A stretch of DNA of 64,000 bases. It comes from Pseudothauera nasutitermitis. GTDB lineage: Bacteria; Pseudomonadota; Gammaproteobacteria; Burkholderiales; Rhodocyclaceae. Below the pieces are notes generated by a model. That model had not been told where the DNA came from, did no database searches, and saw only the letters and a list, made by a program, of their open reading frames with translations. Position 1 is the stretch's first letter; each line of letters starts with the position of its first letter. Shown here piece after piece: positions 1 through 64,000 of the stretch. The stretch lies in NCBI RefSeq assembly GCF_004801295.1, contig NZ_SSOC01000003.1:1-64000 (forward strand), given 5' to 3'. Made by a program: the position numbers and the translations under genes.

Positions 1-110
1 TTTTCTAGATCGTGCCGCCACTCGGACGATCTCTCTTCGGTCTCATCGGAGACAATATCTGCGATAACCACCACCGTCGATAGGTCGAGTTTCGCTTCTT
101 TCTCCTGCAT
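1..110 (-). CDS. 5' end of an unrecognised gene (runs off the window)
   Basis: An open frame reads leftward from an ATG at 108-110 to the window edge with no stop, giving about 36 residues beginning MQEKEAKLDLSTVVVIADIV and rich in acidic residues. The bases just upstream (minus strand) read AGGAATTATC before the ATG, a plausible ribosome-binding site, which is the main reason to accept it. I do not recognise the family and too little is visible to assign a function. Confidence 0.45.
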   Translation of the reverse strand, partial: MQEKEAKLDLSTVVVIADIVSDETEERSSEWRHDLE

Positions 111-120
111 GATAATTCCT

Positions 121-313
121 AGTTATCAGTAAATTGGAAAGAAAAATTTATCTTAACCAGCAACTCTGGCCACCAGGACAAGACACATGTCCGACTCTCC
201 GCAAGGCGAACCGCCACGTGCCAATACCCGATACGGGTAACCACCCTCAGATGGAGGCATTATTTTGAAGCATCCGATCACTCAAACCGCATCAGATTAA
301 GCGGACGGATACA
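121..313. other. intergenic region with several short hairpins, no convincing gene
   Basis: This spacer lies ahead of the edge gene. Read on the minus strand it holds a row of short inverted repeats: TACCCG/CGGGTA, GGCG/CGCC, GGACA/TGTCC and CTGG/CCAG. It could be a structured leader, but it matches no riboswitch class I know. A 35-codon frame on the minus strand starting near 258 has no ribosome-binding site and was not called. Confidence 0.3.
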
Positions 314-314
314 T

Positions 315-363
315 CATAGCAGCATCGGCTGCGGGCTCGCGGCCCGCAGCCGATGCTGCTATG
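315..363. terminator. 22-bp perfect inverted repeat, probable terminator
   Basis: Positions 315-336 and 342-363 are perfect reverse complements with a 5-base loop. The hairpin lies 50 bases past the stop of the minus-strand YncE-like gene (417), where a terminator is expected. No clear T-tract follows on either strand, so it may be bidirectional, factor-assisted, or an mRNA-stabilising hairpin. Confidence 0.6.
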
Positions 364-416
364 CAAAGGTTTTCAAGGCAGCGGGTCATGCTAGTCCAGC
401 TTTTTCGAACAGTGAG

Positions 417-1547
417 CTACAACCGCTGCAGATCAATACGCACCACCCGCTCCATCGGCGCAAGTTGGCCCCCCGCCGGAAACGCCCGCTTCACGGTCAC
501 GAACAGCACCTGCCCATCGGCCGACAGCGCCAGGCTGTTCGGGTGCGTGGGCAGTTCGATCTGGCGCTTGACGGCATACGTCGCCGCATCCACCACCGTT
601 ACCGTACCGCCTTCGCGGTTGGCCACATACACCTCGTCGCGCACCGGGTTGAAGCGGATGCCCACCGGCGACTTGCCCGTTTCCACCGTGTGCAGTACCT
701 GGCCGTTCTGCGCATCGAAGACGAACAATTCGCCCGCATAGGTCGATTCGGTCGCGAACAGCCGCCGCGCGCCCTGATCCAGCGCCAAGTTGATGAAGTA
801 GCGGCCGTAGCTGTCCTCCTTGCCTGCCGGCTTGGGCACCGCATGCAGGCCGACGCGGCGCATGCCCCGGGTGTCGATCACTTCGTACGCACCCGTGGCC
901 CCGGTGTAGAGCAGCCCTTGCGAGGCGTCCAGCGCCATGCCGATACTCTTGCCGTCGGGCGAACGCAGCACCTGCTTCTCCGCCAGCGTGCGGCCGTCCA
1001 GCACCCAGACGATGCCGCCCTTGCCCACCCCGCCCACGTACAGCGTGCCGCTGGATTCATCCGCCAGCAGTTGCCGCGTGCGGATCGGCTTGCCCTCGTC
1101 GTTGAACTGCTCCAGCTTCACCGTGCCGCGCACCCGGCCGCTGGCCACGTCGATGGCGGTGATGGTGCTTTCCAGCGAATGGCCCGCGTAGAGAATGCCC
1201 GCCTGGTTGTCGCTGGCCAGCGCGAAGGGCTTGAGCGGCAGTTCGATGGTTCTTTGCAGCGCGAGGGTGTCGGCATTCAGCTGGTAGATGAAGCCACCCT
1301 TGCCGTCGCCGAAACGCTCGCCCATGCCGGCGACGTAGATGGCATTGTTGGCGCTGCTGTAAACCAGCTCGTAAATGCCGCGCAACTCGGCTTGCGCCAC
1401 GACCGCAGAAGGCGCGGCAACCGCCGACGAAGCAGCAGCGTCCGACTGCGTGGCCGGCGCAGACGCGCAGGCCAGCAAGGACAGGCACGCCAGCGAAACA
1501 GCGCCAAGCCGGATGGCGCGCTGCACGAGGTTGATGTGTTGATCCAT
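417..1547 (-). CDS. YncE-like beta-propeller lipoprotein
   Basis: A 376-residue protein. The start at 1547 gives a lipoprotein signal, MDQHINLVQRAIRLGAVSLA followed by CLSLLAC, with a lipobox LLAC near residue 25. An alanine/serine-rich linker follows, then repeated blades of the type LYVGG...VWVLDG, LYTGA...YEVIDT and VYVANREGGTVTVVDAATYA, the signature of YVTN/YncE seven-bladed propellers. Such proteins sit in the periplasm or on the outer membrane and bind ligands or partners; no catalytic residues are evident. The longer frame to 1781 would add 78 residues antisense to the neighbouring gene and is rejected. It is divergent from the CopG-type gene and followed by the hairpin at 315-363. 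In some bacteria yncE is Fur-regulated, and a TonB receptor sits close by, so a role in iron supply is possible but unproven. Confidence 0.8.
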   Translation of the reverse strand: MDQHINLVQRAIRLGAVSLACLSLLACASAPATQSDAAASSAVAAPSAVVAQAELRGIYELVYSSANNAIYVAGMGERFGDGKGGFIYQLNADTLALQRTIELPLKPFALASDNQAGILYAGHSLESTITAIDVASGRVRGTVKLEQFNDEGKPIRTRQLLADESSGTLYVGGVGKGGIVWVLDGRTLAEKQVLRSPDGKSIGMALDASQGLLYTGATGAYEVIDTRGMRRVGLHAVPKPAGKEDSYGRYFINLALDQGARRLFATESTYAGELFVFDAQNGQVLHTVETGKSPVGIRFNPVRDEVYVANREGGTVTVVDAATYAVKRQIELPTHPNSLALSADGQVLFVTVKRAFPAGGQLAPMERVVRIDLQRL

Positions 1548-1581
1548 GAGAGTTCCAAAGAAGTCAAAAGATTTCGAGCAT

Positions 1582-1604
1582 TTGTATATTCTGGCAATAC
1601 ACAA
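1582..1604. promoter_or_regulatory. imperfect palindrome in a divergent promoter (possible RHH operator)
   Basis: TTGTATATT (1582-1590) and AATACACAA (1596-1604) form an inverted repeat with 8 of 9 matching pairs and a 5-base spacer. It lies in the 69-bp gap between the divergent lipoprotein and CopG-type genes. Ribbon-helix-helix antitoxins usually repress their own promoters at such sites; that this one does so here is inference. Confidence 0.45.
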
Positions 1605-1616
1605 AGCGGGCCATTT

Positions 1617-1856
1617 ATGAACAAACCGGCGAAGGCCACGACCAAGGTCCGCACGAAAGACATCCCCCGGTTCATCTCGCTGCGCCTGCCGCAGCACCTG
1701 CTGGACGCAATCAAGGCCGCCAATGCGCGCGACGTGCCCTACCAGTCGCTCATCAAGGTATGGTTGCAGGAGAAGGTGCATGACTGGGGGCGGGGCGCGC
1801 CCGCTCAGGTGGGCAGCGCCTCATGCCAGATCCAACAAGGGGTTCAGAAGTCGTAG
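1617..1856 (+). CDS. CopG/BrnA-type ribbon-helix-helix protein (orphan antitoxin)
   Basis: A 79-residue protein. After a basic N-terminus it carries FISLRLPQHLLDAIKAANAR and then VPYQSLIKVWLQEKV. The strand-helix-helix pattern with 'YQSLIKVWLQEK' is typical of CopG/BrnA-class antitoxins, which bind DNA as dimers and neutralise a RelE-like toxin. No brnT or other toxin gene is adjacent: upstream is the divergent lipoprotein and downstream the TonB receptor, whose 3' end it overlaps tail to tail by 13 bases. It may be an orphan antitoxin or a solitary regulator of the divergent lipoprotein. Confidence 0.7.
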   Translation: MNKPAKATTKVRTKDIPRFISLRLPQHLLDAIKAANARDVPYQSLIKVWLQEKVHDWGRGAPAQVGSASCQIQQGVQKS

Positions 1857-4174
1857 CGTGCGCTCACGTTGAAGCTGCGCGGGGCGCCCCAGGTGTAGCC
1901 AAGGCCTTGGTACCCGGCGATGACATACGAGAAGTACTTCTTGTCGAACACGTTGTTGATGTTGGCGCTGATGCTCAACTGGCTGGTGACCTGGTAGCGC
2001 GCCATCAGGTCCAGCAGCCAGTAGCTGGGTTGTTGCACCTTGCTGCCCGCAAAACTGGCGGATGTTGCGGTCGTGGTGCTCTGCCAGCGGGTGGCCGCCC
2101 CTACCGTCAGGCCCTGGAGATGGCCGTCCGCGAAGCGATAGGTGCTGCCCAGCTTGAACTGGTGCTTGGGGTCGGACCCGGCATTGCTCAGGTTGCTGCT
2201 GTTCATCGTGTAGCCGCCCTGCACCTGCCAGCCCCGCGCCAGTTCGCCGGAAAGCTCCAGTTCGTAGCCGCGCCGGCTGGCGCCCATGATTGCCCGATAC
2301 GCATAATCGCCGCTGGGCGTCCTGCCGCCAGTAGCCTCTGCCTCGTTGTCGGTTCTGATCCAGAAATGGCTGATGCTGGCGTTCAGGCGCTTGTCGAAGA
2401 ATTCGCCTTTGGCACCGACTTCATAGGTCAGGCCCTCTCGGGGGTCAAGGATGCGCCCTTGCTCATCCTGACTGCTCTGGGGCTCGAAGATGCTGGCATA
2501 GCTGCCGTACAGCGAGACGTTCTTGCTGACATCGAACACCAGCCCGGCGTAGGGCGTGACCACACCGGTTTCTTTCAGACCACTGCCTCCCCACAGTGTT
2601 GTGTAGTCCTGATTTTCGTAGTTGGTGATCCGCGCACCCACAATGACTTTGAGCGGGTCGGCCAGATTGATGCGGCTTGCTGCGTACACATAGCGTTGCT
2701 TCCAATCGTGATGGCTGGCTCCAAACTTATTCGAGTCAAAGTCAGTATCGCCATTGGAAGCGCCAGCCCCAAGCAGCACATCATGGGTTCGGCCAAACAG
2801 GTGCACCGGGCCTTTCAGGTCGGCAATGATGCTGGAATTGCGGTTTTCGGTATCGAGATAGCGGGTGGCGGTATCGAAGTCGCCTCCAGAATCACCCAAC
2901 AGCAGTTCAGGGATTTCGATGTTTTCATGCGCCACCTGGATTTTGCCCGTCCACCCATTGGCGAACTGGTGCTCCAGGCGTGCGAAGACGTTGGTTGATT
3001 CCTGCTCATAGCCTGACCAGGATGCGCCTGGGTTGTACGAGCGCGGCTTCCCGCCCAGGAACTGCGTGGGGTCGCTGGCGCTGTAGGCCACAATGTTGGT
3101 CCACATGGCCAGGCCGCGCACCTCGCGCTTGCGATAGGTCAAACCGGCGCTGAGCACGGTGTCGGGAGTCAGATCGAATTCCACCGTGCCATACAAAGTC
3201 CGGCTCTTGTTCTTTTCATAATCGCGGAAGCTGTCGCCATCGGTCACCGCCGCGGCCACGCGGCCGCGCAGCGTGCCGCTGGCATTGAGCGGGCCGCCCA
3301 CATCCGCGTTGGCGTTGTAGTTGTTCCAGCTTCCCGCACTGGCGCCCACCCGCGCCTGGAACTCGCGCGTGGGGCGTTTGCGGATCAGGTTGACGGTCGC
3401 CCCCGTGTTGCCCTTGCCGACCAGCAGGCCATTGGAGCCTTTCAAGACTTCGATGCGATCAATATCCACCATGCTGTCCAGCGTGAAGTTGGTACTGCTG
3501 AAGTAGGCGTAGCCAGATGCGAGTTGCTGGTTGCCTTCGGTTTGCAGATTGACGCTGGTGCCACGCGCCTGGAAGCCGACATGGCTGCCCTGCCGGACGA
3601 CCGTGATGCCCGGCGTCTGCTCCATCACATCGGTCAGCGTTTCCAGCTTGAAGTCGTCCATGCGCTGGCGGGTCATCACGGTCAGTGATTGGGGAGTTTC
3701 GCGCAGCGTCAGGCTCAGGCCGGTGGCGGCACCGCTGGGACCGGTCTGGGTGTAGCTGCCGGTGCCTTCCGTGGTGCCACTGCGGTCAGCGGCGGCGGTG
3801 ACCGTCACCGGCGCCAGCGTGGTGCCTCCTTCCTTGTCCCGGACCACGGTGAAGGTGTTGGCGCCGCTGGGCTGGACCGCGAGCCCGCTGCCGGCGAGCA
3901 GTTGCCGCAGCGCCTGCTCGACGGTGAGCTGGCCGCGCAGCGCCGGAGCGTGCTGGGTGTTGGCGATGTCGGTGACGAAGACGATCTGCGCGCCGCTTTG
4001 CCGGGCCAGCGCGTTGAGCGCCTTGTCGAGCGGCTGGGCGGGGAGGTCGAGATCGAGCGCCGCGCCCTGGGCCAGGGCGATGCCACTGCTCAGCAGGGCC
4101 GCGGCCAGGGTGGTGAGGGCGGCGAGGCGCCGGACGGCGGCGGGCCGGTGCGGGGTCTTGCGGGAATGGAGCAT
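1844..4174 (-). CDS. TonB-dependent siderophore receptor with N-terminal signalling (STN) domain
   Basis: A 776-residue outer-membrane receptor. Residues 1-36 are a signal peptide ending ...SSGIALA. An STN (secretin/TonB short N-terminal) domain follows at about 37-105 (LDLPAQPLDKALNALARQSG), then a linker, the plug at about 140-260 (LRETPQSLTVMTRQRMDD, IDRIEVLKGSNGLLVGKG) and a 22-strand barrel ending in aromatic YDF. The STN domain is the part that contacts a FecR anti-sigma regulator, and fecR/fecI-like genes lie directly upstream on the same strand. The start at 4174 is supported by AAGGGA upstream and the signal peptide; the open frame continues to 4816 but that part shadows fecR. The plug and barrel resemble FpvA/FoxA-type ferric siderophore receptors. 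The exact ligand is unknown. Confidence 0.9.
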   Translation of the reverse strand: MLHSRKTPHRPAAVRRLAALTTLAAALLSSGIALAQGAALDLDLPAQPLDKALNALARQSGAQIVFVTDIANTQHAPALRGQLTVEQALRQLLAGSGLAVQPSGANTFTVVRDKEGGTTLAPVTVTAAADRSGTTEGTGSYTQTGPSGAATGLSLTLRETPQSLTVMTRQRMDDFKLETLTDVMEQTPGITVVRQGSHVGFQARGTSVNLQTEGNQQLASGYAYFSSTNFTLDSMVDIDRIEVLKGSNGLLVGKGNTGATVNLIRKRPTREFQARVGASAGSWNNYNANADVGGPLNASGTLRGRVAAAVTDGDSFRDYEKNKSRTLYGTVEFDLTPDTVLSAGLTYRKREVRGLAMWTNIVAYSASDPTQFLGGKPRSYNPGASWSGYEQESTNVFARLEHQFANGWTGKIQVAHENIEIPELLLGDSGGDFDTATRYLDTENRNSSIIADLKGPVHLFGRTHDVLLGAGASNGDTDFDSNKFGASHHDWKQRYVYAASRINLADPLKVIVGARITNYENQDYTTLWGGSGLKETGVVTPYAGLVFDVSKNVSLYGSYASIFEPQSSQDEQGRILDPREGLTYEVGAKGEFFDKRLNASISHFWIRTDNEAEATGGRTPSGDYAYRAIMGASRRGYELELSGELARGWQVQGGYTMNSSNLSNAGSDPKHQFKLGSTYRFADGHLQGLTVGAATRWQSTTTATSASFAGSKVQQPSYWLLDLMARYQVTSQLSISANINNVFDKKYFSYVIAGYQGLGYTWGAPRSFNVSARYDF

Positions 4175-4193
4175 CACGTGTCCCTTTCTACGG

Positions 4194-4215
4194 TAATGAG
4201 AAGAATTACTCTTCG
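4194..4215. promoter_or_regulatory. possible Fur-type or sigma-dependent site upstream of the receptor
   Basis: The stretch TAATGAGAAGAATTACTCTT is AT-rich, partly palindromic (GAAGA-N5-TCTTC) and sits 20-40 bases ahead of the receptor start. It resembles a degenerate Fur box, but it could equally be part of a promoter used by the FecI-type sigma factor. Confidence 0.35.
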
Positions 4216-4289
4216 TATGCCGTTTCGGGGTCTGGCAATGTACACCTTGTGGTGGAAATTTTTCTGAGGTGGGGGCCGGTGGGATTGGC

Positions 4290-4420
4290 GGCACTCGCAT
4301 CTGTCCCCCCCACCCCTCCCACTCGAAGGGAGAGGGGGGGTGTGCGGGGATTACCAAGCCGCCCCTCTTCGGCACGTGCAGCCCTCCGCCGAAAGGAGAG
4401 GGAGGGGTGGCCGGGAAACG
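4290..4420. repeat. GC-rich palindromic extragenic repeats (two units)
   Basis: Between the receptor and fecR lie C-run/G-run palindromes of the form CCCCTCCC...CGAAGGGAGAGGGG (about 4308-4336) and CCCTCCGCC...GAAAGGAGAGGGAGGG (about 4380-4410). Related units occur at about 35330-35440 and 60597-60625, so this is a dispersed intergenic repeat family. Confidence 0.5.
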
Positions 4421-4427
4421 TTCAGCC

Positions 4428-5339
4428 TCAAGGAGCGGGCAGGCGCTCGACGTGGGGGGTGCCGTCGGCGGAACGGCCGAGGCGGACCGGGGCGAAGCGC
4501 GGCAGCAGGTCGATGAGCTGTTCGCGGTTGCCCAGGTCGAACTGGCCGGAGATGCGCAATTGCGCGGCGTCGCTGCCCAGGGTGACGGGCAGCGGGCCGT
4601 AGCGGCGCAGTTCGTCGACGACTTCCGCGAGCGGGGTGTTGTCGAAGACGATGCGGCCGTCGTGCCAGGCGGTGAGGTTGTCGACTTCGGCCGGCACCGG
4701 CCGGCCGGGTGCTTGCGGGGTGGTACGCAACATCTGGCCCCGGCCGAGTTCGACGCTTTCCGTGTGGCCGTTGTCGACGCGCACGCGGCCTTGCTGGACG
4801 CTGACTTCGACCGCATCGCCGGGCAGGCGGCGGACGTTGAAGGTGGTGCCGATGTCTTCGATGCGCGTGCCGCCGGCTTGCACGGTGAAGCGCCGTTCCA
4901 GCGCCGGCAGCAGGCCGTGCCAGGGAGCGTGGGCGACGTCGAAGGTGGCTTCGCCGCTTGCCAGCGAGAGCCGGCGCGAGCGTAGGTGCAGGGCGACGTC
5001 GACGCGGGAGTCGGTGTTGAGATGCACCCGGCTGCCGTCGGAGAGCGTCCAGACGCCGCTTTCCCCCAACACGGTGGTCATGGTCTGGGTCTGGTAGACG
5101 GGGTCGATCCACCAGGCGATACCCAGGGCGAGGCCAAGCGCCAGGGCGATGCCGGCGCGGCGCACGCGGGCGCTACGCTGGCGTTGCTCGGCACGCTGGA
5201 TGATGTCGTCTGCACTGGGCAACTGAGCGCGCAGAGCATCGGCGTAAGGCGCCAGGGCGCTTTCCAGTGCCACGACACGCACGCCGCGTGCTCCGGATGT
5301 CGGTGCACAGGCTGGAGAGGGTTTGCGCGGGTCAGTCAT
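4428..5339 (-). CDS. FecR-like anti-sigma/transmembrane sensor
   Basis: A 303-residue FecR-type protein. It has a cytoplasmic N-terminal part of about 60 residues, one transmembrane segment near 62-78 (GIALALGLALGIAWWI), then a periplasmic FecR domain with the family pattern WTLSDGSRVHLNTDSRVDVAL, LSLASGEATFDVAH and GTTFNVRRLPGDAVEVSVQQ. A C-terminal segment (FDNTPLAEVVDELRRYGPLP) resembles the STN-interacting domain. It should relay receptor occupancy across the inner membrane to the sigma factor encoded just upstream. Its start overlaps the sigma gene by 8 bases, indicating translational coupling. Confidence 0.9.
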   Translation of the reverse strand: MTDPRKPSPACAPTSGARGVRVVALESALAPYADALRAQLPSADDIIQRAEQRQRSARVRRAGIALALGLALGIAWWIDPVYQTQTMTTVLGESGVWTLSDGSRVHLNTDSRVDVALHLRSRRLSLASGEATFDVAHAPWHGLLPALERRFTVQAGGTRIEDIGTTFNVRRLPGDAVEVSVQQGRVRVDNGHTESVELGRGQMLRTTPQAPGRPVPAEVDNLTAWHDGRIVFDNTPLAEVVDELRRYGPLPVTLGSDAAQLRISGQFDLGNREQLIDLLPRFAPVRLGRSADGTPHVERLPAP

Positions 5340-5886
5340 GATCGTGCAGCACCGGCAGGATGTCTTCCAGCGAGCGGGCCAGGTGGCGCGCGATCATGCC
5401 GCGCGAGATGCGCAGCTTGTCGGCCACTTCGGCCTGCGGCATGTGGTAGAGGTGGATCAGGATGAAGACTTCCTGGCTGCGCGGCGGCAGGCCGCGAATG
5501 GCGCACAGCAAGGCTTGTTCGCGCTGCTGCCGGAGGGCGGCGAGTTCAGGCGAGGTCAGCCCGCTGGCGCCGCCGCCATCGCAGGCGAGTTCGCCGGGCA
5601 GGCAGTCGGTGGTGTCGATCAGCCCGGCGTAGGCACGTTCGCTGCGGCAGCGGTCGATGGCGGTGTGCATGGCCATGCGCCGCAGAAAGGCCAGCGGAAT
5701 CTGGATGTCTTGTGCCGGTGCCGGGTTCTTCAGCACTTTCAGGCAGACCTCATGCACCACTTCCTGGGCAAAGGCCTTGTCGCCGAAGCGGCGGCGGACG
5801 TAGCCGATCAGTTCATCGTAGTGGGCGACGATGGCCTGAAGCAGGGACGGAGAGCCGGAGGGGGAGGACAGCATGGCGTGGGGCAC
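5332..5886 (-). CDS. FecI-like ECF sigma factor
   Basis: A 184-residue extracytoplasmic-function sigma factor. Region 2 is visible at about 20-90 (YVRRRFGDKAFAQEVVHEVCLKVL, AFLRRMAMHTAIDRCRSERA) and region 4 at about 125-178 (IRGLPPRSQEVFILIHLYHM, then VADKLRISRGMIARHLARSLEDIL). It is first in the order sigma, fecR, receptor, as in classical iron-surface-signalling loci, and probably directs transcription of the receptor. A second in-frame ATG four codons in (5874) is an alternative start. A Fur-like sequence lies just upstream. Confidence 0.9.
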   Translation of the reverse strand: MPHAMLSSPSGSPSLLQAIVAHYDELIGYVRRRFGDKAFAQEVVHEVCLKVLKNPAPAQDIQIPLAFLRRMAMHTAIDRCRSERAYAGLIDTTDCLPGELACDGGGASGLTSPELAALRQQREQALLCAIRGLPPRSQEVFILIHLYHMPQAEVADKLRISRGMIARHLARSLEDILPVLHDHD

Positions 5887-5914
5887 GGGGAAAACCAGCC
5901 GATCTTACTGGTTT

Positions 5915-5933
5915 CCATTCTCATTTACAAAAT
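5915..5933. promoter_or_regulatory. putative Fur box upstream of the ECF sigma gene
   Basis: The minus strand reads GTAAATGAGAATGGAAACC, a good match to one half and the core of the Fur consensus (AATGAGAAT). It lies 30-47 bases before the sigma gene start. Iron repression of a fecI-type gene by Fur is the usual arrangement. Confidence 0.5.
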
Positions 5934-6020
5934 GAGGGGCAAGAATGCTGCGCCCTGCCCCACCCGATCACCCGCCTTGGCACGGTATGCGCAGAATGGG
6001 CAGATGCCGCGCCGCCCACC

Positions 6021-6905
6021 TCAACCCGGCAGCAGGCGCTCCGCATGGGCGTAGGCCACCAGGCGGTCGCCGCGAGCGAAGCCGGCCAGCAGCAGGCCGC
6101 TGTATTCGGCCATGCGGCAGGCCATGGCGGTGGGTGCGGAAACCGCGACCAGTGCGCCGATGCCAGCGCGCGCGCTCTTCTGCACCATCTCGTAGCTCGC
6201 CCGGCTGGAGACCAGCGCGAAGCCCTGCGCCGCTTCCGCGTCGCCCTCGGCAAGGCGCGCGGCGCGCCAGCCGATGAGCTTGTCGAGGGCGTTGTGGCGG
6301 CCGACGTCCTCGCGCACCGCGACGATGCCGCCGTCCGGGCGCACCCAGGCGGCGGCGTGCGCGGCGCCGGTGCGCGCGCGTACCGGCTGGTGGCGGTCGA
6401 GTTCGGCGAGCGCGGCGCTCACCGCCGGGGCGGCGAGCACGGTGTCGCCCGCCAGTTGCGGCATGGCGCGGTCGAATTCGGCCAGGCTGTCGACGCCGCA
6501 CAAGCCGCAGCCGGTGCGCCCGGCCAGCGCGCGGCGGCGCTCCTTGAGGGCAGCGAGGCGGCGTGCGGCGATTTCGATGCGCACCTCGATGCCGTTGGGC
6601 AGGGAAAACACCTCCCGGTCGAAGACTTCATCGGCGCTTTCGACGATGCGCTCGCTGAGTGTGAAGCCGAGGGCAAAGTCTTCCAGATCGGCCGGCGAGG
6701 CCAGCATGACCGCGTGGGAGATGCCGTTGAACACCAGGGCCACCGGCACTTCCTCGACCAGTTCGTCCACGTCGTCGCGCGCCGCCTGCCCGGCCGCCAG
6801 GCGCCGCACGGCGACCGCGCGGGCGGTCGGCCAGTGTGCCGGGTCGAAGTCGCGGGGTGCGGCTTCGGGCGGGCAGGCGGCGGGTTCGGATGTCATCGGC
6901 GGCAC
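6021..6905 (-). CDS. fdhD: formate dehydrogenase sulfurtransferase/accessory protein FdhD
   Basis: A 294-residue FdhD. Visible family features are EVPVALVFNGISHAVMLASP, the conserved ALGFTLSERIV, the cysteine pair in GRTGCGLCGV that relays sulfur from IscS, and VREDVGRHNALDKLIGWR. FdhD transfers sulfur to the molybdenum/tungsten bis-pterin cofactor before it is placed in formate dehydrogenase; without it the enzyme is inactive. It closes the minus-strand fdo transcription unit, 10 bases after the gamma-subunit gene. An in-frame ATG three codons downstream is an alternative start. Confidence 0.93.
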   Translation of the reverse strand: MPPMTSEPAACPPEAAPRDFDPAHWPTARAVAVRRLAAGQAARDDVDELVEEVPVALVFNGISHAVMLASPADLEDFALGFTLSERIVESADEVFDREVFSLPNGIEVRIEIAARRLAALKERRRALAGRTGCGLCGVDSLAEFDRAMPQLAGDTVLAAPAVSAALAELDRHQPVRARTGAAHAAAWVRPDGGIVAVREDVGRHNALDKLIGWRAARLAEGDAEAAQGFALVSSRASYEMVQKSARAGIGALVAVSAPTAMACRMAEYSGLLLAGFARGDRLVAYAHAERLLPG

Positions 6906-6915
6906 GCTCCGTGGC

Positions 6916-7533
6916 TTACTTGCGGCCGGTCATCTCCCGATACCAGCGCGGGTGGTGTTTCTTGGCCCAGGCGTGGATGACCACACCTTCGACCATGGCC
7001 CGGATGGTACCCTTGACCCACAGCGCGGCATAGACGTGCACGATGATGCCGGCGATCAGCGCGATGGCGCTGGCCGCGTGCAGCAGCAAGGCGATGCGAA
7101 GCACCGGAATGGGGAAGAACTCGGCGAAGTACTGACGCCAGATGATGATGCCGGTGGCCAGCAGCACCAGCATGCAGATGGACATCAGCCAGAACATGCC
7201 CTTCTGCCCGCCGTTGTAGCGGCCGATGTCGCCCACTTCGTTGCCCTTCATGACCTCGCCCACCGCCTTCATCCACTTCACGTCTTCCTTGTCGATGAAG
7301 TTGTGATGGAAGTAGCGGAAGAACTGCACGAGGAAGCCGACGAACATCACCACGCCGATGAAGGGGTGCAGCAGGCGCGCCAGCTGCGGCGTGCCGAACA
7401 CGCCGGTGAGCCAGAAGAAGGCCGGGTAGAAGAAGGCCAGCCCGGAGATGGCCAGCAGGATGAAGCACCACACCACCACCCAGTGGTTGATGCGTTCGGC
7501 AACGGAGTAGCGCTGGATCAGTTTTTCCTTCAT
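6916..7533 (-). CDS. fdoI: formate dehydrogenase gamma subunit, cytochrome b556
   Basis: A 205-residue integral membrane cytochrome b. Four membrane spans are recognisable ([65 protein letters not shown]), with haem-ligand histidines in [23 protein letters not shown] and IVHVYA. It anchors the periplasmic alpha-beta dimer and passes electrons from formate to quinone. Its ATG overlaps the beta-subunit stop (ATGA at 7530-7533). The much longer open frame to 8175 is a shadow of the beta gene. Together with fdhD and fdhE the order resembles the E. coli fdo locus, hence the symbols. Confidence 0.93.
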
Positions 7534-8453
7534 TTGGTCACCTCGGTTTCCTGGGTGGCGTGTTCGCCGTGTGCTTCGCCTTCCTCTTCTTCCTCGTCCG
7601 CCCGGTTGGGGCCGACGGTGGTGTAGTGGAAGAAGCCGAACAGGCCGGCGGCGGCGATGCCGATGGTGGCGAGCGGCTTCAACATGCCCTTCCACAGATT
7701 CACCGTGGGGCTGATCTGCGGATCGCTGGGCAGGTTGTTGTAGAGCTGCGGACGGTCGGCGTGGTGCAGCACGTACATCACGTGGGTGCCGCCGACGCCT
7801 TGCGGGTCGTACAGGCCGGCGTTGCCGAAGCCGCGCGACTGGAGATCGGCGACACGGCCGGCAGCCACTAGCTTCATGTCTTCCTTGGTGCCGAACTGGA
7901 TGGCGCCGGTGGGGCAGGTCTTCACGCAGGACGGTTCCTGGCCCACGGCGAGGCGGTCCGAGCACAGCGTGCACTTGTAGGCCTTGTTGTCGGCCTTGTT
8001 GATGCGCGGCACGTTGAACGGACAGCCGGCGATGCAGTAGCCGCAGCCGATGCAGTGCTCGGACTGGAAATCCACCACGCCGTTGGCGTACTGGATGATC
8101 GCGCCGGGCGCCGGGCAGGCTTTCATGCAGCCGGGGTCGGCGCAGTGCATGCAGCCGTCCTTGCGGATCAGCCATTGCAGGCGGCCGCCCTCCTCCTGGT
8201 GCTCGGCGAAACGCATCACCGTCCAGCTCTTGGCGGTGAGGTCGATGGGGTTGTCATACACGCCGTGGTTGACGCCGACCTCGTCGCGGATGTCGTTCCA
8301 TTCCGAACAGGCCACCTGACAGGCCTTGCAGCCGATGCAGGTGGTCACGTCGATGAGCTTTGCGATCTCCATCTTGTGGTCGCGCACCCGTGGCGCGGGG
8401 GTAAGCGCCGCGGTGGCCGAGCGCCCGATGATGTCTTGGGATTGCATGGACAT
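7530..8453 (-). CDS. fdoH: formate dehydrogenase beta subunit, four [4Fe-4S] clusters
   Basis: A 307-residue iron-sulfur subunit. Cysteine motifs appear in order: [35 protein letters not shown] and CTLC...CVKTC, i.e. four ferredoxin-type clusters. Near the C-terminus a membrane helix ([17 protein letters not shown]) anchors it to the gamma subunit, followed by a very acidic tail ([12 protein letters not shown]). I place the start at the ATG at 8453, which has AGGAAA at proper distance. A TTG at 8468 overlapping the alpha stop is the longer alternative. It carries electrons from the alpha-subunit site to the cytochrome b subunit. Confidence 0.94.
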
Positions 8454-8464
8454 GGTGTGTTTCC

Positions 8465-11400
8465 TCAAGCCTTCTCGACGTTGACCAGGAAGGCCTTGTA
8501 TTCCGGGGTCTGGGTGTTGGCATCACCGACGCGGGGAGTCAGGATATTGGCGAGGAAGCCCTTGCGGGTGCTGCCCTCGAAGCCCCAATGGACGGGGATG
8601 CCGACCTGTTCGACTTCCTGCCCCGCCACCTGCAGCGTCATCACGCGTTTGGTCACCACCGCCTTGCCGCGGATGTAGCCGCGCTTGCTCGATACCTTGA
8701 TCACATCACCGGCCGCGATGCCCTTGCTGGCGGCCAGCTTCTCGCTGATCTCGACGAACTGCTCGGGCTGCACGATGGCATTGAGGCGCGCGTGCTTGGT
8801 CCAGTGGCGGAACATTTCGGTGATCGAGTAGGAGGTGGCGACGAAGGGGAATTCCTCGCGCGTGCCGAAGCTGGGCAGATCCTCCTTGAAGATGCGCGAC
8901 ACCGGGCTCTTGCCGTGACCGGAATGCAGCGGATTGGCCGGGATCGGGCTTTCTTCCGGTTCGTAGTGCTCCGGGAAAGGGCCATCGACCAGGGCGCCCA
9001 TGGAGAAAATATGCCCCACGCCGTCCTGCAGCATGATGAAGGGGCTGACGCCGCTGTTGGGCGGCGAGCCGACCGGGTAGTCGGGCACGTCGGCGCCGCT
9101 CCAGCGGCTGCCGTCCCAGTGCAGGAACTTGCGTTGCGGATCCCAGGGCTTGCCGGCCGGGTCCAGCGAGGCACGGTTGTACAGCAGGCGGCGGTTGGCG
9201 GGCCAGGCGAAGGCCCAGCCCGGGGTGTTGCCGAAGCCGGTGTCGGTGTTGTCGCGGCGGGCCATCTGGTTGCCGGCCTGGGTCCACGAGCCGGTATAGA
9301 TCCAGCACAGGCTGGAGGTGCTGCCGTCGTCGCGCAGGTGGGCGAAGCTGGAAAGCAGTTCGCCCTTCCTGGCGATCAGCCTGCCCTGGTCGTCATGCAG
9401 GTCCGCCAGGGCATAACCATTGAGCTGCTTGGTCACTTCTTCCGGATGCGGGTCGCTCGGATCGTGGTAGTGCCAGTCCAGATTGAACACGGGCTCCGGG
9501 TAGGCCCCGCCTTCCTTCTCGTACAGCTCGCGCAGCTTCATGAGCAGGGTGCCGAGGATCTTGCCGTCGTGGCGCGCCTCGAAGGGCGGCGTCTGGCCGG
9601 CCCAGTGCCACTGCAGCCAGCGCGCGGAGTTGGCGATGGAACCGTCTTCCTCGGCGAAACAGGAGGACGGCAGACGGAACACCGTGGTCTGGATCGTCGC
9701 CGGATCCACGTCGTTGAACTCGCCGTGGTTCTCCCAGAAGGAGGCGGTTTCCGTCTGCAGCGGATCGATCACCACCAGGAACTTCAGCCTGGCCAGCGCG
9801 TCGCGCACCTTGCCGGAAGAGGCCGCCGCGGCGATGACGTTGAAACCCTGGACGAGGTAGCCATTCACCTTGCCCTTGTACATCTGGTCCACGTAGGCCA
9901 TCACGTCGTAGCTGCGGTCCCACTTGGGCAGCCAGTGGTAGCCGAAGTCGTTCTCGGCGGTGGCTTTGTCGCCCCACATGCCCTTGAGGAAGCTGACCAT
10001 GAACTTCGGCGTGTTGCGCCAGAAGTTCACCTGGCTGGCCACCAGGGTCTTGGGCGTGCGTTCGTCCAGGTAGCTCTGCAGCGACTGCTGGTTCTCGTGC
10101 GGCAGGGTCAGGTAGCCCGGCAGCATGGTGGTCAGCACGCCCAGGTCGGTGAAGCCCTGCACGTTGGAGTGGCCGCGCAGGGCGTTGATGCCGCCGCCCG
10201 GCATGCCGATGTTGCCCAGCAGCAGTTGCACGACGGCGGAGGCGCGGATCATCTGCGAACCGCCGGTGTGCTGGGTCCAGCCCAGGGCGTAGAGGATGCT
10301 GGTGGTGCGCTCGGGCACACAGGTGGTGGCCAGCACCTCGCAGACCTTCAGGAAATCTTCCCTGGGCGTGCCGCAGATGCTGCTCACCATGTCCGGCGTG
10401 TAGCGTTCCACGTGCATCTTCAGCAGGTTGAACACGCAGCGCGGGTGCTGCAGGGTGTCGTCGCGCAGGGCGTAGCCGTCGGGGCCCAGTTCGTAGGCCC
10501 AGGAAGAGCGGTCGTAGGCGCGCTTTTCGGCGTCGTAGCCGCTGAAGATGCCTTCGTCGAAGCCGTAGTCCTCGCGCACGATCAGCGGGGCGTTGGTGTA
10601 GGCCTTGACGTATTCGTGCTGGATCTTGTCGTGGTTCAGCAGGTAGTTGGCCACGCCCAGCAGGAAGGCGGTATCGGCGCCGGCGCGGATCGGCGCGTAG
10701 AAGTCGGCGACGGCGGCGGTGCGGTTGAAGCGCGGGTCCACCACCATCATGTAGGCCTTGTTGCGCACCTTGGCCTCGACCGCCCACTTGAAGCCCACCG
10801 GGTGGGCTTCAGCCGGGTTGCCGCCCATCACCAGGATCACGTCGGCATTCTTGATGTCGACCCAGTGGTTGGTCATCGCGCCGCGCCCGAAGGACGGCGC
10901 CAGGCCGGCCACGGAGGGGCCGTGGCACAGGCGGGCCTGGTTCTCCAGGTGCACCATGCCCAGCGCGCGGGCGAACTTGACGTCGAGGATGCCGGTCTCG
11001 TTGCTGGCTGCGGAGGAGCCCAGGAAGCCGGTGGTGGTCCAGCGGTTGACCACCTGGCCCTTCTCGTTGCGCTCGACGAAGTTGGCGTCGCGGTCGTCCT
11101 TCATCAGGCGGGCGATGCGCTCGATGGCCTCGTCCCAGCCGATGCGCTTCCATTCCTTGCTGCCGGCTTCGCGCACTTCGGGGTACTTCAGGCGCTGCGG
11201 GCTGTGAATGTAGTCGATCAGGCCGGAGCCCTTCGGACAGAGCGAACCGCGGCTCACCGGATGGTCCGGGTCGCCCTCGATGTGGAAGATCTTCTTCTTC
11301 GCATTCTTGGCGCCGTCGCCCAAGCTGTACATCAGCAGGCCACAGCCCACCGAACAGTACGTACAGTTGTTGCGCGTCTCGGTGGCGCGCAGCAGCTTGT

Positions 11401-11512
11401 ACTGGCGCACGCCGGCCAGCGCAGCGCCGGGCGCCATGCCGAGCGCGGTCAGGCTGGAAGTACCCAGCCCGGCGGTGGAAATCTTGAAGAACTGGCGTCT
11501 GGTGATCTGCAT
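8465..11512 (-). CDS. fdoG: formate dehydrogenase alpha subunit (molybdopterin, Cys-type)
   Basis: A 1015-residue catalytic subunit oxidising formate to CO2 in the periplasm. The N-terminus has a Tat signal (RRQFFK at 5-10). A [4Fe-4S] cluster is held by C50, C53, C57 and C92 (CTYCSVGC...CPKG). Residue 196, in [14 protein letters not shown], is Cys encoded by TGC (10925-10927) where the E. coli enzyme has selenocysteine; the adjacent His197 is kept. The molybdopterin-binding regions continue through [17 protein letters not shown] and [19 protein letters not shown], and a C-terminal dinucleotide-binding domain ends the protein. The start at 11512 is set by AGGAGGG and the twin-arginine motif; the open frame extends further but without support. 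It is first in the unit with beta, gamma and fdhD. Confidence 0.95.
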
Positions 11513-11881
11513 GAACCCTCCTGGCAATGCGTTACCCGGAAGGCTCACGCGCCCCGTCGACGAGCCCGGGGCCCGCCACGCGCGGTGAAGCGACGGAGAC
11601 GACACGCGCCATCCGGTACGGTTATTACTTCAGCACTATCCGTGCCAACCCGGAGAGCGGTGCCTGCAAAGGGAAATACGCTACGCGAGAGAGAATCCCG
11701 GGACAAAATGTCGCGCACCGGCAGGACAAAATAACCCGTTCTTGAGTAGGGTCAAGAATGCAAAAGCCCCCATCCGCGCCGGTTTATGGGCGATCTCACC
11801 GCGGAAGACCGTCCGCACGCTTCTTGCTGTGAACGCCGGCCGCACGCCGGCGCACTTCCACCCGCAATCCCCGGATTCAGC
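11513..11881. promoter_or_regulatory. divergent fdoG/fdhE intergenic region
   Basis: This 369-bp gap must hold promoters for both directions. A relatively AT-rich patch around 11615-11640 could be a promoter for fdoG, but I see no clear FNR box, sigma-54 site or other regulator motif. Confidence 0.35.
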
Positions 11882-12784
11882 ATGACCTCCAGCCCCCCGA
11901 CCCCGAATTTCACCCCCGGCCCCACGCCCAACGGGCACCTCGCCCCCCGCCCCGCCAGCCTGTTTGCCGCGCGCGCACGCCGCCTGCGCGAACTCGCGGC
12001 CGATGCCGCGCTGGCCGACTGGCTGCGCTTCGTCGCCCATCTGGCCGACGCGCAGGCCGACGTGCAGCGCCTTCTCGACGAAGACATCCGCGCGGCCGGC
12101 TGCCTGGATGCCGCCGGCCATCTCGACCTCGTCCGCCTGCCCGCCCTGCCGCTGTGGCAGCGCGCCGCCGTCCTGCTCGCCGAGCGCATCGCCGCCGTCG
12201 ATAGCCCCGCCGCCGCCAAGGCCGCGCGCGCCCTGCTCGCCCTCGACGACGGCACGCGTGAAGCCCTGGCCCTGCGCGTGCTGGGCGGTGAGACGCGTGC
12301 CGAGGACCTGCACGGTGCCCCGCTGGCCTGTGCCGCGCTCGAACTGCTGGCCACCGGTGCGGCCGCGCTGGCGCGCCCGCAGATCCATACAGGCATCGGG
12401 AAAAGCTGTCCGGTGTGCGACGGCCCCGCACTCGTCGCCACGCTGGAAACCAGCGCCACCAGCGGCCTGCGCTATCTGCACTGCGCGCACTGCAACACCG
12501 CCTGGCACCACGTGCGCGCGCAATGCACGCATTGCCACGACGCGCGCGGCGTTTCCTACCAGTCGCTGGAAAAAGCAGAGGAAATCCCGCTCTGGCGTGC
12601 GGAAACCTGCGATGCCTGCCACGCCTACCTGAAGCTGTTCGACCGCACGAAGGTGCGTGAACTCGACCCGGTGGCCGACGACCTGGCCAGCCTGGAACTC
12701 GACCTTGCGCTCGGCGAGGCCGGCTACCGCCGCACCGGCGCCAACGCCTACCTGCTGCTGCTCGGCGAGCACGCCGGCGCCTGA
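11882..12784 (+). CDS. fdhE: formate dehydrogenase accessory protein FdhE
   Basis: A 300-residue FdhE. The C-terminal half carries four CxxC pairs (CPVC, CAHC, CTHC, CDAC) forming rubredoxin-like iron sites, as in the E. coli protein needed for formate dehydrogenase maturation. The N-terminal helical part has LADAQADVQRLLDED. The ATG at 11882 matches the family N-terminus, though no good ribosome-binding site precedes it; the frame is open up to 11786. The stop codon TGA (12782-12784) is one copy of the 3-bp duplication flanking the foldback element that follows, so the element landed exactly in the stop and preserved the reading frame's end. Confidence 0.9.
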   Translation: MTSSPPTPNFTPGPTPNGHLAPRPASLFAARARRLRELAADAALADWLRFVAHLADAQADVQRLLDEDIRAAGCLDAAGHLDLVRLPALPLWQRAAVLLAERIAAVDSPAAAKAARALLALDDGTREALALRVLGGETRAEDLHGAPLACAALELLATGAAALARPQIHTGIGKSCPVCDGPALVATLETSATSGLRYLHCAHCNTAWHHVRAQCTHCHDARGVSYQSLEKAEEIPLWRAETCDACHAYLKLFDRTKVRELDPVADDLASLELDLALGEAGYRRTGANAYLLLLGEHAGA

Positions 12785-13050
12785 GAGCCTGTCTACGCTC
12801 TTTTCATGGGTCCCGTTTCCCCGCCAGGCCGGTCGATGCAAGGCACAAAACGCAGTCGGGCTGGTGGCCCGGCGAGTATTTGTAACGCCGCAGCGGCCGG
12901 CCTGGCGGGGAAACCCGAAGGGCAGCCGCCCAAAGCGTTCCGCTCCGCGTTGCACGCCTTGCCAAGACATCCGGTATTGGCTGCGCCACGCGCCTTGAGC
13001 GGAACGCTTTGGGCGGCTGCGGGACCCATGAAAAGAGCGTAGACAGGCTC
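12785..13050. mobile_element. 266-bp MITE-like foldback element with nested inverted repeats
   Basis: Terminal inverted repeats of at least 30 bp (12785-12814 with 13021-13050, beginning GAGCCTGTCTACGCTCTTTT) match perfectly. They are flanked by TGA at 12782-12784 and 13051-13053, consistent with a 3-bp target duplication. Inside are two further perfect hairpins: 12815-12832 with 12897-12914 (18 bp) and 12922-12945 with 12997-13020 (24 bp). The whole could fold into a three-stem, cloverleaf-like structure. There is no coding capacity, so transposition would need a transposase supplied elsewhere. I do not recognise the parent insertion-sequence family. Confidence 0.8.
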
Positions 13051-13190
13051 TGAGAAGCAGCGCGGGCGGGTATGGCCGGGGTGATCGGGCGCAGGCTTCC
13101 CGGCACCGGTCTGCGGCCTGCCGGAATCACATCGATGCTTATCTGCTTAGCGGGCTGTCGATAGCGCCTGCATAGATATACAAACACAGG

Positions 13191-13208
13191 ATAAATTAAT
13201 GAATTTAT
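13191..13208. promoter_or_regulatory. AT-rich palindrome upstream of the yeiH unit
   Basis: ATAAATT-AATG-AATTTAT is a perfect 7+7 inverted repeat in an AT-rich island (about 13165-13220) that stands out from the GC-rich surroundings. It lies about 130 bases before the small membrane gene. The shape fits a LysR-type operator, but no LysR gene is adjacent. The rest of 13054-13336 shows nothing else I can name. Confidence 0.4.
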
Positions 13209-13336
13209 TTTGTTTTTGAGTTTCCGCGCCGGCTGGCACGATTTCATCGACCAGCGCCGGCAGCAGACCAGATTCTTCCCGGCAAGCTGATCGATGCACC
13301 GCCATAAATACATGCTGCATGTTCAGGAGAATTGCC

Positions 13337-13486
13337 ATGAGTCAGAAAGAAGATCTGGACGCCACCGCAACGGATACCGGCCCGGGCGGCAAAGCCCTGA
13401 ATGAGGATTGGCTCGCGACGATCGTGGGCCTCGCGATTCTCGCGCTGGCCCTGCTCGGCTTCATTCCCAGGGAGGTACTCTGGTAA
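13337..13486 (+). CDS. 49-residue single-span membrane protein upstream of yeiH
   Basis: A short gene, MSQKEDLDATATDTGPGGKA then LNEDW, one transmembrane segment (LATIVGLAILALALLGFI) and a short PREVLW tail. AGGAG lies 8 bases before the ATG, and the stop overlaps the yeiH start (TAATG), so the two are translationally coupled. The layout (acidic soluble N-terminus, one helix) and coupling suggest a small partner or stabiliser of the YeiH transporter. That role is inferred only from position. Confidence 0.8.
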   Translation: MSQKEDLDATATDTGPGGKALNEDWLATIVGLAILALALLGFIPREVLW

Positions 13487-14604
13487 TGAGCACTCGATCC
13501 GAATCCATCGATATTGCCGAAACCGATGCGCTCGCCGAGCGCTCCCAATCCTCGGCACCCTGGTTTTTCGTGGGTCTGGCGCTCGTCCTCGCGCTCGGCC
13601 TGGCTACCCGCTTCCTGGAAAAGAACGTTCCCGTCTGGGTCGATTGGGGCTGGGTGAAGTCCGTCGAGTACCCCGTCTACGCCATCGTGCTGGGCCTCGT
13701 GGGCAGCGGCATCGTCGGCGTGCTCGGCATCCGGGAGAAGGTCGCCTCGGCGTTCCGCACCGAGTTCTTCATCAAGACCGGCCTCGTGCTGCTCGGCGCC
13801 TCCGTGCAACTGCACGTCATTGCCAGGGCCGGCGCCCTGGGTGTGGTACAGGCGGTGCTGCTCGTCTCTTCGGTGTTCTTCTTCACCTGGTGGATCGGCG
13901 GCAAGCTGAAAGTGGGCGAAAAACTCCGGGCGCTGCTCGCCGCATCGGTATCGATCTGCGGCGTGAGCGCGGCCATTGCCGCGGCCGGCGCGGTGAGGGC
14001 CACGAAGGAGCAGATTGCGTACACGGCGACGCTGGTGATCCTCTTTGCGCTGCCGTCGATCTTCCTCCTGCCATGGCTGGCCGGTCTGCTCGGCCTGAGC
14101 GGTCCGGTGGCCGGCGCCTGGATCGGGGGGAACATCGACACCACCGCGGCGGTGGCGGCGGCGGGCGCGATCGTCGGCGAAGAAGCGCTGCAGATCGCGG
14201 CCATCGTCAAGTCGGCGCAGAACGTGCTGATGGGCGTGGTCGCCGTCGCCTTGACACTCTATTTCGCCCTGTACGTGGAGAAAAAGGGACAGGACGCCAC
14301 CAAGGGCGCGAGCAAGGCCTTGTGGGAGCGCTTTCCCAAGTTCGTGCTGGGCTTCATCCTGGCCTCGGCCGTGGCGACCTGGTATGTGAACGCCGGCGGC
14401 GCGAGCGCCGGCATCAGCGCTGCCAATACCCTGCGGGCCTACTTCCTGATCCTCGCATTCGTCAGCATCGGCCTGGAATTCCGGCTGACCAAGCTGCTTG
14501 CGGAAGGATGGCGCCCGATCGCGGTGTTCGGCTCGGCCACCGTGTTCAATCTGGCCATCGCGTTGCTGATCGCCTCGATCCTCTTCTCGAACTTCCAGAT
14601 TTGA
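13486..14604 (+). CDS. YeiH-family putative sulfate/anion exporter
   Basis: A 372-residue polytopic membrane protein of the YeiH/Cons_hypoth698 family. Diagnostic stretches are IKTGLVLLGASVQLHVI, LLAASVSICGVSAAIAAAGAV, GAWIGGNIDTTAAVAAAGAI and IVKSAQNVLMGVVAV. About ten membrane helices are visible. Members are annotated as putative sulfate exporters; the substrate here is unproven. The ATG at 13486-13488 shares a base with the stop of the upstream small gene, with AGGGAGG upstream. It is convergent with the sensor-kinase gene. Confidence 0.85.
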   Translation: MSTRSESIDIAETDALAERSQSSAPWFFVGLALVLALGLATRFLEKNVPVWVDWGWVKSVEYPVYAIVLGLVGSGIVGVLGIREKVASAFRTEFFIKTGLVLLGASVQLHVIARAGALGVVQAVLLVSSVFFFTWWIGGKLKVGEKLRALLAASVSICGVSAAIAAAGAVRATKEQIAYTATLVILFALPSIFLLPWLAGLLGLSGPVAGAWIGGNIDTTAAVAAAGAIVGEEALQIAAIVKSAQNVLMGVVAVALTLYFALYVEKKGQDATKGASKALWERFPKFVLGFILASAVATWYVNAGGASAGISAANTLRAYFLILAFVSIGLEFRLTKLLAEGWRPIAVFGSATVFNLAIALLIASILFSNFQI

Positions 14605-14610
14605 GTCGTC

Positions 14611-14643
14611 GCCGGCGCGCGGATCAGCACGACGCGCGCCGGC
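14611..14643. terminator. GC-rich hairpin between convergent genes
   Basis: GCCGGCGCGCG (14611-14621) pairs perfectly with CGCGCGCCGGC (14633-14643) across an 11-base loop. It lies between the yeiH stop (14604) and the end of the kinase gene (14659), which suits a bidirectional terminator. No T-tract follows. Confidence 0.5.
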
Positions 14644-14658
14644 CTTCGCCAGCCCGGC

Positions 14659-16782
<2,124 letters not shown>

Positions 16783-16783
16783 G

Positions 16784-18139
<1,356 letters not shown>

Positions 18140-18381
18140 CGGACGCTCCGGGGAGCGGATGCGCGCGAACGCGCGGGAGCAGGAGGCGCTTTCAGGAAGA
18201 ACATGTGCTGCGTGCCGAGGGAAGTTCCGGAAACGACGGGCGAAGGCGCTGCGCACGCTGCGGTGCACCGGGCCGCGACGCGGCTCCGCAGTCTAGCAGG
18301 TCACCCCCGGCTTGGACAGGCGCGGGCGCGCCGGCGGCACGCTGGACCATGCGTCCCGCATGCGCACGGACGCTCTCCGGG

Positions 18382-19464
18382 CTACAGCCGGTCGGTGAGG
18401 ATCAGGCCGATGCCCAGCGAGGTCTGCCGCCAGTTGTAATCGATCAGGCTCTCGCCGTAGCCGGAGAACAGGCGCACGTAGCCGCGCAGCTGGCCGGCCA
18501 CGGGAAAGCTCCAGTCCGCCTCCACCGAGCCCCGGCTGTTCTTGAAGGTGCTGCGCAGCTTGACCGAATACTGGTGCTGGCCGTGGCGATACACGCCGAC
18601 CAGTTCCCCGCGGCCGATGTAGTCCTCGATGTCCGGGTTGTCGTCGCGCGAACGCGATTCCGGCAGCCGCCACCACGGGCGGAACCACAGCGCCAGATCA
18701 CCGACCTCCGCGCCCACTTCGACGAACATGCGGTCCCAGCTGCGCGACAGCGGATCGGAACGCCCGTTGGACTGATGCACGTAGCCCAGCCCGGCATAGC
18801 GCAGTTGCAGGCCCCCGATCTTGTGGGAAAGCGGCGCCACCCATACCACTTCCGGCTCGTAGTTGGTTTCGCGGAAGGGTCGCGAGATCGCGCCGTTGAA
18901 CACCTGCCAGTTGCTCTGCTGGGTATAGCCGAACCACAGATTGCTGCCGGTGCCGCCCAGATTGCCGAGCAGCTTGGTCTTGAACGACAGCTGGAACCCG
19001 AGCTCGTTGGAGTCCAGTCGCTGATCCTCGCCCGGCGCCATGTCGAGCAGCGGGCGGAAGGGGTGGTCATTGACGCGGTTGGTGCTCTTGTAGACGACGT
19101 AGTTCTGCCGGTGCGGGCGCAGGCCGAAGGTGCCCCGGTCGGTGTCGGCGGTCAGTTCCCAGCGCGCCTGCAGGGGGCTGGTGGCCGGCGCCGCGTCGTG
19201 CACCGGATCGTCGAAGCTGGCGCTGGGCGGCTCGCCCCTGGGCTCCTCCGGCAAACGCACGGACGCCGCCACGAGTGCGCTGCCGGCGGGGCTCGCGGGC
19301 GCGGACGGCGCTGCGCGGCTGGCGAGGCGGTCGTAGCAGGCCAGCCGCGCGGCATCCTCGACGACGCGCGCGCAGGCGCCGAGGTCTTCCGGTTCCACCG
19401 CGTGGGCCGTGGCCCCCGCACAACTCAGCAACACCGCCACCAGGCCGGCCGTCCTGTTCTTCAT
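18382..19464 (-). CDS. pldA: outer-membrane phospholipase A
   Basis: A 360-residue OMPLA. Signal peptide MKNRTAGLVAVLLSCAGATA then HA, and a low-complexity linker precedes the 12-strand barrel. The catalytic signature YVHQSNGRSDPLSRSWDR is intact and contains the active-site His and Ser, with the Asn in the family position downstream. The enzyme hydrolyses acyl chains of phospholipids that reach the outer leaflet and is active as a calcium-bound dimer. The N-terminal 100 residues (YDRLASRAAPSAPASPAGS) are longer than in E. coli. The start at 19464 follows GGGGGA. Confidence 0.92.
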   Translation of the reverse strand: MKNRTAGLVAVLLSCAGATAHAVEPEDLGACARVVEDAARLACYDRLASRAAPSAPASPAGSALVAASVRLPEEPRGEPPSASFDDPVHDAAPATSPLQARWELTADTDRGTFGLRPHRQNYVVYKSTNRVNDHPFRPLLDMAPGEDQRLDSNELGFQLSFKTKLLGNLGGTGSNLWFGYTQQSNWQVFNGAISRPFRETNYEPEVVWVAPLSHKIGGLQLRYAGLGYVHQSNGRSDPLSRSWDRMFVEVGAEVGDLALWFRPWWRLPESRSRDDNPDIEDYIGRGELVGVYRHGQHQYSVKLRSTFKNSRGSVEADWSFPVAGQLRGYVRLFSGYGESLIDYNWRQTSLGIGLILTDRL

Positions 19465-19672
19465 AGAATCCCCCGCAACCTCGATCAGCCCGGCCTCGCC
19501 GGGCAGGCCATTATGGCGCGGCCGGCGTCCGGCGGACGATAAGGATTCGTGTCTGCCGGTTGCGGTACGGACCGGCTCCGGCAGACCACCCAGGCACGGA
19601 CCGCGAACCCCGCCGGCAACGCCGGACCTCGGAGTACCATGCGGAACTTCGGGCGCATTGGGGGAAGGCGGG

Positions 19673-20731
19673 ATGGCTCTGCACGAAAAACCGATCGGCG
19701 AACGCATCGACTGGCTGTTCGGCCTGGCCCGCCAGCACGCCGCCGAATTCGCCAGCCCGGAAACCCAGCTGGCCCGCGCACGCTACCTGGCCGAGCACCC
19801 CACCGCGATCATGGCACTCAAGTGCATGGACGGACGCATCAACATCGCCATCGCCACGCGCACCCCCAGAGGCATCGTGCAGCCCTTCCGCAACCTCGGC
19901 GGCATGTTCAACCTGGGCTGGCCGCATCTGGGCGAAGTGCTCGCCGAATACGTGCAGGACATCGTGCACGACGGCCGGCGCGCGCTGGCCCTGGTGACCT
20001 ACCACTATTCCAAGGGCGACCCGGCGCGCGGCTGCGCCGGCTTCGCCTTCGACACCGCCGCCGCGCGCGAGCACACCTTCGCCATCCGCCGGCAGTTCGA
20101 ACAGGTGTTCGGCGGCGGCCACGGCACCGTGTATCCGCTGGTATGCGGCTTCGAAACCGACGAGGAGGCGCTGGTGCTGCATGCCGATTCCGGTGAAACG
20201 CTGGACGTCGCCGCGCTGGCGCCGGACGAGGCGCCCTGGCTGCGTCAACGCCTCGCCCGGCTCTTCCCCGACATGCCGGGGCAGGTGCTCAACGACCTCG
20301 TGCCGCTGGTCGAGGGCAACCTCGCCCATGTCGCTGCGACGCGCGGGCGCCCGCGCGAGCTGGACATCGAGCACCGCGAATGGACGATCTGCCTGGGGCG
20401 TGGCTTCGATTTCCTGCACACCCCCAACCTGGCGCTGATCATCGGCCCGTACAGCCCCGATCTGGGCGATCCGGTGCGCAAGGCCGCCGGCATCATCCAG
20501 GCCAACATGGACTGCGGGCGGATTCCGCCGGACGGTTTCCTGCTGCTCGCCTCGGCGCCCTACGTCGACCCCGGCATGGACCGCGCCCGCGCGGAATTGA
20601 AGGCGCGCTTCCTGTCCGACTTCGCCGCCGGGGTGATCGCCGAAGCCCAGCCGGAACTGGCGGCGCGCATGCACGTGCATACCGCCGTGCTCGACTGGCG
20701 CACGCGCGCGCTGACGCGGCTGCCGGACTGA
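19673..20731 (+). CDS. stand-alone CsoSCA-like beta-class carbonic anhydrase homologue
   Basis: A 352-residue soluble protein. It shows the beta-carbonic-anhydrase motif Cys-x-Asp-x-Arg at C51-M-D53-G-R55 (ALKCMDGRINI), an RNLGG loop at 73-77, and then H111 and C121 in TYHYSKGDPARGC. The spacing of the last two, ten residues, is far longer than HxxC of ordinary beta enzymes and close to the His/Cys pair of carboxysomal CsoSCA, so C51, H111 and C121 are the likely zinc ligands and D53/R55 the dyad. There is no N-terminal shell-binding region as in CsoSCA and no carboxysome genes nearby. Function as a carbonic anhydrase is inferred from these residues; it may act on another substrate. GGGGGAAGG precedes the ATG. 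It converges on the CBS-domain gene. Confidence 0.7.
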   Translation: MALHEKPIGERIDWLFGLARQHAAEFASPETQLARARYLAEHPTAIMALKCMDGRINIAIATRTPRGIVQPFRNLGGMFNLGWPHLGEVLAEYVQDIVHDGRRALALVTYHYSKGDPARGCAGFAFDTAAAREHTFAIRRQFEQVFGGGHGTVYPLVCGFETDEEALVLHADSGETLDVAALAPDEAPWLRQRLARLFPDMPGQVLNDLVPLVEGNLAHVAATRGRPRELDIEHREWTICLGRGFDFLHTPNLALIIGPYSPDLGDPVRKAAGIIQANMDCGRIPPDGFLLLASAPYVDPGMDRARAELKARFLSDFAAGVIAEAQPELAARMHVHTAVLDWRTRALTRLPD

Positions 20732-20765
20732 CGCGTCCGGCACCGCGCGCAGGCCCCGGACGGCT

Positions 20766-21350
20766 TCACCCCGCCAGCGCCGCCTCGATCTCCGCGAAGG
20801 TGCGCGGCAGGTCGAAACCAAGCACCGGCACGCCGAGCAGGCGGCCGATGTGCGTGGCCGAGAACAGCCCGCGCACGCGCGCCAGACCGGTCACCGGGTC
20901 GGTGTCCTCGATGAGGATGTGCTGGCGGCCCAACTGCTTGAGCGCATCCAGGATGTCGGCCACCCGGGCGTTCAGCACCTCGTCCAGGTAGAGCGTGTCG
21001 ATCGCGCCGATCGGCGTCATCAGGTCGCGCACCAGCAGTTCCTCGTGCTTCACGCCGCGCGCCTGGGCGACCTGGACCGGCTTCTCGCCAAGGATGTCGC
21101 GCGCGGTGATCAGTCCGGCGATACGCTCGTTGCCATCCACCACCACCAGCAGTCGCACGCCGCGCGAAATCATGTAGGCATTGGCGTCATTCACCGAAGC
21201 CTGTACCGGAATGCTCACCGCCTGCGTGCGGGAGAAATCGGTCATCGCCTCGATGGCGGGCGAATCGGCGCCGATCAGGTTGAAGCCGGCCGCGCACAGG
21301 AAGGCATCGGCCGAGAGTTTGTGGGTGCGGACATGGGTGGGCAGCGTCAT
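20766..21350 (-). CDS. tandem CBS-domain protein
   Basis: A 194-residue cytoplasmic protein made of two CBS motifs: one near 40-95 (AVSIPVQASVNDANAYMISR, then GVRLLVVVDGNERIAGLITARDILG) and one near 110-175 (LVRDLMTPIGAIDTLYLDEV, then GRQHILIEDTDPVTGLARVRGLFSATHIGR). CBS pairs bind adenosyl nucleotides and sense energy state. No enzymatic or DNA-binding domain is attached. AGGAGGAAA precedes the ATG at 21350. A weak hairpin, 20734-20740 with 20756-20762, lies between it and the convergent CsoSCA-like gene. What it regulates is unknown. Confidence 0.85.
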   Translation of the reverse strand: MTLPTHVRTHKLSADAFLCAAGFNLIGADSPAIEAMTDFSRTQAVSIPVQASVNDANAYMISRGVRLLVVVDGNERIAGLITARDILGEKPVQVAQARGVKHEELLVRDLMTPIGAIDTLYLDEVLNARVADILDALKQLGRQHILIEDTDPVTGLARVRGLFSATHIGRLLGVPVLGFDLPRTFAEIEAALAG

Positions 21351-21615
21351 TTCGGGTTTCCTCCTGCGGGTTCTCTGTCTGGTCTGTTTTATCCGTGCGC
21401 CGTGGCGGCGAAACCCCGCGGCCATTCCCGGGGCTCGCCAAGCAGTATTCGGCGAAAGCAAGCCCCCCCGCAATTAGGGTTCCATCACCCCCTCCCCGGC
21501 CTTGCACGGCGCCCGGCCCGGCGCATCGCGCGGCGGATGCGCCAAAACAACGGACCGGGGCCGCCGCACCGGTCTTGTGCAAGAACGGGCTTGCGCTCCT
21601 TGCTATCAGATCAAA

Positions 21616-21635
21616 TAATAATGGTTATCATTAAT
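21616..21635. promoter_or_regulatory. Fur box upstream of the siderophore regulator
   Basis: AATAATGGTTATCATTAATA is a strong match to the Fur consensus (GATAATGATAATCATTATC) and is AT-rich against a GC-rich background. It lies about 75-95 bases before the AraC-type gene. Nothing else notable is seen in 21351-21615. Confidence 0.8.
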
Positions 21636-21710
21636 AATTAACTCTTCCGTCGACATCGGTCCAGCCACCCCACACGACGGCCGCACGGCCCATCGGATAC
21701 CCCGACCAGC

Positions 21711-22709
21711 ATGAACTCAGCACTGAGCACGGAACACGCCCGCAATCCCCTTCTGCCGTCCGGCATGATGCGCGCTGGGGATTTTTGCGGCGGCGACTAC
21801 CACTTCGTCGGCGTGCGCATGCCGCCGGACGAGCCGGTGCTCGCCGGACGCGTGTTCCGCCTGGGCGCGCAGGAAGGACTCGAGGTGCATTGCACGCAGA
21901 ACTGTGATCTGCGCGATCTGCGCTCCCGGGTCTCGGCGGCGCCCGGCCTGCGCGTCACCGTGCTGCTGGCCGGCAACGTGGATGTCTCCTTCGGCGCCCG
22001 CCACGTCGATCTGGCGGCGGGACGGCAGCAGCCCTGCCCGCGCGGCATGATGGTCGGCACCACGCATCTGGAAACCTTCGAGCGGCGCTGGCAGCGCGGC
22101 AAGCACGAACGCAAGGTGAGCCTGTTCCTGTCCTCGGACTGGCTGCAGCGCCAGGGATTGGGCGACGCGGAGACGGACCCCGGGGTGCGCGACTTCCTCG
22201 GCCGCCATCTGGCGGTCCAGCCCTGGCAGCCCTCGCCGCGCGCCGTCGCGCTGGCCGAGCAACTGCTGCAGCTGACCGCCGGCCCGGCGCCGGTGGGCAG
22301 GCTGCTGATCAGCAGCCGGGCCATCGAACTGGCGCACGAGGCCCTGAGCAACCTGGCCGGCCAGGGCGGGCACACCAGTCTGCCGCCGCGCGAGCACCAG
22401 CGCCTGGCGCGCCTGCGCGAATTCCTCTCCAGCGACGAGGCGCTGGATCTCAGCCTGGACGACATCGCCCGCTGGGCCGGACTCAGCGCCAGCGCGCTGC
22501 AGCGCCATTTCCGCGCGGCCTACGGCACCTCGATCGCCGAATTCCGCCGCGACGCCCGCCTGCACAAGGCGCGCATCGACCTGGAACAGCGCGGCCTGAG
22601 CGTGGCCCAGGCCGCCTACGCGGCGGGCTACAACAGCGCCGCCAACTTCGCCACCGCCTTCAAGCGCCGCTTCGGCCTGTCCCCCAAGCTGGTGCGCGCG
22701 CGCATCTGA
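21711..22709 (+). CDS. AraC-family regulator of siderophore uptake (PchR-like)
   Basis: A 332-residue protein with a ligand-sensing N-terminal domain and two C-terminal helix-turn-helices (SLDDIARWAGLSASALQRHF and then SVAQAAYAAGYNSAANFATA). The C-terminal FKRRFGLSPKLVRAR is typical of the PchR/FepA-regulator branch. PchR-like activators bind an incoming siderophore and turn on the matching receptor. The Fur box just upstream and the receptor and ABC genes downstream on the same strand fit this. The 161-bp gap to the receptor holds a small hairpin (GGGTG/CACCC near 22769) but no obvious Fur box, so the receptor may depend on this activator. Confidence 0.88.
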   Translation: MNSALSTEHARNPLLPSGMMRAGDFCGGDYHFVGVRMPPDEPVLAGRVFRLGAQEGLEVHCTQNCDLRDLRSRVSAAPGLRVTVLLAGNVDVSFGARHVDLAAGRQQPCPRGMMVGTTHLETFERRWQRGKHERKVSLFLSSDWLQRQGLGDAETDPGVRDFLGRHLAVQPWQPSPRAVALAEQLLQLTAGPAPVGRLLISSRAIELAHEALSNLAGQGGHTSLPPREHQRLARLREFLSSDEALDLSLDDIARWAGLSASALQRHFRAAYGTSIAEFRRDARLHKARIDLEQRGLSVAQAAYAAGYNSAANFATAFKRRFGLSPKLVRARI

Positions 22710-22870
22710 CGATCGCGCGCGCCGCGCAAACATCCGCGCGTTTCCGGCAAACCACGGAGGTGGAGCTGGGTGCTGAAATCACCCGCTGAAGCACGCAGGC
22801 AGGTGCCGCGTGCTGCCGAGCCCTCCGTCGCCGCTGCGCGACTCCACCGCACCCGAAGGTCACTATCGCC

Positions 22871-24964
22871 ATGAAATCCGCCGCCACTCCAGCGTTCCCG
22901 CGCCGCCGCGCCTCCAGCCCGCTCTCCATCCGCATCCTGGCCGCCATCGGCATGCTGGCCGGCGCCACGTGCGCGCACGCCCAGAACGACGGCGTGCTGA
23001 GCGAGGTGGTGGTCACCGCCAGCGGCAAGCAGCAGATGGTCAAGGACGCGCCGGCGTCGATCTCCGTCATCACCCGCGAGGAACTCGACAAGCTGCCGGT
23101 GAGCAGCGCGGCCGATGCGATCAACCGTCTGGAAGGGGTGAGCGTGCATGGCGACAGCCCGAATTCCGCCGATATCTCGATCCGCGGCATGCCTGGCGAA
23201 TACACGCTGATCCTGGTGGACGGCAAACGGCAGAACACCCGCGAGACCATGAACCGCGGCACCGGCGGCGTACAGGCCAACTTCCTGCCGCCGCTCGACG
23301 CCATCGAGCGCATCGAGGTGGTGCGCGGCCCTATGGGCACGCTGTACGGCGCCGACGCGATGGGCGGCGTGGTCAACATCATCACCCGCAAGGTGCCCTC
23401 CGAGTGGCACGGCTCGGTCACCCTGTCCGCGACCCGGCAGGAGCATTCCGAGCTCGGCGACAGCCGCCAGGCCGATTTCTGGGTGGGCGGGCCGATCAAG
23501 GCCGACGCGCTCGGCCTGCAGATCTATGGCCAGTACCTGCGCCGCTACGAAGACGACATCTACTACGCCCGCCCGTACGTCAGCGGCGCCCATGGCCTGC
23601 GCGACCGTTCCATCGGCGCCAAGCTCAGCGCCAAGCTGAGCGACCGCCAGGACCTCACCCTGGACCTGGGCACCGAGACCTTCAGCCATCTGCGCGAGCC
23701 GGGCCACTCCATCGCGGCCACCGCGGCGGCCACCGAAACCCGCCACAGCCGCGACCACTTCGCCCTCACCCACGAGGGGCGCTGGTCCTTCGGCAACTCC
23801 CGCGTGGCGCTCAGCCAGGAGATCGGCAAGCAGGTCGATTACACCAACGGCGCGCGCAACGTGGCCCGCCCGGAAGTGACCAACACCGTGCTCGACGGCC
23901 AGCTCTCGCTGCCCTTCACGCGCCACCTGCTGCGCCTCGGCGCCCAGTACCAGCGCGGCAGCGTCAGCGGCATCAGCCAGCAGGACGCCATCCCCGGCTT
24001 CCCGACGGCCAACGTGGACAAGGTGGACATCGATTCGTGGGCCCTGTCGGTGGAGGACGACTTCTTCCTCAACGAGCGCTTCACGCTGACCGCCGGCGCC
24101 CGCCTCGACCACCACGACCTCTACGGCTCGCACTGGTCGCCGCGCCTGTATGGCGTGTACCAGCTCGACGACGCATGGACCCTGCGCGGCGGCATCGCCA
24201 GCGGCTTCAAGGCGCCCACGCTGCGCCAGAGCGTGGCGGGCTACTGCATGACCACCGGCGGCAACACGCCCAGCCGCGGCAACCTGTGCGGCAACCCCAA
24301 CCTCGATCCGGAAACCAGCCTGACCCAGGAATTCGGCGTGGCCTGGCAGTGGGCGCCGCGCGCCAGCCTCAGCGCCACGGTGTTCAACAACGACTTCAAG
24401 AACAAGGTGGCCAGCTACGACACCGGCGTGGTCGATCCGCGCATGCCGTCCCGCACCATCTATATCTACGACAACATCGACAACGTCACCATCCGCGGCC
24501 TGGAAGTGGCGCTGAATTTCCCGCTCACCCGCACGCTGAGCTTCGACGGCAACTACACCTACGTGAAGTCCAAGCGCGAGGGCGGCGGCGAATTCTCCTT
24601 CGACAACAGTTCGCTCGACGGCAAGCCGCTGGACAAGACGCCCGAGCACATGGTCAAGGCGCAGCTCGACTGGACCCCCGGCGACGCCTTCTCCGCCTAC
24701 CTGCGCGCCAACTACTACGGCAAGTCGTACTGGGCCGGTTTCCGCAACGGCGCGATGAACGTGCGCGAGCGCCCGGCCTCGGCCACGCTGGACGTCGGCG
24801 GGCAGTACAACTTCAGTTCCGCGCTGAAGCTCAAGTTCGCCCTGCTCAACGTCACCGACCGCATGGTCGCGGTGGACGACCGCACGCGCGCCACCGGGCT
24901 GGACGGCAACTGGCTGCAGGACGAAGGCCGCCGCCTGTGGGTCGCGCTGAACGCGAGCTTCTGA
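22871..24964 (+). CDS. TonB-dependent siderophore receptor (FepA/CirA-like)
   Basis: A 697-residue receptor without an STN domain. Signal peptide to about residue 37 (ATCAHA), TonB box region LSEVVVTASGKQQ, plug at about 50-170 (SISVITREELDKLPVSSAAD, IERIEVVRGPMGTLYGADAM) and a barrel ending in aromatic F (VALNASF). The compact plug and loops resemble catecholate siderophore receptors (FepA, CirA, BfrD). Its stop overlaps the start of the binding-protein gene (TGATG), so receptor and importer are co-translated. Confidence 0.9.
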   Translation: MKSAATPAFPRRRASSPLSIRILAAIGMLAGATCAHAQNDGVLSEVVVTASGKQQMVKDAPASISVITREELDKLPVSSAADAINRLEGVSVHGDSPNSADISIRGMPGEYTLILVDGKRQNTRETMNRGTGGVQANFLPPLDAIERIEVVRGPMGTLYGADAMGGVVNIITRKVPSEWHGSVTLSATRQEHSELGDSRQADFWVGGPIKADALGLQIYGQYLRRYEDDIYYARPYVSGAHGLRDRSIGAKLSAKLSDRQDLTLDLGTETFSHLREPGHSIAATAAATETRHSRDHFALTHEGRWSFGNSRVALSQEIGKQVDYTNGARNVARPEVTNTVLDGQLSLPFTRHLLRLGAQYQRGSVSGISQQDAIPGFPTANVDKVDIDSWALSVEDDFFLNERFTLTAGARLDHHDLYGSHWSPRLYGVYQLDDAWTLRGGIASGFKAPTLRQSVAGYCMTTGGNTPSRGNLCGNPNLDPETSLTQEFGVAWQWAPRASLSATVFNNDFKNKVASYDTGVVDPRMPSRTIYIYDNIDNVTIRGLEVALNFPLTRTLSFDGNYTYVKSKREGGGEFSFDNSSLDGKPLDKTPEHMVKAQLDWTPGDAFSAYLRANYYGKSYWAGFRNGAMNVRERPASATLDVGGQYNFSSALKLKFALLNVTDRMVAVDDRTRATGLDGNWLQDEGRRLWVALNASF

Positions 24965-26115
24965 TGGGCGCAGGCCGCTTTTCCGTGGCATTGCGCGCCG
25001 GCCTGATCGGCCTGCTGTCCGCGCTGTCGCTGGGGGCAAGCCCCGCGGCGGCGGAGGTGGCGGTGACCGACCAGGCCGGCCGCCGCGTGGTGCTGGCGCA
25101 GCCCGCCCAGCGCATCGTGCTGACCGACACGACGGACTTCATTTCGCTCGCCCTGATCGACGACCGCCCGGCACAGCGCCTGGTGGCGTGGAACCGCTGG
25201 CGCCTGGACGCGGACACGCTGGGCGCACTGCGCGCGGCCGACCCCGCCTTCGACGACATCCTGCAGCTCAGCGTCGATGATCCGAACAACTTCCCGCTCG
25301 AACGCGTCATCGCCCTGCAGCCCGACCTGGTGGTGCTGCATCCGCGCTTCAACGCCGCCGAACAGCTGATCCGCCGGCTGGAAGCGGCCGGCATCGGCGT
25401 GGCGGTGCTGCGCCTGACGCCCAGCTTCCGCACCGCCGAACCGCTGGAAGGCCTGCAGCAGCTCGGCGTGCTGATCGGCCGCAGCGAACAGGCCGAAGCC
25501 TACGTGCGCTTCTTCCAGGCACGCCTCGAGCGCATCCGCGAACGCGCCGCCACCGTCCGCCAGCGTCCCACCGTGCTGCTCGAACCGCACGCGGGCAGCG
25601 CCGCCTGTTGCTCGTCGGTGGGGCGTGGCGAGAGCATCGGCGACCTCGTCACCCATGCCGGCGGCCGGCACATCGGCGAGGACGTGCTGCCCGGCATGTT
25701 CGGCCAGTTGAGCCTGGAATACGTGCTCGACCAGGCACCGGAGGTGTACATCGGCGTGGGCGGCGCCTACCTCGCCGAACGCGGCGGACTGGTGCTCGGC
25801 GTGCGCACCACGCCGGACGCCGCGCAGGCCTCGCTGGGCCGCGCGCTGGCGCGCAAGGGCATGTCCGGCGTGCGCGCGGTGGAGGACGGCCGCGCCCACG
25901 GCATCTGGTTCCCGCTCACCGGCGGCCTGAGCATCGTCGCCCTCGAAGTGGTCGCCAAGTGGGTGCTGCCCGAGCTGTACGCCGACATCGACCCGCAGGC
26001 CACGCTGGACGAGATCAACACCCGCTTCCTCGCCACCCCGCTGCGCGGCACCTTCTGGACCAACGCGCCGGGGCAGCCCGCCGGCTTTCCCGCCCCCGCG
26101 CGGAGCACCCGATGA
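24964..26115 (+). CDS. periplasmic siderophore-binding protein of an ABC importer
   Basis: A 383-residue TroA/BtuF-type binding protein. Signal peptide MGAGRFSVALRAGLIGLLSA to ...SPAAA; then VTDQAGRRVVLAQPAQRIVL, VIALQPDLVVLHPRF and LSLEYVLDQAPEVYIGVGGA, the two-lobe pattern of ferric siderophore/haem carriers. It would pass the iron complex from periplasm to the permease encoded next. A Cys-Cys pair in GSAACCSSVGRG is unusual for the family. The gene overlaps its neighbours on both sides (TGATG and ATGA). Confidence 0.88.
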   Translation: MGAGRFSVALRAGLIGLLSALSLGASPAAAEVAVTDQAGRRVVLAQPAQRIVLTDTTDFISLALIDDRPAQRLVAWNRWRLDADTLGALRAADPAFDDILQLSVDDPNNFPLERVIALQPDLVVLHPRFNAAEQLIRRLEAAGIGVAVLRLTPSFRTAEPLEGLQQLGVLIGRSEQAEAYVRFFQARLERIRERAATVRQRPTVLLEPHAGSAACCSSVGRGESIGDLVTHAGGRHIGEDVLPGMFGQLSLEYVLDQAPEVYIGVGGAYLAERGGLVLGVRTTPDAAQASLGRALARKGMSGVRAVEDGRAHGIWFPLTGGLSIVALEVVAKWVLPELYADIDPQATLDEINTRFLATPLRGTFWTNAPGQPAGFPAPARSTR

Positions 26116-27197
26116 CGCACGCGGACGGGAACAAACCGGCCGCCACGGTCTCGGCAGCCGGGCTGCGCACCCTGGGCGACTACCGCCGGCTGATGTGGCG
26201 GCGCCGCGCGCTGGTGGCCCTGCTGGTGGCGATCGCCCTGGCCAGCGCGCTCACCGACTTCGTCAGCGGCCCTTCGTCGCTCGGCTTCGCGGACGCCCTG
26301 CGCGGACTGCTCGACCCGGCCTCCCTGGGGCACGGACAACGCGTGATCCTGTGGGACGTGCGCCTGCCCATCGCCGTGCTGGCGATCCTAGTGGGCATGG
26401 CGCTGGCGCTCGCCGGCATGGAAATGCAGACCATCCTGGGCAACCCGCTGGCCGAACCGTTCACCCTCGGCGTATCGTCCTCGGCGGCGCTCGGCGCCGC
26501 GCTCGCCATCGTGCTCGGGGTGGGCGTTCCAGGGGTTGATCTGTCCTGGCTGGTGCCCGCCAACGCCTTCGTGTTCGCGCTCGGCGCGCTGCTGCTCCTG
26601 CAGGTGCTCGCGCGCACCCACCACGCCGGGCCGGAAACCCTGGTGCTGTTCGGCATCACCATCGGCTTCGCCGCAGGCGCCTTGCTCTCCCTGCTGCAGT
26701 TCGTCGCCAGCGAGGACGCCCTGCAGCAGTTGGTGTTCTGGACCATGGGCAGCCTGGCGCGCGCCGACTGGCCCAGCGTCGGCCTGCTGGCCGCCGTGCT
26801 GGCCGTGACCCTGCCCTTTTCCTGGCGCGCCGCGCGCCGCCTCACCGCGCTGCGCCTGGGCGACGACCGCGCGCGCAGCTTCGGCGTCAACGTGGACCGC
26901 CTGCGCCTGTGGGCGCTGGTGCGCGCCAGCCTGCTGGCCGCGACGGCGGTGGCGCTGGTCGGCACCATCGGCTTCGTCGGCCTGGTCGGCCCGCACATGG
27001 CGCGCCTGCTGGTCGGCGAGGACCACCGCTTCCTGCTGCCGGCCAGCGTGCTGTGCGGCGCGCTGCTGATGTCGCTGGCCTCGGTGATCAGCAAGACGCT
27101 GGTGCCCGGCGTGCTGGTGCCGGTGGGCATCGCCACCTCGCTGGTCGGCCTGCCGGTGTTCCTCGCGCTGATCACCCGGCGCCACCGGCGGAGATGA
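26112..27197 (+). CDS. FecCD-type siderophore ABC permease
   Basis: A 361-residue inner-membrane permease of the BtuC/FecCD family with about ten helices. Family marks include RLPIAVLAILVGMALALAGM, QTILGNPLAEPFTLGVSSSA, GDDRARSFGVNV and GTIGFVGLVGPHMARLLVGE, followed by LPAS and the PVGIATSLVGLPVFLALI end that contacts the ATPase. One permease gene is present, so it should function as a homodimer. The ATG overlaps the binding-protein stop by four bases. Confidence 0.92.
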   Translation: MTHADGNKPAATVSAAGLRTLGDYRRLMWRRRALVALLVAIALASALTDFVSGPSSLGFADALRGLLDPASLGHGQRVILWDVRLPIAVLAILVGMALALAGMEMQTILGNPLAEPFTLGVSSSAALGAALAIVLGVGVPGVDLSWLVPANAFVFALGALLLLQVLARTHHAGPETLVLFGITIGFAAGALLSLLQFVASEDALQQLVFWTMGSLARADWPSVGLLAAVLAVTLPFSWRAARRLTALRLGDDRARSFGVNVDRLRLWALVRASLLAATAVALVGTIGFVGLVGPHMARLLVGEDHRFLLPASVLCGALLMSLASVISKTLVPGVLVPVGIATSLVGLPVFLALITRRHRRR

Positions 27198-27201
27198 ATC
27201 C

Positions 27202-28002
27202 ATGAACCCTTCGCACTCCGGCCCGGCGCTGGAAATCCAGCATCTCACCGTGTCCTACCGCAACCGCGCGGTGTTGAGCGACCTCAGCCTGCCGCCGCTG
27301 CTGCCCGGCCAACTGGTGGCCCTGGTGGGCCCCAACGCCACCGGCAAATCCACCCTGCTGCGCGCGCTCGCGCAACTGGTGCCGGCCAGCGGCCAGATAC
27401 GCTGGGACGGCCAGGACCTGCTCGCCCTGTCCAGTGCCGCGCTGGCGCGCACCATCGGCTACATGCCGCAGAGCCTGCCGGAAACCGCCGCGCTGAACGT
27501 GCTGGAAGTCACCCTGACCGCCATGCAGGCGCAGAACCTGCCCGCCAGCGCGGAACAGCTCGCCGCCATGGCGGTGCTCGAACGCCTGGGCATCGACGAC
27601 CTGGCCCTGCGGCGCCTGGACCAGCTCTCCGGCGGCCAGCGCCAGGTGGCTGCGCTGGCCCAGGCCATCGCGCGCGATTCGCCCATCCTGCTGCTCGACG
27701 AACCCACCAGTGCGCTCGACCTGCGCCACCAGTGGCGGGTGATGAACACCGTGCGCAGGCTGGCCGACGACGGCCATCTGGTCATCGCGGTGCTGCACGA
27801 CCTGGCGCTGGCCGCGCAATGGGCCGACCGCATCCTGGTGCTGGATCGCGGCCGCCTGCACGCCTGCGGCACGCCGCAGACGGCCATCACCCCGGACATG
27901 CTGCGCACCGTGTACCGCGTGGACGCGCGCGTGCAGCGCTGCGAGCGCGGCCGCACGGTGGTGCTCATCGACGGCCCGGCCGAAGAAACGCCGCGGGCCT
28001 GA
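27202..28002 (+). CDS. siderophore ABC transporter ATPase (FecE-like)
   Basis: A 266-residue ABC ATPase with Walker A GPNATGKST, Q-loop YMPQSLPE, signature LSGGQRQ, Walker B ILLLDEPTSALD and switch histidine VLHDLALA. The subunit layout and the neighbouring FecCD permease mark it as the energising component of the iron-siderophore importer. It starts four bases after the permease stop. Confidence 0.93.
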   Translation: MNPSHSGPALEIQHLTVSYRNRAVLSDLSLPPLLPGQLVALVGPNATGKSTLLRALAQLVPASGQIRWDGQDLLALSSAALARTIGYMPQSLPETAALNVLEVTLTAMQAQNLPASAEQLAAMAVLERLGIDDLALRRLDQLSGGQRQVAALAQAIARDSPILLLDEPTSALDLRHQWRVMNTVRRLADDGHLVIAVLHDLALAAQWADRILVLDRGRLHACGTPQTAITPDMLRTVYRVDARVQRCERGRTVVLIDGPAEETPRA

Positions 28003-28055
28003 GCCTGCTGAACCCGCTGAATCCAATCTCCCTCCCGACCGAGGAACGTTTCACC

Positions 28056-29150
28056 ATGACCCAGCTTTCCGCGCAGGCGCACATCCGCCTGCCTGCCCCC
28101 GAAGACACCCTCACCCGCCTGGGCGAGCACGTGCGCGAACACGGCTTCCAGTTTCAGCGCGAAGGGGCCGACTGGACGCTCTCCGTGGACGGCGGATGCG
28201 TACGCATCCGTGTCGACGGCGAACAGCTCGACATCCGCGCCGAGGCCGCCACGCTGGAAGCCCTGCACGACCTCCAGGTCACGGTGGTCAGCCACCTGCA
28301 GGAGTTCTCCGCCGGCGCCGGCGAAATCCGCTGGCGGGGCGACGGCAGCCAGTTGCGCGAACCGCCGGCCTTCCGCGTGCTGCGGGTCACCGCCGTGCGC
28401 GACCTCACCCCACGCATGCGCCGCATCACGCTGGCCGGCGAGCGCCTCGAACGCTATGCCGCCCTGGGCAACCTGCACTGCAAGCTGCTGCTGCCGCAGC
28501 CGGGCGACACGGAGCCGGAATGGCCGACGCTGGCGGCCAACGGCCTGCCGCGCATGCCGGAGGGCGACAAGCGGCTGGACGTGCGCACCTACACCATCCG
28601 CCACATCGACCCGGCGGCCGGCACGCTGGACATCGACATGGTGCTGCACGAACCTTCCGGCCCCGGTGGCAGCTGGGCGCAGCGCGCCCGCCCCGGCGAT
28701 CTGGTGGGCATGCGCGGGCCGGGCGGGCTGGGCGCGCGCGAGGCCGACTGGTATCTGCTCGCCGGCGACGAAACCGCGCTGCCCGCCATCGCGCGCATCC
28801 TGGAAAACCTGCCGGCCGAAGCGCGCGGCGTGGCGCTGATCGAAACCCAGGACGACAGCGGCAGGCTGAACCTGCGCGCGCCCGCCGGCATCGCCGTGCG
28901 CTGGCTGCTGCGCGGCACGCACGCGCCCGGCACCACCGCGCTGCTGCCGGACGCCGTGCGCGCGGTGGACTGGCCGGCGCCCGGCACGCGGTGGTTCGTC
29001 TGGGCCGGGCTGGAGTTCGACGCCTTCCGCGCGGTGCGCGAGTACGTGCGCAAGGAACGCGGGCTCACCGCCGCCGAACATCTGGTGGTGGCCTACTGGC
29101 GGCGCGGGCGCAGCGAAACCGAGTTCAAGCACGCGCCCGAAAGTGACTGA
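28056..29150 (+). CDS. DUF2218-siderophore-interacting FAD reductase fusion
   Basis: A 364-residue protein with two parts. Residues 1-92 look like a DUF2218 domain (THLGEHV-type helix, FQFQREGADWTLSVDGGCVR, LHDLQVTVVSHLQEF). From about 105 onward is a siderophore-interacting protein (ViuB/YqjH) fold, with the FAD-binding motif DVRTYTIRHID, SGPGGSWAQRARPGD and the C-terminal FVWAGLEFDAFRAVREYVR. SIP enzymes reduce ferric siderophores in the cytoplasm with NAD(P)H or ferredoxin to release iron. The two domains are often separate genes. GAGGAACG precedes the ATG at 28056. Confidence 0.88.
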   Translation: MTQLSAQAHIRLPAPEDTLTRLGEHVREHGFQFQREGADWTLSVDGGCVRIRVDGEQLDIRAEAATLEALHDLQVTVVSHLQEFSAGAGEIRWRGDGSQLREPPAFRVLRVTAVRDLTPRMRRITLAGERLERYAALGNLHCKLLLPQPGDTEPEWPTLAANGLPRMPEGDKRLDVRTYTIRHIDPAAGTLDIDMVLHEPSGPGGSWAQRARPGDLVGMRGPGGLGAREADWYLLAGDETALPAIARILENLPAEARGVALIETQDDSGRLNLRAPAGIAVRWLLRGTHAPGTTALLPDAVRAVDWPAPGTRWFVWAGLEFDAFRAVREYVRKERGLTAAEHLVVAYWRRGRSETEFKHAPESD

Positions 29151-30522
29151 GCCGCCCGCTTCCAGGGCGGAGGAATCCGCCCGCCCCGCGCCGGCCGGCG
29201 CGCTCCGCCCTGAATCGGTGGCCGAGTCCTGTCCCGGGCCGGGCGACGCGGCCCGGCCCGCACGGCACCTGTCGCGCCTCGCCCGTTTCGCGGTGGATAT
29301 CTCCCCGCTGCGCGCCAGCCCGGCCTTCCGCCTGCTCTACCTGGCGCGCGGCGTGGCGCTGATGGTGTATGCCATCAACGCCGTCGCGGTGGCCTGGCAG
29401 GTGTATGGCCTGACGCAATCCTCCCTGCACGTGGCGCTGGTCGGCTTCTGCCTGGCCGGCGGGCAGCTCGCCGGGCTGGTGTTCGGCGGCCGCCTGGCCG
29501 ACCGGCACGACCGCCGCGCGCTGATGGTCGGCAGCCGCATCGCCTACGTCGGCGTGATCGCCCTGCTGTTCGGCAACGCGCTGCTGCCGCAGCCCCAGCT
29601 CGGCCTGATCTACCTGGCGGCGCTGGCCGGCGGGTTCACCGGCGGCATCGGCGCGCCCGCGCTGCTGGCCGCGCTGCCCGCCGTGGTCGAACGCCAACAG
29701 CTCGCCGCCGCCGGCGCGCTGAGCGCGATTGCCGCGCAACTCGCCGCATTGATCGGCCCGGTCCTCGCCGGTGCGCTGATCGCCGGCACGGGGCTGGCCG
29801 GCTGCTACGCCGTGGTGCTGGCGGCCTCGGCGCTCACCCCGCTGCTGCTCGCACGCCTGCCCCGCATCAAACCCGCACAAGCGGATGCCCGGCCGGCCCC
29901 GGAGAACACCGGCGTGCTCGCCGAATGGCGCGACGGGCTGCGCTTCATCCGCCGCAGCCCGATGATCGCCGCCATGCTGTGGCTGGACCTGATCGCCAGC
30001 CTGCTGGCGATGCCCTTCGTGCTGCTGCCGCAGATCGCCAGCGAAACGCTGGGCGGCGACGCGGCCCTGGTCGGCGTGCTGCACGCGGCGCCGGCACTGG
30101 GCGCGCTGCTGGCCGCGCTGTGCTCCGGGTGGACGCGCAGTCTGCAGCACCCCGGCCGCCTGCTGGCGGCCATGGCGGTGCTGTGGGGCCTGGCGGTGGC
30201 CGCCGCCGGCCTGGCCGGCAGCCTGTGGGCCATGCTGGCCTGCCTGGCGCTCGCCGGCATCGCCGACACGGTGGGCGACATCGTGCGCGGCGCACTGCTC
30301 CAGCAGCACACGCCGGACGCGCTGCGCGGGCGCGTGTCGGCCTTCTGGCTGGTGCAATCCACGTTGGGGCCAGCCCTCGGCGGCCTGCAGATGGGCTACG
30401 TGGCGCGCCGCTTCACGGTATCGACGGCGCTGCTGGCCGGCGGCGCGGCCTGTACGCTGGGCAGCGCGGCCGCCTGGGCAGCGCTGCCGGCACTGCGGCG
30501 AAGATCCGCCCCGCCCTCGTAA
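29143..30522 (+). CDS. EntS-like MFS transporter
   Basis: A 459-residue major facilitator with twelve predicted helices after an unusual 50-residue proline/alanine-rich cytoplasmic N-terminus. The MFS motif A appears as GGRLADRHDRRALMV, and LRGRVSAFWLVQSTLGPALG marks the EntS/DHA3 branch. EntS exports enterobactin, but no siderophore synthesis genes are visible here, so it may expel the iron-free siderophore after use. It starts with GTG inside the end of the SIP gene (8-base overlap), as the last gene of the uptake unit. Confidence 0.85.
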   Translation: MTEPPASRAEESARPAPAGALRPESVAESCPGPGDAARPARHLSRLARFAVDISPLRASPAFRLLYLARGVALMVYAINAVAVAWQVYGLTQSSLHVALVGFCLAGGQLAGLVFGGRLADRHDRRALMVGSRIAYVGVIALLFGNALLPQPQLGLIYLAALAGGFTGGIGAPALLAALPAVVERQQLAAAGALSAIAAQLAALIGPVLAGALIAGTGLAGCYAVVLAASALTPLLLARLPRIKPAQADARPAPENTGVLAEWRDGLRFIRRSPMIAAMLWLDLIASLLAMPFVLLPQIASETLGGDAALVGVLHAAPALGALLAALCSGWTRSLQHPGRLLAAMAVLWGLAVAAAGLAGSLWAMLACLALAGIADTVGDIVRGALLQQHTPDALRGRVSAFWLVQSTLGPALGGLQMGYVARRFTVSTALLAGGAACTLGSAAAWAALPALRRRSAPPS

Positions 30523-30532
30523 AACACCCGCT

Positions 30533-32815
30533 TCAGACCGCAGCGCGCAGCGCCCTGGCAGCAGCCACCATGTTGGTCAGTGCCGGAATCACCTCCGCCC
30601 ATTGACGGGTCTTCAGCCCGCAGTCGGGATTCACCCACAGGCGCTCGGCCGGAATGCGCTCGGCGGCCTTGCGCATCAGTTGCACGATGTGCGCCTGCGT
30701 GGGGATGTTGGGCGAGTGGATGTCGTACACGCCGGGGCCGATCTCGTTGGGGTACTGGAAGTTCTCGAACGCGTCGAGCAGCTCCATGTCGGAGCGCGAG
30801 GTCTCGATGGTGATTACGTCCGCGTCCATGCCGGCGATGGACTCGATGATGTCGTTGAACTCGGAGTAGCACATGTGGGTGTGGATCTGGGTTTCGTCGC
30901 GCACGCCGTTGGCGGTGATGCGGAAGGATTCCACTGCCCAGTCGAGGTATTCCTTCCACTGCGCGCGGCGCAGCGGCAGCCCTTCGCGCAGCGCGGCCTC
31001 GTCGATCTGGATCACGCGCACGCCAGCCTTCTCCAGGTCCAGCACTTCCTCGCGGGTCGCCAGGGCGAGCTGTTTGCACGAGGCCGAACGCGGCTGGTCG
31101 TCGCGCACGAAGGACCAGTTGAGGATGGTCACCGGGCCGGTGAGCATGCCCTTCATCGGCTTCGCGGTGAGCGACTGGGCGTAGGTGATCCACTCCACGG
31201 TCATCGGGTGCGGGCGGCTGATGTCGCCGAACAGGATGGGCGGCTTGACGCAGCGCGAGCCGTAGGACTGCACCCAGCCGAACTGGCTGAAGGCGTAGCC
31301 GTCGAGCTGTTCGCCGAAGTATTCCACCATGTCGTTGCGCTCGGCCTCGCCGTGCACCAGCACGTCCAGCCCCAGCGCTTCCTGCTCGCGCACGGCGCGG
31401 GCGATCTCGGCCTGCATGGCCGCCTTGTAGGCGGCGGCGTCCAGCCGGCCGGCCTTGAACCCGGCGCGCGCCTGGCGGATTTCGGCGGTCTGCGGGAAGG
31501 AGCCGATGGTGGTGGTCGGGTAGGCCGGCAGTTGCAGCCGTTCGGCCTGCTTGGGCGCACGTTTGGCGTAGCTGCTTTCGCGCATGCCCAGGTGGGCGTC
31601 GATGCGCGCCACCGCGGCCTGCACCTTGGGGTTGTGCACGCGCGGCGAGCTGCGCCGGGCGGCCAAGTCGGCCTGGTTGGCGGCCAGTGCATCGGCGACC
31701 GCGCCGCGCCCTTCGCGCAATGCGGCGGCGAGCACCTCGAGTTCGCCGAGCTTCTGCAGCGCGAAGGCCAGCCAGGACTTCAGTTCCGGGTCCAGCTTGT
31801 GTTCGCTGGAGAGATCCACCGGCACGTGCAGCAGCGAGCACGACGGCGCGATCCACAGGCGGTCGCCCAGGCGTTCGGCCAGCGGCTCCAGCCAGTCGAG
31901 CACGGCGGCAAGGTCCGTCTTCCAGATGTTGCGGCCGTTGATCACGCCCAGCGACAGCACCTTGTGCGAGGGCAGCAGGCCGATCAGCGGCAGCACGTCG
32001 TCGCGCCCGTTGATCGCATCCACGTGCAGCCCGGCCACCGGCAGGTTGGCGGCGAGGTACTGGTTTTCCGCCAGTTGGCCGAAATAGGTCGCCAGCAGCA
32101 GCTTGACGCGGCTGCTCTTCAGGTGGTGGTAGGCGGTGTTGAAGGCATGTTGCCAGTCGGCATCCAGTTCGGTGACCAGGATGGGCTCGTCGATCTGCAC
32201 CCACTCCACGCCCTGCGCGGCCAGGGTCTCCAGCAGTTCGGCATACACCGGCAGCAGGCGCTGCAGCAGGTCCAGCCGGTTGCTGCCGTCCTTGGCCTTG
32301 CCGATCGCCAGATAGGTCACCGGGCCGACGATCACCGGCTTGGCGCGCACGCCCTGCGCCCTGGCTTCGGCGAGCTGCGCCAGCAGGCGCGAGGCGTCCA
32401 GGCGGAATTCGGTGGCGGCGGTGAATTCCGGGACGATGTAGTGGTAGTTGGTGTCGAACCACTTAGTCATCTCGCCGGCGGCCACGCCGCCGCAGCACGC
32501 GGCGTGCGACTCGGCAGACCTGCCCCGTGCCACGCGGAAAGTGTTGTCCAGCGCATCGCCGTGGAAGCCCTGCACGCGCTCGGGCAGGTTGCCCAGCGTG
32601 AAGCTCATGTCGAGCACCTGGTCGTAGAACGAGAAATCGCCCACCGGCACCAGATCCAGCCCGGCTTGCGCCTGCCAGTGGCGTTGGCGCAGCGCGGCGC
32701 CGGCCGATTTCAGCTCGTCTAGGGAGGATTCGCCCTTCCAGTAGGATTCGAGGGCGAACTTGAGTTCGCGCTTGGCGCCGATGCGCGGAAAGCCGAGGTT
32801 GTGCGTGAGTGCCAT
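30533..32815 (-). CDS. metE: cobalamin-independent methionine synthase
   Basis: A 760-residue MetE, full length for the family. The N-terminal half begins [20 protein letters not shown]. The catalytic C-terminal half has [17 protein letters not shown], the zinc ligands in [12 protein letters not shown], and [11 protein letters not shown] near the end. It transfers a methyl group from methyltetrahydropteroyl-triglutamate to homocysteine in the cytoplasm. It is divergent from metR, 105 bp away. Confidence 0.96.
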
Positions 32816-32920
32816 GAGGATTGCGGATAACAGTTGGTCGTGGCGCCATCCTAGGGCGCATCAGCCATGAATAAAAATGGTATTGTTTCATCCATCCATT
32901 AACATGGCTCACGTAATCTC
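32816..32920. promoter_or_regulatory. metE/metR divergent control region
   Basis: The gap between the two starts holds an AT-rich stretch, ATGAATAAAAATGGTATTG then TTTCAT (about 32867-32891), whose ends ATGAA/TTCAT form an inverted repeat resembling MetR half-sites (TGAA/TTCA) with wider spacing than the published consensus. No room exists for a cobalamin riboswitch. Confidence 0.5.
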
Positions 32921-33823
32921 ATGCCCATCCTGGAACGCGCCCACCTGGAAATCGTCCGCGCCGTCGATCAGTACGGCTCCCTGACCGCCGCCGCCGAAAA
33001 GCTGCACGTCACCCAGTCGGCGCTCAGCCACACCGTGCGCAAGCTGGAAGACCAACTCGGCACCGCCATCTGGCACCGCGAGGGGCGCAGCCTGCGGCCC
33101 ACCCAGGCCGGCGAATACCTGCTGGCGGTGGCCCGGCGCCTGCTGCCGCAGCTCGCGCTGGCGGAAGAACGCCTGCGCCAGTTCGCCCAGGGCGAGCGCG
33201 GCGCGCTGCGCATCGGCATGGAATGCCACCCCTGCTACCAGTGGCTACTGAAAATCGTCTCGCCCTACCTGGCCGCGTGGCCGGCGGTGGACGTGGATGT
33301 GAAGCAGAAATTCCAGTTCGGCGGCATCGGCGCGCTGTTCGGCTATGAGATCGACCTGTTGGTCACGCCGGACCCGCTGCACAAGAACGGACTGGTGTTC
33401 GAGCCGGTGTTCGACTACGAGCAGGTGCTGGTGGTCGGCCGCCAGCATCCCTTGGGCAAGACCCGTCACGTGCGGCCGGAACAGTTGTCGGACGAAACGC
33501 TGATCACCTATCCGGTGAGCCTGGACCGGCTGGACATCTACACCCGCTTCCTCACCCCGGCAGGCATTGCGCCCAAGCGCCACAAGCCCATCGAGACCAC
33601 CGACATCATGCTGCAGATGGTCGCCAGCGGCCGCGGCGTGGCCGCGCTGCCGCGCTGGCTGGTGGAGGAGAACGCGGAGCGCTTCGGCGTGCTGCCGGTC
33701 AAGCTGGGGGCGCAGGGCGTGGACAAGCAGATCTTCCTGGGCTACCGCGAGGCGGACGGCGATACCGATTACCTGCGCGCCTTCATCGGGATGGCGCGGG
33801 CGCATCGCGATACCACTAGGTGA
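32921..33823 (+). CDS. metR: LysR-type methionine regulator MetR
   Basis: A 300-residue LysR protein. Winged helix at the N-terminus (LTAAAEKLHVTQSALSHTVR), co-inducer domain after residue 90 (LRIGMECHPCYQWLLKIVSP, characteristic of MetR). Homocysteine is the usual co-inducer for activating metE. The divergent position next to metE is the classic arrangement. Confidence 0.94.
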   Translation: MPILERAHLEIVRAVDQYGSLTAAAEKLHVTQSALSHTVRKLEDQLGTAIWHREGRSLRPTQAGEYLLAVARRLLPQLALAEERLRQFAQGERGALRIGMECHPCYQWLLKIVSPYLAAWPAVDVDVKQKFQFGGIGALFGYEIDLLVTPDPLHKNGLVFEPVFDYEQVLVVGRQHPLGKTRHVRPEQLSDETLITYPVSLDRLDIYTRFLTPAGIAPKRHKPIETTDIMLQMVASGRGVAALPRWLVEENAERFGVLPVKLGAQGVDKQIFLGYREADGDTDYLRAFIGMARAHRDTTR

Positions 33824-33852
33824 CGCGTTGCCGTCACCGCCTGCTCGTAGAT

Positions 33853-33868
33853 CGAATCGAACGATTCG
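33853..33868. promoter_or_regulatory. palindromic operator candidate for the toxin-antitoxin pair
   Basis: CGAATC-GAAC-GATTCG is a perfect 6+6 palindrome 36 bases before the antitoxin start, followed by a second repeat, TTCGT...ACGAA. Phd-type antitoxins bind such sites to repress their own operon. Confidence 0.5.
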
Positions 33869-33903
33869 TCTAATATGAACGAAACAACGTGCCGGAGCCG
33901 ACC

Positions 33904-34155
33904 ATGCTGACCTTTACCGCCAACGAAGCCAAAACCCGCTTTGGGGAACTGCTTGACCGGGTACAGCGCGAACCCGTGCAGGTTGCCCGCCGCAACCGCG
34001 TGGTGGGCGTGATGGTCTCGCCGGAAGACTACGCCGCCATGCGCGCCTTCTATGCCGACCGCCTGCGCCGCACCCTGGAGCAGACCGCCGACGCAGCGGC
34101 GGCCCAAGGCCTGACCGAAGCGGAGCTGGAAAAACTGCTGGCCGATGAAAGCTAA
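33904..34155 (+). CDS. Phd/YefM-type antitoxin
   Basis: An 83-residue protein with the Phd/YefM N-terminal fold (FTANEAKTRFGELLDRVQRE, PVQVARRNRVVGVMVSPEDY) that binds operator DNA, and an acidic C-terminal tail (LTEAELEKLLADES) expected to wrap the toxin. The ATG at 33904 has CGGAG upstream; an upstream GTG at 33889 is less likely. It overlaps the PIN gene by 11 bases. Confidence 0.88.
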   Translation: MLTFTANEAKTRFGELLDRVQREPVQVARRNRVVGVMVSPEDYAAMRAFYADRLRRTLEQTADAAAAQGLTEAELEKLLADES

Positions 34156-34570
34156 GCGCGCGGTCGTCGACAGCAACGTATTGATCAGCGCTACCCTGTC
34201 GCCGGGCTCGTCTCCCGCACGCATCGTCTTCTGGCTACTGGAGCATGGTCGGCTACTGTTTTGCGAGGAAACCTTCGCAGAGCTCGAAACCCGTTTGTGG
34301 CGCCCCAAGTTCGACCGCTACCTGAGCCTGGAAAACCGCCTCCTGCTGCTGCACGACCTGAGCGCGGTGGGAGAGTGGATCAAATTGCCGCCGGAGGGCC
34401 TGCGTCCATTGAGCCGCGATGCGGATGACGACAAGTTCATCTGGCTGGCACAGGCCGGAGGCGCCGAGTGGCTGGTCAGTGGCGACCGCGATCTGCTGGA
34501 CCTGGAGCCGCCCGAGGGCTTGCGCATCCTTTCGCCGGCCGATGCGCTCGCGTTGATCGAGGCATCATGA
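34145..34570 (+). CDS. PIN-domain ribonuclease toxin
   Basis: A 141-residue PIN protein. The acidic metal-binding residues are in place: D9 (VVDSNVLIS), E46 (TFAELE), D95/D96 (RDADDDKF) and D114/D116 (VSGDRDLLDL). Such toxins cleave RNA with Mg or Mn ions and are silenced by the antitoxin encoded just before. It belongs to the 'putative toxin of TA system, COG1569' type. Nothing suggests inactivation. Confidence 0.88.
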   Translation: MKAKRAVVDSNVLISATLSPGSSPARIVFWLLEHGRLLFCEETFAELETRLWRPKFDRYLSLENRLLLLHDLSAVGEWIKLPPEGLRPLSRDADDDKFIWLAQAGGAEWLVSGDRDLLDLEPPEGLRILSPADALALIEAS

Positions 34571-34622
34571 GCGTGCGGTGGCGAAAACTTGTTCCGGAAT
34601 GGCGCCATTGCAGCACTCCGGG

Positions 34623-34856
34623 TCACTCCGACGGCTCTGACCGGCGGGCGCTCAGTCGGGCCAATGCCGCCTGCCTGATTGCTTCGCTGACCCACTGATT
34701 CAGGCTTTGGCCGTGCGCGGCGGATCGTTGGGTTAAACAAGTGACGGGCAAGGCCACTACGCTGCGGAAGAAGTTCCACCACAGCAATAGCGCCAGGCCG
34801 GCCAGAGCCAGCAGGCTGATGAGAGTCCGCCCCAGACGCCGCAATCCGGCCTTCAC
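34623..34856 (-). CDS. small membrane protein with RHH-like tail, function unknown
   Basis: A 77-residue frame starting at GTG (34856), which overlaps the stop of the DUF3325-type gene (GTGA), suggesting coupling. Residues 10-32 are a membrane helix (TLISLLALAGLALLLWWNFF). The C-terminal half (HGQSLNQWVSEAIRQAALAR) looks like the second helix of HicB/CopG-type ribbon-helix-helix antitoxins. The two halves do not normally occur together, so this may be a fusion with a gene remnant. Confidence 0.5.
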   Translation of the reverse strand: MKAGLRRLGRTLISLLALAGLALLLWWNFFRSVVALPVTCLTQRSAAHGQSLNQWVSEAIRQAALARLSARRSEPSE

Positions 34857-35737
34857 TGTCTGCCCTGCCGTTCAGTAAACCACGCTACGGTTGCCGGGGA
34901 GGCTTCGTCCATACGCCATGCCACCTGATGCACTGTGCCATCCCGCCCCACCACCGTGAGCCATAGTTCACTGTCTGCGGCGGTGTTGCTCGGCAACTGG
35001 ACGAGGGCGCGGCGATCCCAGTGGCGGCCCTCGAAGAGCGTACCGGCGTTGCGCGTGCTGCGCGGTTTATGCACTTTCAGGTAGGCGGCACGAATTTCGG
35101 TATCGCAACCCTCGCAGAAACGCAGGTGCCAGGTCTTGATCGGGACACCCAGGGGCGCGAGCGTGGGCGGGCCCTGACGGTCTTCGGCCAAGCGGAACGG
35201 CCACGGCCCGGCCTGACCGTGCAGCACATCGGGGCGGGCAAGCGGTGCTTCAGGCGCGTGATACAGCGCCCACCCGAAGGCCAGCGGCAGAAGTGCCAGC
35301 GCCGCACCCAGCACCAACCGCCAAAAAACGTCCCGTTCCCCCTGCGGGAGAAGGGCGGCGGGAGAGGAGCGGCGGTCGTCGGATGCCCCCCTTTCCCTAC
35401 CCATCTCCTGCGAAGGGAGAGGGCGCCGGGCCGGGGCTGGCTGGCCGCGCCCCGGCCAGTACGCAATCGCCAATACCACCGTCGTTGCCGCCACCGTCAG
35501 CCAGCCAAACCACAACACCGTGCCGAAGTGGCCAAACCAGCCCCAGATGCACACCCCCAAGGCCAGCATCAGAAGCGGCCAGCCCAGCAAGTGCAAAATG
35601 AATTTCTCCCGCCTCGTCGCTGTCCTGCTCAGCAGAACCTTGCCTTCGCGTTCGCTCGCCAGCGCCAGCAGCATGAACCCGCCCAGGCTCAGAGCCAGCA
35701 CCAGCCAATGCCAGCCAACGGCCAGATTCGGCATCAT
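34853..35737 (-). CDS. DUF3325-type membrane protein with a repeat-derived linker and extra C-terminal domain
   Basis: A 294-residue protein. Residues 1-105 match the small DUF3325 family found with ferric-siderophore receptors: WLVLALSLGGFMLLALASER, then LHLLGWPLLMLALGVCIW and LWFGWLTVAATTVVLAIAYW. Next comes a hydrophilic stretch (RPLPSQEMGRERGASDDRRS to LLPQGERD) that is the translation of a palindromic intergenic repeat (about 35330-35440). Another membrane helix (LVLGAALALLPLAFGWALY) and a soluble domain of about 130 residues follow (FCEGCDTEIRAAYLKVHKPR, VVGRDGTVHQVAWRMDEASP), which I do not recognise. The repeat may have fused two genes. It overlaps the DUF3649-type gene by four bases. 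Confidence 0.7.
   Translation of the reverse strand: MMPNLAVGWHWLVLALSLGGFMLLALASEREGKVLLSRTATRREKFILHLLGWPLLMLALGVCIWGWFGHFGTVLWFGWLTVAATTVVLAIAYWPGRGQPAPARRPLPSQEMGRERGASDDRRSSPAALLPQGERDVFWRLVLGAALALLPLAFGWALYHAPEAPLARPDVLHGQAGPWPFRLAEDRQGPPTLAPLGVPIKTWHLRFCEGCDTEIRAAYLKVHKPRSTRNAGTLFEGRHWDRRALVQLPSNTAADSELWLTVVGRDGTVHQVAWRMDEASPATVAWFTERQGRQ
35330..35440. repeat. palindromic repeat inserted inside a coding sequence
   Basis: GC-rich paired units (CCCCCTGCGGGAGAAGGG and CATCTCCTGCGAAGGGAGAG) of the same type as at 4290-4420 lie in frame within the DUF3325-type gene and are translated as a basic, glycine/arginine-rich linker. Confidence 0.55.
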
Positions 35738-36051
35738 GACCAGCCCCCTTTCAGTACGGCCCAGCACAGTGCGGATGCCACCCCGGTCCATGCCGCCAGC
35801 CATGCCCAGGCACGGGTGGCGCTGCGGGCATGGAACACCCACAGCAGGATCAGCAGGTAGATCAGAAAGCCTGGCTTGAGTGCTGAAACTCTCGCCATGG
35901 TTTCCGGCATCGGCATCAAAGCGGCGAGCAACAGCATGGTCAGGGCCGACGTCAGGGCGTAGCCGCCGAGTATCGCGGCCAGGGTGCGAGAGGCAACGCT
36001 GACGCGATGGCGCATCATCGTGCTCAAACGGGAATAGACAGGGATAGGCAT
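35734..36051 (-). CDS. DUF3649-type small iron-uptake membrane protein
   Basis: A 105-residue membrane protein with three helices (TLAAILGGYALTSALTMLLL; GFLIYLLILLWVFHA; AWLAAWTGVASALCWAVL) and the family's MPMPETMARV loop. DUF3649 proteins are found with PepSY and DUF3325 proteins beside TonB-dependent siderophore receptors and are thought to help reduce or move iron across the inner membrane; their mechanism is unknown. The start at 36051 follows the PepSY remnant by two bases. The longer frame to 36195 shadows that remnant. Confidence 0.8.
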   Translation of the reverse strand: MPIPVYSRLSTMMRHRVSVASRTLAAILGGYALTSALTMLLLAALMPMPETMARVSALKPGFLIYLLILLWVFHARSATRAWAWLAAWTGVASALCWAVLKGGWS

Positions 36052-36053
36052 GG

Positions 36054-36770
36054 TCACTGCCCCCCTGCCACGACCATGTTCGTCGCAACCGGCGTCGTAT
36101 CGGCCTTGGCCCAGCGCCGTCCCAGCTTCCAGGCTATGGTCCCGAATATCGCTGCCAATCCGAACATCGCCAAGTCGAAGCCCGCCAGCGGCCAATCGCC
36201 AGCCGCAATCGTCACCCCCAGATGCCTATCGGTAGTCAGCGCGTTGACCACAGGCACCAGCCCGAAAGCCGCCGTTGCCAGCCACAGGGTTTCCACCCAC
36301 GCGCGTTTCTCCGGGCGGAAGGCGGCATAGCAGAACAGCCAGCCCCAGACGAGGAACATCGCATGCAACTCCCACGCAGCGCGCTCGGCCATGGACACCG
36401 GCAGCAGGCGGTTGGCCCAGAAGTACGCGGCAACCGCCACCGGCAGGCCGGCCAGCACGGCTACGTTCAGGCACGCCATCAGCCGCATGCCGAAGTGTTC
36501 TGGAATGCTGTCCTTCGCGTGCCGCGCTCGGCGCTTGATCACCCACAACACCATGCCGGTCGCAATCATCACGCAGCCGAGCAAGCCGGAAACGAAATGC
36601 AGCCAGCGCAAGGGATAGTTGGCGTACCAAGCCTCATGCAGTGAAACCAGCGTGCGATACCAGGCCACGTCTGCACCACCCAGACCACGCACCGCGACCA
36701 CGGGCAAGCGCTCGCCGGAGAAAACGCAAACCGCGGCTTCATGCGATTGCCTGTCGGGTTGATCGCAGCG
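36054..36770 (-). pseudogene. 5'-truncated PepSY-associated membrane protein
   Basis: The frame encodes the C-terminal part of a PepSY_TM protein: WYRTLVSLHEAWYANYPLRW, LHFVSGLLGCVMIATGMVLW, four further helices and a basic end. Full-length relatives are about 500 residues and begin with a first membrane helix and two PepSY domains; none of that is present. Upstream the frame runs into the terminator at 36778-36808 and the tail of the receptor gene. No start codon with a ribosome-binding site precedes the conserved part. The remnant still lies in the usual order receptor, PepSY, DUF3649, DUF3325, so the loss is probably a local deletion. Confidence 0.7.
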
Positions 36771-36777
36771 GAAATGA

Positions 36778-36808
36778 AAACGCCGGCAGGATGAACTGAC
36801 CGGCGTTT
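36778..36808 (-). terminator. rho-independent terminator of the third receptor gene
   Basis: On the minus strand AAACGCCGG and CCGGCGTTT form a 9-bp stem around a 13-base loop, followed by TTCATTTC. It starts 45 bases after the receptor stop (36853). Confidence 0.75.
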
Positions 36809-36852
36809 GTTCGGGCGTCACTCGGAAACCGCGTTCCTGATTGATTCTGCCA

Positions 36853-39303
36853 TCAGTAGCTCGCATTCAGCGTCAGCAGCGCGCTGCGTGGCCTGCCATA
36901 AGCCTCGTTCGCGGCCCAGTACCAGTGGCCGGAGATGTGCGAGTAGTAAACCTTGTCGAAGACGTTGTTGATGTCGAGCTTGACATTGAGGTTTTGGGTC
37001 AGGCGGTAGGTAGCCGACAGATCCACGACGGCGCGGGCATCCTGTTGGTTGCGCACGATCTCGCCATAGGCGTTCTCCCAATCCCGGTACATCTTGCTCT
37101 GCCAGTTGATCCGCCCGCCCAGCGTCAGCCGGTTCAGCGCGCCCGGCAAGATGTATTGCGTGCTCAACTTGAACGAGGTGGTCGGATTCATGGTGACGAG
37201 CCGCTTGCCGACGTTGGCGGGGTTGGCATCCTTGCGGTAGCGCGTTTCGGACCAGGTGAGGCCGGCCCCGATCTGCCAGCTGGGCGTGAGGGCGCCTTGC
37301 AGTTCGATATCCACCCCCTCGGTGCGGACCAGACCGGCGGCAGCGTAGCAACCTTCGGCAACAGGGCAGCCTGTTTGGTCTGCCAGATAGATGGCCCGGT
37401 TGCTCTCGTCGATGCGGAACAGCGCGATGCTGCCGTTCAGCGCACCGTCCAGATATTCGCCCTTCACCCCGACTTCATAGTTCTTGCCAACCTTGGGCGA
37501 CAGAACGCTGCCGCTCACGTTGCGCTCGTTCTGTGGCTGAAACACATCGGTATAGCTCACGTAGGCGGAGTGCTGGTCCGCGAACTTCCACGTCAACCCG
37601 GCATATTTCGTCAGGTGCGCGTTTTCCGACCAGGACATACGGCCGCTGTCAAAATGCTGTTCCCGGTCGTACCAGTCCAGCCGCGCGCCCAGCAGCAGGT
37701 CCAGCGTGTCGGTCATGTTGAAACGGCCGGCGGAGTACAGGCTGTCTTGCTTGTAGTGGTTCGAGTATTGGTACAGCCAGGGACTGGTGCTGCTGGTATC
37801 CGGCCGGGGCGCGGTATGGTTCCAGGTGGACAGATCGATGCCGCTGGTGATCGGGGCGTCCCAACCCTCCCACCACTCGGAAACACGACTATCCTGGCGG
37901 TTGACCGTGGCGCCGAATACCAGGTCGTGCTGGCGTCCAAACCAGGAGACGGGACCGGAGACGTTGAGATCGGCCGCCTTCTGTTTGCGCGCCGTCTGCG
38001 CTGCCCACCACACATGCCCATGGCCGCCGACATCAGGGGTGGGGATCAAAACGGTCGCCAACATGCCATAGCGACCATCCACGTAGGTGCCATTGAAGTC
38101 CAGCTTCCAGCCCCCGCCGAAGTCGTGCGCCAGGTTGGCGTAGAGCGTATCGGCCTGATTCTTGTTGTATTCCCAGTCCGCACCGACGAAGGTCGAGCGC
38201 GGCAGGTCGAGGTGGCGGAACCCATAGCTCGTCGGCATGCCGCCCCAGTTCAGGTTCTTGTTGGAATACAGGTGGGAATAGCCGATGTTGAGGGTGGTGC
38301 GCTCGGTCAGATCGACATCGATCGTGGCATAGCCCAGGCGTTTGTCGTTGAAGGCGAGGTCATAGAAATCGCTGGCGTCCTGGATATAGGCGACGGCGCG
38401 GCCGCGCACGCGACCATCCTCCGTCAAGGGGCCGCTGGCGTCGGCCATCAGCCGGTAGTCGTCCCAGCTGCCGGCGCTGACGGAACCCTTGAATTGCCGG
38501 GTGCTGGTGGGCCGCTTGCGGACCATGTTGACGGCAGCGGACGGGTTGCCGCCGCCCTGCATCAGTCCCGTTGCACCCCGCACCACCTCCACCCGGTCCT
38601 GCATGGCCAGGTTGCCGAGCGAGTCACCCGAATACCAATCGTATCGGGTGGCAATGCCGTCCTGCGTCACGCTTTCGATTTCGTAGCCACGCGATTGCAA
38701 AACCGGGCGGATGTCTTGGGACTGAAGCACGAGCCCCGGCGTTGCCCTGGCGATATCGGTTAGGTCGACCAGGTTGTCTGCCTCGATGCGGGCGCTGGTC
38801 AGCACCGTGACCGACTGCGGCGTCTCGCGCATGCTCAGCGGCAGGTGGGTGGCACTGGACATGCTGCGCGTGGTGAAAGAACCGGTGCCTTCGGTGGTGC
38901 CACTGCGCTCAGCAGCGGCGGTCACCGTTACCGGTGCCAGTGCGGTCTCTCCTGCCGCCGCCGGCAGTCTGTACAAAGTATAGCTTCCGTCGTTGCGTGC
39001 TTCCGCCGCCAGTCCCGTGCCTTGCAGCAGCCGGGCAAGGCCGCCGGCAAGGTCGTGGCTACCGCGCAGCCCGGGGCTGCGCAGGCCGGCGGTGAGGTTG
39101 GTGGAGAAGCCGAGCGTGATGCCGGCTTCGCGGCCGAAGCGGTTCAGGGCGGCTTCCAGCGGGCCGGCGGGGATGTCGTAGGTTCGCTGGACGGCGGCTT
39201 TGGCGGCACTGGCTGTTTCGGCGGCAAGCGCCGGCACAGCGATGCCGAGGTGGGCGACGGCCAGGGCCAGCAGGCTCAGGCGCGGCAGGTGGTGACGGGG
39301 CAT
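36853..39303 (-). CDS. TonB-dependent siderophore receptor with STN domain (FpvA/FoxA-like)
   Basis: An 816-residue receptor. Signal peptide to about residue 28 (AVPALAAE), STN domain at about 38-110 (YDIPAGPLEAALNRFGREAG, LAGGLARLLQGTGLAAEARN), plug at about 160-290 (LSMRETPQSVTVLTSARIEA, DRVEVVRGATGLMQGGGNPS) and a barrel ending LLTLNASY. The STN domain pairs it with the FecR/FecI genes upstream. The stretch APVTVTAAAERSGTTEGTGS is nearly identical to that of the receptor at 1844-4174 in protein and DNA. The start at 39303 follows GAGGAAA; the frame open to 39831 shadows fecR. Confidence 0.92.
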   Translation of the reverse strand: MPRHHLPRLSLLALAVAHLGIAVPALAAETASAAKAAVQRTYDIPAGPLEAALNRFGREAGITLGFSTNLTAGLRSPGLRGSHDLAGGLARLLQGTGLAAEARNDGSYTLYRLPAAAGETALAPVTVTAAAERSGTTEGTGSFTTRSMSSATHLPLSMRETPQSVTVLTSARIEADNLVDLTDIARATPGLVLQSQDIRPVLQSRGYEIESVTQDGIATRYDWYSGDSLGNLAMQDRVEVVRGATGLMQGGGNPSAAVNMVRKRPTSTRQFKGSVSAGSWDDYRLMADASGPLTEDGRVRGRAVAYIQDASDFYDLAFNDKRLGYATIDVDLTERTTLNIGYSHLYSNKNLNWGGMPTSYGFRHLDLPRSTFVGADWEYNKNQADTLYANLAHDFGGGWKLDFNGTYVDGRYGMLATVLIPTPDVGGHGHVWWAAQTARKQKAADLNVSGPVSWFGRQHDLVFGATVNRQDSRVSEWWEGWDAPITSGIDLSTWNHTAPRPDTSSTSPWLYQYSNHYKQDSLYSAGRFNMTDTLDLLLGARLDWYDREQHFDSGRMSWSENAHLTKYAGLTWKFADQHSAYVSYTDVFQPQNERNVSGSVLSPKVGKNYEVGVKGEYLDGALNGSIALFRIDESNRAIYLADQTGCPVAEGCYAAAGLVRTEGVDIELQGALTPSWQIGAGLTWSETRYRKDANPANVGKRLVTMNPTTSFKLSTQYILPGALNRLTLGGRINWQSKMYRDWENAYGEIVRNQQDARAVVDLSATYRLTQNLNVKLDINNVFDKVYYSHISGHWYWAANEAYGRPRSALLTLNASY

Positions 39304-39397
39304 GGTGTTTCCTCGGGTGGTGAAGGTGAAAAATGCGGCTTCACCTGGTTTGTCCGACGAGGAAAAAAAGTAGACCACCCCTTGTGCATCGCCCCGC

Positions 39398-40378
39398 TCA
39401 GGCGGCGGGATGCACCGTGACCCAGTAGCGCGTGAGGTAGTGGATGCGCACCGGCAGGCTGGCGCGCAGGACGTCGAGGATGCGGTCGGTGTCGTCCAGC
39501 CGGTAGGTGCCGGAAACGCGCCAGTCGGCGATTTCCGGCGCGCAGGCCAGCCGGCCGTGGCGATGCCGGCCGACTTCGGCGAGGAAGTCGGCGAACCGCA
39601 TGTTGGCGGCGACCAGGATGTCCTCACGCCAGGCGACGGCGTTTTCGTCAGCGGCCTGCGGCGCTTCGTCGAGGCCCGGGGCGAAGCGCAGTTGTTCACC
39701 GGCCTGCAGGGTGACGCGCGGCGCCGTGTCGCCACCGTGCTGGACGGCGACGGCGCCTTCGAAGACGGCGAGGTGGCCGGCGTCCGGCAGGATGCGCACG
39801 GCAAAGCGGGTGCCGAGCGGGCGCAGCGCACCGTAGCGGGTGAGGACGATGAAGGGGCGTCTGGCCGGATCCTGCCCCGTGCGGATGAGGATTTCGCCGC
39901 GGTGCAGGGTCAGTTGCCGGGCCTGATCGTCGAAGTGGACGTCCAGCGCGCTGTCGCTGTTGATCGCCAGTTCGCTGCCGTCGGCCAGCTCCAATGTGCG
40001 GCGTTCGCCGACGCCGGTGCGCAGGTCGGCCAGCAGGCCGGTGCTGCGCCGGCCGTGGCCGCTATGCAGCCACAGGCCGCTGGTGGCACCGGCGGTGAGC
40101 AGCGCGATGAGCAGTTCGCGGCGCCGATGGCGGGGGCCGCCGAGCAACGCCTTGCGCACGGGCGGCGCGTTGTCGGCCACCGAGTGCAGGCGGGCGTTGA
40201 CGCGCTGGATGTGTTCCCAGGCGCGGCGGTGGTCGGGGTGCTCGGCCAGCCAGCTTTCGAAAGCCCGGCGCGGCGCTTCGGCGTCTCCGGCCTCCTGTAG
40301 TTCGAACAGCCATTCCACGGCACGGCAGGCGATTTTCGGATCGAAGTCGGCCGGCGGCTGGGGCGTCGCAGCGGACAT
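39398..40378 (-). CDS. FecR-like anti-sigma/transmembrane sensor (second copy)
   Basis: A 326-residue FecR protein with the DUF4880 N-terminal helix (RAVEWLFELQEAGDAEAPRR, FESWLAEHPDHRRAWEHIQR), a membrane segment near 88-105 (LLIALLTAGATSGLWLHSG), the periplasmic FecR domain (RRTLELADGSELAINSDSAL, GEILIRTGQDPARRPFIV) and a C-terminal STN-contact region (FADFLAEVGRHRHGRLACAP). I start it at 40378 just after the sigma gene stop (TGAGATG); an in-frame ATG at 40390 would overlap the sigma gene. It relays the signal from the adjacent receptor. Confidence 0.9.
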   Translation of the reverse strand: MSAATPQPPADFDPKIACRAVEWLFELQEAGDAEAPRRAFESWLAEHPDHRRAWEHIQRVNARLHSVADNAPPVRKALLGGPRHRRRELLIALLTAGATSGLWLHSGHGRRSTGLLADLRTGVGERRTLELADGSELAINSDSALDVHFDDQARQLTLHRGEILIRTGQDPARRPFIVLTRYGALRPLGTRFAVRILPDAGHLAVFEGAVAVQHGGDTAPRVTLQAGEQLRFAPGLDEAPQAADENAVAWREDILVAANMRFADFLAEVGRHRHGRLACAPEIADWRVSGTYRLDDTDRILDVLRASLPVRIHYLTRYWVTVHPAA

Positions 40379-40379
40379 C

Positions 40380-40877
40380 TCAGCCGGCATCGAGGGCGAA
40401 GTAGCACAGGGTGCCGGCCCGGGTCAGGTAACGCTTGACGGTGGTCACCGAGACGCCGAGTTCCGCGGCGATCTGGGCCTGGTTGAGGCCGTCGAGCTGC
40501 GACAGCAGGAAGGCGCGGCGCACTTCGCCGGGCAGGGTGGACAGCAGGGCGTCGATCTCGATCAGCGTGGCCAGGATCACCTGGCGCTCCTCGGGCGAGG
40601 GGGCCAGCGCCTCGGGCCGCAGGGCCAGGGCTTCGAGATAGGCCTGTTCCAGGTACTCGCGCCGCCAGTGGTTGGACAGCAGACGCTGCGCGATGGTGGT
40701 CAGGAAGGCCCGTGGCTCCTGGATGGCGACCGGCTCTTCACGGGCAAGCAGGCGCAGCCAGGTGTCGTGCGCCAGATCGGCGGCGCGGTGGGTGCAGCCG
40801 AGCCGGCGGCGCAGCCAGGTGTGCAGCCATTTGTGATGATCGGTGTACAGCTCGTCGACGTTGGGGGCGGCAGGCAC
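40380..40877 (-). CDS. FecI-like ECF sigma factor (second copy)
   Basis: A 165-residue ECF sigma with region 2 (LYTDHHKWLHTWLRRRLG, AADLAHDTWLRLL, AFLTTIAQRLLSNHWRREYL) and region 4 (LPGEVRRAFLLSQLDGLNQA, ELGVSVTTVKRYLTRA), very close to FecI/FpvI style. It heads the order sigma, fecR, receptor. A Fur-like site lies upstream, so iron limitation should release it and the receptor's signal should activate it. Confidence 0.93.
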   Translation of the reverse strand: MPAAPNVDELYTDHHKWLHTWLRRRLGCTHRAADLAHDTWLRLLAREEPVAIQEPRAFLTTIAQRLLSNHWRREYLEQAYLEALALRPEALAPSPEERQVILATLIEIDALLSTLPGEVRRAFLLSQLDGLNQAQIAAELGVSVTTVKRYLTRAGTLCYFALDAG

Positions 40878-40936
40878 GGCATGCTCCGGGAAGCGGAAAG
40901 AAGCGCTGGCTACCGGGAGTTTCCCCTTGGCTGGCT

Positions 40937-40957
40937 ATCGAGAACCGTTCTTATTTT
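40937..40957. promoter_or_regulatory. putative Fur box upstream of the second ECF sigma gene
   Basis: The minus strand reads AAAATAAGAACGGTTCTCGAT, a partly palindromic match to AAATGAGAATNNTTCTCATT-type Fur boxes, about 60 bases before the sigma gene start. The rest of the 211-bp gap to 41088 shows nothing else clear. Confidence 0.55.
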
Positions 40958-41088
40958 CTTCCTGGAGCATGCCGCCGTCAATGCGGCTTCGCCGCGCGGC
41001 CGATGGCGGCAGGATTGCGCGGTTCCGCACAAGATGCACTACCCGCCGCTTCGAACCATCGCCCCACGGCGTGGCGCCACCGCCCCTG

Positions 41089-41340
41089 CTATTTCCGGAT
41101 CGCCCGCACCAGCCAGACCAGGATGCACGCGCCAAGCACGCCGGCCACCAGGTAGCCCAGCCAGCCGCCGAAGGAAATGCCGAGGATGCCGAACAGGAAG
41201 CTCGCCACCGAGGCGCCGATGATGCCCAGTACGATGTTCAGCAGAATGCCGGTATTGGTCTTCATCAAGCCCGACGCAATCCAGCCCGCAAGCCCGCCGA
41301 TGATGATAGCGGCCAGCCAGCCAATTCCCGCTTCGCTCAT
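41089..41340 (-). CDS. GlsB/YeaQ/YmgE-family small membrane protein
   Basis: An 83-residue protein of three glycine-rich helices (IGWLAAIIIGGLAGWIASGL, LLNIVLGIIGASVASFLFGI, GWLGYLVAGVLGACILVWLV) with the family's KTNTGILLN loop. These 'transglycosylase-associated' proteins are often stress-induced; their function is not established. AGGAGG precedes the ATG at 41340. Confidence 0.88.
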   Translation of the reverse strand: MSEAGIGWLAAIIIGGLAGWIASGLMKTNTGILLNIVLGIIGASVASFLFGILGISFGGWLGYLVAGVLGACILVWLVRAIRK

Positions 41341-41537
41341 TTCTGTATCCTCCTGCGATTCATGGAAATACCCAGCGTCCCGGACCGGCGACGTGCGTTC
41401 CATTATGCGTACGCCCTGCGGGAATCGTCGGCATGCAATGGTAAAAAGTCGATTCACAGCGTGAACTCTGCATCGCCGCTGGCGAGAATCTTCCTCAACA
41501 CTCACCCCATCACGCGGCATCCGCCGGGGAGTCCCAG

Positions 41538-42638
41538 ATGAAACTGTTCCAGTGCCAGTGCTGCAAACAGGTGCTGTACTTCGAGAACACCGTCTGCCTG
41601 CGCTGCGGCCAGACTGTCGGCTATCTGCCGCAGGAAGACCGCATGGCCGCGGTGGAAGCGGATGGCCCGCGCTGGCGCGTGCTGCCCGCCAACGGCCATT
41701 ACGCGCCGGATACCCGGCGCTGGCGCTTCTGCCGCAACTGGGAACTGAGCGCCTGCAACTGGATGGTGCCCGCCGGCGACGAGGGCTACGCGGAAGCTCC
41801 GGGCGCCGCTGAGTTCTGCCCGGCCTGCCGGCACAACCGCACCGTGCCCAACCTCGACGACCCACTGCATCGCGCACGCTGGCAGAAGATCGAGGCCGCC
41901 AAGCGCCGGCTCATCTACACCCTCACCCGCCTCGGCCTGCCGTGCCCCGTCACCGGCGACGGCCACCCGGAACCCCTGGTCTTCGACTTTCTGGCCGACG
42001 CGCCGGGCGGCACCGAACGGGTGATGACCGGCCATGCCGACGGCGTGGTGACCATCGCGCTCAACGAAGCCGACGATGCCGCACGCGAACAGGCGCGCAC
42101 CGAGATGGGCGAGGCCTACCGCACCCTGCTCGGCCACTTCCGCCATGAAATCGGCCACTACTACTGGGATCTGCTGGTACGCGACGGCGGCGCCCTGGAG
42201 GGCTTCCGCGCCATGTTCGGCGACGAGCGCGCCGACTACGATGCCGCCCTCGACCGCCACTACCGCGAAGGTGCACCGGAAGGCTGGCAGGAAACCCACG
42301 TTTCGGCCTACGCCACCATGCACCCCTGGGAAGACTGGGCGGAGACCTGGGCGCACTACCTGCACATGGTCGACACATTGGAAACCGCCGCTGCGCTGGG
42401 CATTGAAGTCGGGCCCGAGGTGGATGCCGAAGGCGGCCTGTCCACGGACATCGATTTCGATCCCTACCGGATAGCGCGGGTGGAATGGCTGTTGTCCGCC
42501 TGGGTGCCGCTCACCGTGGCACTCAATACGCTGAACCGCTCGATGGGCGCGGCGGACCTGTATCCCTTCGCGCTGCCGGAAGCGGTGCGGCAAAAGCTCG
42601 CCTTCGTGCACGATCTGGTCAGTACGCGGTGGGGCTGA
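41538..42638 (+). CDS. zinc-ribbon putative zinc metallopeptidase
   Basis: A 366-residue protein. The N-terminus is a zinc ribbon (CQCCKQVLYFENTVCLRCGQ), with more cysteines in CRNWELSACNWM and CPACRHN. The catalytic core has HEIGHYYW, a classical HExxH motif whose glycine and histidine spacing suit a gluzincin-like site, and further on THVSAYATMHPWEDWAETWAH supplies additional His/Glu. It belongs to the family once called DUF2248. The physiological substrate is unknown. It is preceded by a short 3-base-spaced GGGAG and stands alone. Confidence 0.85.
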   Translation: MKLFQCQCCKQVLYFENTVCLRCGQTVGYLPQEDRMAAVEADGPRWRVLPANGHYAPDTRRWRFCRNWELSACNWMVPAGDEGYAEAPGAAEFCPACRHNRTVPNLDDPLHRARWQKIEAAKRRLIYTLTRLGLPCPVTGDGHPEPLVFDFLADAPGGTERVMTGHADGVVTIALNEADDAAREQARTEMGEAYRTLLGHFRHEIGHYYWDLLVRDGGALEGFRAMFGDERADYDAALDRHYREGAPEGWQETHVSAYATMHPWEDWAETWAHYLHMVDTLETAAALGIEVGPEVDAEGGLSTDIDFDPYRIARVEWLLSAWVPLTVALNTLNRSMGAADLYPFALPEAVRQKLAFVHDLVSTRWG

Positions 42639-42699
42639 AGTACATCCCCCACCTTCGGGCATGCCCTGGATGGCGCGCGCCGGATATTGGATGCGCCGT

Positions 42700-43313
42700 T
42701 CAGGAAACGGAAGCGCGCTCCTCGTGATCCGGCGACCCGGACGGGTCCCGCGCCGCCGGCCGCCGCACAGTACCGCACATGCGCCGGAGCCGCGCAAGAT
42801 CGCGGCGCGCCTGCGCTTGCAGCGCCTCGGAAGCCAGTTCCGGCGCGACGTGCTCCAGCAGCACAGCGGCCGCTTCGAGCAGTTCGAGGTGGCTCTTCCA
42901 CGCACCGTTGCGCCCGTGCGGCAGGCGCAGCCGGGTGGCAAAGCGGGCAATCTCCTGCGCCAGTTCCAGCCCCGCCTCCGGCGTGGGCACGGCCGCTGGC
43001 GACAGTGCGCGGCAGAAACCCAGGACCAGCGGCGTCTGCCCCGCGCGGATGGCGGCCGCGAGCGCCTGGGGACATCCTGCGCGGCCACCCCGGCGAGCAG
43101 CCGCTCCAGCCACTCGCACGCCTGCTTCCTGCGCCCCATCTTCAGGCAGGTTTCCGCGACGATCAGCCACAGGCGGGGCGCGGCCACCCCGGCGGGGCCG
43201 CCCAGGGCGCGCCGGAACAATGTGTCGAGCCCGCCGGGGGTACCGGCGATCAGGGCCGCCTCCACGGTCCTGCCGAACGCTTCCGCATCGAAGCTGCCGC
43301 GCCGCCCCGGCAT
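42700..43313 (-). pseudogene. frameshifted hypothetical protein gene
   Basis: Two frames together give one plausible helical protein of about 200 residues: the first from an ATG at 43313 (MPGRRGSFDAEAFGRTVEAA, then LMWL-type helices around CLKMGRRKQACEWLERLLAG) ends its sense near 43075. The second continues from there (QALAAAIRAGQTPLVLGFCR, then LELLEAAAVLLEHVAPELAS) to 42700. The join is at a run of four G (43068-43071 on the plus strand), where one base appears to be missing. Either a real inactivating frameshift or a sequencing error. The family resembles VasL/ImpA-like type VI secretion C-terminal helical repeats only loosely; I assign no function. Confidence 0.6.
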
Positions 43314-43318
43314 GATGC

Positions 43319-43510
43319 CTAGCAATAGGCCGGGAAGCGGGCGGTCAGCGCATGGCCCCTGGCGCGCACCGCGTCGATGACGGCCTCGTCGCGCGGATTG
43401 TCCAGCACGTCGGCGATCAGGTGGGCGGTGGCACGCGCTTCCTCGTCGCCGAAGCCGCGCGTGGTCATGGCCGGCGTGCCCAGCGAGCACGCCGGCGGGT
43501 GAACCGGCAT
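43319..43510 (-). pseudogene. glyA: 3' remnant of serine hydroxymethyltransferase
   Basis: The 63-residue frame contains [35 protein letters not shown] and [11 protein letters not shown], the conserved C-terminal end of SHMT (E. coli GlyA: ...GTPAITRRGFKEAEA...VLD...DEAVIERI...ARYPVYA). The preceding 350 or so residues, including the PLP lysine, are absent. It begins directly after the mmsB stop codon, so an insertion or deletion joined the two genes. Confidence 0.8.
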
Positions 43511-44422
43511 CTACGGGCGCGGGCGCCCTTCCAGCGCGGTGATGACGCTGGAGAAATCCAGCCCGCCGTTGCCGGCCGCGCTGTGGGCGGCATACAGCGA
43601 TTCCGCCAGGCCGCCCAGCGGCACCGGCGCGCGTTTGGCGATGGCCGCTTCCAGCGCGAGGCCGAGATCCTTCAGCATCAGGTCGGTGCCGAAGCCGCCA
43701 CTGTAGCCGCGCGCGGCGGGCACGTTGTCCATCACGCCGGGCACCGGGTTGTACTTCTCCAGCACCCAGTTGGCGCCGGAACTCTTCTTCATGATGCCGG
43801 CGAGCACGGCGGGGTCCAGGCCCAGCGAGCGGCCCAGGTTGAGGGCCTCACTGGTGCCGATCATCAGGATGCCCAGCAGCATGTTGTTGCACAGCTTGGC
43901 GGATTGCCCCGCTCCCGCGCCGCCGGCATGGAAGATGTTCTGGCCCATGCGGTCGAGGATGGGTTCGGCGCGGGCGAGCGCGCTTTCGTCGCCGCCGACC
44001 ATGAAGGTCAGCGTGCCCGCAGCGGCGCCGGCGGTGCCGCCCGAGACCGGGGCATCGAGCACCGCGAGGCTGCGCGCCTTGCCGGCTTCGGCGAGTTTTT
44101 GCGCGCTGGCGGGGGCGATGGTGCTGCAATCGATCACCAGCGTGCCCGCGGGCAGCGCGTCGAACAGGCCCGGCTCCCCGGCGCCACCCAGGTACAGGCT
44201 CTCCACGTGGCGGCTGGCCGGCAGCATGCTGATGACGACCTCGGCGCCCTCCACGGCCGCCAGCGCGGATTCGGCGATGCGGGCGCCGTGTTCGGCCACC
44301 CGCGCGCAGGCCGCGGCGTCCAGGTCGAAAGCCTGCACGGCGAAGCTGGCCCTGGCGAGGTTGATGGCCATCGGGCCGCCCATGTTGCCGAGGCCGATGA
44401 AGGCGATGCGTGTGGTGCTCAT
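43511..44422 (-). CDS. mmsB: 3-hydroxyisobutyrate dehydrogenase
   Basis: A 303-residue NAD-dependent dehydrogenase. The N-terminal Rossmann motif is FIGLGNMGGPMAINLARA; DCSTIAPASAQKLAEA, DAPVSGGTAGAAAGTLTFMV and the catalytic-lysine region AGQSAKLCNNMLLGI follow. It oxidises 3-hydroxyisobutyrate to methylmalonate semialdehyde, the step before MmsA in valine breakdown. It is the last intact gene of the minus-strand valine unit, 28 bases after the hydrolase. Confidence 0.94.
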   Translation of the reverse strand: MSTTRIAFIGLGNMGGPMAINLARASFAVQAFDLDAAACARVAEHGARIAESALAAVEGAEVVISMLPASRHVESLYLGGAGEPGLFDALPAGTLVIDCSTIAPASAQKLAEAGKARSLAVLDAPVSGGTAGAAAGTLTFMVGGDESALARAEPILDRMGQNIFHAGGAGAGQSAKLCNNMLLGILMIGTSEALNLGRSLGLDPAVLAGIMKKSSGANWVLEKYNPVPGVMDNVPAARGYSGGFGTDLMLKDLGLALEAAIAKRAPVPLGGLAESLYAAHSAAGNGGLDFSSVITALEGRPRP

Positions 44423-44450
44423 GTCTCCTCCTTTTGCGTTGTGTTTCGCG

Positions 44451-45593
44451 TCAGCCCAGGTCGGCCAGCGGATGCGGGCCGCCGTAGCGGGGCTTGAAAT
44501 GATCTTCGACGGCTTCGTCGGGCACGGCGTCCAGCGTGGCGTACCGCCAGCGCGGCTGGTGGTCCTTGTCGATGAGCAGGGCGCGCACGCCTTCGGCGAA
44601 GTCGCCGTGGGCGGTGGCGGCCACCGAGACGTGGTATTCGGTGCGGAACACCTCGGCCAGCGACAGGTGCCGGGTGCGCTGCCACAGCGCCCACGACAGG
44701 TGCGCGGAACTGGGCGCGCCGCGCGCGAAGGTCTTGCCGGCGGCGGCGAGCCAGGGGTCGGCGTCCTCCGCGAGCGCGGTCAGGCGGGCGGCGATGTCGG
44801 CCAGGCCGTCGTGGCCGATCAGCGCCTCGATGCGGTCGAAGTGGGCGCGCAGCGGCGAATCGGGCACGGCGGCTGATTCACCCAGGCGATCAAGCAGCGC
44901 GCCCAGGCGGGCGTGGTTGGCCCGGCCGGGAACGTCCGGCGCATCCCAGCGCGTTTCGGCGATCAGCGCGGGCAGGCGCTCGCGCTCGGCATCGCCGATG
45001 ACGAAATCCGCCAGCCCGGCGAAGCGCGCATCGGCGGCGTTGAGCGGCGCGCCGGTGAGCGCCAGGAACAGGCCGGTGCGCCCCGGCATGCGGCGCAGGA
45101 ACCAGCTTCCGCCCACGTCCGGGTACAGGCCGATGGTGATCTCGGGCATCGCCATGCGCGTGGTGGGCGTGGCGACGCGGTGCGAGGAGCCGGCCATCAG
45201 GCCGATGCCGCCGCCCATGACGATGCCCTGGCCCCAGCACAGCACCGGCTTGGGGTAGGTGTGGATGCGATGGTCGAGGCGGTATTCGCGCTCGAAAAAG
45301 GCGGCGGCCTCGGGCGGTGCCTCGCCTTCCGGCATGGCCTTGATCGCATGGTAGAGCGCAGCCACGTCGCCGCCGGCGCAGAAGGCCTTTTCGCCCGCGC
45401 CGTCGAGCAGCACGCCGACGATGCCGGGGTCGGCGGCCCAGGCGTCGAGCTGCGGCGCGAGGCGGTCGATCATCGCCAGCGACAGGGCGTTGAGGCTCTT
45501 CGGCGCGTTCAGCGTGGCATGGCCGAAGCGCCGGCCGCAGGCGGTGGAGAATTCGCGCAGGATCACGCAGTCGTTCATCGCGCTGTTGTCCAT
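44451..45593 (-). CDS. 3-hydroxyisobutyryl-CoA hydrolase
   Basis: A 380-residue member of the crotonase superfamily, HIBCH/ECH_2 type. Marks are LNAPKSLNALSLAMIDRLAP, KAFCAGGDVAALYHAI, the oxyanion-hole region GIVMGGGIGLMAGSSHRVAT, MPEITIGLYPDVGGSWFLRR and the C-terminal DKDHQPRWRYATLDAVPDEA typical of hydrolases. It removes CoA from 3-hydroxyisobutyryl-CoA. The start at 45593 is preferred for its GAGGACG ribosome site over the ATG at 45611, which overlaps the upstream gene. A fragment of a close relative lies at 53190-53313. Confidence 0.92.
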   Translation of the reverse strand: MDNSAMNDCVILREFSTACGRRFGHATLNAPKSLNALSLAMIDRLAPQLDAWAADPGIVGVLLDGAGEKAFCAGGDVAALYHAIKAMPEGEAPPEAAAFFEREYRLDHRIHTYPKPVLCWGQGIVMGGGIGLMAGSSHRVATPTTRMAMPEITIGLYPDVGGSWFLRRMPGRTGLFLALTGAPLNAADARFAGLADFVIGDAERERLPALIAETRWDAPDVPGRANHARLGALLDRLGESAAVPDSPLRAHFDRIEALIGHDGLADIAARLTALAEDADPWLAAAGKTFARGAPSSAHLSWALWQRTRHLSLAEVFRTEYHVSVAATAHGDFAEGVRALLIDKDHQPRWRYATLDAVPDEAVEDHFKPRYGGPHPLADLG

Positions 45594-45603
45594 CAATACG
45601 TCC

Positions 45604-46392
45604 TCAGGCATTGCGCCACATCGGCGTGCGTTTTTCGAGGAAGGCGGTGACCCCCTCGCGCTGGTCGGCGGTGTCGAACAGCTTCACGAACGCGGCGCGC
45701 TCGCTCGGTAGGGCTTCGCCCGGCGGCATATGGCGCGCGGCCTGGATCATGCGCTTGCAGGCGGCCACGCTGGTGGGGCTCTGGCGCTCCGCCGCCCGGG
45801 CCAGTTCCAGCGCGCGTGCCAGGGCCTCGCCCTTGCCGGTGACTTCTTCCACCAGGCGGATGCGCAGCGCGGTGGCCGCGTCCAGGCGTTCGCCGCACAG
45901 AATCAGGCGCTTGGCCCAGCCCTCGCCCACCATCCACGACAGCCACTGGGTGCCGCCGGCGCAGGGCAGCAGACCCACGGCAGCCTCGGGCAGCGCCAGC
46001 ACGGCCTGTTCCTCGGCCACGCGGATGTCGCAGGCCAGTGCGCATTCCAGCCCGCCGCCCATGGCGTAGCCGTTGATCGCGGCGATGGACACGCCGCGGA
46101 AGGCGGCCAGGGTTTCGAAGGCGCGGCCGAAGTGGTGGGCCATGCCGGCGGCGATGGCCCGCTCACCGCTGGCGAAGAGCTTGAGGTCGGCGCCGGCGGA
46201 AAAGAATTTCTCGCCCTGGCCGGTCACCACCAGACTGTAGATTTCGCGGTCGGCATTGAGACCCTCCACCACTTCCACCAGCGCGGCCAGGCTGTCCTGC
46301 GTCCAGGTGTTGGCCGGCGGGTTGGCCAGCGTGAGGATGGCGGTGTGGCCGCGCTTCTCGAGTTCGAGGCCGGGGTAGGTGTGTTTTTTCAT
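45604..46392 (-). CDS. enoyl-CoA hydratase (valine pathway)
   Basis: A 262-residue crotonase-fold enzyme. ILTLANPPANTWTQDSLAAL, GEKFFSAGADLKLFASG, the active-site segment AINGYAMGGGLECALACDIR, LPEAAVGLLPCAGGTQWLSW and a C-terminal FLEKRTPMW are visible. It likely hydrates methacrylyl-CoA to 3-hydroxyisobutyryl-CoA. One of the two usual catalytic glutamates is replaced in the LLPCAGGTQ segment region as in several paralogues. ATG overlaps the dehydrogenase stop by four bases; the frame upstream to 47226 is a shadow. Confidence 0.9.
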   Translation of the reverse strand: MKKHTYPGLELEKRGHTAILTLANPPANTWTQDSLAALVEVVEGLNADREIYSLVVTGQGEKFFSAGADLKLFASGERAIAAGMAHHFGRAFETLAAFRGVSIAAINGYAMGGGLECALACDIRVAEEQAVLALPEAAVGLLPCAGGTQWLSWMVGEGWAKRLILCGERLDAATALRIRLVEEVTGKGEALARALELARAAERQSPTSVAACKRMIQAARHMPPGEALPSERAAFVKLFDTADQREGVTAFLEKRTPMWRNA

Positions 46393-47549
46393 TGGAGGAT
46401 CTCCGTGGTGGGGTGCGCGAGCATGCGGCGGGCGATGATGACGCGCATGATTTCGTTGGTGCCTTCGAGGATCTGGTGCACCCGCGCGTCGCGCAGGTAG
46501 CGTTCCAGCGGGTATTCGCGGATGTAGCCGTAGCCGCCGTGGATCTGCAGGGCCTCGTTGCAGATGGTGAAGCCCAGATCGGTGGCCAGGCGCTTGGCCA
46601 TCGCGCAGTACAGCGTGGCGTCGCGGGCGCCGGCGTCGAGCCGGCTGGCGGCCAGGCGCACCATCTGGCGCGCGGCCACCAGTTCGGTCGCCATGTCGGC
46701 AAGCTTGAACTGGAGCGCCTGGAAGTCCGCCAGCGGACGGCCGAACTGGCGGCGCTCGTGCACGTAGGCCAGCGCGGCGTTCAATGCGCCCTGGGCCGCG
46801 CCCACCGAGCAGGTGGCGATGTTGATGCGCCCGCCGTCCAGCCCCTGCATGGCGATGGCGAAGCCTTCGCCTTCCCCGCCCAGCAGGTGGGCGGCCGGCA
46901 CGCGCACGCCGTCGAAGGTGATGCCGCGCGTGGGCTGGCTGTTCCAGCCCATCTTGTGCTCCTTCTTGCCGTACTCGATGCCGGGGCTGTCGGCGGCGAC
47001 GAGGAAGGCGGAGATGCCCTTCGGCCCGGCCTCGCCGGTGCGCGCCATGACCACCAGCGCATCGGTGGCGCCGGCGCCGGAGATGAAAGCCTTGGCGCCG
47101 TCGAGCACGTAGTGGTCGCCTTCCCGGCGGGCGCGGGTGGCGAGCGCGGCGGCATCCGAGCCGGCGCCCGGCTCGGTGAGGCAGTAGGAGGCCAGCCGTT
47201 CGCCGGAGGCCAGCCGCGGCCCCCATTCGGCAGCCACCGCCGGCCGGGCGAAGCGCGTCACCATCCAGGCCGCCATGTTGTGGATGGTCAGGTAGGCGGT
47301 GGTGGACGGGCAGGCCGCGGCCAGTTCCTCGAACACGATGCTCGCGTCCAGGCGCGGCAGGCCCAGGCCGCCGTATTCCTCCAGCGCATACAGGCCGCAG
47401 AAGCCCAGTTCGCCGGCGCGGCGCAGCGCATCCAGTGGAAACTCGGCCTCGGCATCCCAGCGCGCCGCGTGGGGCGCGAATTCGCGCTGGGCGAATTCGC
47501 GCGCGGTGTCACGGAAGGCGCGCTGGTCTTCGGAGAGTTCGAAGTCCAT
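46389..47549 (-). CDS. acyl-CoA dehydrogenase, probably isobutyryl-CoA dehydrogenase
   Basis: A 386-residue flavoprotein: FELSEDQRAFRDTAREFAQR, YCLTEPGAGSDAAALATRAR, MGWNSQPTRGITFDGVRVPA and the C-terminal catalytic-glutamate region YPLERYLRDARVHQILEGTN followed by EIMRVIIARRML. It dehydrogenates isobutyryl-CoA to methacrylyl-CoA and passes electrons to ETF. The substrate is inferred from its place between mmsA and the hydratase. Confidence 0.92.
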   Translation of the reverse strand: MDFELSEDQRAFRDTAREFAQREFAPHAARWDAEAEFPLDALRRAGELGFCGLYALEEYGGLGLPRLDASIVFEELAAACPSTTAYLTIHNMAAWMVTRFARPAVAAEWGPRLASGERLASYCLTEPGAGSDAAALATRARREGDHYVLDGAKAFISGAGATDALVVMARTGEAGPKGISAFLVAADSPGIEYGKKEHKMGWNSQPTRGITFDGVRVPAAHLLGGEGEGFAIAMQGLDGGRINIATCSVGAAQGALNAALAYVHERRQFGRPLADFQALQFKLADMATELVAARQMVRLAASRLDAGARDATLYCAMAKRLATDLGFTICNEALQIHGGYGYIREYPLERYLRDARVHQILEGTNEIMRVIIARRMLAHPTTEILQ

Positions 47550-47570
47550 GGCGTTTCTCCAGGGCGGGCT

Positions 47571-49082
<1,512 letters not shown>

Positions 49083-49198
49083 CGGAAGTCTCCTCGATCG
49101 TTTTTCTGCGGCACGCCCGGCGGTTCCGGACGCGTTCGGCAAGATCGTATTTACAGCCGCCCAATTCAACAATAAGCTTTTGATGTAAAAGAGAATTT

Positions 49199-49249
49199 TT
49201 GCAAATAAATTCGCAAGACAGAACGCCGTTGTGCAAATCTTGCGAACAA
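49199..49249. promoter_or_regulatory. paired operator-like repeats between mmsA and the regulator
   Basis: Two similar AT-rich elements occur: TTGCAAATAAATTCGCAA (49199-49216) and TTGTGCAAATCTTGCGAAC (49229-49247). Each contains GCAAAT followed by TTCGCAA or TTGCGAA, resembling half-palindromes bound by ScfR/RamB-type XRE regulators. They lie in the divergent promoter and overlap the regulator leader. Confidence 0.6.
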
Positions 49250-49259
49250 GGAGGAGACA

Positions 49260-50699
49260 TTGAGCCGCAAGCTGTTCATCGGCGCACGCCTGCGCCGCCT
49301 GCGCGAACAGGGCGGGCAGAGCCAGGCGGCATTGGCCGGGCGCCTGGGCATCTCGCTGAGCTACGTGTGCCAGCTGGAGAACAACCAGCGCCCGGTGAGC
49401 GCCCCGCTGCTGCTGAAGCTGGTGCAGGTCTTTCAGTGCGACATCGCGGAGTTTTCCGAGGAGCAGGACAAGCGCCTGCTGCACGAGCTACAGGCGGTGT
49501 GCCTGGACCGCGGCGTAGTCGGCGAGCGCATCGCCCCCGCGCAACTGGCGCGCATGGTGGAGCACGTGCCGGACATCGCGGCAGCCTTCGTCAGCCTCGC
49601 CGAGCGCCATCAGCGCCTGCGCGAGGAATACGCGCAGGTCATCGAGCGCTTCCGCGGCGAGCCGGCCGGCGTGTCGCCCACGCCGCTGCCGCACGAGGAA
49701 GTGCGCGATTTCTTCAACCGCCGCGACAACCACATCGACACGCTCGACACCCAGGCCGAGGCCCTCGCGCAGGCACTCGCCCTGCGCCCCGGCGAGCGCG
49801 CCGCCGCCCTGCGGGAAGTGCTGCGCCAACGCCACGGCGTGGACACGCTGGCCTCGGACTTCGACGATTTCGGCGTGCTGCGCCGCTTCGACGCGCGCCG
49901 CCGCCGGCTGGAGATTGCCGCCGGGCTCAGCGACGCCCAGCAGGCCTTCCAGCTCGCCACCCAGCTCGCGCTGCTCGAACAGCTCGAACGCATCGACGGG
50001 GAAATCGCCGCCGCCGGCCTCGCCGATGCGCACAGCCGGGGCCTCGCCCGGCAGGGGCTCGCCCACTACTTCGCCGGCGCCCTGCTGCTGCCCTATGGCG
50101 AATTCCTGCATGCCGCGCGCGCGGCGCGCTACGACATCGAAGCCCTGCAACGGCGCTTCGCGGTGGGTTTCGAAACCGTCTGCCACCGCCTGTCCACCCT
50201 GCAACGCAGCGGCGCGCGCGGCGTGCCCTTCTACCTCGTGCGCGTGGACCGCGCGGGCAACATCTCCAAGCGCCAGAGCGCCACGGCCTTCCACTTCGCC
50301 CACCACGGCGGCGCCTGTCCGCTGTGGCACGTGCACGACGCCTTCGCCCACCCCGGACAGATTCTCGTCCAGACCGCGGAAATGCCGGACGGCACGCGCT
50401 TCTTCGGCATCGCGCGCAGCATCGGGCGCGGCGGGGGCGGCTGGCGGACGCCGCGCAAGTCCTTCGCCATCGGCCTGGGCTGCGAACTGCCGCATGCGCG
50501 CGAACTGGTGTACGCCGACGGGCTGGACCTTGCCGCGCCGCGCGAGGTGGTGCCCATCGGTCCGGGCTGCCGCGTATGCCCGCGCGCCGACTGCGTGCAG
50601 CGCGCCTTCCCGCCCGCCGGCAAGCCGCTGGAGACCAGCGTGGATGCGGAATTTCTGGGCGCCTACCGCTTCGGGGACGAGCACGGCATGCACGGGTAA
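49260..50699 (+). CDS. ScfR/RamB-type short-chain acyl-CoA-responsive regulator
   Basis: A 479-residue protein. It begins with an XRE helix-turn-helix ([37 protein letters not shown]), continues with an ImmA/IrrE-like peptidase-fold domain ([38 protein letters not shown]) and a C-terminal domain with conserved cysteines ([18 protein letters not shown]). Relatives (ScfR, RamB, PrpC regulators) respond to short-chain acyl-CoA and control acetate, propionate and methylcitrate genes. The start is TTG after AAGGAGGAGACA. Divergence from mmsA suggests control of the valine operon. Confidence 0.88.
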
Positions 50700-50811
50700 C
50701 GCGCCCCGGGGTGAGGCCGTAACACACCGAAGACCCGCCTCTCGCGACGCTTCAGGACGAACAAAGAGGAGGGTTCTGCGGCCCCGCCTGATCGCGGCGC
50801 AGGCAGACCGA

Positions 50812-53031
50812 TCACGGACAGACCGCAAGACCATCCAAAGCCGCCGCCCTGGCGCGCGCGCCGTGCAGCTTTTTGTAGCTGTCGATCAGGCGCTGGTGCC
50901 GGTCCAGCCCTTCCAGCTGCATGCTCGTCGGCGTCAGGCCGAAGAATCGCACGCTGCCATCCACCGAGCCCATCACCGCATCCATCCTCGGATTGCCGAA
51001 CATCCGGCGGAAATTGGCCTCGTAATCGTCCAGTTCCAGTTCGTCATCCAGCAGCACCTCCAGCACCACATTCATGGCCTGGTAGAACAATCCGCGCTCG
51101 ACCGTGTTTTCGTTGTACTGCAAAAAGGCTTCCACCGACTCTTTCGCCGCGTCGAACTGCCGCAAGGCCAGGCGGATCAACAATTTCAGTTCCAGAATCG
51201 TCAACTGGCCCCAGACCGTATTTTCATCGAACTCGATACCGATCAAGGTGATGATGTCGGTGTAGTCATCCAGCTCGCTGTCTTCCAGCCGCTCAAGCAG
51301 CGCTTCCAGGCCGGCATCGTCCAGACGGTGCAGATTCAGGATGTCTTCGCGGAACAGCAGCGCCTTGTTGGTGTTGTCCCAGACCAGATCCTCCACCGGA
51401 TACACTTCCGAATAGCCCGGCACCAGAATCCGGCAGGCCGTGGCGCCCAGATTCTCGTACACCGCCACGTACACTTCCTTGCCCATGCCTTCGAGCAGGC
51501 CGAACAAGGTGGCGGCCTCCCCGGCGTTGGCGTTTTCACCTTGGCTGGTGAAATCCCATTCGACGAAATCGTAATCCGCCCTGGCACTGAAAAAACGCCA
51601 AGACACCACGCCGCTGGAATCGATGAAGTGCTCGACGAAGTTGTTCGGCTCGGTCACCGCATTGCTTTCAAAAGTGGGCCGGGGCAAATCGTTCAGCCCT
51701 TCAAAACTGCGCCCCTGCAGCAACTCCGTAAGGCTGCGCTCCAGCGCCACCTCCAGGCTCGGGTGGGCGCCGAACGAAGCGAACACACCGCCGGTACGCG
51801 GATTCATCAAGGTCACGCACATCACCGGAAACGCCCCGCCCAGCGACGCATCCTTCACCAGCACCGGAAAACCCTGCTGCTCCAGGGCCTGAATGCCCGC
51901 CACAATGCCGGGATATTTCGCCAGCACTGCGTGCGGCACATCGGGCAGTGCGATTTCACCTTCCAGGATTTCGCGCTTGACCGCCCGTTCGAATATTTCC
52001 GACAGGCATTGCACCTGCGCTTCGGCCAAGGTATTGCCCGCGCTCATGCCGTTGCTGAGAAACAGGTTGTCGATCAGGTTGCTTGGAAAGTACACCACCT
52101 CGCCGTCCGACTGGCGCACGTACGGCAGCGCGCAAATGCCGCGCTCGACGTTGCCGGAATTGGTGTCGTACAGATGCGAGCCGCGCAACTCGCCATCGGG
52201 GTCGTAGATTTCCAGGCAGTACTCGTCGAGCATGCCGGCCGGCAGCGCGTCCCCGGGGCCCGGCTGGAACCAGCGCTCGTCGGGGTAATGCACGAACGCC
52301 GCATTGGCGATGTCTTCCCCCCAGAACTGGTCATTGTAGAAATGATTGCAATTCGTCCGCTCGATGAATTCGCCCAGCGCCGACGCCAACGCGCTTTCCT
52401 TGGTCGCCCCCTTGCCATTGGTGAAGCACATCGGCGAGTGCGCGTCGCGGATGTGCAGCGACCACACATTGGGCACCAGATTGCGCCACGAAGCGATCTC
52501 GATCTTCATGCCGAGGCCCGCCAGCACGCCCGACAGGTTGGCGATGGTTTGTTCCAGCGGCAAATCCTTGCCCGCGATACAGGTCTTCGTTTCCGCAGCC
52601 GAATCCAGCATCAGCAATGACTGCGCATCGGCATCCAGATTCTCCACCTCTTCGATCACGAACTCCGGTCCGGTCTGCACGACCTTCTTCACCGTGCAGC
52701 GTTCGATGGAGCGCAGAATGCCCTGGCGATCCTTGGCGGAAAGTTCCTCCGGCAATTCAACCTGTATCTTGAAAATCTGCTTGTAGCGGTTTTCCGGATC
52801 GACAATATTGTTCTGCGACAGACGGATGTTATCGGTCGGAATATTGCGGGTCTCGCAGTACAACTTCACGAAATACGCCGCGCACAAAGCCGATGACGCC
52901 AGAAAATAGTCGAACGGCCCCGGCGCCGAGCCATCGCCCTTGTAGCGGATGGGCTGATCGGCGATGACCGTGAAGTCGTCGAATCGGGCTTCGAGGCGAA
53001 GCTTGTCGAGAAAATTGACCTTGATTTCCAT
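50812..53031 (-). CDS. OsmC domain-YcaO domain fusion protein
   Basis: A 739-residue two-domain protein. Residues 1-140 are an OsmC-like domain (EARFDDFTVIADQPIRYKGD, ASSALCAAYFVKLYCETRNI). From about 165 is a YcaO ATP-binding domain (TNGKGATKESALASALGEFI, ERTNCNHFYNDQFWGE, AEAQVQCLSEIFERAVKREI, SFGAHPSLEVALERSLTELL), then an acidic helical tail to the end. E. coli YcaO acts with RimO in beta-methylthiolation of ribosomal protein S12; other YcaO enzymes make azoles or thioamides in peptides. The lack of a precursor peptide or dehydrogenase nearby favours the housekeeping role. It is convergent with the ScfR-like gene. Confidence 0.88.
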   Translation of the reverse strand: MEIKVNFLDKLRLEARFDDFTVIADQPIRYKGDGSAPGPFDYFLASSALCAAYFVKLYCETRNIPTDNIRLSQNNIVDPENRYKQIFKIQVELPEELSAKDRQGILRSIERCTVKKVVQTGPEFVIEEVENLDADAQSLLMLDSAAETKTCIAGKDLPLEQTIANLSGVLAGLGMKIEIASWRNLVPNVWSLHIRDAHSPMCFTNGKGATKESALASALGEFIERTNCNHFYNDQFWGEDIANAAFVHYPDERWFQPGPGDALPAGMLDEYCLEIYDPDGELRGSHLYDTNSGNVERGICALPYVRQSDGEVVYFPSNLIDNLFLSNGMSAGNTLAEAQVQCLSEIFERAVKREILEGEIALPDVPHAVLAKYPGIVAGIQALEQQGFPVLVKDASLGGAFPVMCVTLMNPRTGGVFASFGAHPSLEVALERSLTELLQGRSFEGLNDLPRPTFESNAVTEPNNFVEHFIDSSGVVSWRFFSARADYDFVEWDFTSQGENANAGEAATLFGLLEGMGKEVYVAVYENLGATACRILVPGYSEVYPVEDLVWDNTNKALLFREDILNLHRLDDAGLEALLERLEDSELDDYTDIITLIGIEFDENTVWGQLTILELKLLIRLALRQFDAAKESVEAFLQYNENTVERGLFYQAMNVVLEVLLDDELELDDYEANFRRMFGNPRMDAVMGSVDGSVRFFGLTPTSMQLEGLDRHQRLIDSYKKLHGARARAAALDGLAVCP

Positions 53032-53189
53032 ACGGGAATTCCAGAAACGCTTGAATCGAATGGGCCGCCATTATCGTGGTTTCCCGCCGGGAAAACCGAT
53101 CTTCTTGGCAGCGGAAACATGCGGCATACCGGCGCCGGCAAGGGCATCCACGCGCGCCCTGCGCGCCGGGGCAGGCTCAGCCCTGGCTC

Positions 53190-53313
53190 CGGATCGCTCA
53201 ACGGATGCGCTCCGCTGTGCCGCGCCCTGAAATGATCCTCGACGGCCTCTTCCGGCATGTCCGCCAGCGTGGCGTACTGCCAGCGCGGACTGCGGTCCTT
53301 GGGGCAAATGCTG
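53190..53313 (-). pseudogene. C-terminal remnant of a 3-hydroxyisobutyryl-CoA hydrolase gene
   Basis: The minus strand reads PKDRSPRWQYATLADMPEEA then VEDHFRARHSGAHPLSD, which aligns closely with the last 40 residues of the hydrolase at 44451-45593 (DKDHQPRWRYATLDAVPDEA, VEDHFKPRYGGPHPLAD). No start codon or remaining body is present and the frame runs on past the expected end. It is a decayed partial copy. Confidence 0.75.
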
Positions 53314-53327
53314 ATCGCTATCCATTC

Positions 53328-53369
53328 TTGATAGAGGTCAATCAACCTATAGTAGGCCGCGAGTAATAT
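53328..53369 (+). promoter_or_regulatory. FNR/Anr-type class II promoter of the anaerobic ribonucleotide reductase
   Basis: TTGATAGAGGTCAA (53328-53341) matches the FNR consensus TTGAT-N4-ATCAA with one difference. A -10-like TAATAT lies at 53364-53369. This places the box centre about 41.5 bases before the expected transcript start, the class II activation position. The nrdD start follows at 53401. Confidence 0.65.
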
Positions 53370-53400
53370 CGCACTACATTTAGTACGAAAGGTGATTTCC

Positions 53401-55431
53401 ATGCACAACCCCACCCAGGCCGACCCGGCCACTCTGCCCCACGAAGCGATCAAGCGCGATGGACGACGCGCGCCCTTCGACGCCATCAAGATCCAGGCCG
53501 CGCTGCGCCGCGCCGGCGCCGCCAGCGGCGAGTTCGGCGATGCCGAGGCCGGCCGGCTCACCGCCCGTGTGCTGCGCGTGCTCGGCCACCGCTTCGGCCA
53601 CCATGCGGTGCATATCGAGCAGATCCAGGACGTGGTGGAGGAAACCCTGATCGCCGACGGCCTCACCGCCACCGCGCGCGCCTACATCGTCTACCGCGAA
53701 CAGCACGCCGTGCTGCGCGGCGAGCGCAAGGTGCAGGTGGACGTGGAAGCCTCGGTCAACGAATACCTCACCCGCGCCGACTGGCGGGTCAATGCCAACG
53801 CCAACCAGGGCTATTCGCTGGGCGGGCTGATCCTCAACGTGGCCGGCAAGGTCACCGCCAACTACTGGCTGTCGCACGTCTACCCGCCCGAGGTGGGCGC
53901 CGCGCACCGCGAGGGCGACCTCCACATCCACGACCTGGACATGCTGTCCGGCTACTGCGCGGGCTGGTCGCTGCGCACCCTGCTGCACGAGGGCCTCAAC
54001 GGCGTCCCGGGCAAGGTGGAAGCCGGCCCGCCCAAACACATGTCGAGCGCGGTGGGACAGATCGTGAATTTCCTCGGCACCATGCAGAACGAATGGGCGG
54101 GGGCGCAGGCCTTCTCGTCCTTCGATACCTACATGGCGCCCTTCGTGCGCAAGGACAACATGCGCTACGAGGAGGTCCGCCAGCACATCCAGGAACTCAT
54201 CTACAACCTCAACGTGCCCTCGCGCTGGGGCACGCAGACGCCCTTCACCAACCTCACCTTCGACTGGACCTGCCCGGACGACCTGAAGGAGCAGATCCCC
54301 GTCATCGCCGGCGAGGAAATGCCCTTCGCCTACGGCGACCTGCAGGCCGAGATGGACCTGATCAACCGCGCCTACATCGAGGTCATGTCCGCCGGCGACG
54401 CCAAGGGCCGGGTGTTCACCTTTCCCATCCCGACCTACAACATCACCCCGGACTTTCCGTGGGAGTCGGACAACGCCGCGCTGCTGTTCGACATGACCGC
54501 CAAGTACGGCCTGCCCTACTTCCAGAATTTCGTGAACTCGGAACTGCAGCCCAACATGGTGCGCTCCATGTGCTGCCGCCTGCAACTCGACCTGCGCGAA
54601 CTGCTCAAGCGCGGCAACGGCCTGTTCGGCAGCGCCGAGCAGACCGGCAGCCTGGGCGTGGTGACGATCAACTGCGCCCGCCTGGGCTATCTTTTCCGTG
54701 GCGACGAAGCGGGCTTGTTCGCCCGCCTGGACGCCCTGCTGGAAATCGGCCGCAGCAGCCTGGAGATCAAGCGCAAGCTGATCCAGCGCCTCATCGACCA
54801 GGGCCTGTTCCCCTACACCAAGCGCTATCTCGGCACGCTGCGCAACCACTTCTCCACGCTGGGGGTGAACGGCATCAACGAGATGATCCGCAACTTCAGC
54901 GCGGACACCGAGGACGTCACCACCGAATGGGGCCACGCCTTCGCCGTACGCCTGCTCGACCACGTGCGCGCGCGCATGACCGCCTTCCAGGAAGAAACCG
55001 GGCATATGTACAACCTGGAAGCCACCCCGGCCGAGGGCACCACCTACCGCTTCGCCCGCGAGGACAAGAAACGCTGGCCGGACATCCTGCAGGCCGGCAC
55101 CGCCGAGCAGCCCTACTACACCAACTCCTCGCAACTGCCCGCCGGCTTCACCGACGACCCCTTCGAAGCCCTCGCGCGCCAGGAAGCCCTGCAACGCAAA
55201 TACACCGGTGGCACGGTGCTGCACCTCTACATGGGCGAGCGTCTGTCCAGCGGCGAGGCGTGCAAGCGCCTGGTGCGCCGTGCGCTGGAAAACTTCCGCC
55301 TGCCCTACATCACCGTGACGCCGACCTTCTCCATCTGCCCGGCGCACGGCTACCTGGCCGGCGAGCACGCCTTCTGCCCGAAGTGCGACGAGGAGCGCCT
55401 GGCCGCCAAGCGGGCACGGCTCGCGGCCTGA
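53401..55431 (+). CDS. nrdD: anaerobic ribonucleotide reductase large subunit, lacking the glycyl-radical segment
   Basis: A 676-residue class III reductase. An ATP-cone domain occupies about 15-105 (IKRDGRRAPFDAIKIQAALR). Catalytic cysteines are visible at C186 (MLSGYCAGWSL) and C391/C392 (RSMCCRLQLDLREL), and a C-terminal zinc site at CPAHGYLAGEHAFCPKCDEE. The protein then stops after AAKRARLAA, before the RVxGYxRPV glycyl-radical motif that normally follows the zinc site; that motif is encoded by the next gene. The ATG at 53401 has AAAGGTGA upstream; a GTG at 53392 is possible. It reduces ribonucleoside triphosphates during anaerobic growth. Confidence 0.93.
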   Translation: MHNPTQADPATLPHEAIKRDGRRAPFDAIKIQAALRRAGAASGEFGDAEAGRLTARVLRVLGHRFGHHAVHIEQIQDVVEETLIADGLTATARAYIVYREQHAVLRGERKVQVDVEASVNEYLTRADWRVNANANQGYSLGGLILNVAGKVTANYWLSHVYPPEVGAAHREGDLHIHDLDMLSGYCAGWSLRTLLHEGLNGVPGKVEAGPPKHMSSAVGQIVNFLGTMQNEWAGAQAFSSFDTYMAPFVRKDNMRYEEVRQHIQELIYNLNVPSRWGTQTPFTNLTFDWTCPDDLKEQIPVIAGEEMPFAYGDLQAEMDLINRAYIEVMSAGDAKGRVFTFPIPTYNITPDFPWESDNAALLFDMTAKYGLPYFQNFVNSELQPNMVRSMCCRLQLDLRELLKRGNGLFGSAEQTGSLGVVTINCARLGYLFRGDEAGLFARLDALLEIGRSSLEIKRKLIQRLIDQGLFPYTKRYLGTLRNHFSTLGVNGINEMIRNFSADTEDVTTEWGHAFAVRLLDHVRARMTAFQEETGHMYNLEATPAEGTTYRFAREDKKRWPDILQAGTAEQPYYTNSSQLPAGFTDDPFEALARQEALQRKYTGGTVLHLYMGERLSSGEACKRLVRRALENFRLPYITVTPTFSICPAHGYLAGEHAFCPKCDEERLAAKRARLAA

Positions 55432-55459
55432 TCACCCAATTTTCCCCAAGGAGCACGCC

Positions 55460-55657
55460 ATGAACATGCATTCCGCCACCGAAACCCGGCACCTCGCCGA
55501 CACCATCACCCTCAGCGACGACGAGCGCCAGCCCTGCGAAGTGTGGACGCGCGTGATGGGCTACCACCGCCCGGTCGCCAGTTTCAACACCGGCAAGAAG
55601 GGCGAGCATGCCGAACGGCGCTTCTTCGCCGAGAACCGCTGCGCGCTCGGCGGCTGA
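55460..55657 (+). CDS. separate glycyl-radical subunit of the anaerobic ribonucleotide reductase
   Basis: A 65-residue protein with CEVWTRVMGYHRPVASFNTG then KKGEHAERRFF, matching the C-terminal glycyl-radical segment of single-chain NrdD enzymes (RVxGYxRPVxxFNxGKxxE); Gly34 is the candidate radical site. It has its own ATG and ribosome site (AAGGAGCACGCC) 28 bases after the nrdD stop and is followed 13 bases later by nrdG. It should associate with the large subunit and be activated by NrdG. Confidence 0.88.
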   Translation: MNMHSATETRHLADTITLSDDERQPCEVWTRVMGYHRPVASFNTGKKGEHAERRFFAENRCALGG

Positions 55658-55670
55658 ACCCGGCCCCCGC

Positions 55671-56270
55671 ATGCACGCCCTGCGCGTCGGCGGCCTCACG
55701 CCGCTGACCACCATCGACTTTCCCGGCCGGCTCGCCGCCGTGGTGTTCTGCCAGGGCTGCCCGTGGCGCTGCGGCTACTGCCACAACCCGCAGTTGATTG
55801 CGGCGGGCGCGGCGCCGGAGCGGCCGTGGCAGGCGGTGCTGGATTTCCTCGCCCGGCGGCGCGGGCTGCTCGACGGCGTGGTGTTCTCCGGTGGCGAACC
55901 CACCTTGCAGGCGGCGCTGCCGGAGGCGCTGCGCGAGGTCAGGGCGATGGGGTTCGAAACCGCGCTGCACACCGCCGGCATGTACCCGGAGCGCCTCGCC
56001 GCCGTGCTGCCGCTGCTCGATTGGGTGGGGCTGGACATCAAGGCGCCGGCGCAACACTACGACGCCATCACCGCCACGCCCGGCAGCGCGGACGCCGTGC
56101 AGCGCTCGCTGGACCTGCTGCTGGCCAGCGGCGTGGAGCACGAATGCCGCACCACCTGGCACGCTGGGCTGTTCAGCCGGGAAGAACTCGACCGCCTGGG
56201 CGACGGACTGAAGGCGCGTGGCGTGCGGCGCTGGCAGGTTCAGGAGTGCCGCCAGGGTCAGCGGCAGTAG
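55671..56270 (+). CDS. nrdG: anaerobic ribonucleotide reductase activating enzyme
   Basis: A 199-residue radical-SAM activase. The cluster motif is CQGCPWRCGYCHNPQLI (CxxxCxxC), followed by VVFSGGEPTLQAALPE and WVGLDIKAPAQHYDAI. It uses S-adenosylmethionine to create the glycyl radical, here presumably on the separate 65-residue subunit. The ATG at 55671 matches the family start; the upstream frame overlaps that subunit and is not needed. Confidence 0.92.
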   Translation: MHALRVGGLTPLTTIDFPGRLAAVVFCQGCPWRCGYCHNPQLIAAGAAPERPWQAVLDFLARRRGLLDGVVFSGGEPTLQAALPEALREVRAMGFETALHTAGMYPERLAAVLPLLDWVGLDIKAPAQHYDAITATPGSADAVQRSLDLLLASGVEHECRTTWHAGLFSREELDRLGDGLKARGVRRWQVQECRQGQRQ

Positions 56271-56305
56271 GCGGGCGCCGTCGGCACCCGGCAGAAGAAG
56301 CCGGA

Positions 56306-56896
56306 TCAGGCCGCTTGCAGCGCCGCCGGCGTGCATCCCGCGCGCGTCCGGCGCGCGGCGGTGTATTCCCGCCACGTCCGTTCGGCCTGCGCCGCGTCGT
56401 GCATTTCCAACGCAGCCAGCAGGGCCGGCGCGGCGCTGTCCAGCAGTTCGGCCTCGTCCCGGCCGAAAGCGGGCCCCAGGGCCAGCAGGAGCTTTTCGCG
56501 CAGGCGGGTGATGGCTTCGGCCGCATAGCGGTTGCCCGAGGTTTCCAGCAGGCGGAGGTAATCCACCTTCCCGGCCACCTCCAGGCCGTGATGCGCGATC
56601 TCGCTCACGGCATAGCCTTCCAGCAGTTCCAGCACGTCGAACAAGGCGCGCACGTCGGCCGCGGAAAACTCGGCCACGCAGCAGCCGCGGCGCGGTTCGA
56701 TCAGCACCAGCCCCTCATGGGCCAGCACTTTCATCGCCTCGCGCACCGGCGTGCGGCTGACGCCGTAGCCCGAGGCCAGCGCGGCCTCGTCCAGCGCCGC
56801 CCCGGGCGGCAGTTCGTGGGCGAAGATGCGTTCGCGCAGCGAGTCCGCGATGGCCTCGTAGAGCGCCCGCGGGCGCAGCAGATCGTCGTCGTTCAT
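56306..56896 (-). CDS. GntR-family (FadR/FCD) regulator
   Basis: A 196-residue regulator. The winged helix has LYEAIADSLRERIFAHELPP, then LASGYGVSRTPVREAMKVLA; the C-terminal FCD-type helical domain (LFDVLELLEGYAVSEIAHHG) binds small organic acids. It is encoded 190 bases downstream of pyruvate carboxylase on the same strand, so it may control this pyc/prp group, perhaps in response to a methylcitrate-cycle or pyruvate-family acid. The ATG at 56896 has GGAGATG upstream; the longer frame to 57007 is less likely. Confidence 0.85.
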   Translation of the reverse strand: MNDDDLLRPRALYEAIADSLRERIFAHELPPGAALDEAALASGYGVSRTPVREAMKVLAHEGLVLIEPRRGCCVAEFSAADVRALFDVLELLEGYAVSEIAHHGLEVAGKVDYLRLLETSGNRYAAEAITRLREKLLLALGPAFGRDEAELLDSAAPALLAALEMHDAAQAERTWREYTAARRTRAGCTPAALQAA

Positions 56897-57085
56897 CTTG
56901 GTGCATCTCCGTTTGCAGGCCCGCGGCGTGGCTTCCTTGCTGCGGAACAGCTGCCGGCTGCCGGTACGGCATTGATGTGACGGGGTTTCCCTCCCACAGT
57001 CCGGCATGACCCCGTCACGAAGCTCATGCCGGCCTTGAACCTTGTACGTACCGCGCGATGGTGGCGGATGCCGGTGCCAGCCCGG

Positions 57086-60000
57086 TCATGCCCCCGCCCC
57101 GGCCGCCGCATCGGCGAACTCGATCAGCAGATCCTTGGATTCCACCTGTTCGCCCGGCTTCACCCACACGCGGGCGATGGTGGCGTCGCGCTCGGCGGCG
57201 AGCACGCTTTCCATCTTCATCGCCTCGATCGACAGCAGCGGCGTGCCCTTCTGCACGCGCTGGCCGGCTTCCACGGCGACCATCGCCACCGCGCCGGGCA
57301 TGGGCGCCGGCAGGTGGGCGGGGTTGCCGTCCTCGGCCTTGGGATGCTTGCGCTCGGCTCGGGCAAGGCCGGCCTGGGCGATGCGGATCGGGCGCGGCTG
57401 GCCGTTGAGTTCGAAGAACAGCTTGACCATGCCGTCGTCGTCCGCCTCGGTGCGGCCGACCAGGCGCACCGCCAGGGTTTTGCCGGCGTCGATGGGCACG
57501 TCGATTTCGTCGCGTTCGGCCAGCCCGTTGAAGAACACCGGGGTGGGCAGCACCGAGACGTCGCCGTAGCGGCGCTGGTGGCGGGCGAAGTCGGCGAACA
57601 CCTTGGGGTACATCAGCCAGGAGGCGAGGTCGTTGTCGCCGATCTCGCGGCCGGCGGCTTCCTGCGCCGCCGCGCGCGCGGCGTCGAGGTCGGCCGGCGG
57701 CAGCACGGCGCCGGGGCGCTCACTGAGCGGCGGGCGGCCCTTGAGCACCTTGCGCTGGAGTTCGGTGGGGAAGCCGTCCGGCGGCAGGCCGAGTTCGCCG
57801 CGCATCAGTTGCACGACGGATTCGGGGAAAGCGATCTCGCGCGCCGGGTCGAGCACGTCGGCCGGGGTGAGTTCGTTGGCGACCATGAAGATCGCCATGT
57901 CGCCGACCACCTTGGAGGTGGGGGTGACCTTGACGATGTCGCCGAACAGCATGTTGACGTCGGCATAGGCCTGGGCAATGGCGTCCCAGCGGTGCGCCAG
58001 CCCCATCGCGCGGGCCTGTTCGCGCAGGTTGGTGTATTGGCCGCCGGGCATTTCGTGGCGGTATACGTCGGCGGTGCCGGCGCGCATGTCGGCCTCGAAG
58101 GGCGCGTAGTGGCGGCGCACGCCTTCCCAGTAGTGGGAGAACGGGCGAAGCTGGTCCAGCGTGACGGCCGGCGCACGTTCGCTGCCTTCCAGCGCGGCGA
58201 CGATGGCGCCCAGCGAAGGCTGCGAGGTGAGCCCGCTCATGGCGTCCATGGCGCCGTCCACCGCATCCACGCCGGCGTCGACGGCCGCCAGCACGCTGGC
58301 CGCCGAGGCGCCGCTGGTGTCGTGGGTGTGGAAGTGCACCGGCAGGCCGGTTTCCTCGCGCAGCGCCTTGACCAGCGCGCTCACCGCGCGCGGGCGGCAG
58401 ATGCCGGCCATGTCCTTGATGCCGAGGATGTGGGCGCCGGCGCGCTCGAACTGCTTGGCGAGATCGACGTAGTACTTGAGCGAATACTTGTCGCGCCGGG
58501 CGTCGAACAGGTCGCCGGTGTAGCACAGCGCGGCTTCGCACAGGGCACCGGATTCATTCACCGCGTCCATCGCCACGCGCATGTTGTCGGCGTTGTTGAG
58601 CGAGTCGAACACGCGGAACAGGTCGATGCCCTCGGCCGCCGCGCGCTGCACGAAGAAGCGCACCACGTTGTCCGGGTAGTTGGTGTAGCCCACCGCGTTG
58701 GAGGCGCGCAGCAGCATCTGGAACAGGATGTTGGGCACCCGCTCGCGCAGTTGCGCGAGGCGCTGCCACGGGTCTTCCTTGAGGAAGCGCATGGCCACGT
58801 CGAAGGTGGCGCCGCCCCAGCATTCCAGCGACAGCAGGCCGGCGAGTTCGCGCGCGTAGTGCGGCGCGGCCGGCAGCATGTCGGCACTGCGCATGCGGGT
58901 GGCGAACAGGGACTGGTGGGCGTCGCGCAGCGTGGTGTCGGTGAGCAGCACGGCCTGCTGCGCGCGCATCCACGCGGCAAAGCCCTGGGGGCCGAGTTCG
59001 CGCAGGCGGTCGCGGCTGCCGGCCGGGATGGCCTTGCCCAGACTGGATGCAGGCCAGATCAGGCTGGTGTCGCCATGCACGCCGTGGGCAGTGGCCGGCT
59101 GGCGGCCCTTCATTTCCGGGTTGCCGTTGACGACCACTTCGCCGATGAATTCGAGCATGCGTGTGGCGCGGTCCTGGCGCGGCGTGGTGGCGAACAGTTC
59201 CGGCGTGTCGTCGATGAAGCGGGTGGTGCAGGAGCCGTCGCGGAAGGCCGGGTGGCCGACGATGTTCTCCAGGAAGGCCAGATTGGTGCTGACCCCGCGG
59301 ATGCGGAATTCGCGCAGCGCGCGGTCCATGCGCTGCGCCGCTTCGCCGGGGTCGCGCCCCCAGGCGGTGACCTTGACCAGCAGGGAATCGTAGTAGGGGG
59401 TGATCACCGCGCCGGTGTAGGCGGTGCCGGCATCGAGGCGGATGCCGAAGCCGGCGGCGCTGCGGTAGGCGCTGAGCTTGCCGTAGTCCGGCGCGAAGCC
59501 TTTGTCCGGATCTTCGGTGGTGACGCGGCATTGCAGCGCGTGGCCGTTGAGGCGGATGCCGGCCTGCGCCGGCACGCCGGCGTCCGCGTCGCCGATGCGC
59601 GCGCCTTCGCTGATGTGGATCTGCGCCTTGACGATGTCGATGCCGGTGACTTCCTCGGTGACGGTGTGTTCGACCTGGATGCGCGGGTTCACTTCGATGA
59701 AGTAGAAGTGCCCGTTGTCCGCGTCGAAGAGGAATTCCACCGTGCCGGCGTGGGTGTAGCCCACCGAGCGGCACAGGCGCAGCGCGGCCTCGCACAGTTC
59801 GGCGCGTCGGGCGTCGTCGAGATAGGGTGCCGGCGCCCGCTCCACCACCTTCTGGTTGCGCCGCTGCACCGAGCAGTCGCGCTCGAACAAATGCACGAGC
59901 TGACCATGGGTGTCGCCGAGCACCTGCACCTCCACGTGGCGGGCGCGCACGATGCGCTTTTCCAGATAGACCTCGTCGTTGCCGAAGGCGGCCTTGGCCT

Positions 60001-60568
60001 CGCGCCGCGCGGCGGCGATGGCGGCGCCGAGTTCGGACTCGTCGTCGATCGCGCGCATGCCGCGCCCGCCGCCGCCCCAACTGGCCTTGAGCATCAACGG
60101 GTAGCCGATCGCGGCGGCCTGCGCCTTCACCGTGTCGAGGTCGTCGGGCAGCGCGCCGGTGGCCGGAATCACCGGCACCTCGGCGGCGATGGCGGCCTCG
60201 CGCGCCGCCACCTTGTTGCCCAGGGTGCGCATCACCGCGGGCGAGGGGCCGATGAATTCGATGCCGGCGGCGGCACAGGCTTCGGCGAAATCCGGGTTCT
60301 CGGAGAGGAAGCCGTAGCCGGGGTGGATGGCGTCCACGCCCGCCTCGCGCGCGATGCGCAGGATGTCTTCGATGTCCAGGTAAGCCTGGATCGGCGTCTT
60401 GCCGGCGCCGACCAGATAGCTTTCGTCGGCCTTGAAGCGGTGCAAAGCGAAGCGGTCTTCACGCGCGTAAACGGCGACGGTGCGGATGCCCAGTTCGGCG
60501 GCGGCGCGCATCACGCGGATGGCGATCTCGCTGCGGTTGGCGACCAGCAGGCTGGTGATCTTTTTCAT
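57086..60568 (-). CDS. pyc: pyruvate carboxylase
   Basis: A 1160-residue single-chain enzyme. Biotin carboxylase domain at 1-450 (LLVANRSEIAIRVMRAAAEL, KASWGGGGRGMRAI, EVNPRIQVEHTVTEEVTG). Carboxyltransferase domain at about 540-830 (LLTDTTLRDAHQSLFATRMR, ECWGGATFDVAMRFLKEDPW, VHFHTHDTSG). Allosteric linker region, then a C-terminal biotinyl domain with EAMKMES. It forms oxaloacetate from pyruvate and bicarbonate, replenishing the acceptor for the methylcitrate and citrate cycles. It follows prpB by 126 bases. Confidence 0.96.
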   Translation of the reverse strand: MKKITSLLVANRSEIAIRVMRAAAELGIRTVAVYAREDRFALHRFKADESYLVGAGKTPIQAYLDIEDILRIAREAGVDAIHPGYGFLSENPDFAEACAAAGIEFIGPSPAVMRTLGNKVAAREAAIAAEVPVIPATGALPDDLDTVKAQAAAIGYPLMLKASWGGGGRGMRAIDDESELGAAIAAARREAKAAFGNDEVYLEKRIVRARHVEVQVLGDTHGQLVHLFERDCSVQRRNQKVVERAPAPYLDDARRAELCEAALRLCRSVGYTHAGTVEFLFDADNGHFYFIEVNPRIQVEHTVTEEVTGIDIVKAQIHISEGARIGDADAGVPAQAGIRLNGHALQCRVTTEDPDKGFAPDYGKLSAYRSAAGFGIRLDAGTAYTGAVITPYYDSLLVKVTAWGRDPGEAAQRMDRALREFRIRGVSTNLAFLENIVGHPAFRDGSCTTRFIDDTPELFATTPRQDRATRMLEFIGEVVVNGNPEMKGRQPATAHGVHGDTSLIWPASSLGKAIPAGSRDRLRELGPQGFAAWMRAQQAVLLTDTTLRDAHQSLFATRMRSADMLPAAPHYARELAGLLSLECWGGATFDVAMRFLKEDPWQRLAQLRERVPNILFQMLLRASNAVGYTNYPDNVVRFFVQRAAAEGIDLFRVFDSLNNADNMRVAMDAVNESGALCEAALCYTGDLFDARRDKYSLKYYVDLAKQFERAGAHILGIKDMAGICRPRAVSALVKALREETGLPVHFHTHDTSGASAASVLAAVDAGVDAVDGAMDAMSGLTSQPSLGAIVAALEGSERAPAVTLDQLRPFSHYWEGVRRHYAPFEADMRAGTADVYRHEMPGGQYTNLREQARAMGLAHRWDAIAQAYADVNMLFGDIVKVTPTSKVVGDMAIFMVANELTPADVLDPAREIAFPESVVQLMRGELGLPPDGFPTELQRKVLKGRPPLSERPGAVLPPADLDAARAAAQEAAGREIGDNDLASWLMYPKVFADFARHQRRYGDVSVLPTPVFFNGLAERDEIDVPIDAGKTLAVRLVGRTEADDDGMVKLFFELNGQPRPIRIAQAGLARAERKHPKAEDGNPAHLPAPMPGAVAMVAVEAGQRVQKGTPLLSIEAMKMESVLAAERDATIARVWVKPGEQVESKDLLIEFADAAAGAGA

Positions 60569-60596
60569 TGCAGGGTCCTTTTCAGGGCGCGAACCG

Positions 60597-60625
60597 CCCC
60601 AGCCTCCGCCGCGAAGGGGGAGGAA
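60597..60625. repeat. single palindromic extragenic repeat unit
   Basis: CAGCCTCCGCCGCGAAGGGG followed by GAGG contains CCTCC...GGAGG arms and the CGAAGG core of the repeats at 4290-4420 and 35330-35440. It lies between prpB and pyc. Confidence 0.4.
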
Positions 60626-60694
60626 ACCGGGAGGAGCGTGGAGTTCAGCGTGCCGCGCAGGGCGCCGCGCCGAGGCGCGAACGGGTACGCCGGG

Positions 60695-61555
60695 TCAGGT
60701 GTAACGCTTCTCCAGCGCGTCCCACTCGGCCTTGCCGACCAGGCGCTGGCGCTCGGCGAACGGCGTGACCAGCCCGCTCGATTCCTTCACTTCCTTCTCG
60801 TCGCGCAGCACGGTCAGCGCCCGCTGCATGCCGGCCACCGCACCCTGCAGCGCGGCGTTGGCGTACAGCACCACGCCGTAGCCCAGCGCCCCCAGTTCGG
60901 TGGCGTTGAAGATCGGCGTCTTGCCGCCGATCACCATGTTCATCAACTGCGGACGCGGCAGGCGCTGCGGCAGGGCGCGCACTTCCTCTTCCCTGGTCAC
61001 GGCCTCGACGAACAGGATGTCGGCGCCCGCGTCGGCAAAGCGCATGGCGCGTTCGACGGCGGCCTCGAAGCCATGCACGGCGGCGGCATCGGTGCGCGCC
61101 ATGATGAGGAAGTTTTCATCGCGGCGCGCATCGACGGCGGCCTTGATCTTGCTGACGGCCTCCTCGGTGCTGATCACGTCCTTGCCGCTGAAGTGGCCGC
61201 AGCGCTTGGGTGAAACCTGGTCTTCCAGCTGGATGCAGTCGGCGCCGGCGCGCTCCAGCGTGCGCACGGTGTGATAGACGTTGAGCGCGTTGCCGAAACC
61301 GGTGTCGGCGTCGACGATCAGCGGCACCGACACCGCGTCGCGGATGCGCGCGGTGTGGTCGGCGATTTCGGCCAGGCCCATGAAGCCCTGGTCCGGCATG
61401 CCGAACCACATGTTGGTGACGCCGGCGCCGGTGATGTAGATGGCTTCGAAGCCGAGGTCTTCGACGACCTTGGCGGACAGGGCGTTGAAGGCGCCCGGCA
61501 CGATCACGCCACGGCGGGCTTCGACGAGGGCTTTCAGTTGCTTGCGAGTGGACAT
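60695..61555 (-). CDS. prpB: methylisocitrate lyase-type enzyme (PrpB/ICL-PEPM family)
   Basis: A 286-residue isocitrate lyase/PEP mutase-family protein: VIVPGAFNALSAKVVEDLGF, metal-binding VDADTGFGNALNVY, EDQVSPKRCGHFSGKDVI with the active-site KRCGH, and MARTDAAAVHGFEAA. Next to acnD and prpF it should split 2-methylisocitrate into pyruvate and succinate. The segment EDQVSPKRCGHFSGK is also close to dimethylmalate lyase relatives, so the substrate is not certain. Confidence 0.85.
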   Translation of the reverse strand: MSTRKQLKALVEARRGVIVPGAFNALSAKVVEDLGFEAIYITGAGVTNMWFGMPDQGFMGLAEIADHTARIRDAVSVPLIVDADTGFGNALNVYHTVRTLERAGADCIQLEDQVSPKRCGHFSGKDVISTEEAVSKIKAAVDARRDENFLIMARTDAAAVHGFEAAVERAMRFADAGADILFVEAVTREEEVRALPQRLPRPQLMNMVIGGKTPIFNATELGALGYGVVLYANAALQGAVAGMQRALTVLRDEKEVKESSGLVTPFAERQRLVGKAEWDALEKRYT

Positions 61556-61588
61556 GGGGTTTCCTTTGTTCGGGCGGTGTTCGAGGGG

Positions 61589-62788
61589 TCAGAAAGCGTC
61601 GCCGGGCACGCGTACCCAGCCTTCCATCAGCACGCGGGCGGAGCGCGACATGATGGCTTTGGTGACCTGCCAGCTTTTTCCTGTCTCGCCGTCGACCTGC
61701 TTGGCCTCGGCGCCGACGCGCAAGGTGCCGGAGGGGTGGCCGAAGCGGACGGACTGGCGCTCGCCGCCGCCAGCAGCGAGATTGACCAGCGTGCCGGGAA
61801 TGGCTGCGGCGGTGCCGATGGCAACCGCCGCGGTGCCCATCATGGCGTGGTGCAGCTTGCCCATGGACAGCGCGCGCACCAGCAGGTCGACCTCGCCGGC
61901 CTTGACCGTCTTGCCGCTGGATGCCACGTAGTCCTTGGGCTTGGAGACGAAGGCGATCTTGGGCGTGTGCTGGCGGGTGGCGGCTTCTTCCGGGGTCTTG
62001 ATCAGGCCCATGCGCAGGGCGCCGGCCACGCGGATCTTCTCGAAGCGGGCCAGCGCCGCGGGGTCGCCGTTGATGTCCTCGCGCAGCTCGGTGCCCTGGT
62101 AGCCGATGTCCTCGGCGTTGACGAACACCGTGGGGATGCCGGCGCTGATCATCGTCGCCTTGAAAATCCCGACGCCGGGTACGTCCAGATCGTCGACCAG
62201 ATTGCCGGTGGGGAACATCGAGCCGCCTTCGTCACCGTCGTCGGACGGGTCGAGGAACTCCAGCACGATCTCGGCGGCTGGGAAGGTCACGCCGTCCAGC
62301 TCGAAGTCGCCGGTTTCCTGCACCTGGCCGTTGGTGACCGGCACGCGGGCGATGATGGTCTTGCCGATGTTGGCCTGCCAGATGCGCACCACGCACACGC
62401 CGTTGTCGGGAATGCGCGCCGGGTCGACCAGCCCGGCGTGGATGCCGAAGGCGCCGGCGGCGGTGGACAGGTTGCCGCAGTTGCCGGACCAGTCCACGAA
62501 ATCGGTGTCGATGGAGACCTGGCCGTAGAGGTAGTCCACGTCGTGTTCCGGCCGGCTGCTCTTCGACAGGATCACGCACTTGCTGGTGCTGGAGGTGGCG
62601 CCGCCCATGCCGTCGATCTGCGCGGCATAAGGGTCGGGGCTGCCGATGACGCGCTGGAACAGCTTGTCGCGGGCCGCGCCCGGCGTCTGGCAGCGCTCGG
62701 GCAGGTCCTGCAGGCGGAAGAACACACCCTTGCTGGTGCCGCCGCGCAGGTAGGTGGCGGGAATCTTGACTTGCGCTGCATGGGCCAT
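61589..62788 (-). CDS. prpF: 2-methylaconitate isomerase PrpF
   Basis: A 399-residue PrpF, usual length. Characteristic stretches are PATYLRGGTSKGVFFRLQDL, GMGGATSSTSKCVILSKSSR, DWSGNCGNLSTAAGAFGIHA and MGKLHHAMMGTAAVAIGTAA. PrpF converts trans-2-methylaconitate made by AcnD to the cis isomer so that aconitase can finish the step to methylisocitrate. It lies between acnD and prpB on the same strand. Confidence 0.95.
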   Translation of the reverse strand: MAHAAQVKIPATYLRGGTSKGVFFRLQDLPERCQTPGAARDKLFQRVIGSPDPYAAQIDGMGGATSSTSKCVILSKSSRPEHDVDYLYGQVSIDTDFVDWSGNCGNLSTAAGAFGIHAGLVDPARIPDNGVCVVRIWQANIGKTIIARVPVTNGQVQETGDFELDGVTFPAAEIVLEFLDPSDDGDEGGSMFPTGNLVDDLDVPGVGIFKATMISAGIPTVFVNAEDIGYQGTELREDINGDPAALARFEKIRVAGALRMGLIKTPEEAATRQHTPKIAFVSKPKDYVASSGKTVKAGEVDLLVRALSMGKLHHAMMGTAAVAIGTAAAIPGTLVNLAAGGGERQSVRFGHPSGTLRVGAEAKQVDGETGKSWQVTKAIMSRSARVLMEGWVRVPGDAF

Positions 62789-62883
62789 GTGCGGGGCTCC
62801 TGTCAGGCCGCCGGGTGCGACGGCGGCGATGTGATGAAGGTGCGGGAAGCGCGCCGGGGCGCCGCTTCCCGCGTCTTGCCGGG

Positions 62884-64000
62884 TCAGACCGTTCCGGCGA
62901 GGAAGTCCTTGGCGAAGCGCTGCAACACCCCGCCCGCCTCATACACCGACACTTCCTCGTCCGAATCCAGCCGGCAGGTGACCGGCACGCGCAGGGTTTC
63001 GCCGTTGCGGCGGTGGATCACCAGCGTCAGCTCGGCGCGCGGCTGCAATTCGCCTTCGACGTCGTAGGCTTCGGTGCCGTCGAGTTGCAGGGTCAGGCGG
63101 TTGGTGCCCGGCTTGAATTCCAGCGGCAGCACGCCCATGCCGATCAGGTTGGTGCGGTGGATGCGCTCGAAGCCTTCGGCCACCACCGTCTCTACGCCGG
63201 CGAGGCGCACGCCCTTGGCGGCCCAGTCGCGGCTGGAGCCCTGGCCGTAGTCGGCGCCGGCGATGATGATGAGCGGCTGGCGTCGGTTCAGGTAGGTCTC
63301 GATCGCTTCCCACATGCGCATGACCTGGCCTTCCGGTTCGACACGCGCCAGCGAGCCGCGCTTGACCTGCCCATCGACCACGGCCATTTCATTCACCAGT
63401 TGCGGGTTGGCGAAAGTGGCGCGCATCGCGGTCAGGTGGTCGCCGCGGTGGGTGGCGTAGGAGTTGAAGTCCTCTTCCGGCAGGCCCATCTTCGCCAGGT
63501 ATTCGCCCGCGGCCGAACTTGCCAGGATGGCGTTGGACGGCGACAGGTGGTCGGTGGTGATGTTGTCCGGCAGGATCGCCAGCGGGCGCATGCCCTTGAG
63601 CGTGCGCGGATTGGCGGCCAGCGCGCCGACGCCTTCGGTGTCCCAGTAGGGCGGGCGGCGGATGTAGGTCGACATCGGGCGCCAGTCGTACTGCGGCGCG
63701 GCTTTCTCGCCGTCGTCGCGGCGGATCGCGAACATCGGCTCATACACGGCGCGGAACTGCTCGGGCTTGACCGCCTTGGCAACGATCTCGTCGATTTCCT
63801 CGTCGCTCGGCCAGATGTCCTTCAGCCGGATTGGATTGCCATCGACCACCGCGAGCACGTCCTGTTCGATGTCGAAGCGCACCGTGCCGGCAATCGCGTA
63901 GGCCACCACCAGCGGCGGCGAGGCCAGGAAAGCCTGCTTGGCGTAGGGGTGGATACGGCCGTCGAAGTTGCGGTTGCCCGACAGCACGGCGGTGGCATAG
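62884..64000 (-). CDS. acnD: Fe-S-dependent 2-methylcitrate dehydratase AcnD (3' part)
   Basis: The frame continues off the window; about 372 C-terminal residues are present. It includes VLSGNRNFDGRIHPYAKQAF, ILPDNITTDHLSPSNAILAS, ADYGQGSSRDWAAKGVRLAG and IHRTNLIGMGVLPLEFKPGT, all aconitase-superfamily marks, with the swivel domain that holds substrate-binding residues. The cluster cysteines lie outside the window. Assignment as AcnD rather than AcnA rests on prpF directly downstream. It dehydrates 2-methylcitrate. Confidence 0.92.
   Translation of the reverse strand, partial: YATAVLSGNRNFDGRIHPYAKQAFLASPPLVVAYAIAGTVRFDIEQDVLAVVDGNPIRLKDIWPSDEEIDEIVAKAVKPEQFRAVYEPMFAIRRDDGEKAAPQYDWRPMSTYIRRPPYWDTEGVGALAANPRTLKGMRPLAILPDNITTDHLSPSNAILASSAAGEYLAKMGLPEEDFNSYATHRGDHLTAMRATFANPQLVNEMAVVDGQVKRGSLARVEPEGQVMRMWEAIETYLNRRQPLIIIAGADYGQGSSRDWAAKGVRLAGVETVVAEGFERIHRTNLIGMGVLPLEFKPGTNRLTLQLDGTEAYDVEGELQPRAELTLVIHRRNGETLRVPVTCRLDSDEEVSVYEAGGVLQRFAKDFLAGTV

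Follow-up and report, generated by a model that had tools for sequence, protein, structure and literature searches.

The glycyl radical enzyme class III (anaerobic) ribonucleotide reductase (RNR) is known in a single-chain form, and the question raised by the nrdD locus of Pseudothauera nasutitermitis is whether the reductase encoded there is made of two chains. In the 64,000-nucleotide stretch of DNA analysed here (the window), three genes follow one another in one direction: nrdD, a small gene for a glycyl-radical domain, and nrdG (Table 1). We consider it very probable that they specify a two-chain class III RNR, in which an obligatory small subunit would carry the glycyl radical in trans after its installation by NrdG. 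At the level of sequence, support for this reading comes from the division of one enzyme family over two genes, the wide conservation of this division, separate translation starts, purifying selection and one case in which the two genes are unlinked.

Table 1. Features of the nrdD locus, in window coordinates
Feature	Position	Strand	Description
Candidate FNR/ANR-type box TTGATAGAGGTCAA	53328..53341	+	about 60 bp 5' of the nrdD start; 1 mismatch to TTGAT-N4-ATCAA
nrdD, class III RNR large (catalytic) subunit	53401..55431	+	676 aa, 75.7 kDa, without glycyl-radical domain; ATG 53401 (alternative start GTG 53392, giving 679 aa); protein C-terminus ...CPAHGYLAGEHAFCPKCDEERLAAKRARLAA; TGA 55429-55431
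Cys391-Cys392, MCCR finger-loop motif	54571..54576	+	expected thiyl-radical cysteine; invariant in 19/19 alignment rows
Predicted zinc site Cys646-x2-His649-x9-Cys659-x2-Cys662	55336..55386	+	end of the large chain; 4/4 residues invariant in 19 rows
Spacer with Shine-Dalgarno AAGGAG (55448-55453)	55432..55459	+	28 nt, between nrdD and the small gene
Small-subunit gene, glycyl-radical domain	55460..55657	+	65 aa, 7.4 kDa; PF13597 positions 530-562; ATG 55460, stop 55655-55657; protein contains CEVWTRVMGYHRPVASFNTG; Cys26 at 55535-55537; expected radical Gly34 at 55559-55561
nrdG, radical-SAM activase, NrdG2 type	55671..56270	+	TIGR02495 201.9 bits (cut-off 131.15); alternative ATG 55608 would overlap the small gene

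The box upstream of nrdD was called from TTGAT-N4-ATCAA, which we take to be the FNR/ANR-type consensus, and the window contains three matches of this type against 0.34 expected; no match to a sigma-70-type promoter was found in 53030-53460. The divergent neighbour of nrdD (50812-53031, minus strand) encodes an OsmC-YcaO protein, and E. coli ycaO lies next to focA-pflB, which is also a glycyl radical locus.

The large chain covers positions 2-531 of the 562 in PF13597 and 4-651 of the 684 in PRK08270, and the small chain covers 530-562 and 649-682 of the same models; because the coverage is complementary, with an overlap of only 2-3 positions, the two chains together split a single family model. 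This bears out the original prediction that the 676-residue NrdD lacks the glycyl-radical motif and that the next gene, with its own ATG and ribosome-binding site 28 nt further on, encodes the missing segment. The large chain scored 1130 bits against PRK08270 (cut-off 548), 581 bits against PF13597 and 77.4 bits against the ATP-cone family PF03477, and the small protein scored 31.1 bits against PF13597 (cut-off 26.2), its sole Pfam match at E<=0.001. No glycyl-radical domain was matched on the large chain by either PF13597 or PRK08270, and we therefore class the enzyme as a two-chain variant rather than a canonical NrdD. The other sequence features of a class III RNR are in place, namely the barrel, ATP-cone, finger-loop cysteine, C-terminal residues of the predicted metal site and NrdG. 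The MCCR finger-loop motif agrees with the motif class given in the excerpted text of PMC9669993, and the CxxHx9CxxC zinc motif may be compared with CxxxHx6CxxC in Thermotoga NrdD, as quoted from part of PMC4493059. An AlphaFold model of the large chain alone was of moderate confidence (mean pLDDT 66.5) and too weak to reveal a vacant docking slot; the 36 PDB chains that matched it with the lowest E-values were all from class III RNRs. Comparison of the small gene with a homologue from the same genus (dS 0.24, dN 0.04) and with that of Cupriavidus necator (dS 1.22, dN 0.30) indicates that it evolves under purifying selection, and the Arg and Gly of the RVMG motif are kept in 114/114 distinct split homologues compared.

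Related loci gave 127 split rows representing 118 distinct loci, which were used for the analysis of spacing and frame. These loci bear on the alternative that NrdD is in fact a single chain produced through a programmed frameshift or readthrough of the stop, or that the split is a sequencing error. The small frame of the window is open across the nrdD stop (stop-to-stop 55319-55654), such that the chains could be fused by a +1 shift close to the TGA, and 29 of the 118 loci have nrdD and the small gene in one frame, where readthrough would be possible for each taken singly. Against a fused product, the frame offset of the small gene relative to nrdD varies (46, 43 and 29 loci over the three frames), its start lies anywhere from -55 to +298 nt relative to the nrdD stop, and in 50/118 loci, including the 29 same-frame loci, the small frame does not open before that stop. 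The small gene starts with ATG in all 118, and a 5- or 6-base match to the Shine-Dalgarno sequence precedes it in 71 of 78 loci with a single candidate ATG as compared with 103 of 1924 nrdD-internal ATGs; single-ATG loci are the fairer sample here because start choice elsewhere partly used the Shine-Dalgarno site. The split also recurs in many separate assemblies, and in one genome (G044, locus L228) nrdD (1997-4042) is separated by ~9 kb from a small gene-nrdG pair (12444-13398) on one 113-kb contig. As nrdD and the small gene are unlinked in this genome, the two chains cannot arise from one reading. A fused or misread NrdD is thus very improbable, in keeping with the earlier argument against a simple frameshift, and the placement of the radical site on a separate chain, also proposed at the outset, is upheld by both the PF13597 division and G044. 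The genes between nrdD and the small gene-nrdG pair in G044 resemble those of anaerobic metabolism; by eye we take them to include ubiU/ubiV, hemN and an FNR-type regulator.

The partner of the small chain should be the NrdD encoded beside it. PF13597 matches in the P. nasutitermitis genome are limited to nrdD and the small gene, no PF01228 (PFL/YfiD) match was found there at E<=0.01, so that with these two models no partner other than this NrdD is recovered, and, of 120 distinct split loci, 114 have nrdG adjoining the small gene. These results leave very little probability, less even than for a fused chain, to the proposal that a PFL-type enzyme uses the small protein as a spare part in the manner of YfiD/GrcA, with nrdD as its neighbour by chance. 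Small stand-alone glycyl-radical proteins of that kind do exist, YfiD and T4 Y06I being the examples in the available portion of PMC8683613, but the protein described here matches only PF13597 in Pfam, its own genome is without PF01228, NrdD misses precisely this segment and an NrdG-type activase adjoins. The same genome also encodes two class I/II type RNR barrels, and the class III RNR therefore need not be essential in this organism.

The split form is common, and it is in the majority over the single-chain form in the class sampled. A small-gene match was obtained in 12 of 61 genomes (P. nasutitermitis, which is counted, and relatives), with an nrdD frame directly upstream in 11 of the 12; the twelfth is G044. 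A sample of 369 genomes from across the class contains 37 with PF13597 (P. nasutitermitis included), and by reading of the rows 28 are split, 7 are single-chain (G387, G114, G281, G312, G155, G073 and G321) and 2 are fragments that are undecidable (G290, G396); the 28 include G350 and G373, where contig ends also truncate the barrel. The expectation that class III enzymes are normally single chains consequently fails in this sample of the class. Long open frames in G216 and G319 were considered as fused NrdD and rejected, since the nrdD chain ends in another frame in each and both are split. A profile of 19 small proteins matched 35/369 class genomes and 17/398 phylum genomes, single-chain relatives included. 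In a named genome collection, the best 80 of at least 575 relatives comprised 74 split loci, 6 without nrdD directly upstream and no fused chain, figures that are not a prevalence because choosing the best matches favours split forms. In a plasmid collection, 28 records matched the small gene, some within a single chain, and of 10 examined 7 have a separate small gene (by annotation, one via sequence) and 3 a fused chain. Hosts with small-gene matches include Alpha-, Beta- and Gammaproteobacteria and Sulfuricurvum. An Allochromatium plasmid record has no nrdD adjoining its small gene, and small genes distant from nrdD could have another function. An Azospira plasmid (L017, 1-5561) is annotated with class I alpha, nrdD, the small gene, nrdG and class I beta genes in that order.

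Natural single-chain relatives with the same domain fused were found at L018, L224, L225, L238 and L239. An extra Cys before EVW was rejected as a marker of the split form, as it is also present in the fused chains of Acidiphilium, Acidithiobacillus and Actinomyces. In an NrdD tree built by a quick method, with 103 rows left from 133 after removal of short and contained rows, the nearest named row to the window is Thauera linaloolentis, and the fused Acidiphilium/Acidithiobacillus and G281 rows are placed among split rows with 80-92% support. The position of fused chains (L018, L239, L224) among split rows hints at refusion, in a tree whose deep branches are weak and in which long branches meet.

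How the two chains might work together can be proposed from the single-chain enzyme, in which the activase makes the radical on a glycine of the C-terminal loop, poised for transfer to the finger loop (PMC9669993, excerpted text). In the two-chain enzyme, the large subunit would contribute the barrel, nucleotide sites, finger-loop cysteines and zinc knuckle, while NrdG, with SAM and an Fe-S cluster, would generate the radical on Gly34 of the small subunit. The small chain would then bind at the site that, in a single-chain NrdD, is filled by the covalently attached C-terminal tail, and hand the radical to a finger-loop cysteine, at which point catalysis would start. It should be obligatory, as the large chain has no radical domain of its own. 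Oxygen cleaves glycyl radical enzymes at the radical glycine, and a likely benefit of the arrangement would be that such damage costs only a cheap 7-kDa part.

Copies of the small gene elsewhere, in bacteria and in viruses, would be further supplies of this radical part. An extra small gene besides the nrdD-linked copy is present in G327 (at the same coordinates as in G845), G841, G842, G843 and G844. The extra gene of Magnetospirillum fulvum (L115, G842; 3144-6757) lies directly 5' of class I nrdA- and nrdB-type genes, that of BMS3Bbin13 (L103, G845) ~2.2 kb past the 3' end of a gene for an RNR barrel, and those of two Sutterellaceae loci (L096, L138) in a context that by eye looks chromosomal (transporter, aldo/keto reductase, regulators), with no phage genes recognised alongside by eye.

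In a virus collection, the best 80 of 166 relatives (L144-L223) were analysed. In these 80, no nrdD frame was found in the 1500 nt upstream of the small gene (10 are near a contig edge), and no NrdD-like protein was called in their loci. Each of 41 virus records searched whole gave one PF13597 match, to the radical domain only, and no NrdD barrel; of 20 records searched further, none has a class I/II barrel and one has a radical-SAM domain. The radical glycine is invariant in the 62 distinct virus copies, in an RVMG motif or, in one copy, RCMG, with one alignment row one column off. The ERxxC motif of the split form is common to most of the 62, and the extra Cys before EVW is missing in 4. Several copies (L176, L192, L209, L218 and L221, at ~3800-4200, and L181, at ~900) have a cysteine-rich stretch before the radical domain, which is possibly a metal knuckle.

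We consider it reasonably likely that phages and some bacteria carry an autonomous glycyl-radical subunit that would plug into the two-chain class III RNR of a host. The virus copies might instead act as decoys, tying up the NrdD or NrdG of the host and thereby blocking its class III RNR. That they stand alone, in records where the searches above recovered no NrdD barrel (41 records), no class I/II barrel and a radical-SAM domain only once (20 records), would suit a decoy, as would the lysis or packaging genes that adjoin some of them; a decoy would not need an invariant radical glycine, though, and a block of dNTP supply should hurt phage replication, which makes this explanation unlikely. 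Less probable again is an origin of the copies as fragments or relics of host DNA, in contigs misclassified as viral. The virus records may be fragments, none having scored >=90% complete, and 50,697 deposited phage records gave only two weak matches, with none from a further search of deposited phages. Set against this, endolysin, Rz-like spanin, terminase, portal, helicase and head-tail families were matched beside copies at some loci, in a scan of 146 neighbouring proteins from 49 of the 62 distinct loci in which no family had more than 6 matches. In addition, nrdG lies next to none of 64 virus copies (9 of them without room for it) as compared with the 114 of 120 host split loci, the 80 virus loci are without a called NrdD-like protein, and the archaeal virus ANMV-1 has a more distant 145-aa gene of this kind, already annotated as anaerobic RNR. 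On balance we retain the autonomous subunit, with which phages may supply a replaceable radical part to host enzymes.

The proposed enzyme shares with the single-chain NrdD/NrdG systems of Thermotoga maritima and T4 the ATP-cone (where present), barrel, finger-loop cysteine, zinc knuckle, radical loop and activase, but differs in that the radical domain is a separate 65-aa chain with its own ~22-residue leader and a conserved ERxxC. It resembles YfiD/GrcA and T4 Y06I acting with pyruvate formate-lyase in that a small chain bears the radical in trans by means of the enzyme's own activase, which is proposed here and has been shown there. The likeness to YfiD drawn in the original prediction accordingly stands for the in-trans mechanism proposed, but not for the role: YfiD belongs to another family (PF01228, unmatched here) and rescues a damaged enzyme by replacing a domain that PFL also has, whereas the large NrdD has none and the small chain would be an obligatory subunit.

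Class II RNRs are without a protein storage radical, and a split of a class II enzyme therefore sets no radical domain apart. Such a split is known in Pseudomonas aeruginosa, where NrdJa and NrdJb, encoded by consecutive genes 16 bp apart (PMC4009431, in part), form one RNR from two neighbouring genes as proposed for the window, but a class II, B12-dependent one. A further parallel, by annotation, is plasmid pHG1 of C. necator H16, which has the same split (676 + 66 aa + NrdG) and which, unlike the window, has been studied genetically. Its nrdD product is 676 aa and 76,191 Da; a mass of 76.2 kDa is reportedly stated in the 1999 abstract of Siedow and would correspond to the large chain without the small one. 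The nrdDG genes of pHG1 are reported as essential for complete denitrification (PMC2864759, available text, citing Siedow 1999). Several RefSeq plasmid records, pHG1 among them, give the small product the name 'anaerobic ribonucleoside-triphosphate reductase, nrdD'. The split form is thus already present in annotation and, for C. necator, in genetics.

The available text of six RNR reviews and database papers (PMC4390871, PMC9669993, PMC9531940, PMC2795772, PMC4009431, PMC3019208) makes no mention of the split, and we found no account of a two-chain class III RNR or of a virus-borne subunit in the accessible text of the open-licence literature searched. A study of phage RNRs describes, in its excerpted text, nrdD genes that are intron-split or broken into pieces (PMC3653736). 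What is new here is a stand-alone radical subunit in virus contigs, with no NrdD detected nearby among the best 80 of 166 relatives. The phage family phrog_4132, a 179-position model with no function assigned, matches all 8 small proteins scanned (that of the window and 7 from viruses), with the matched domain near the end of the model; the window protein matches it over residues 20-59 (E 3.7e-9), and its gene lies in a bacterial operon with no phage genes seen alongside.

For the annotation and expression of NrdD, the split carries the warning that a large chain taken alone would be an incomplete enzyme. A detachable radical subunit would open radical installation, oxygen damage and subunit exchange to study as bimolecular steps, and a testable function can be offered for phrog_4132. 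According to the portion of PMC8683613 available, only PFL spare parts have been validated and spare parts for other enzymes are possible, a question for which the split RNR would be a concrete case. If the autonomous subunit is confirmed, it would make up a family of spare parts serving a glycyl radical enzyme that is not PFL. Its gene, mostly of ~50-90 aa, would then be a minimal auxiliary gene that drives anaerobic dNTP synthesis while encoding neither reductase nor activase.
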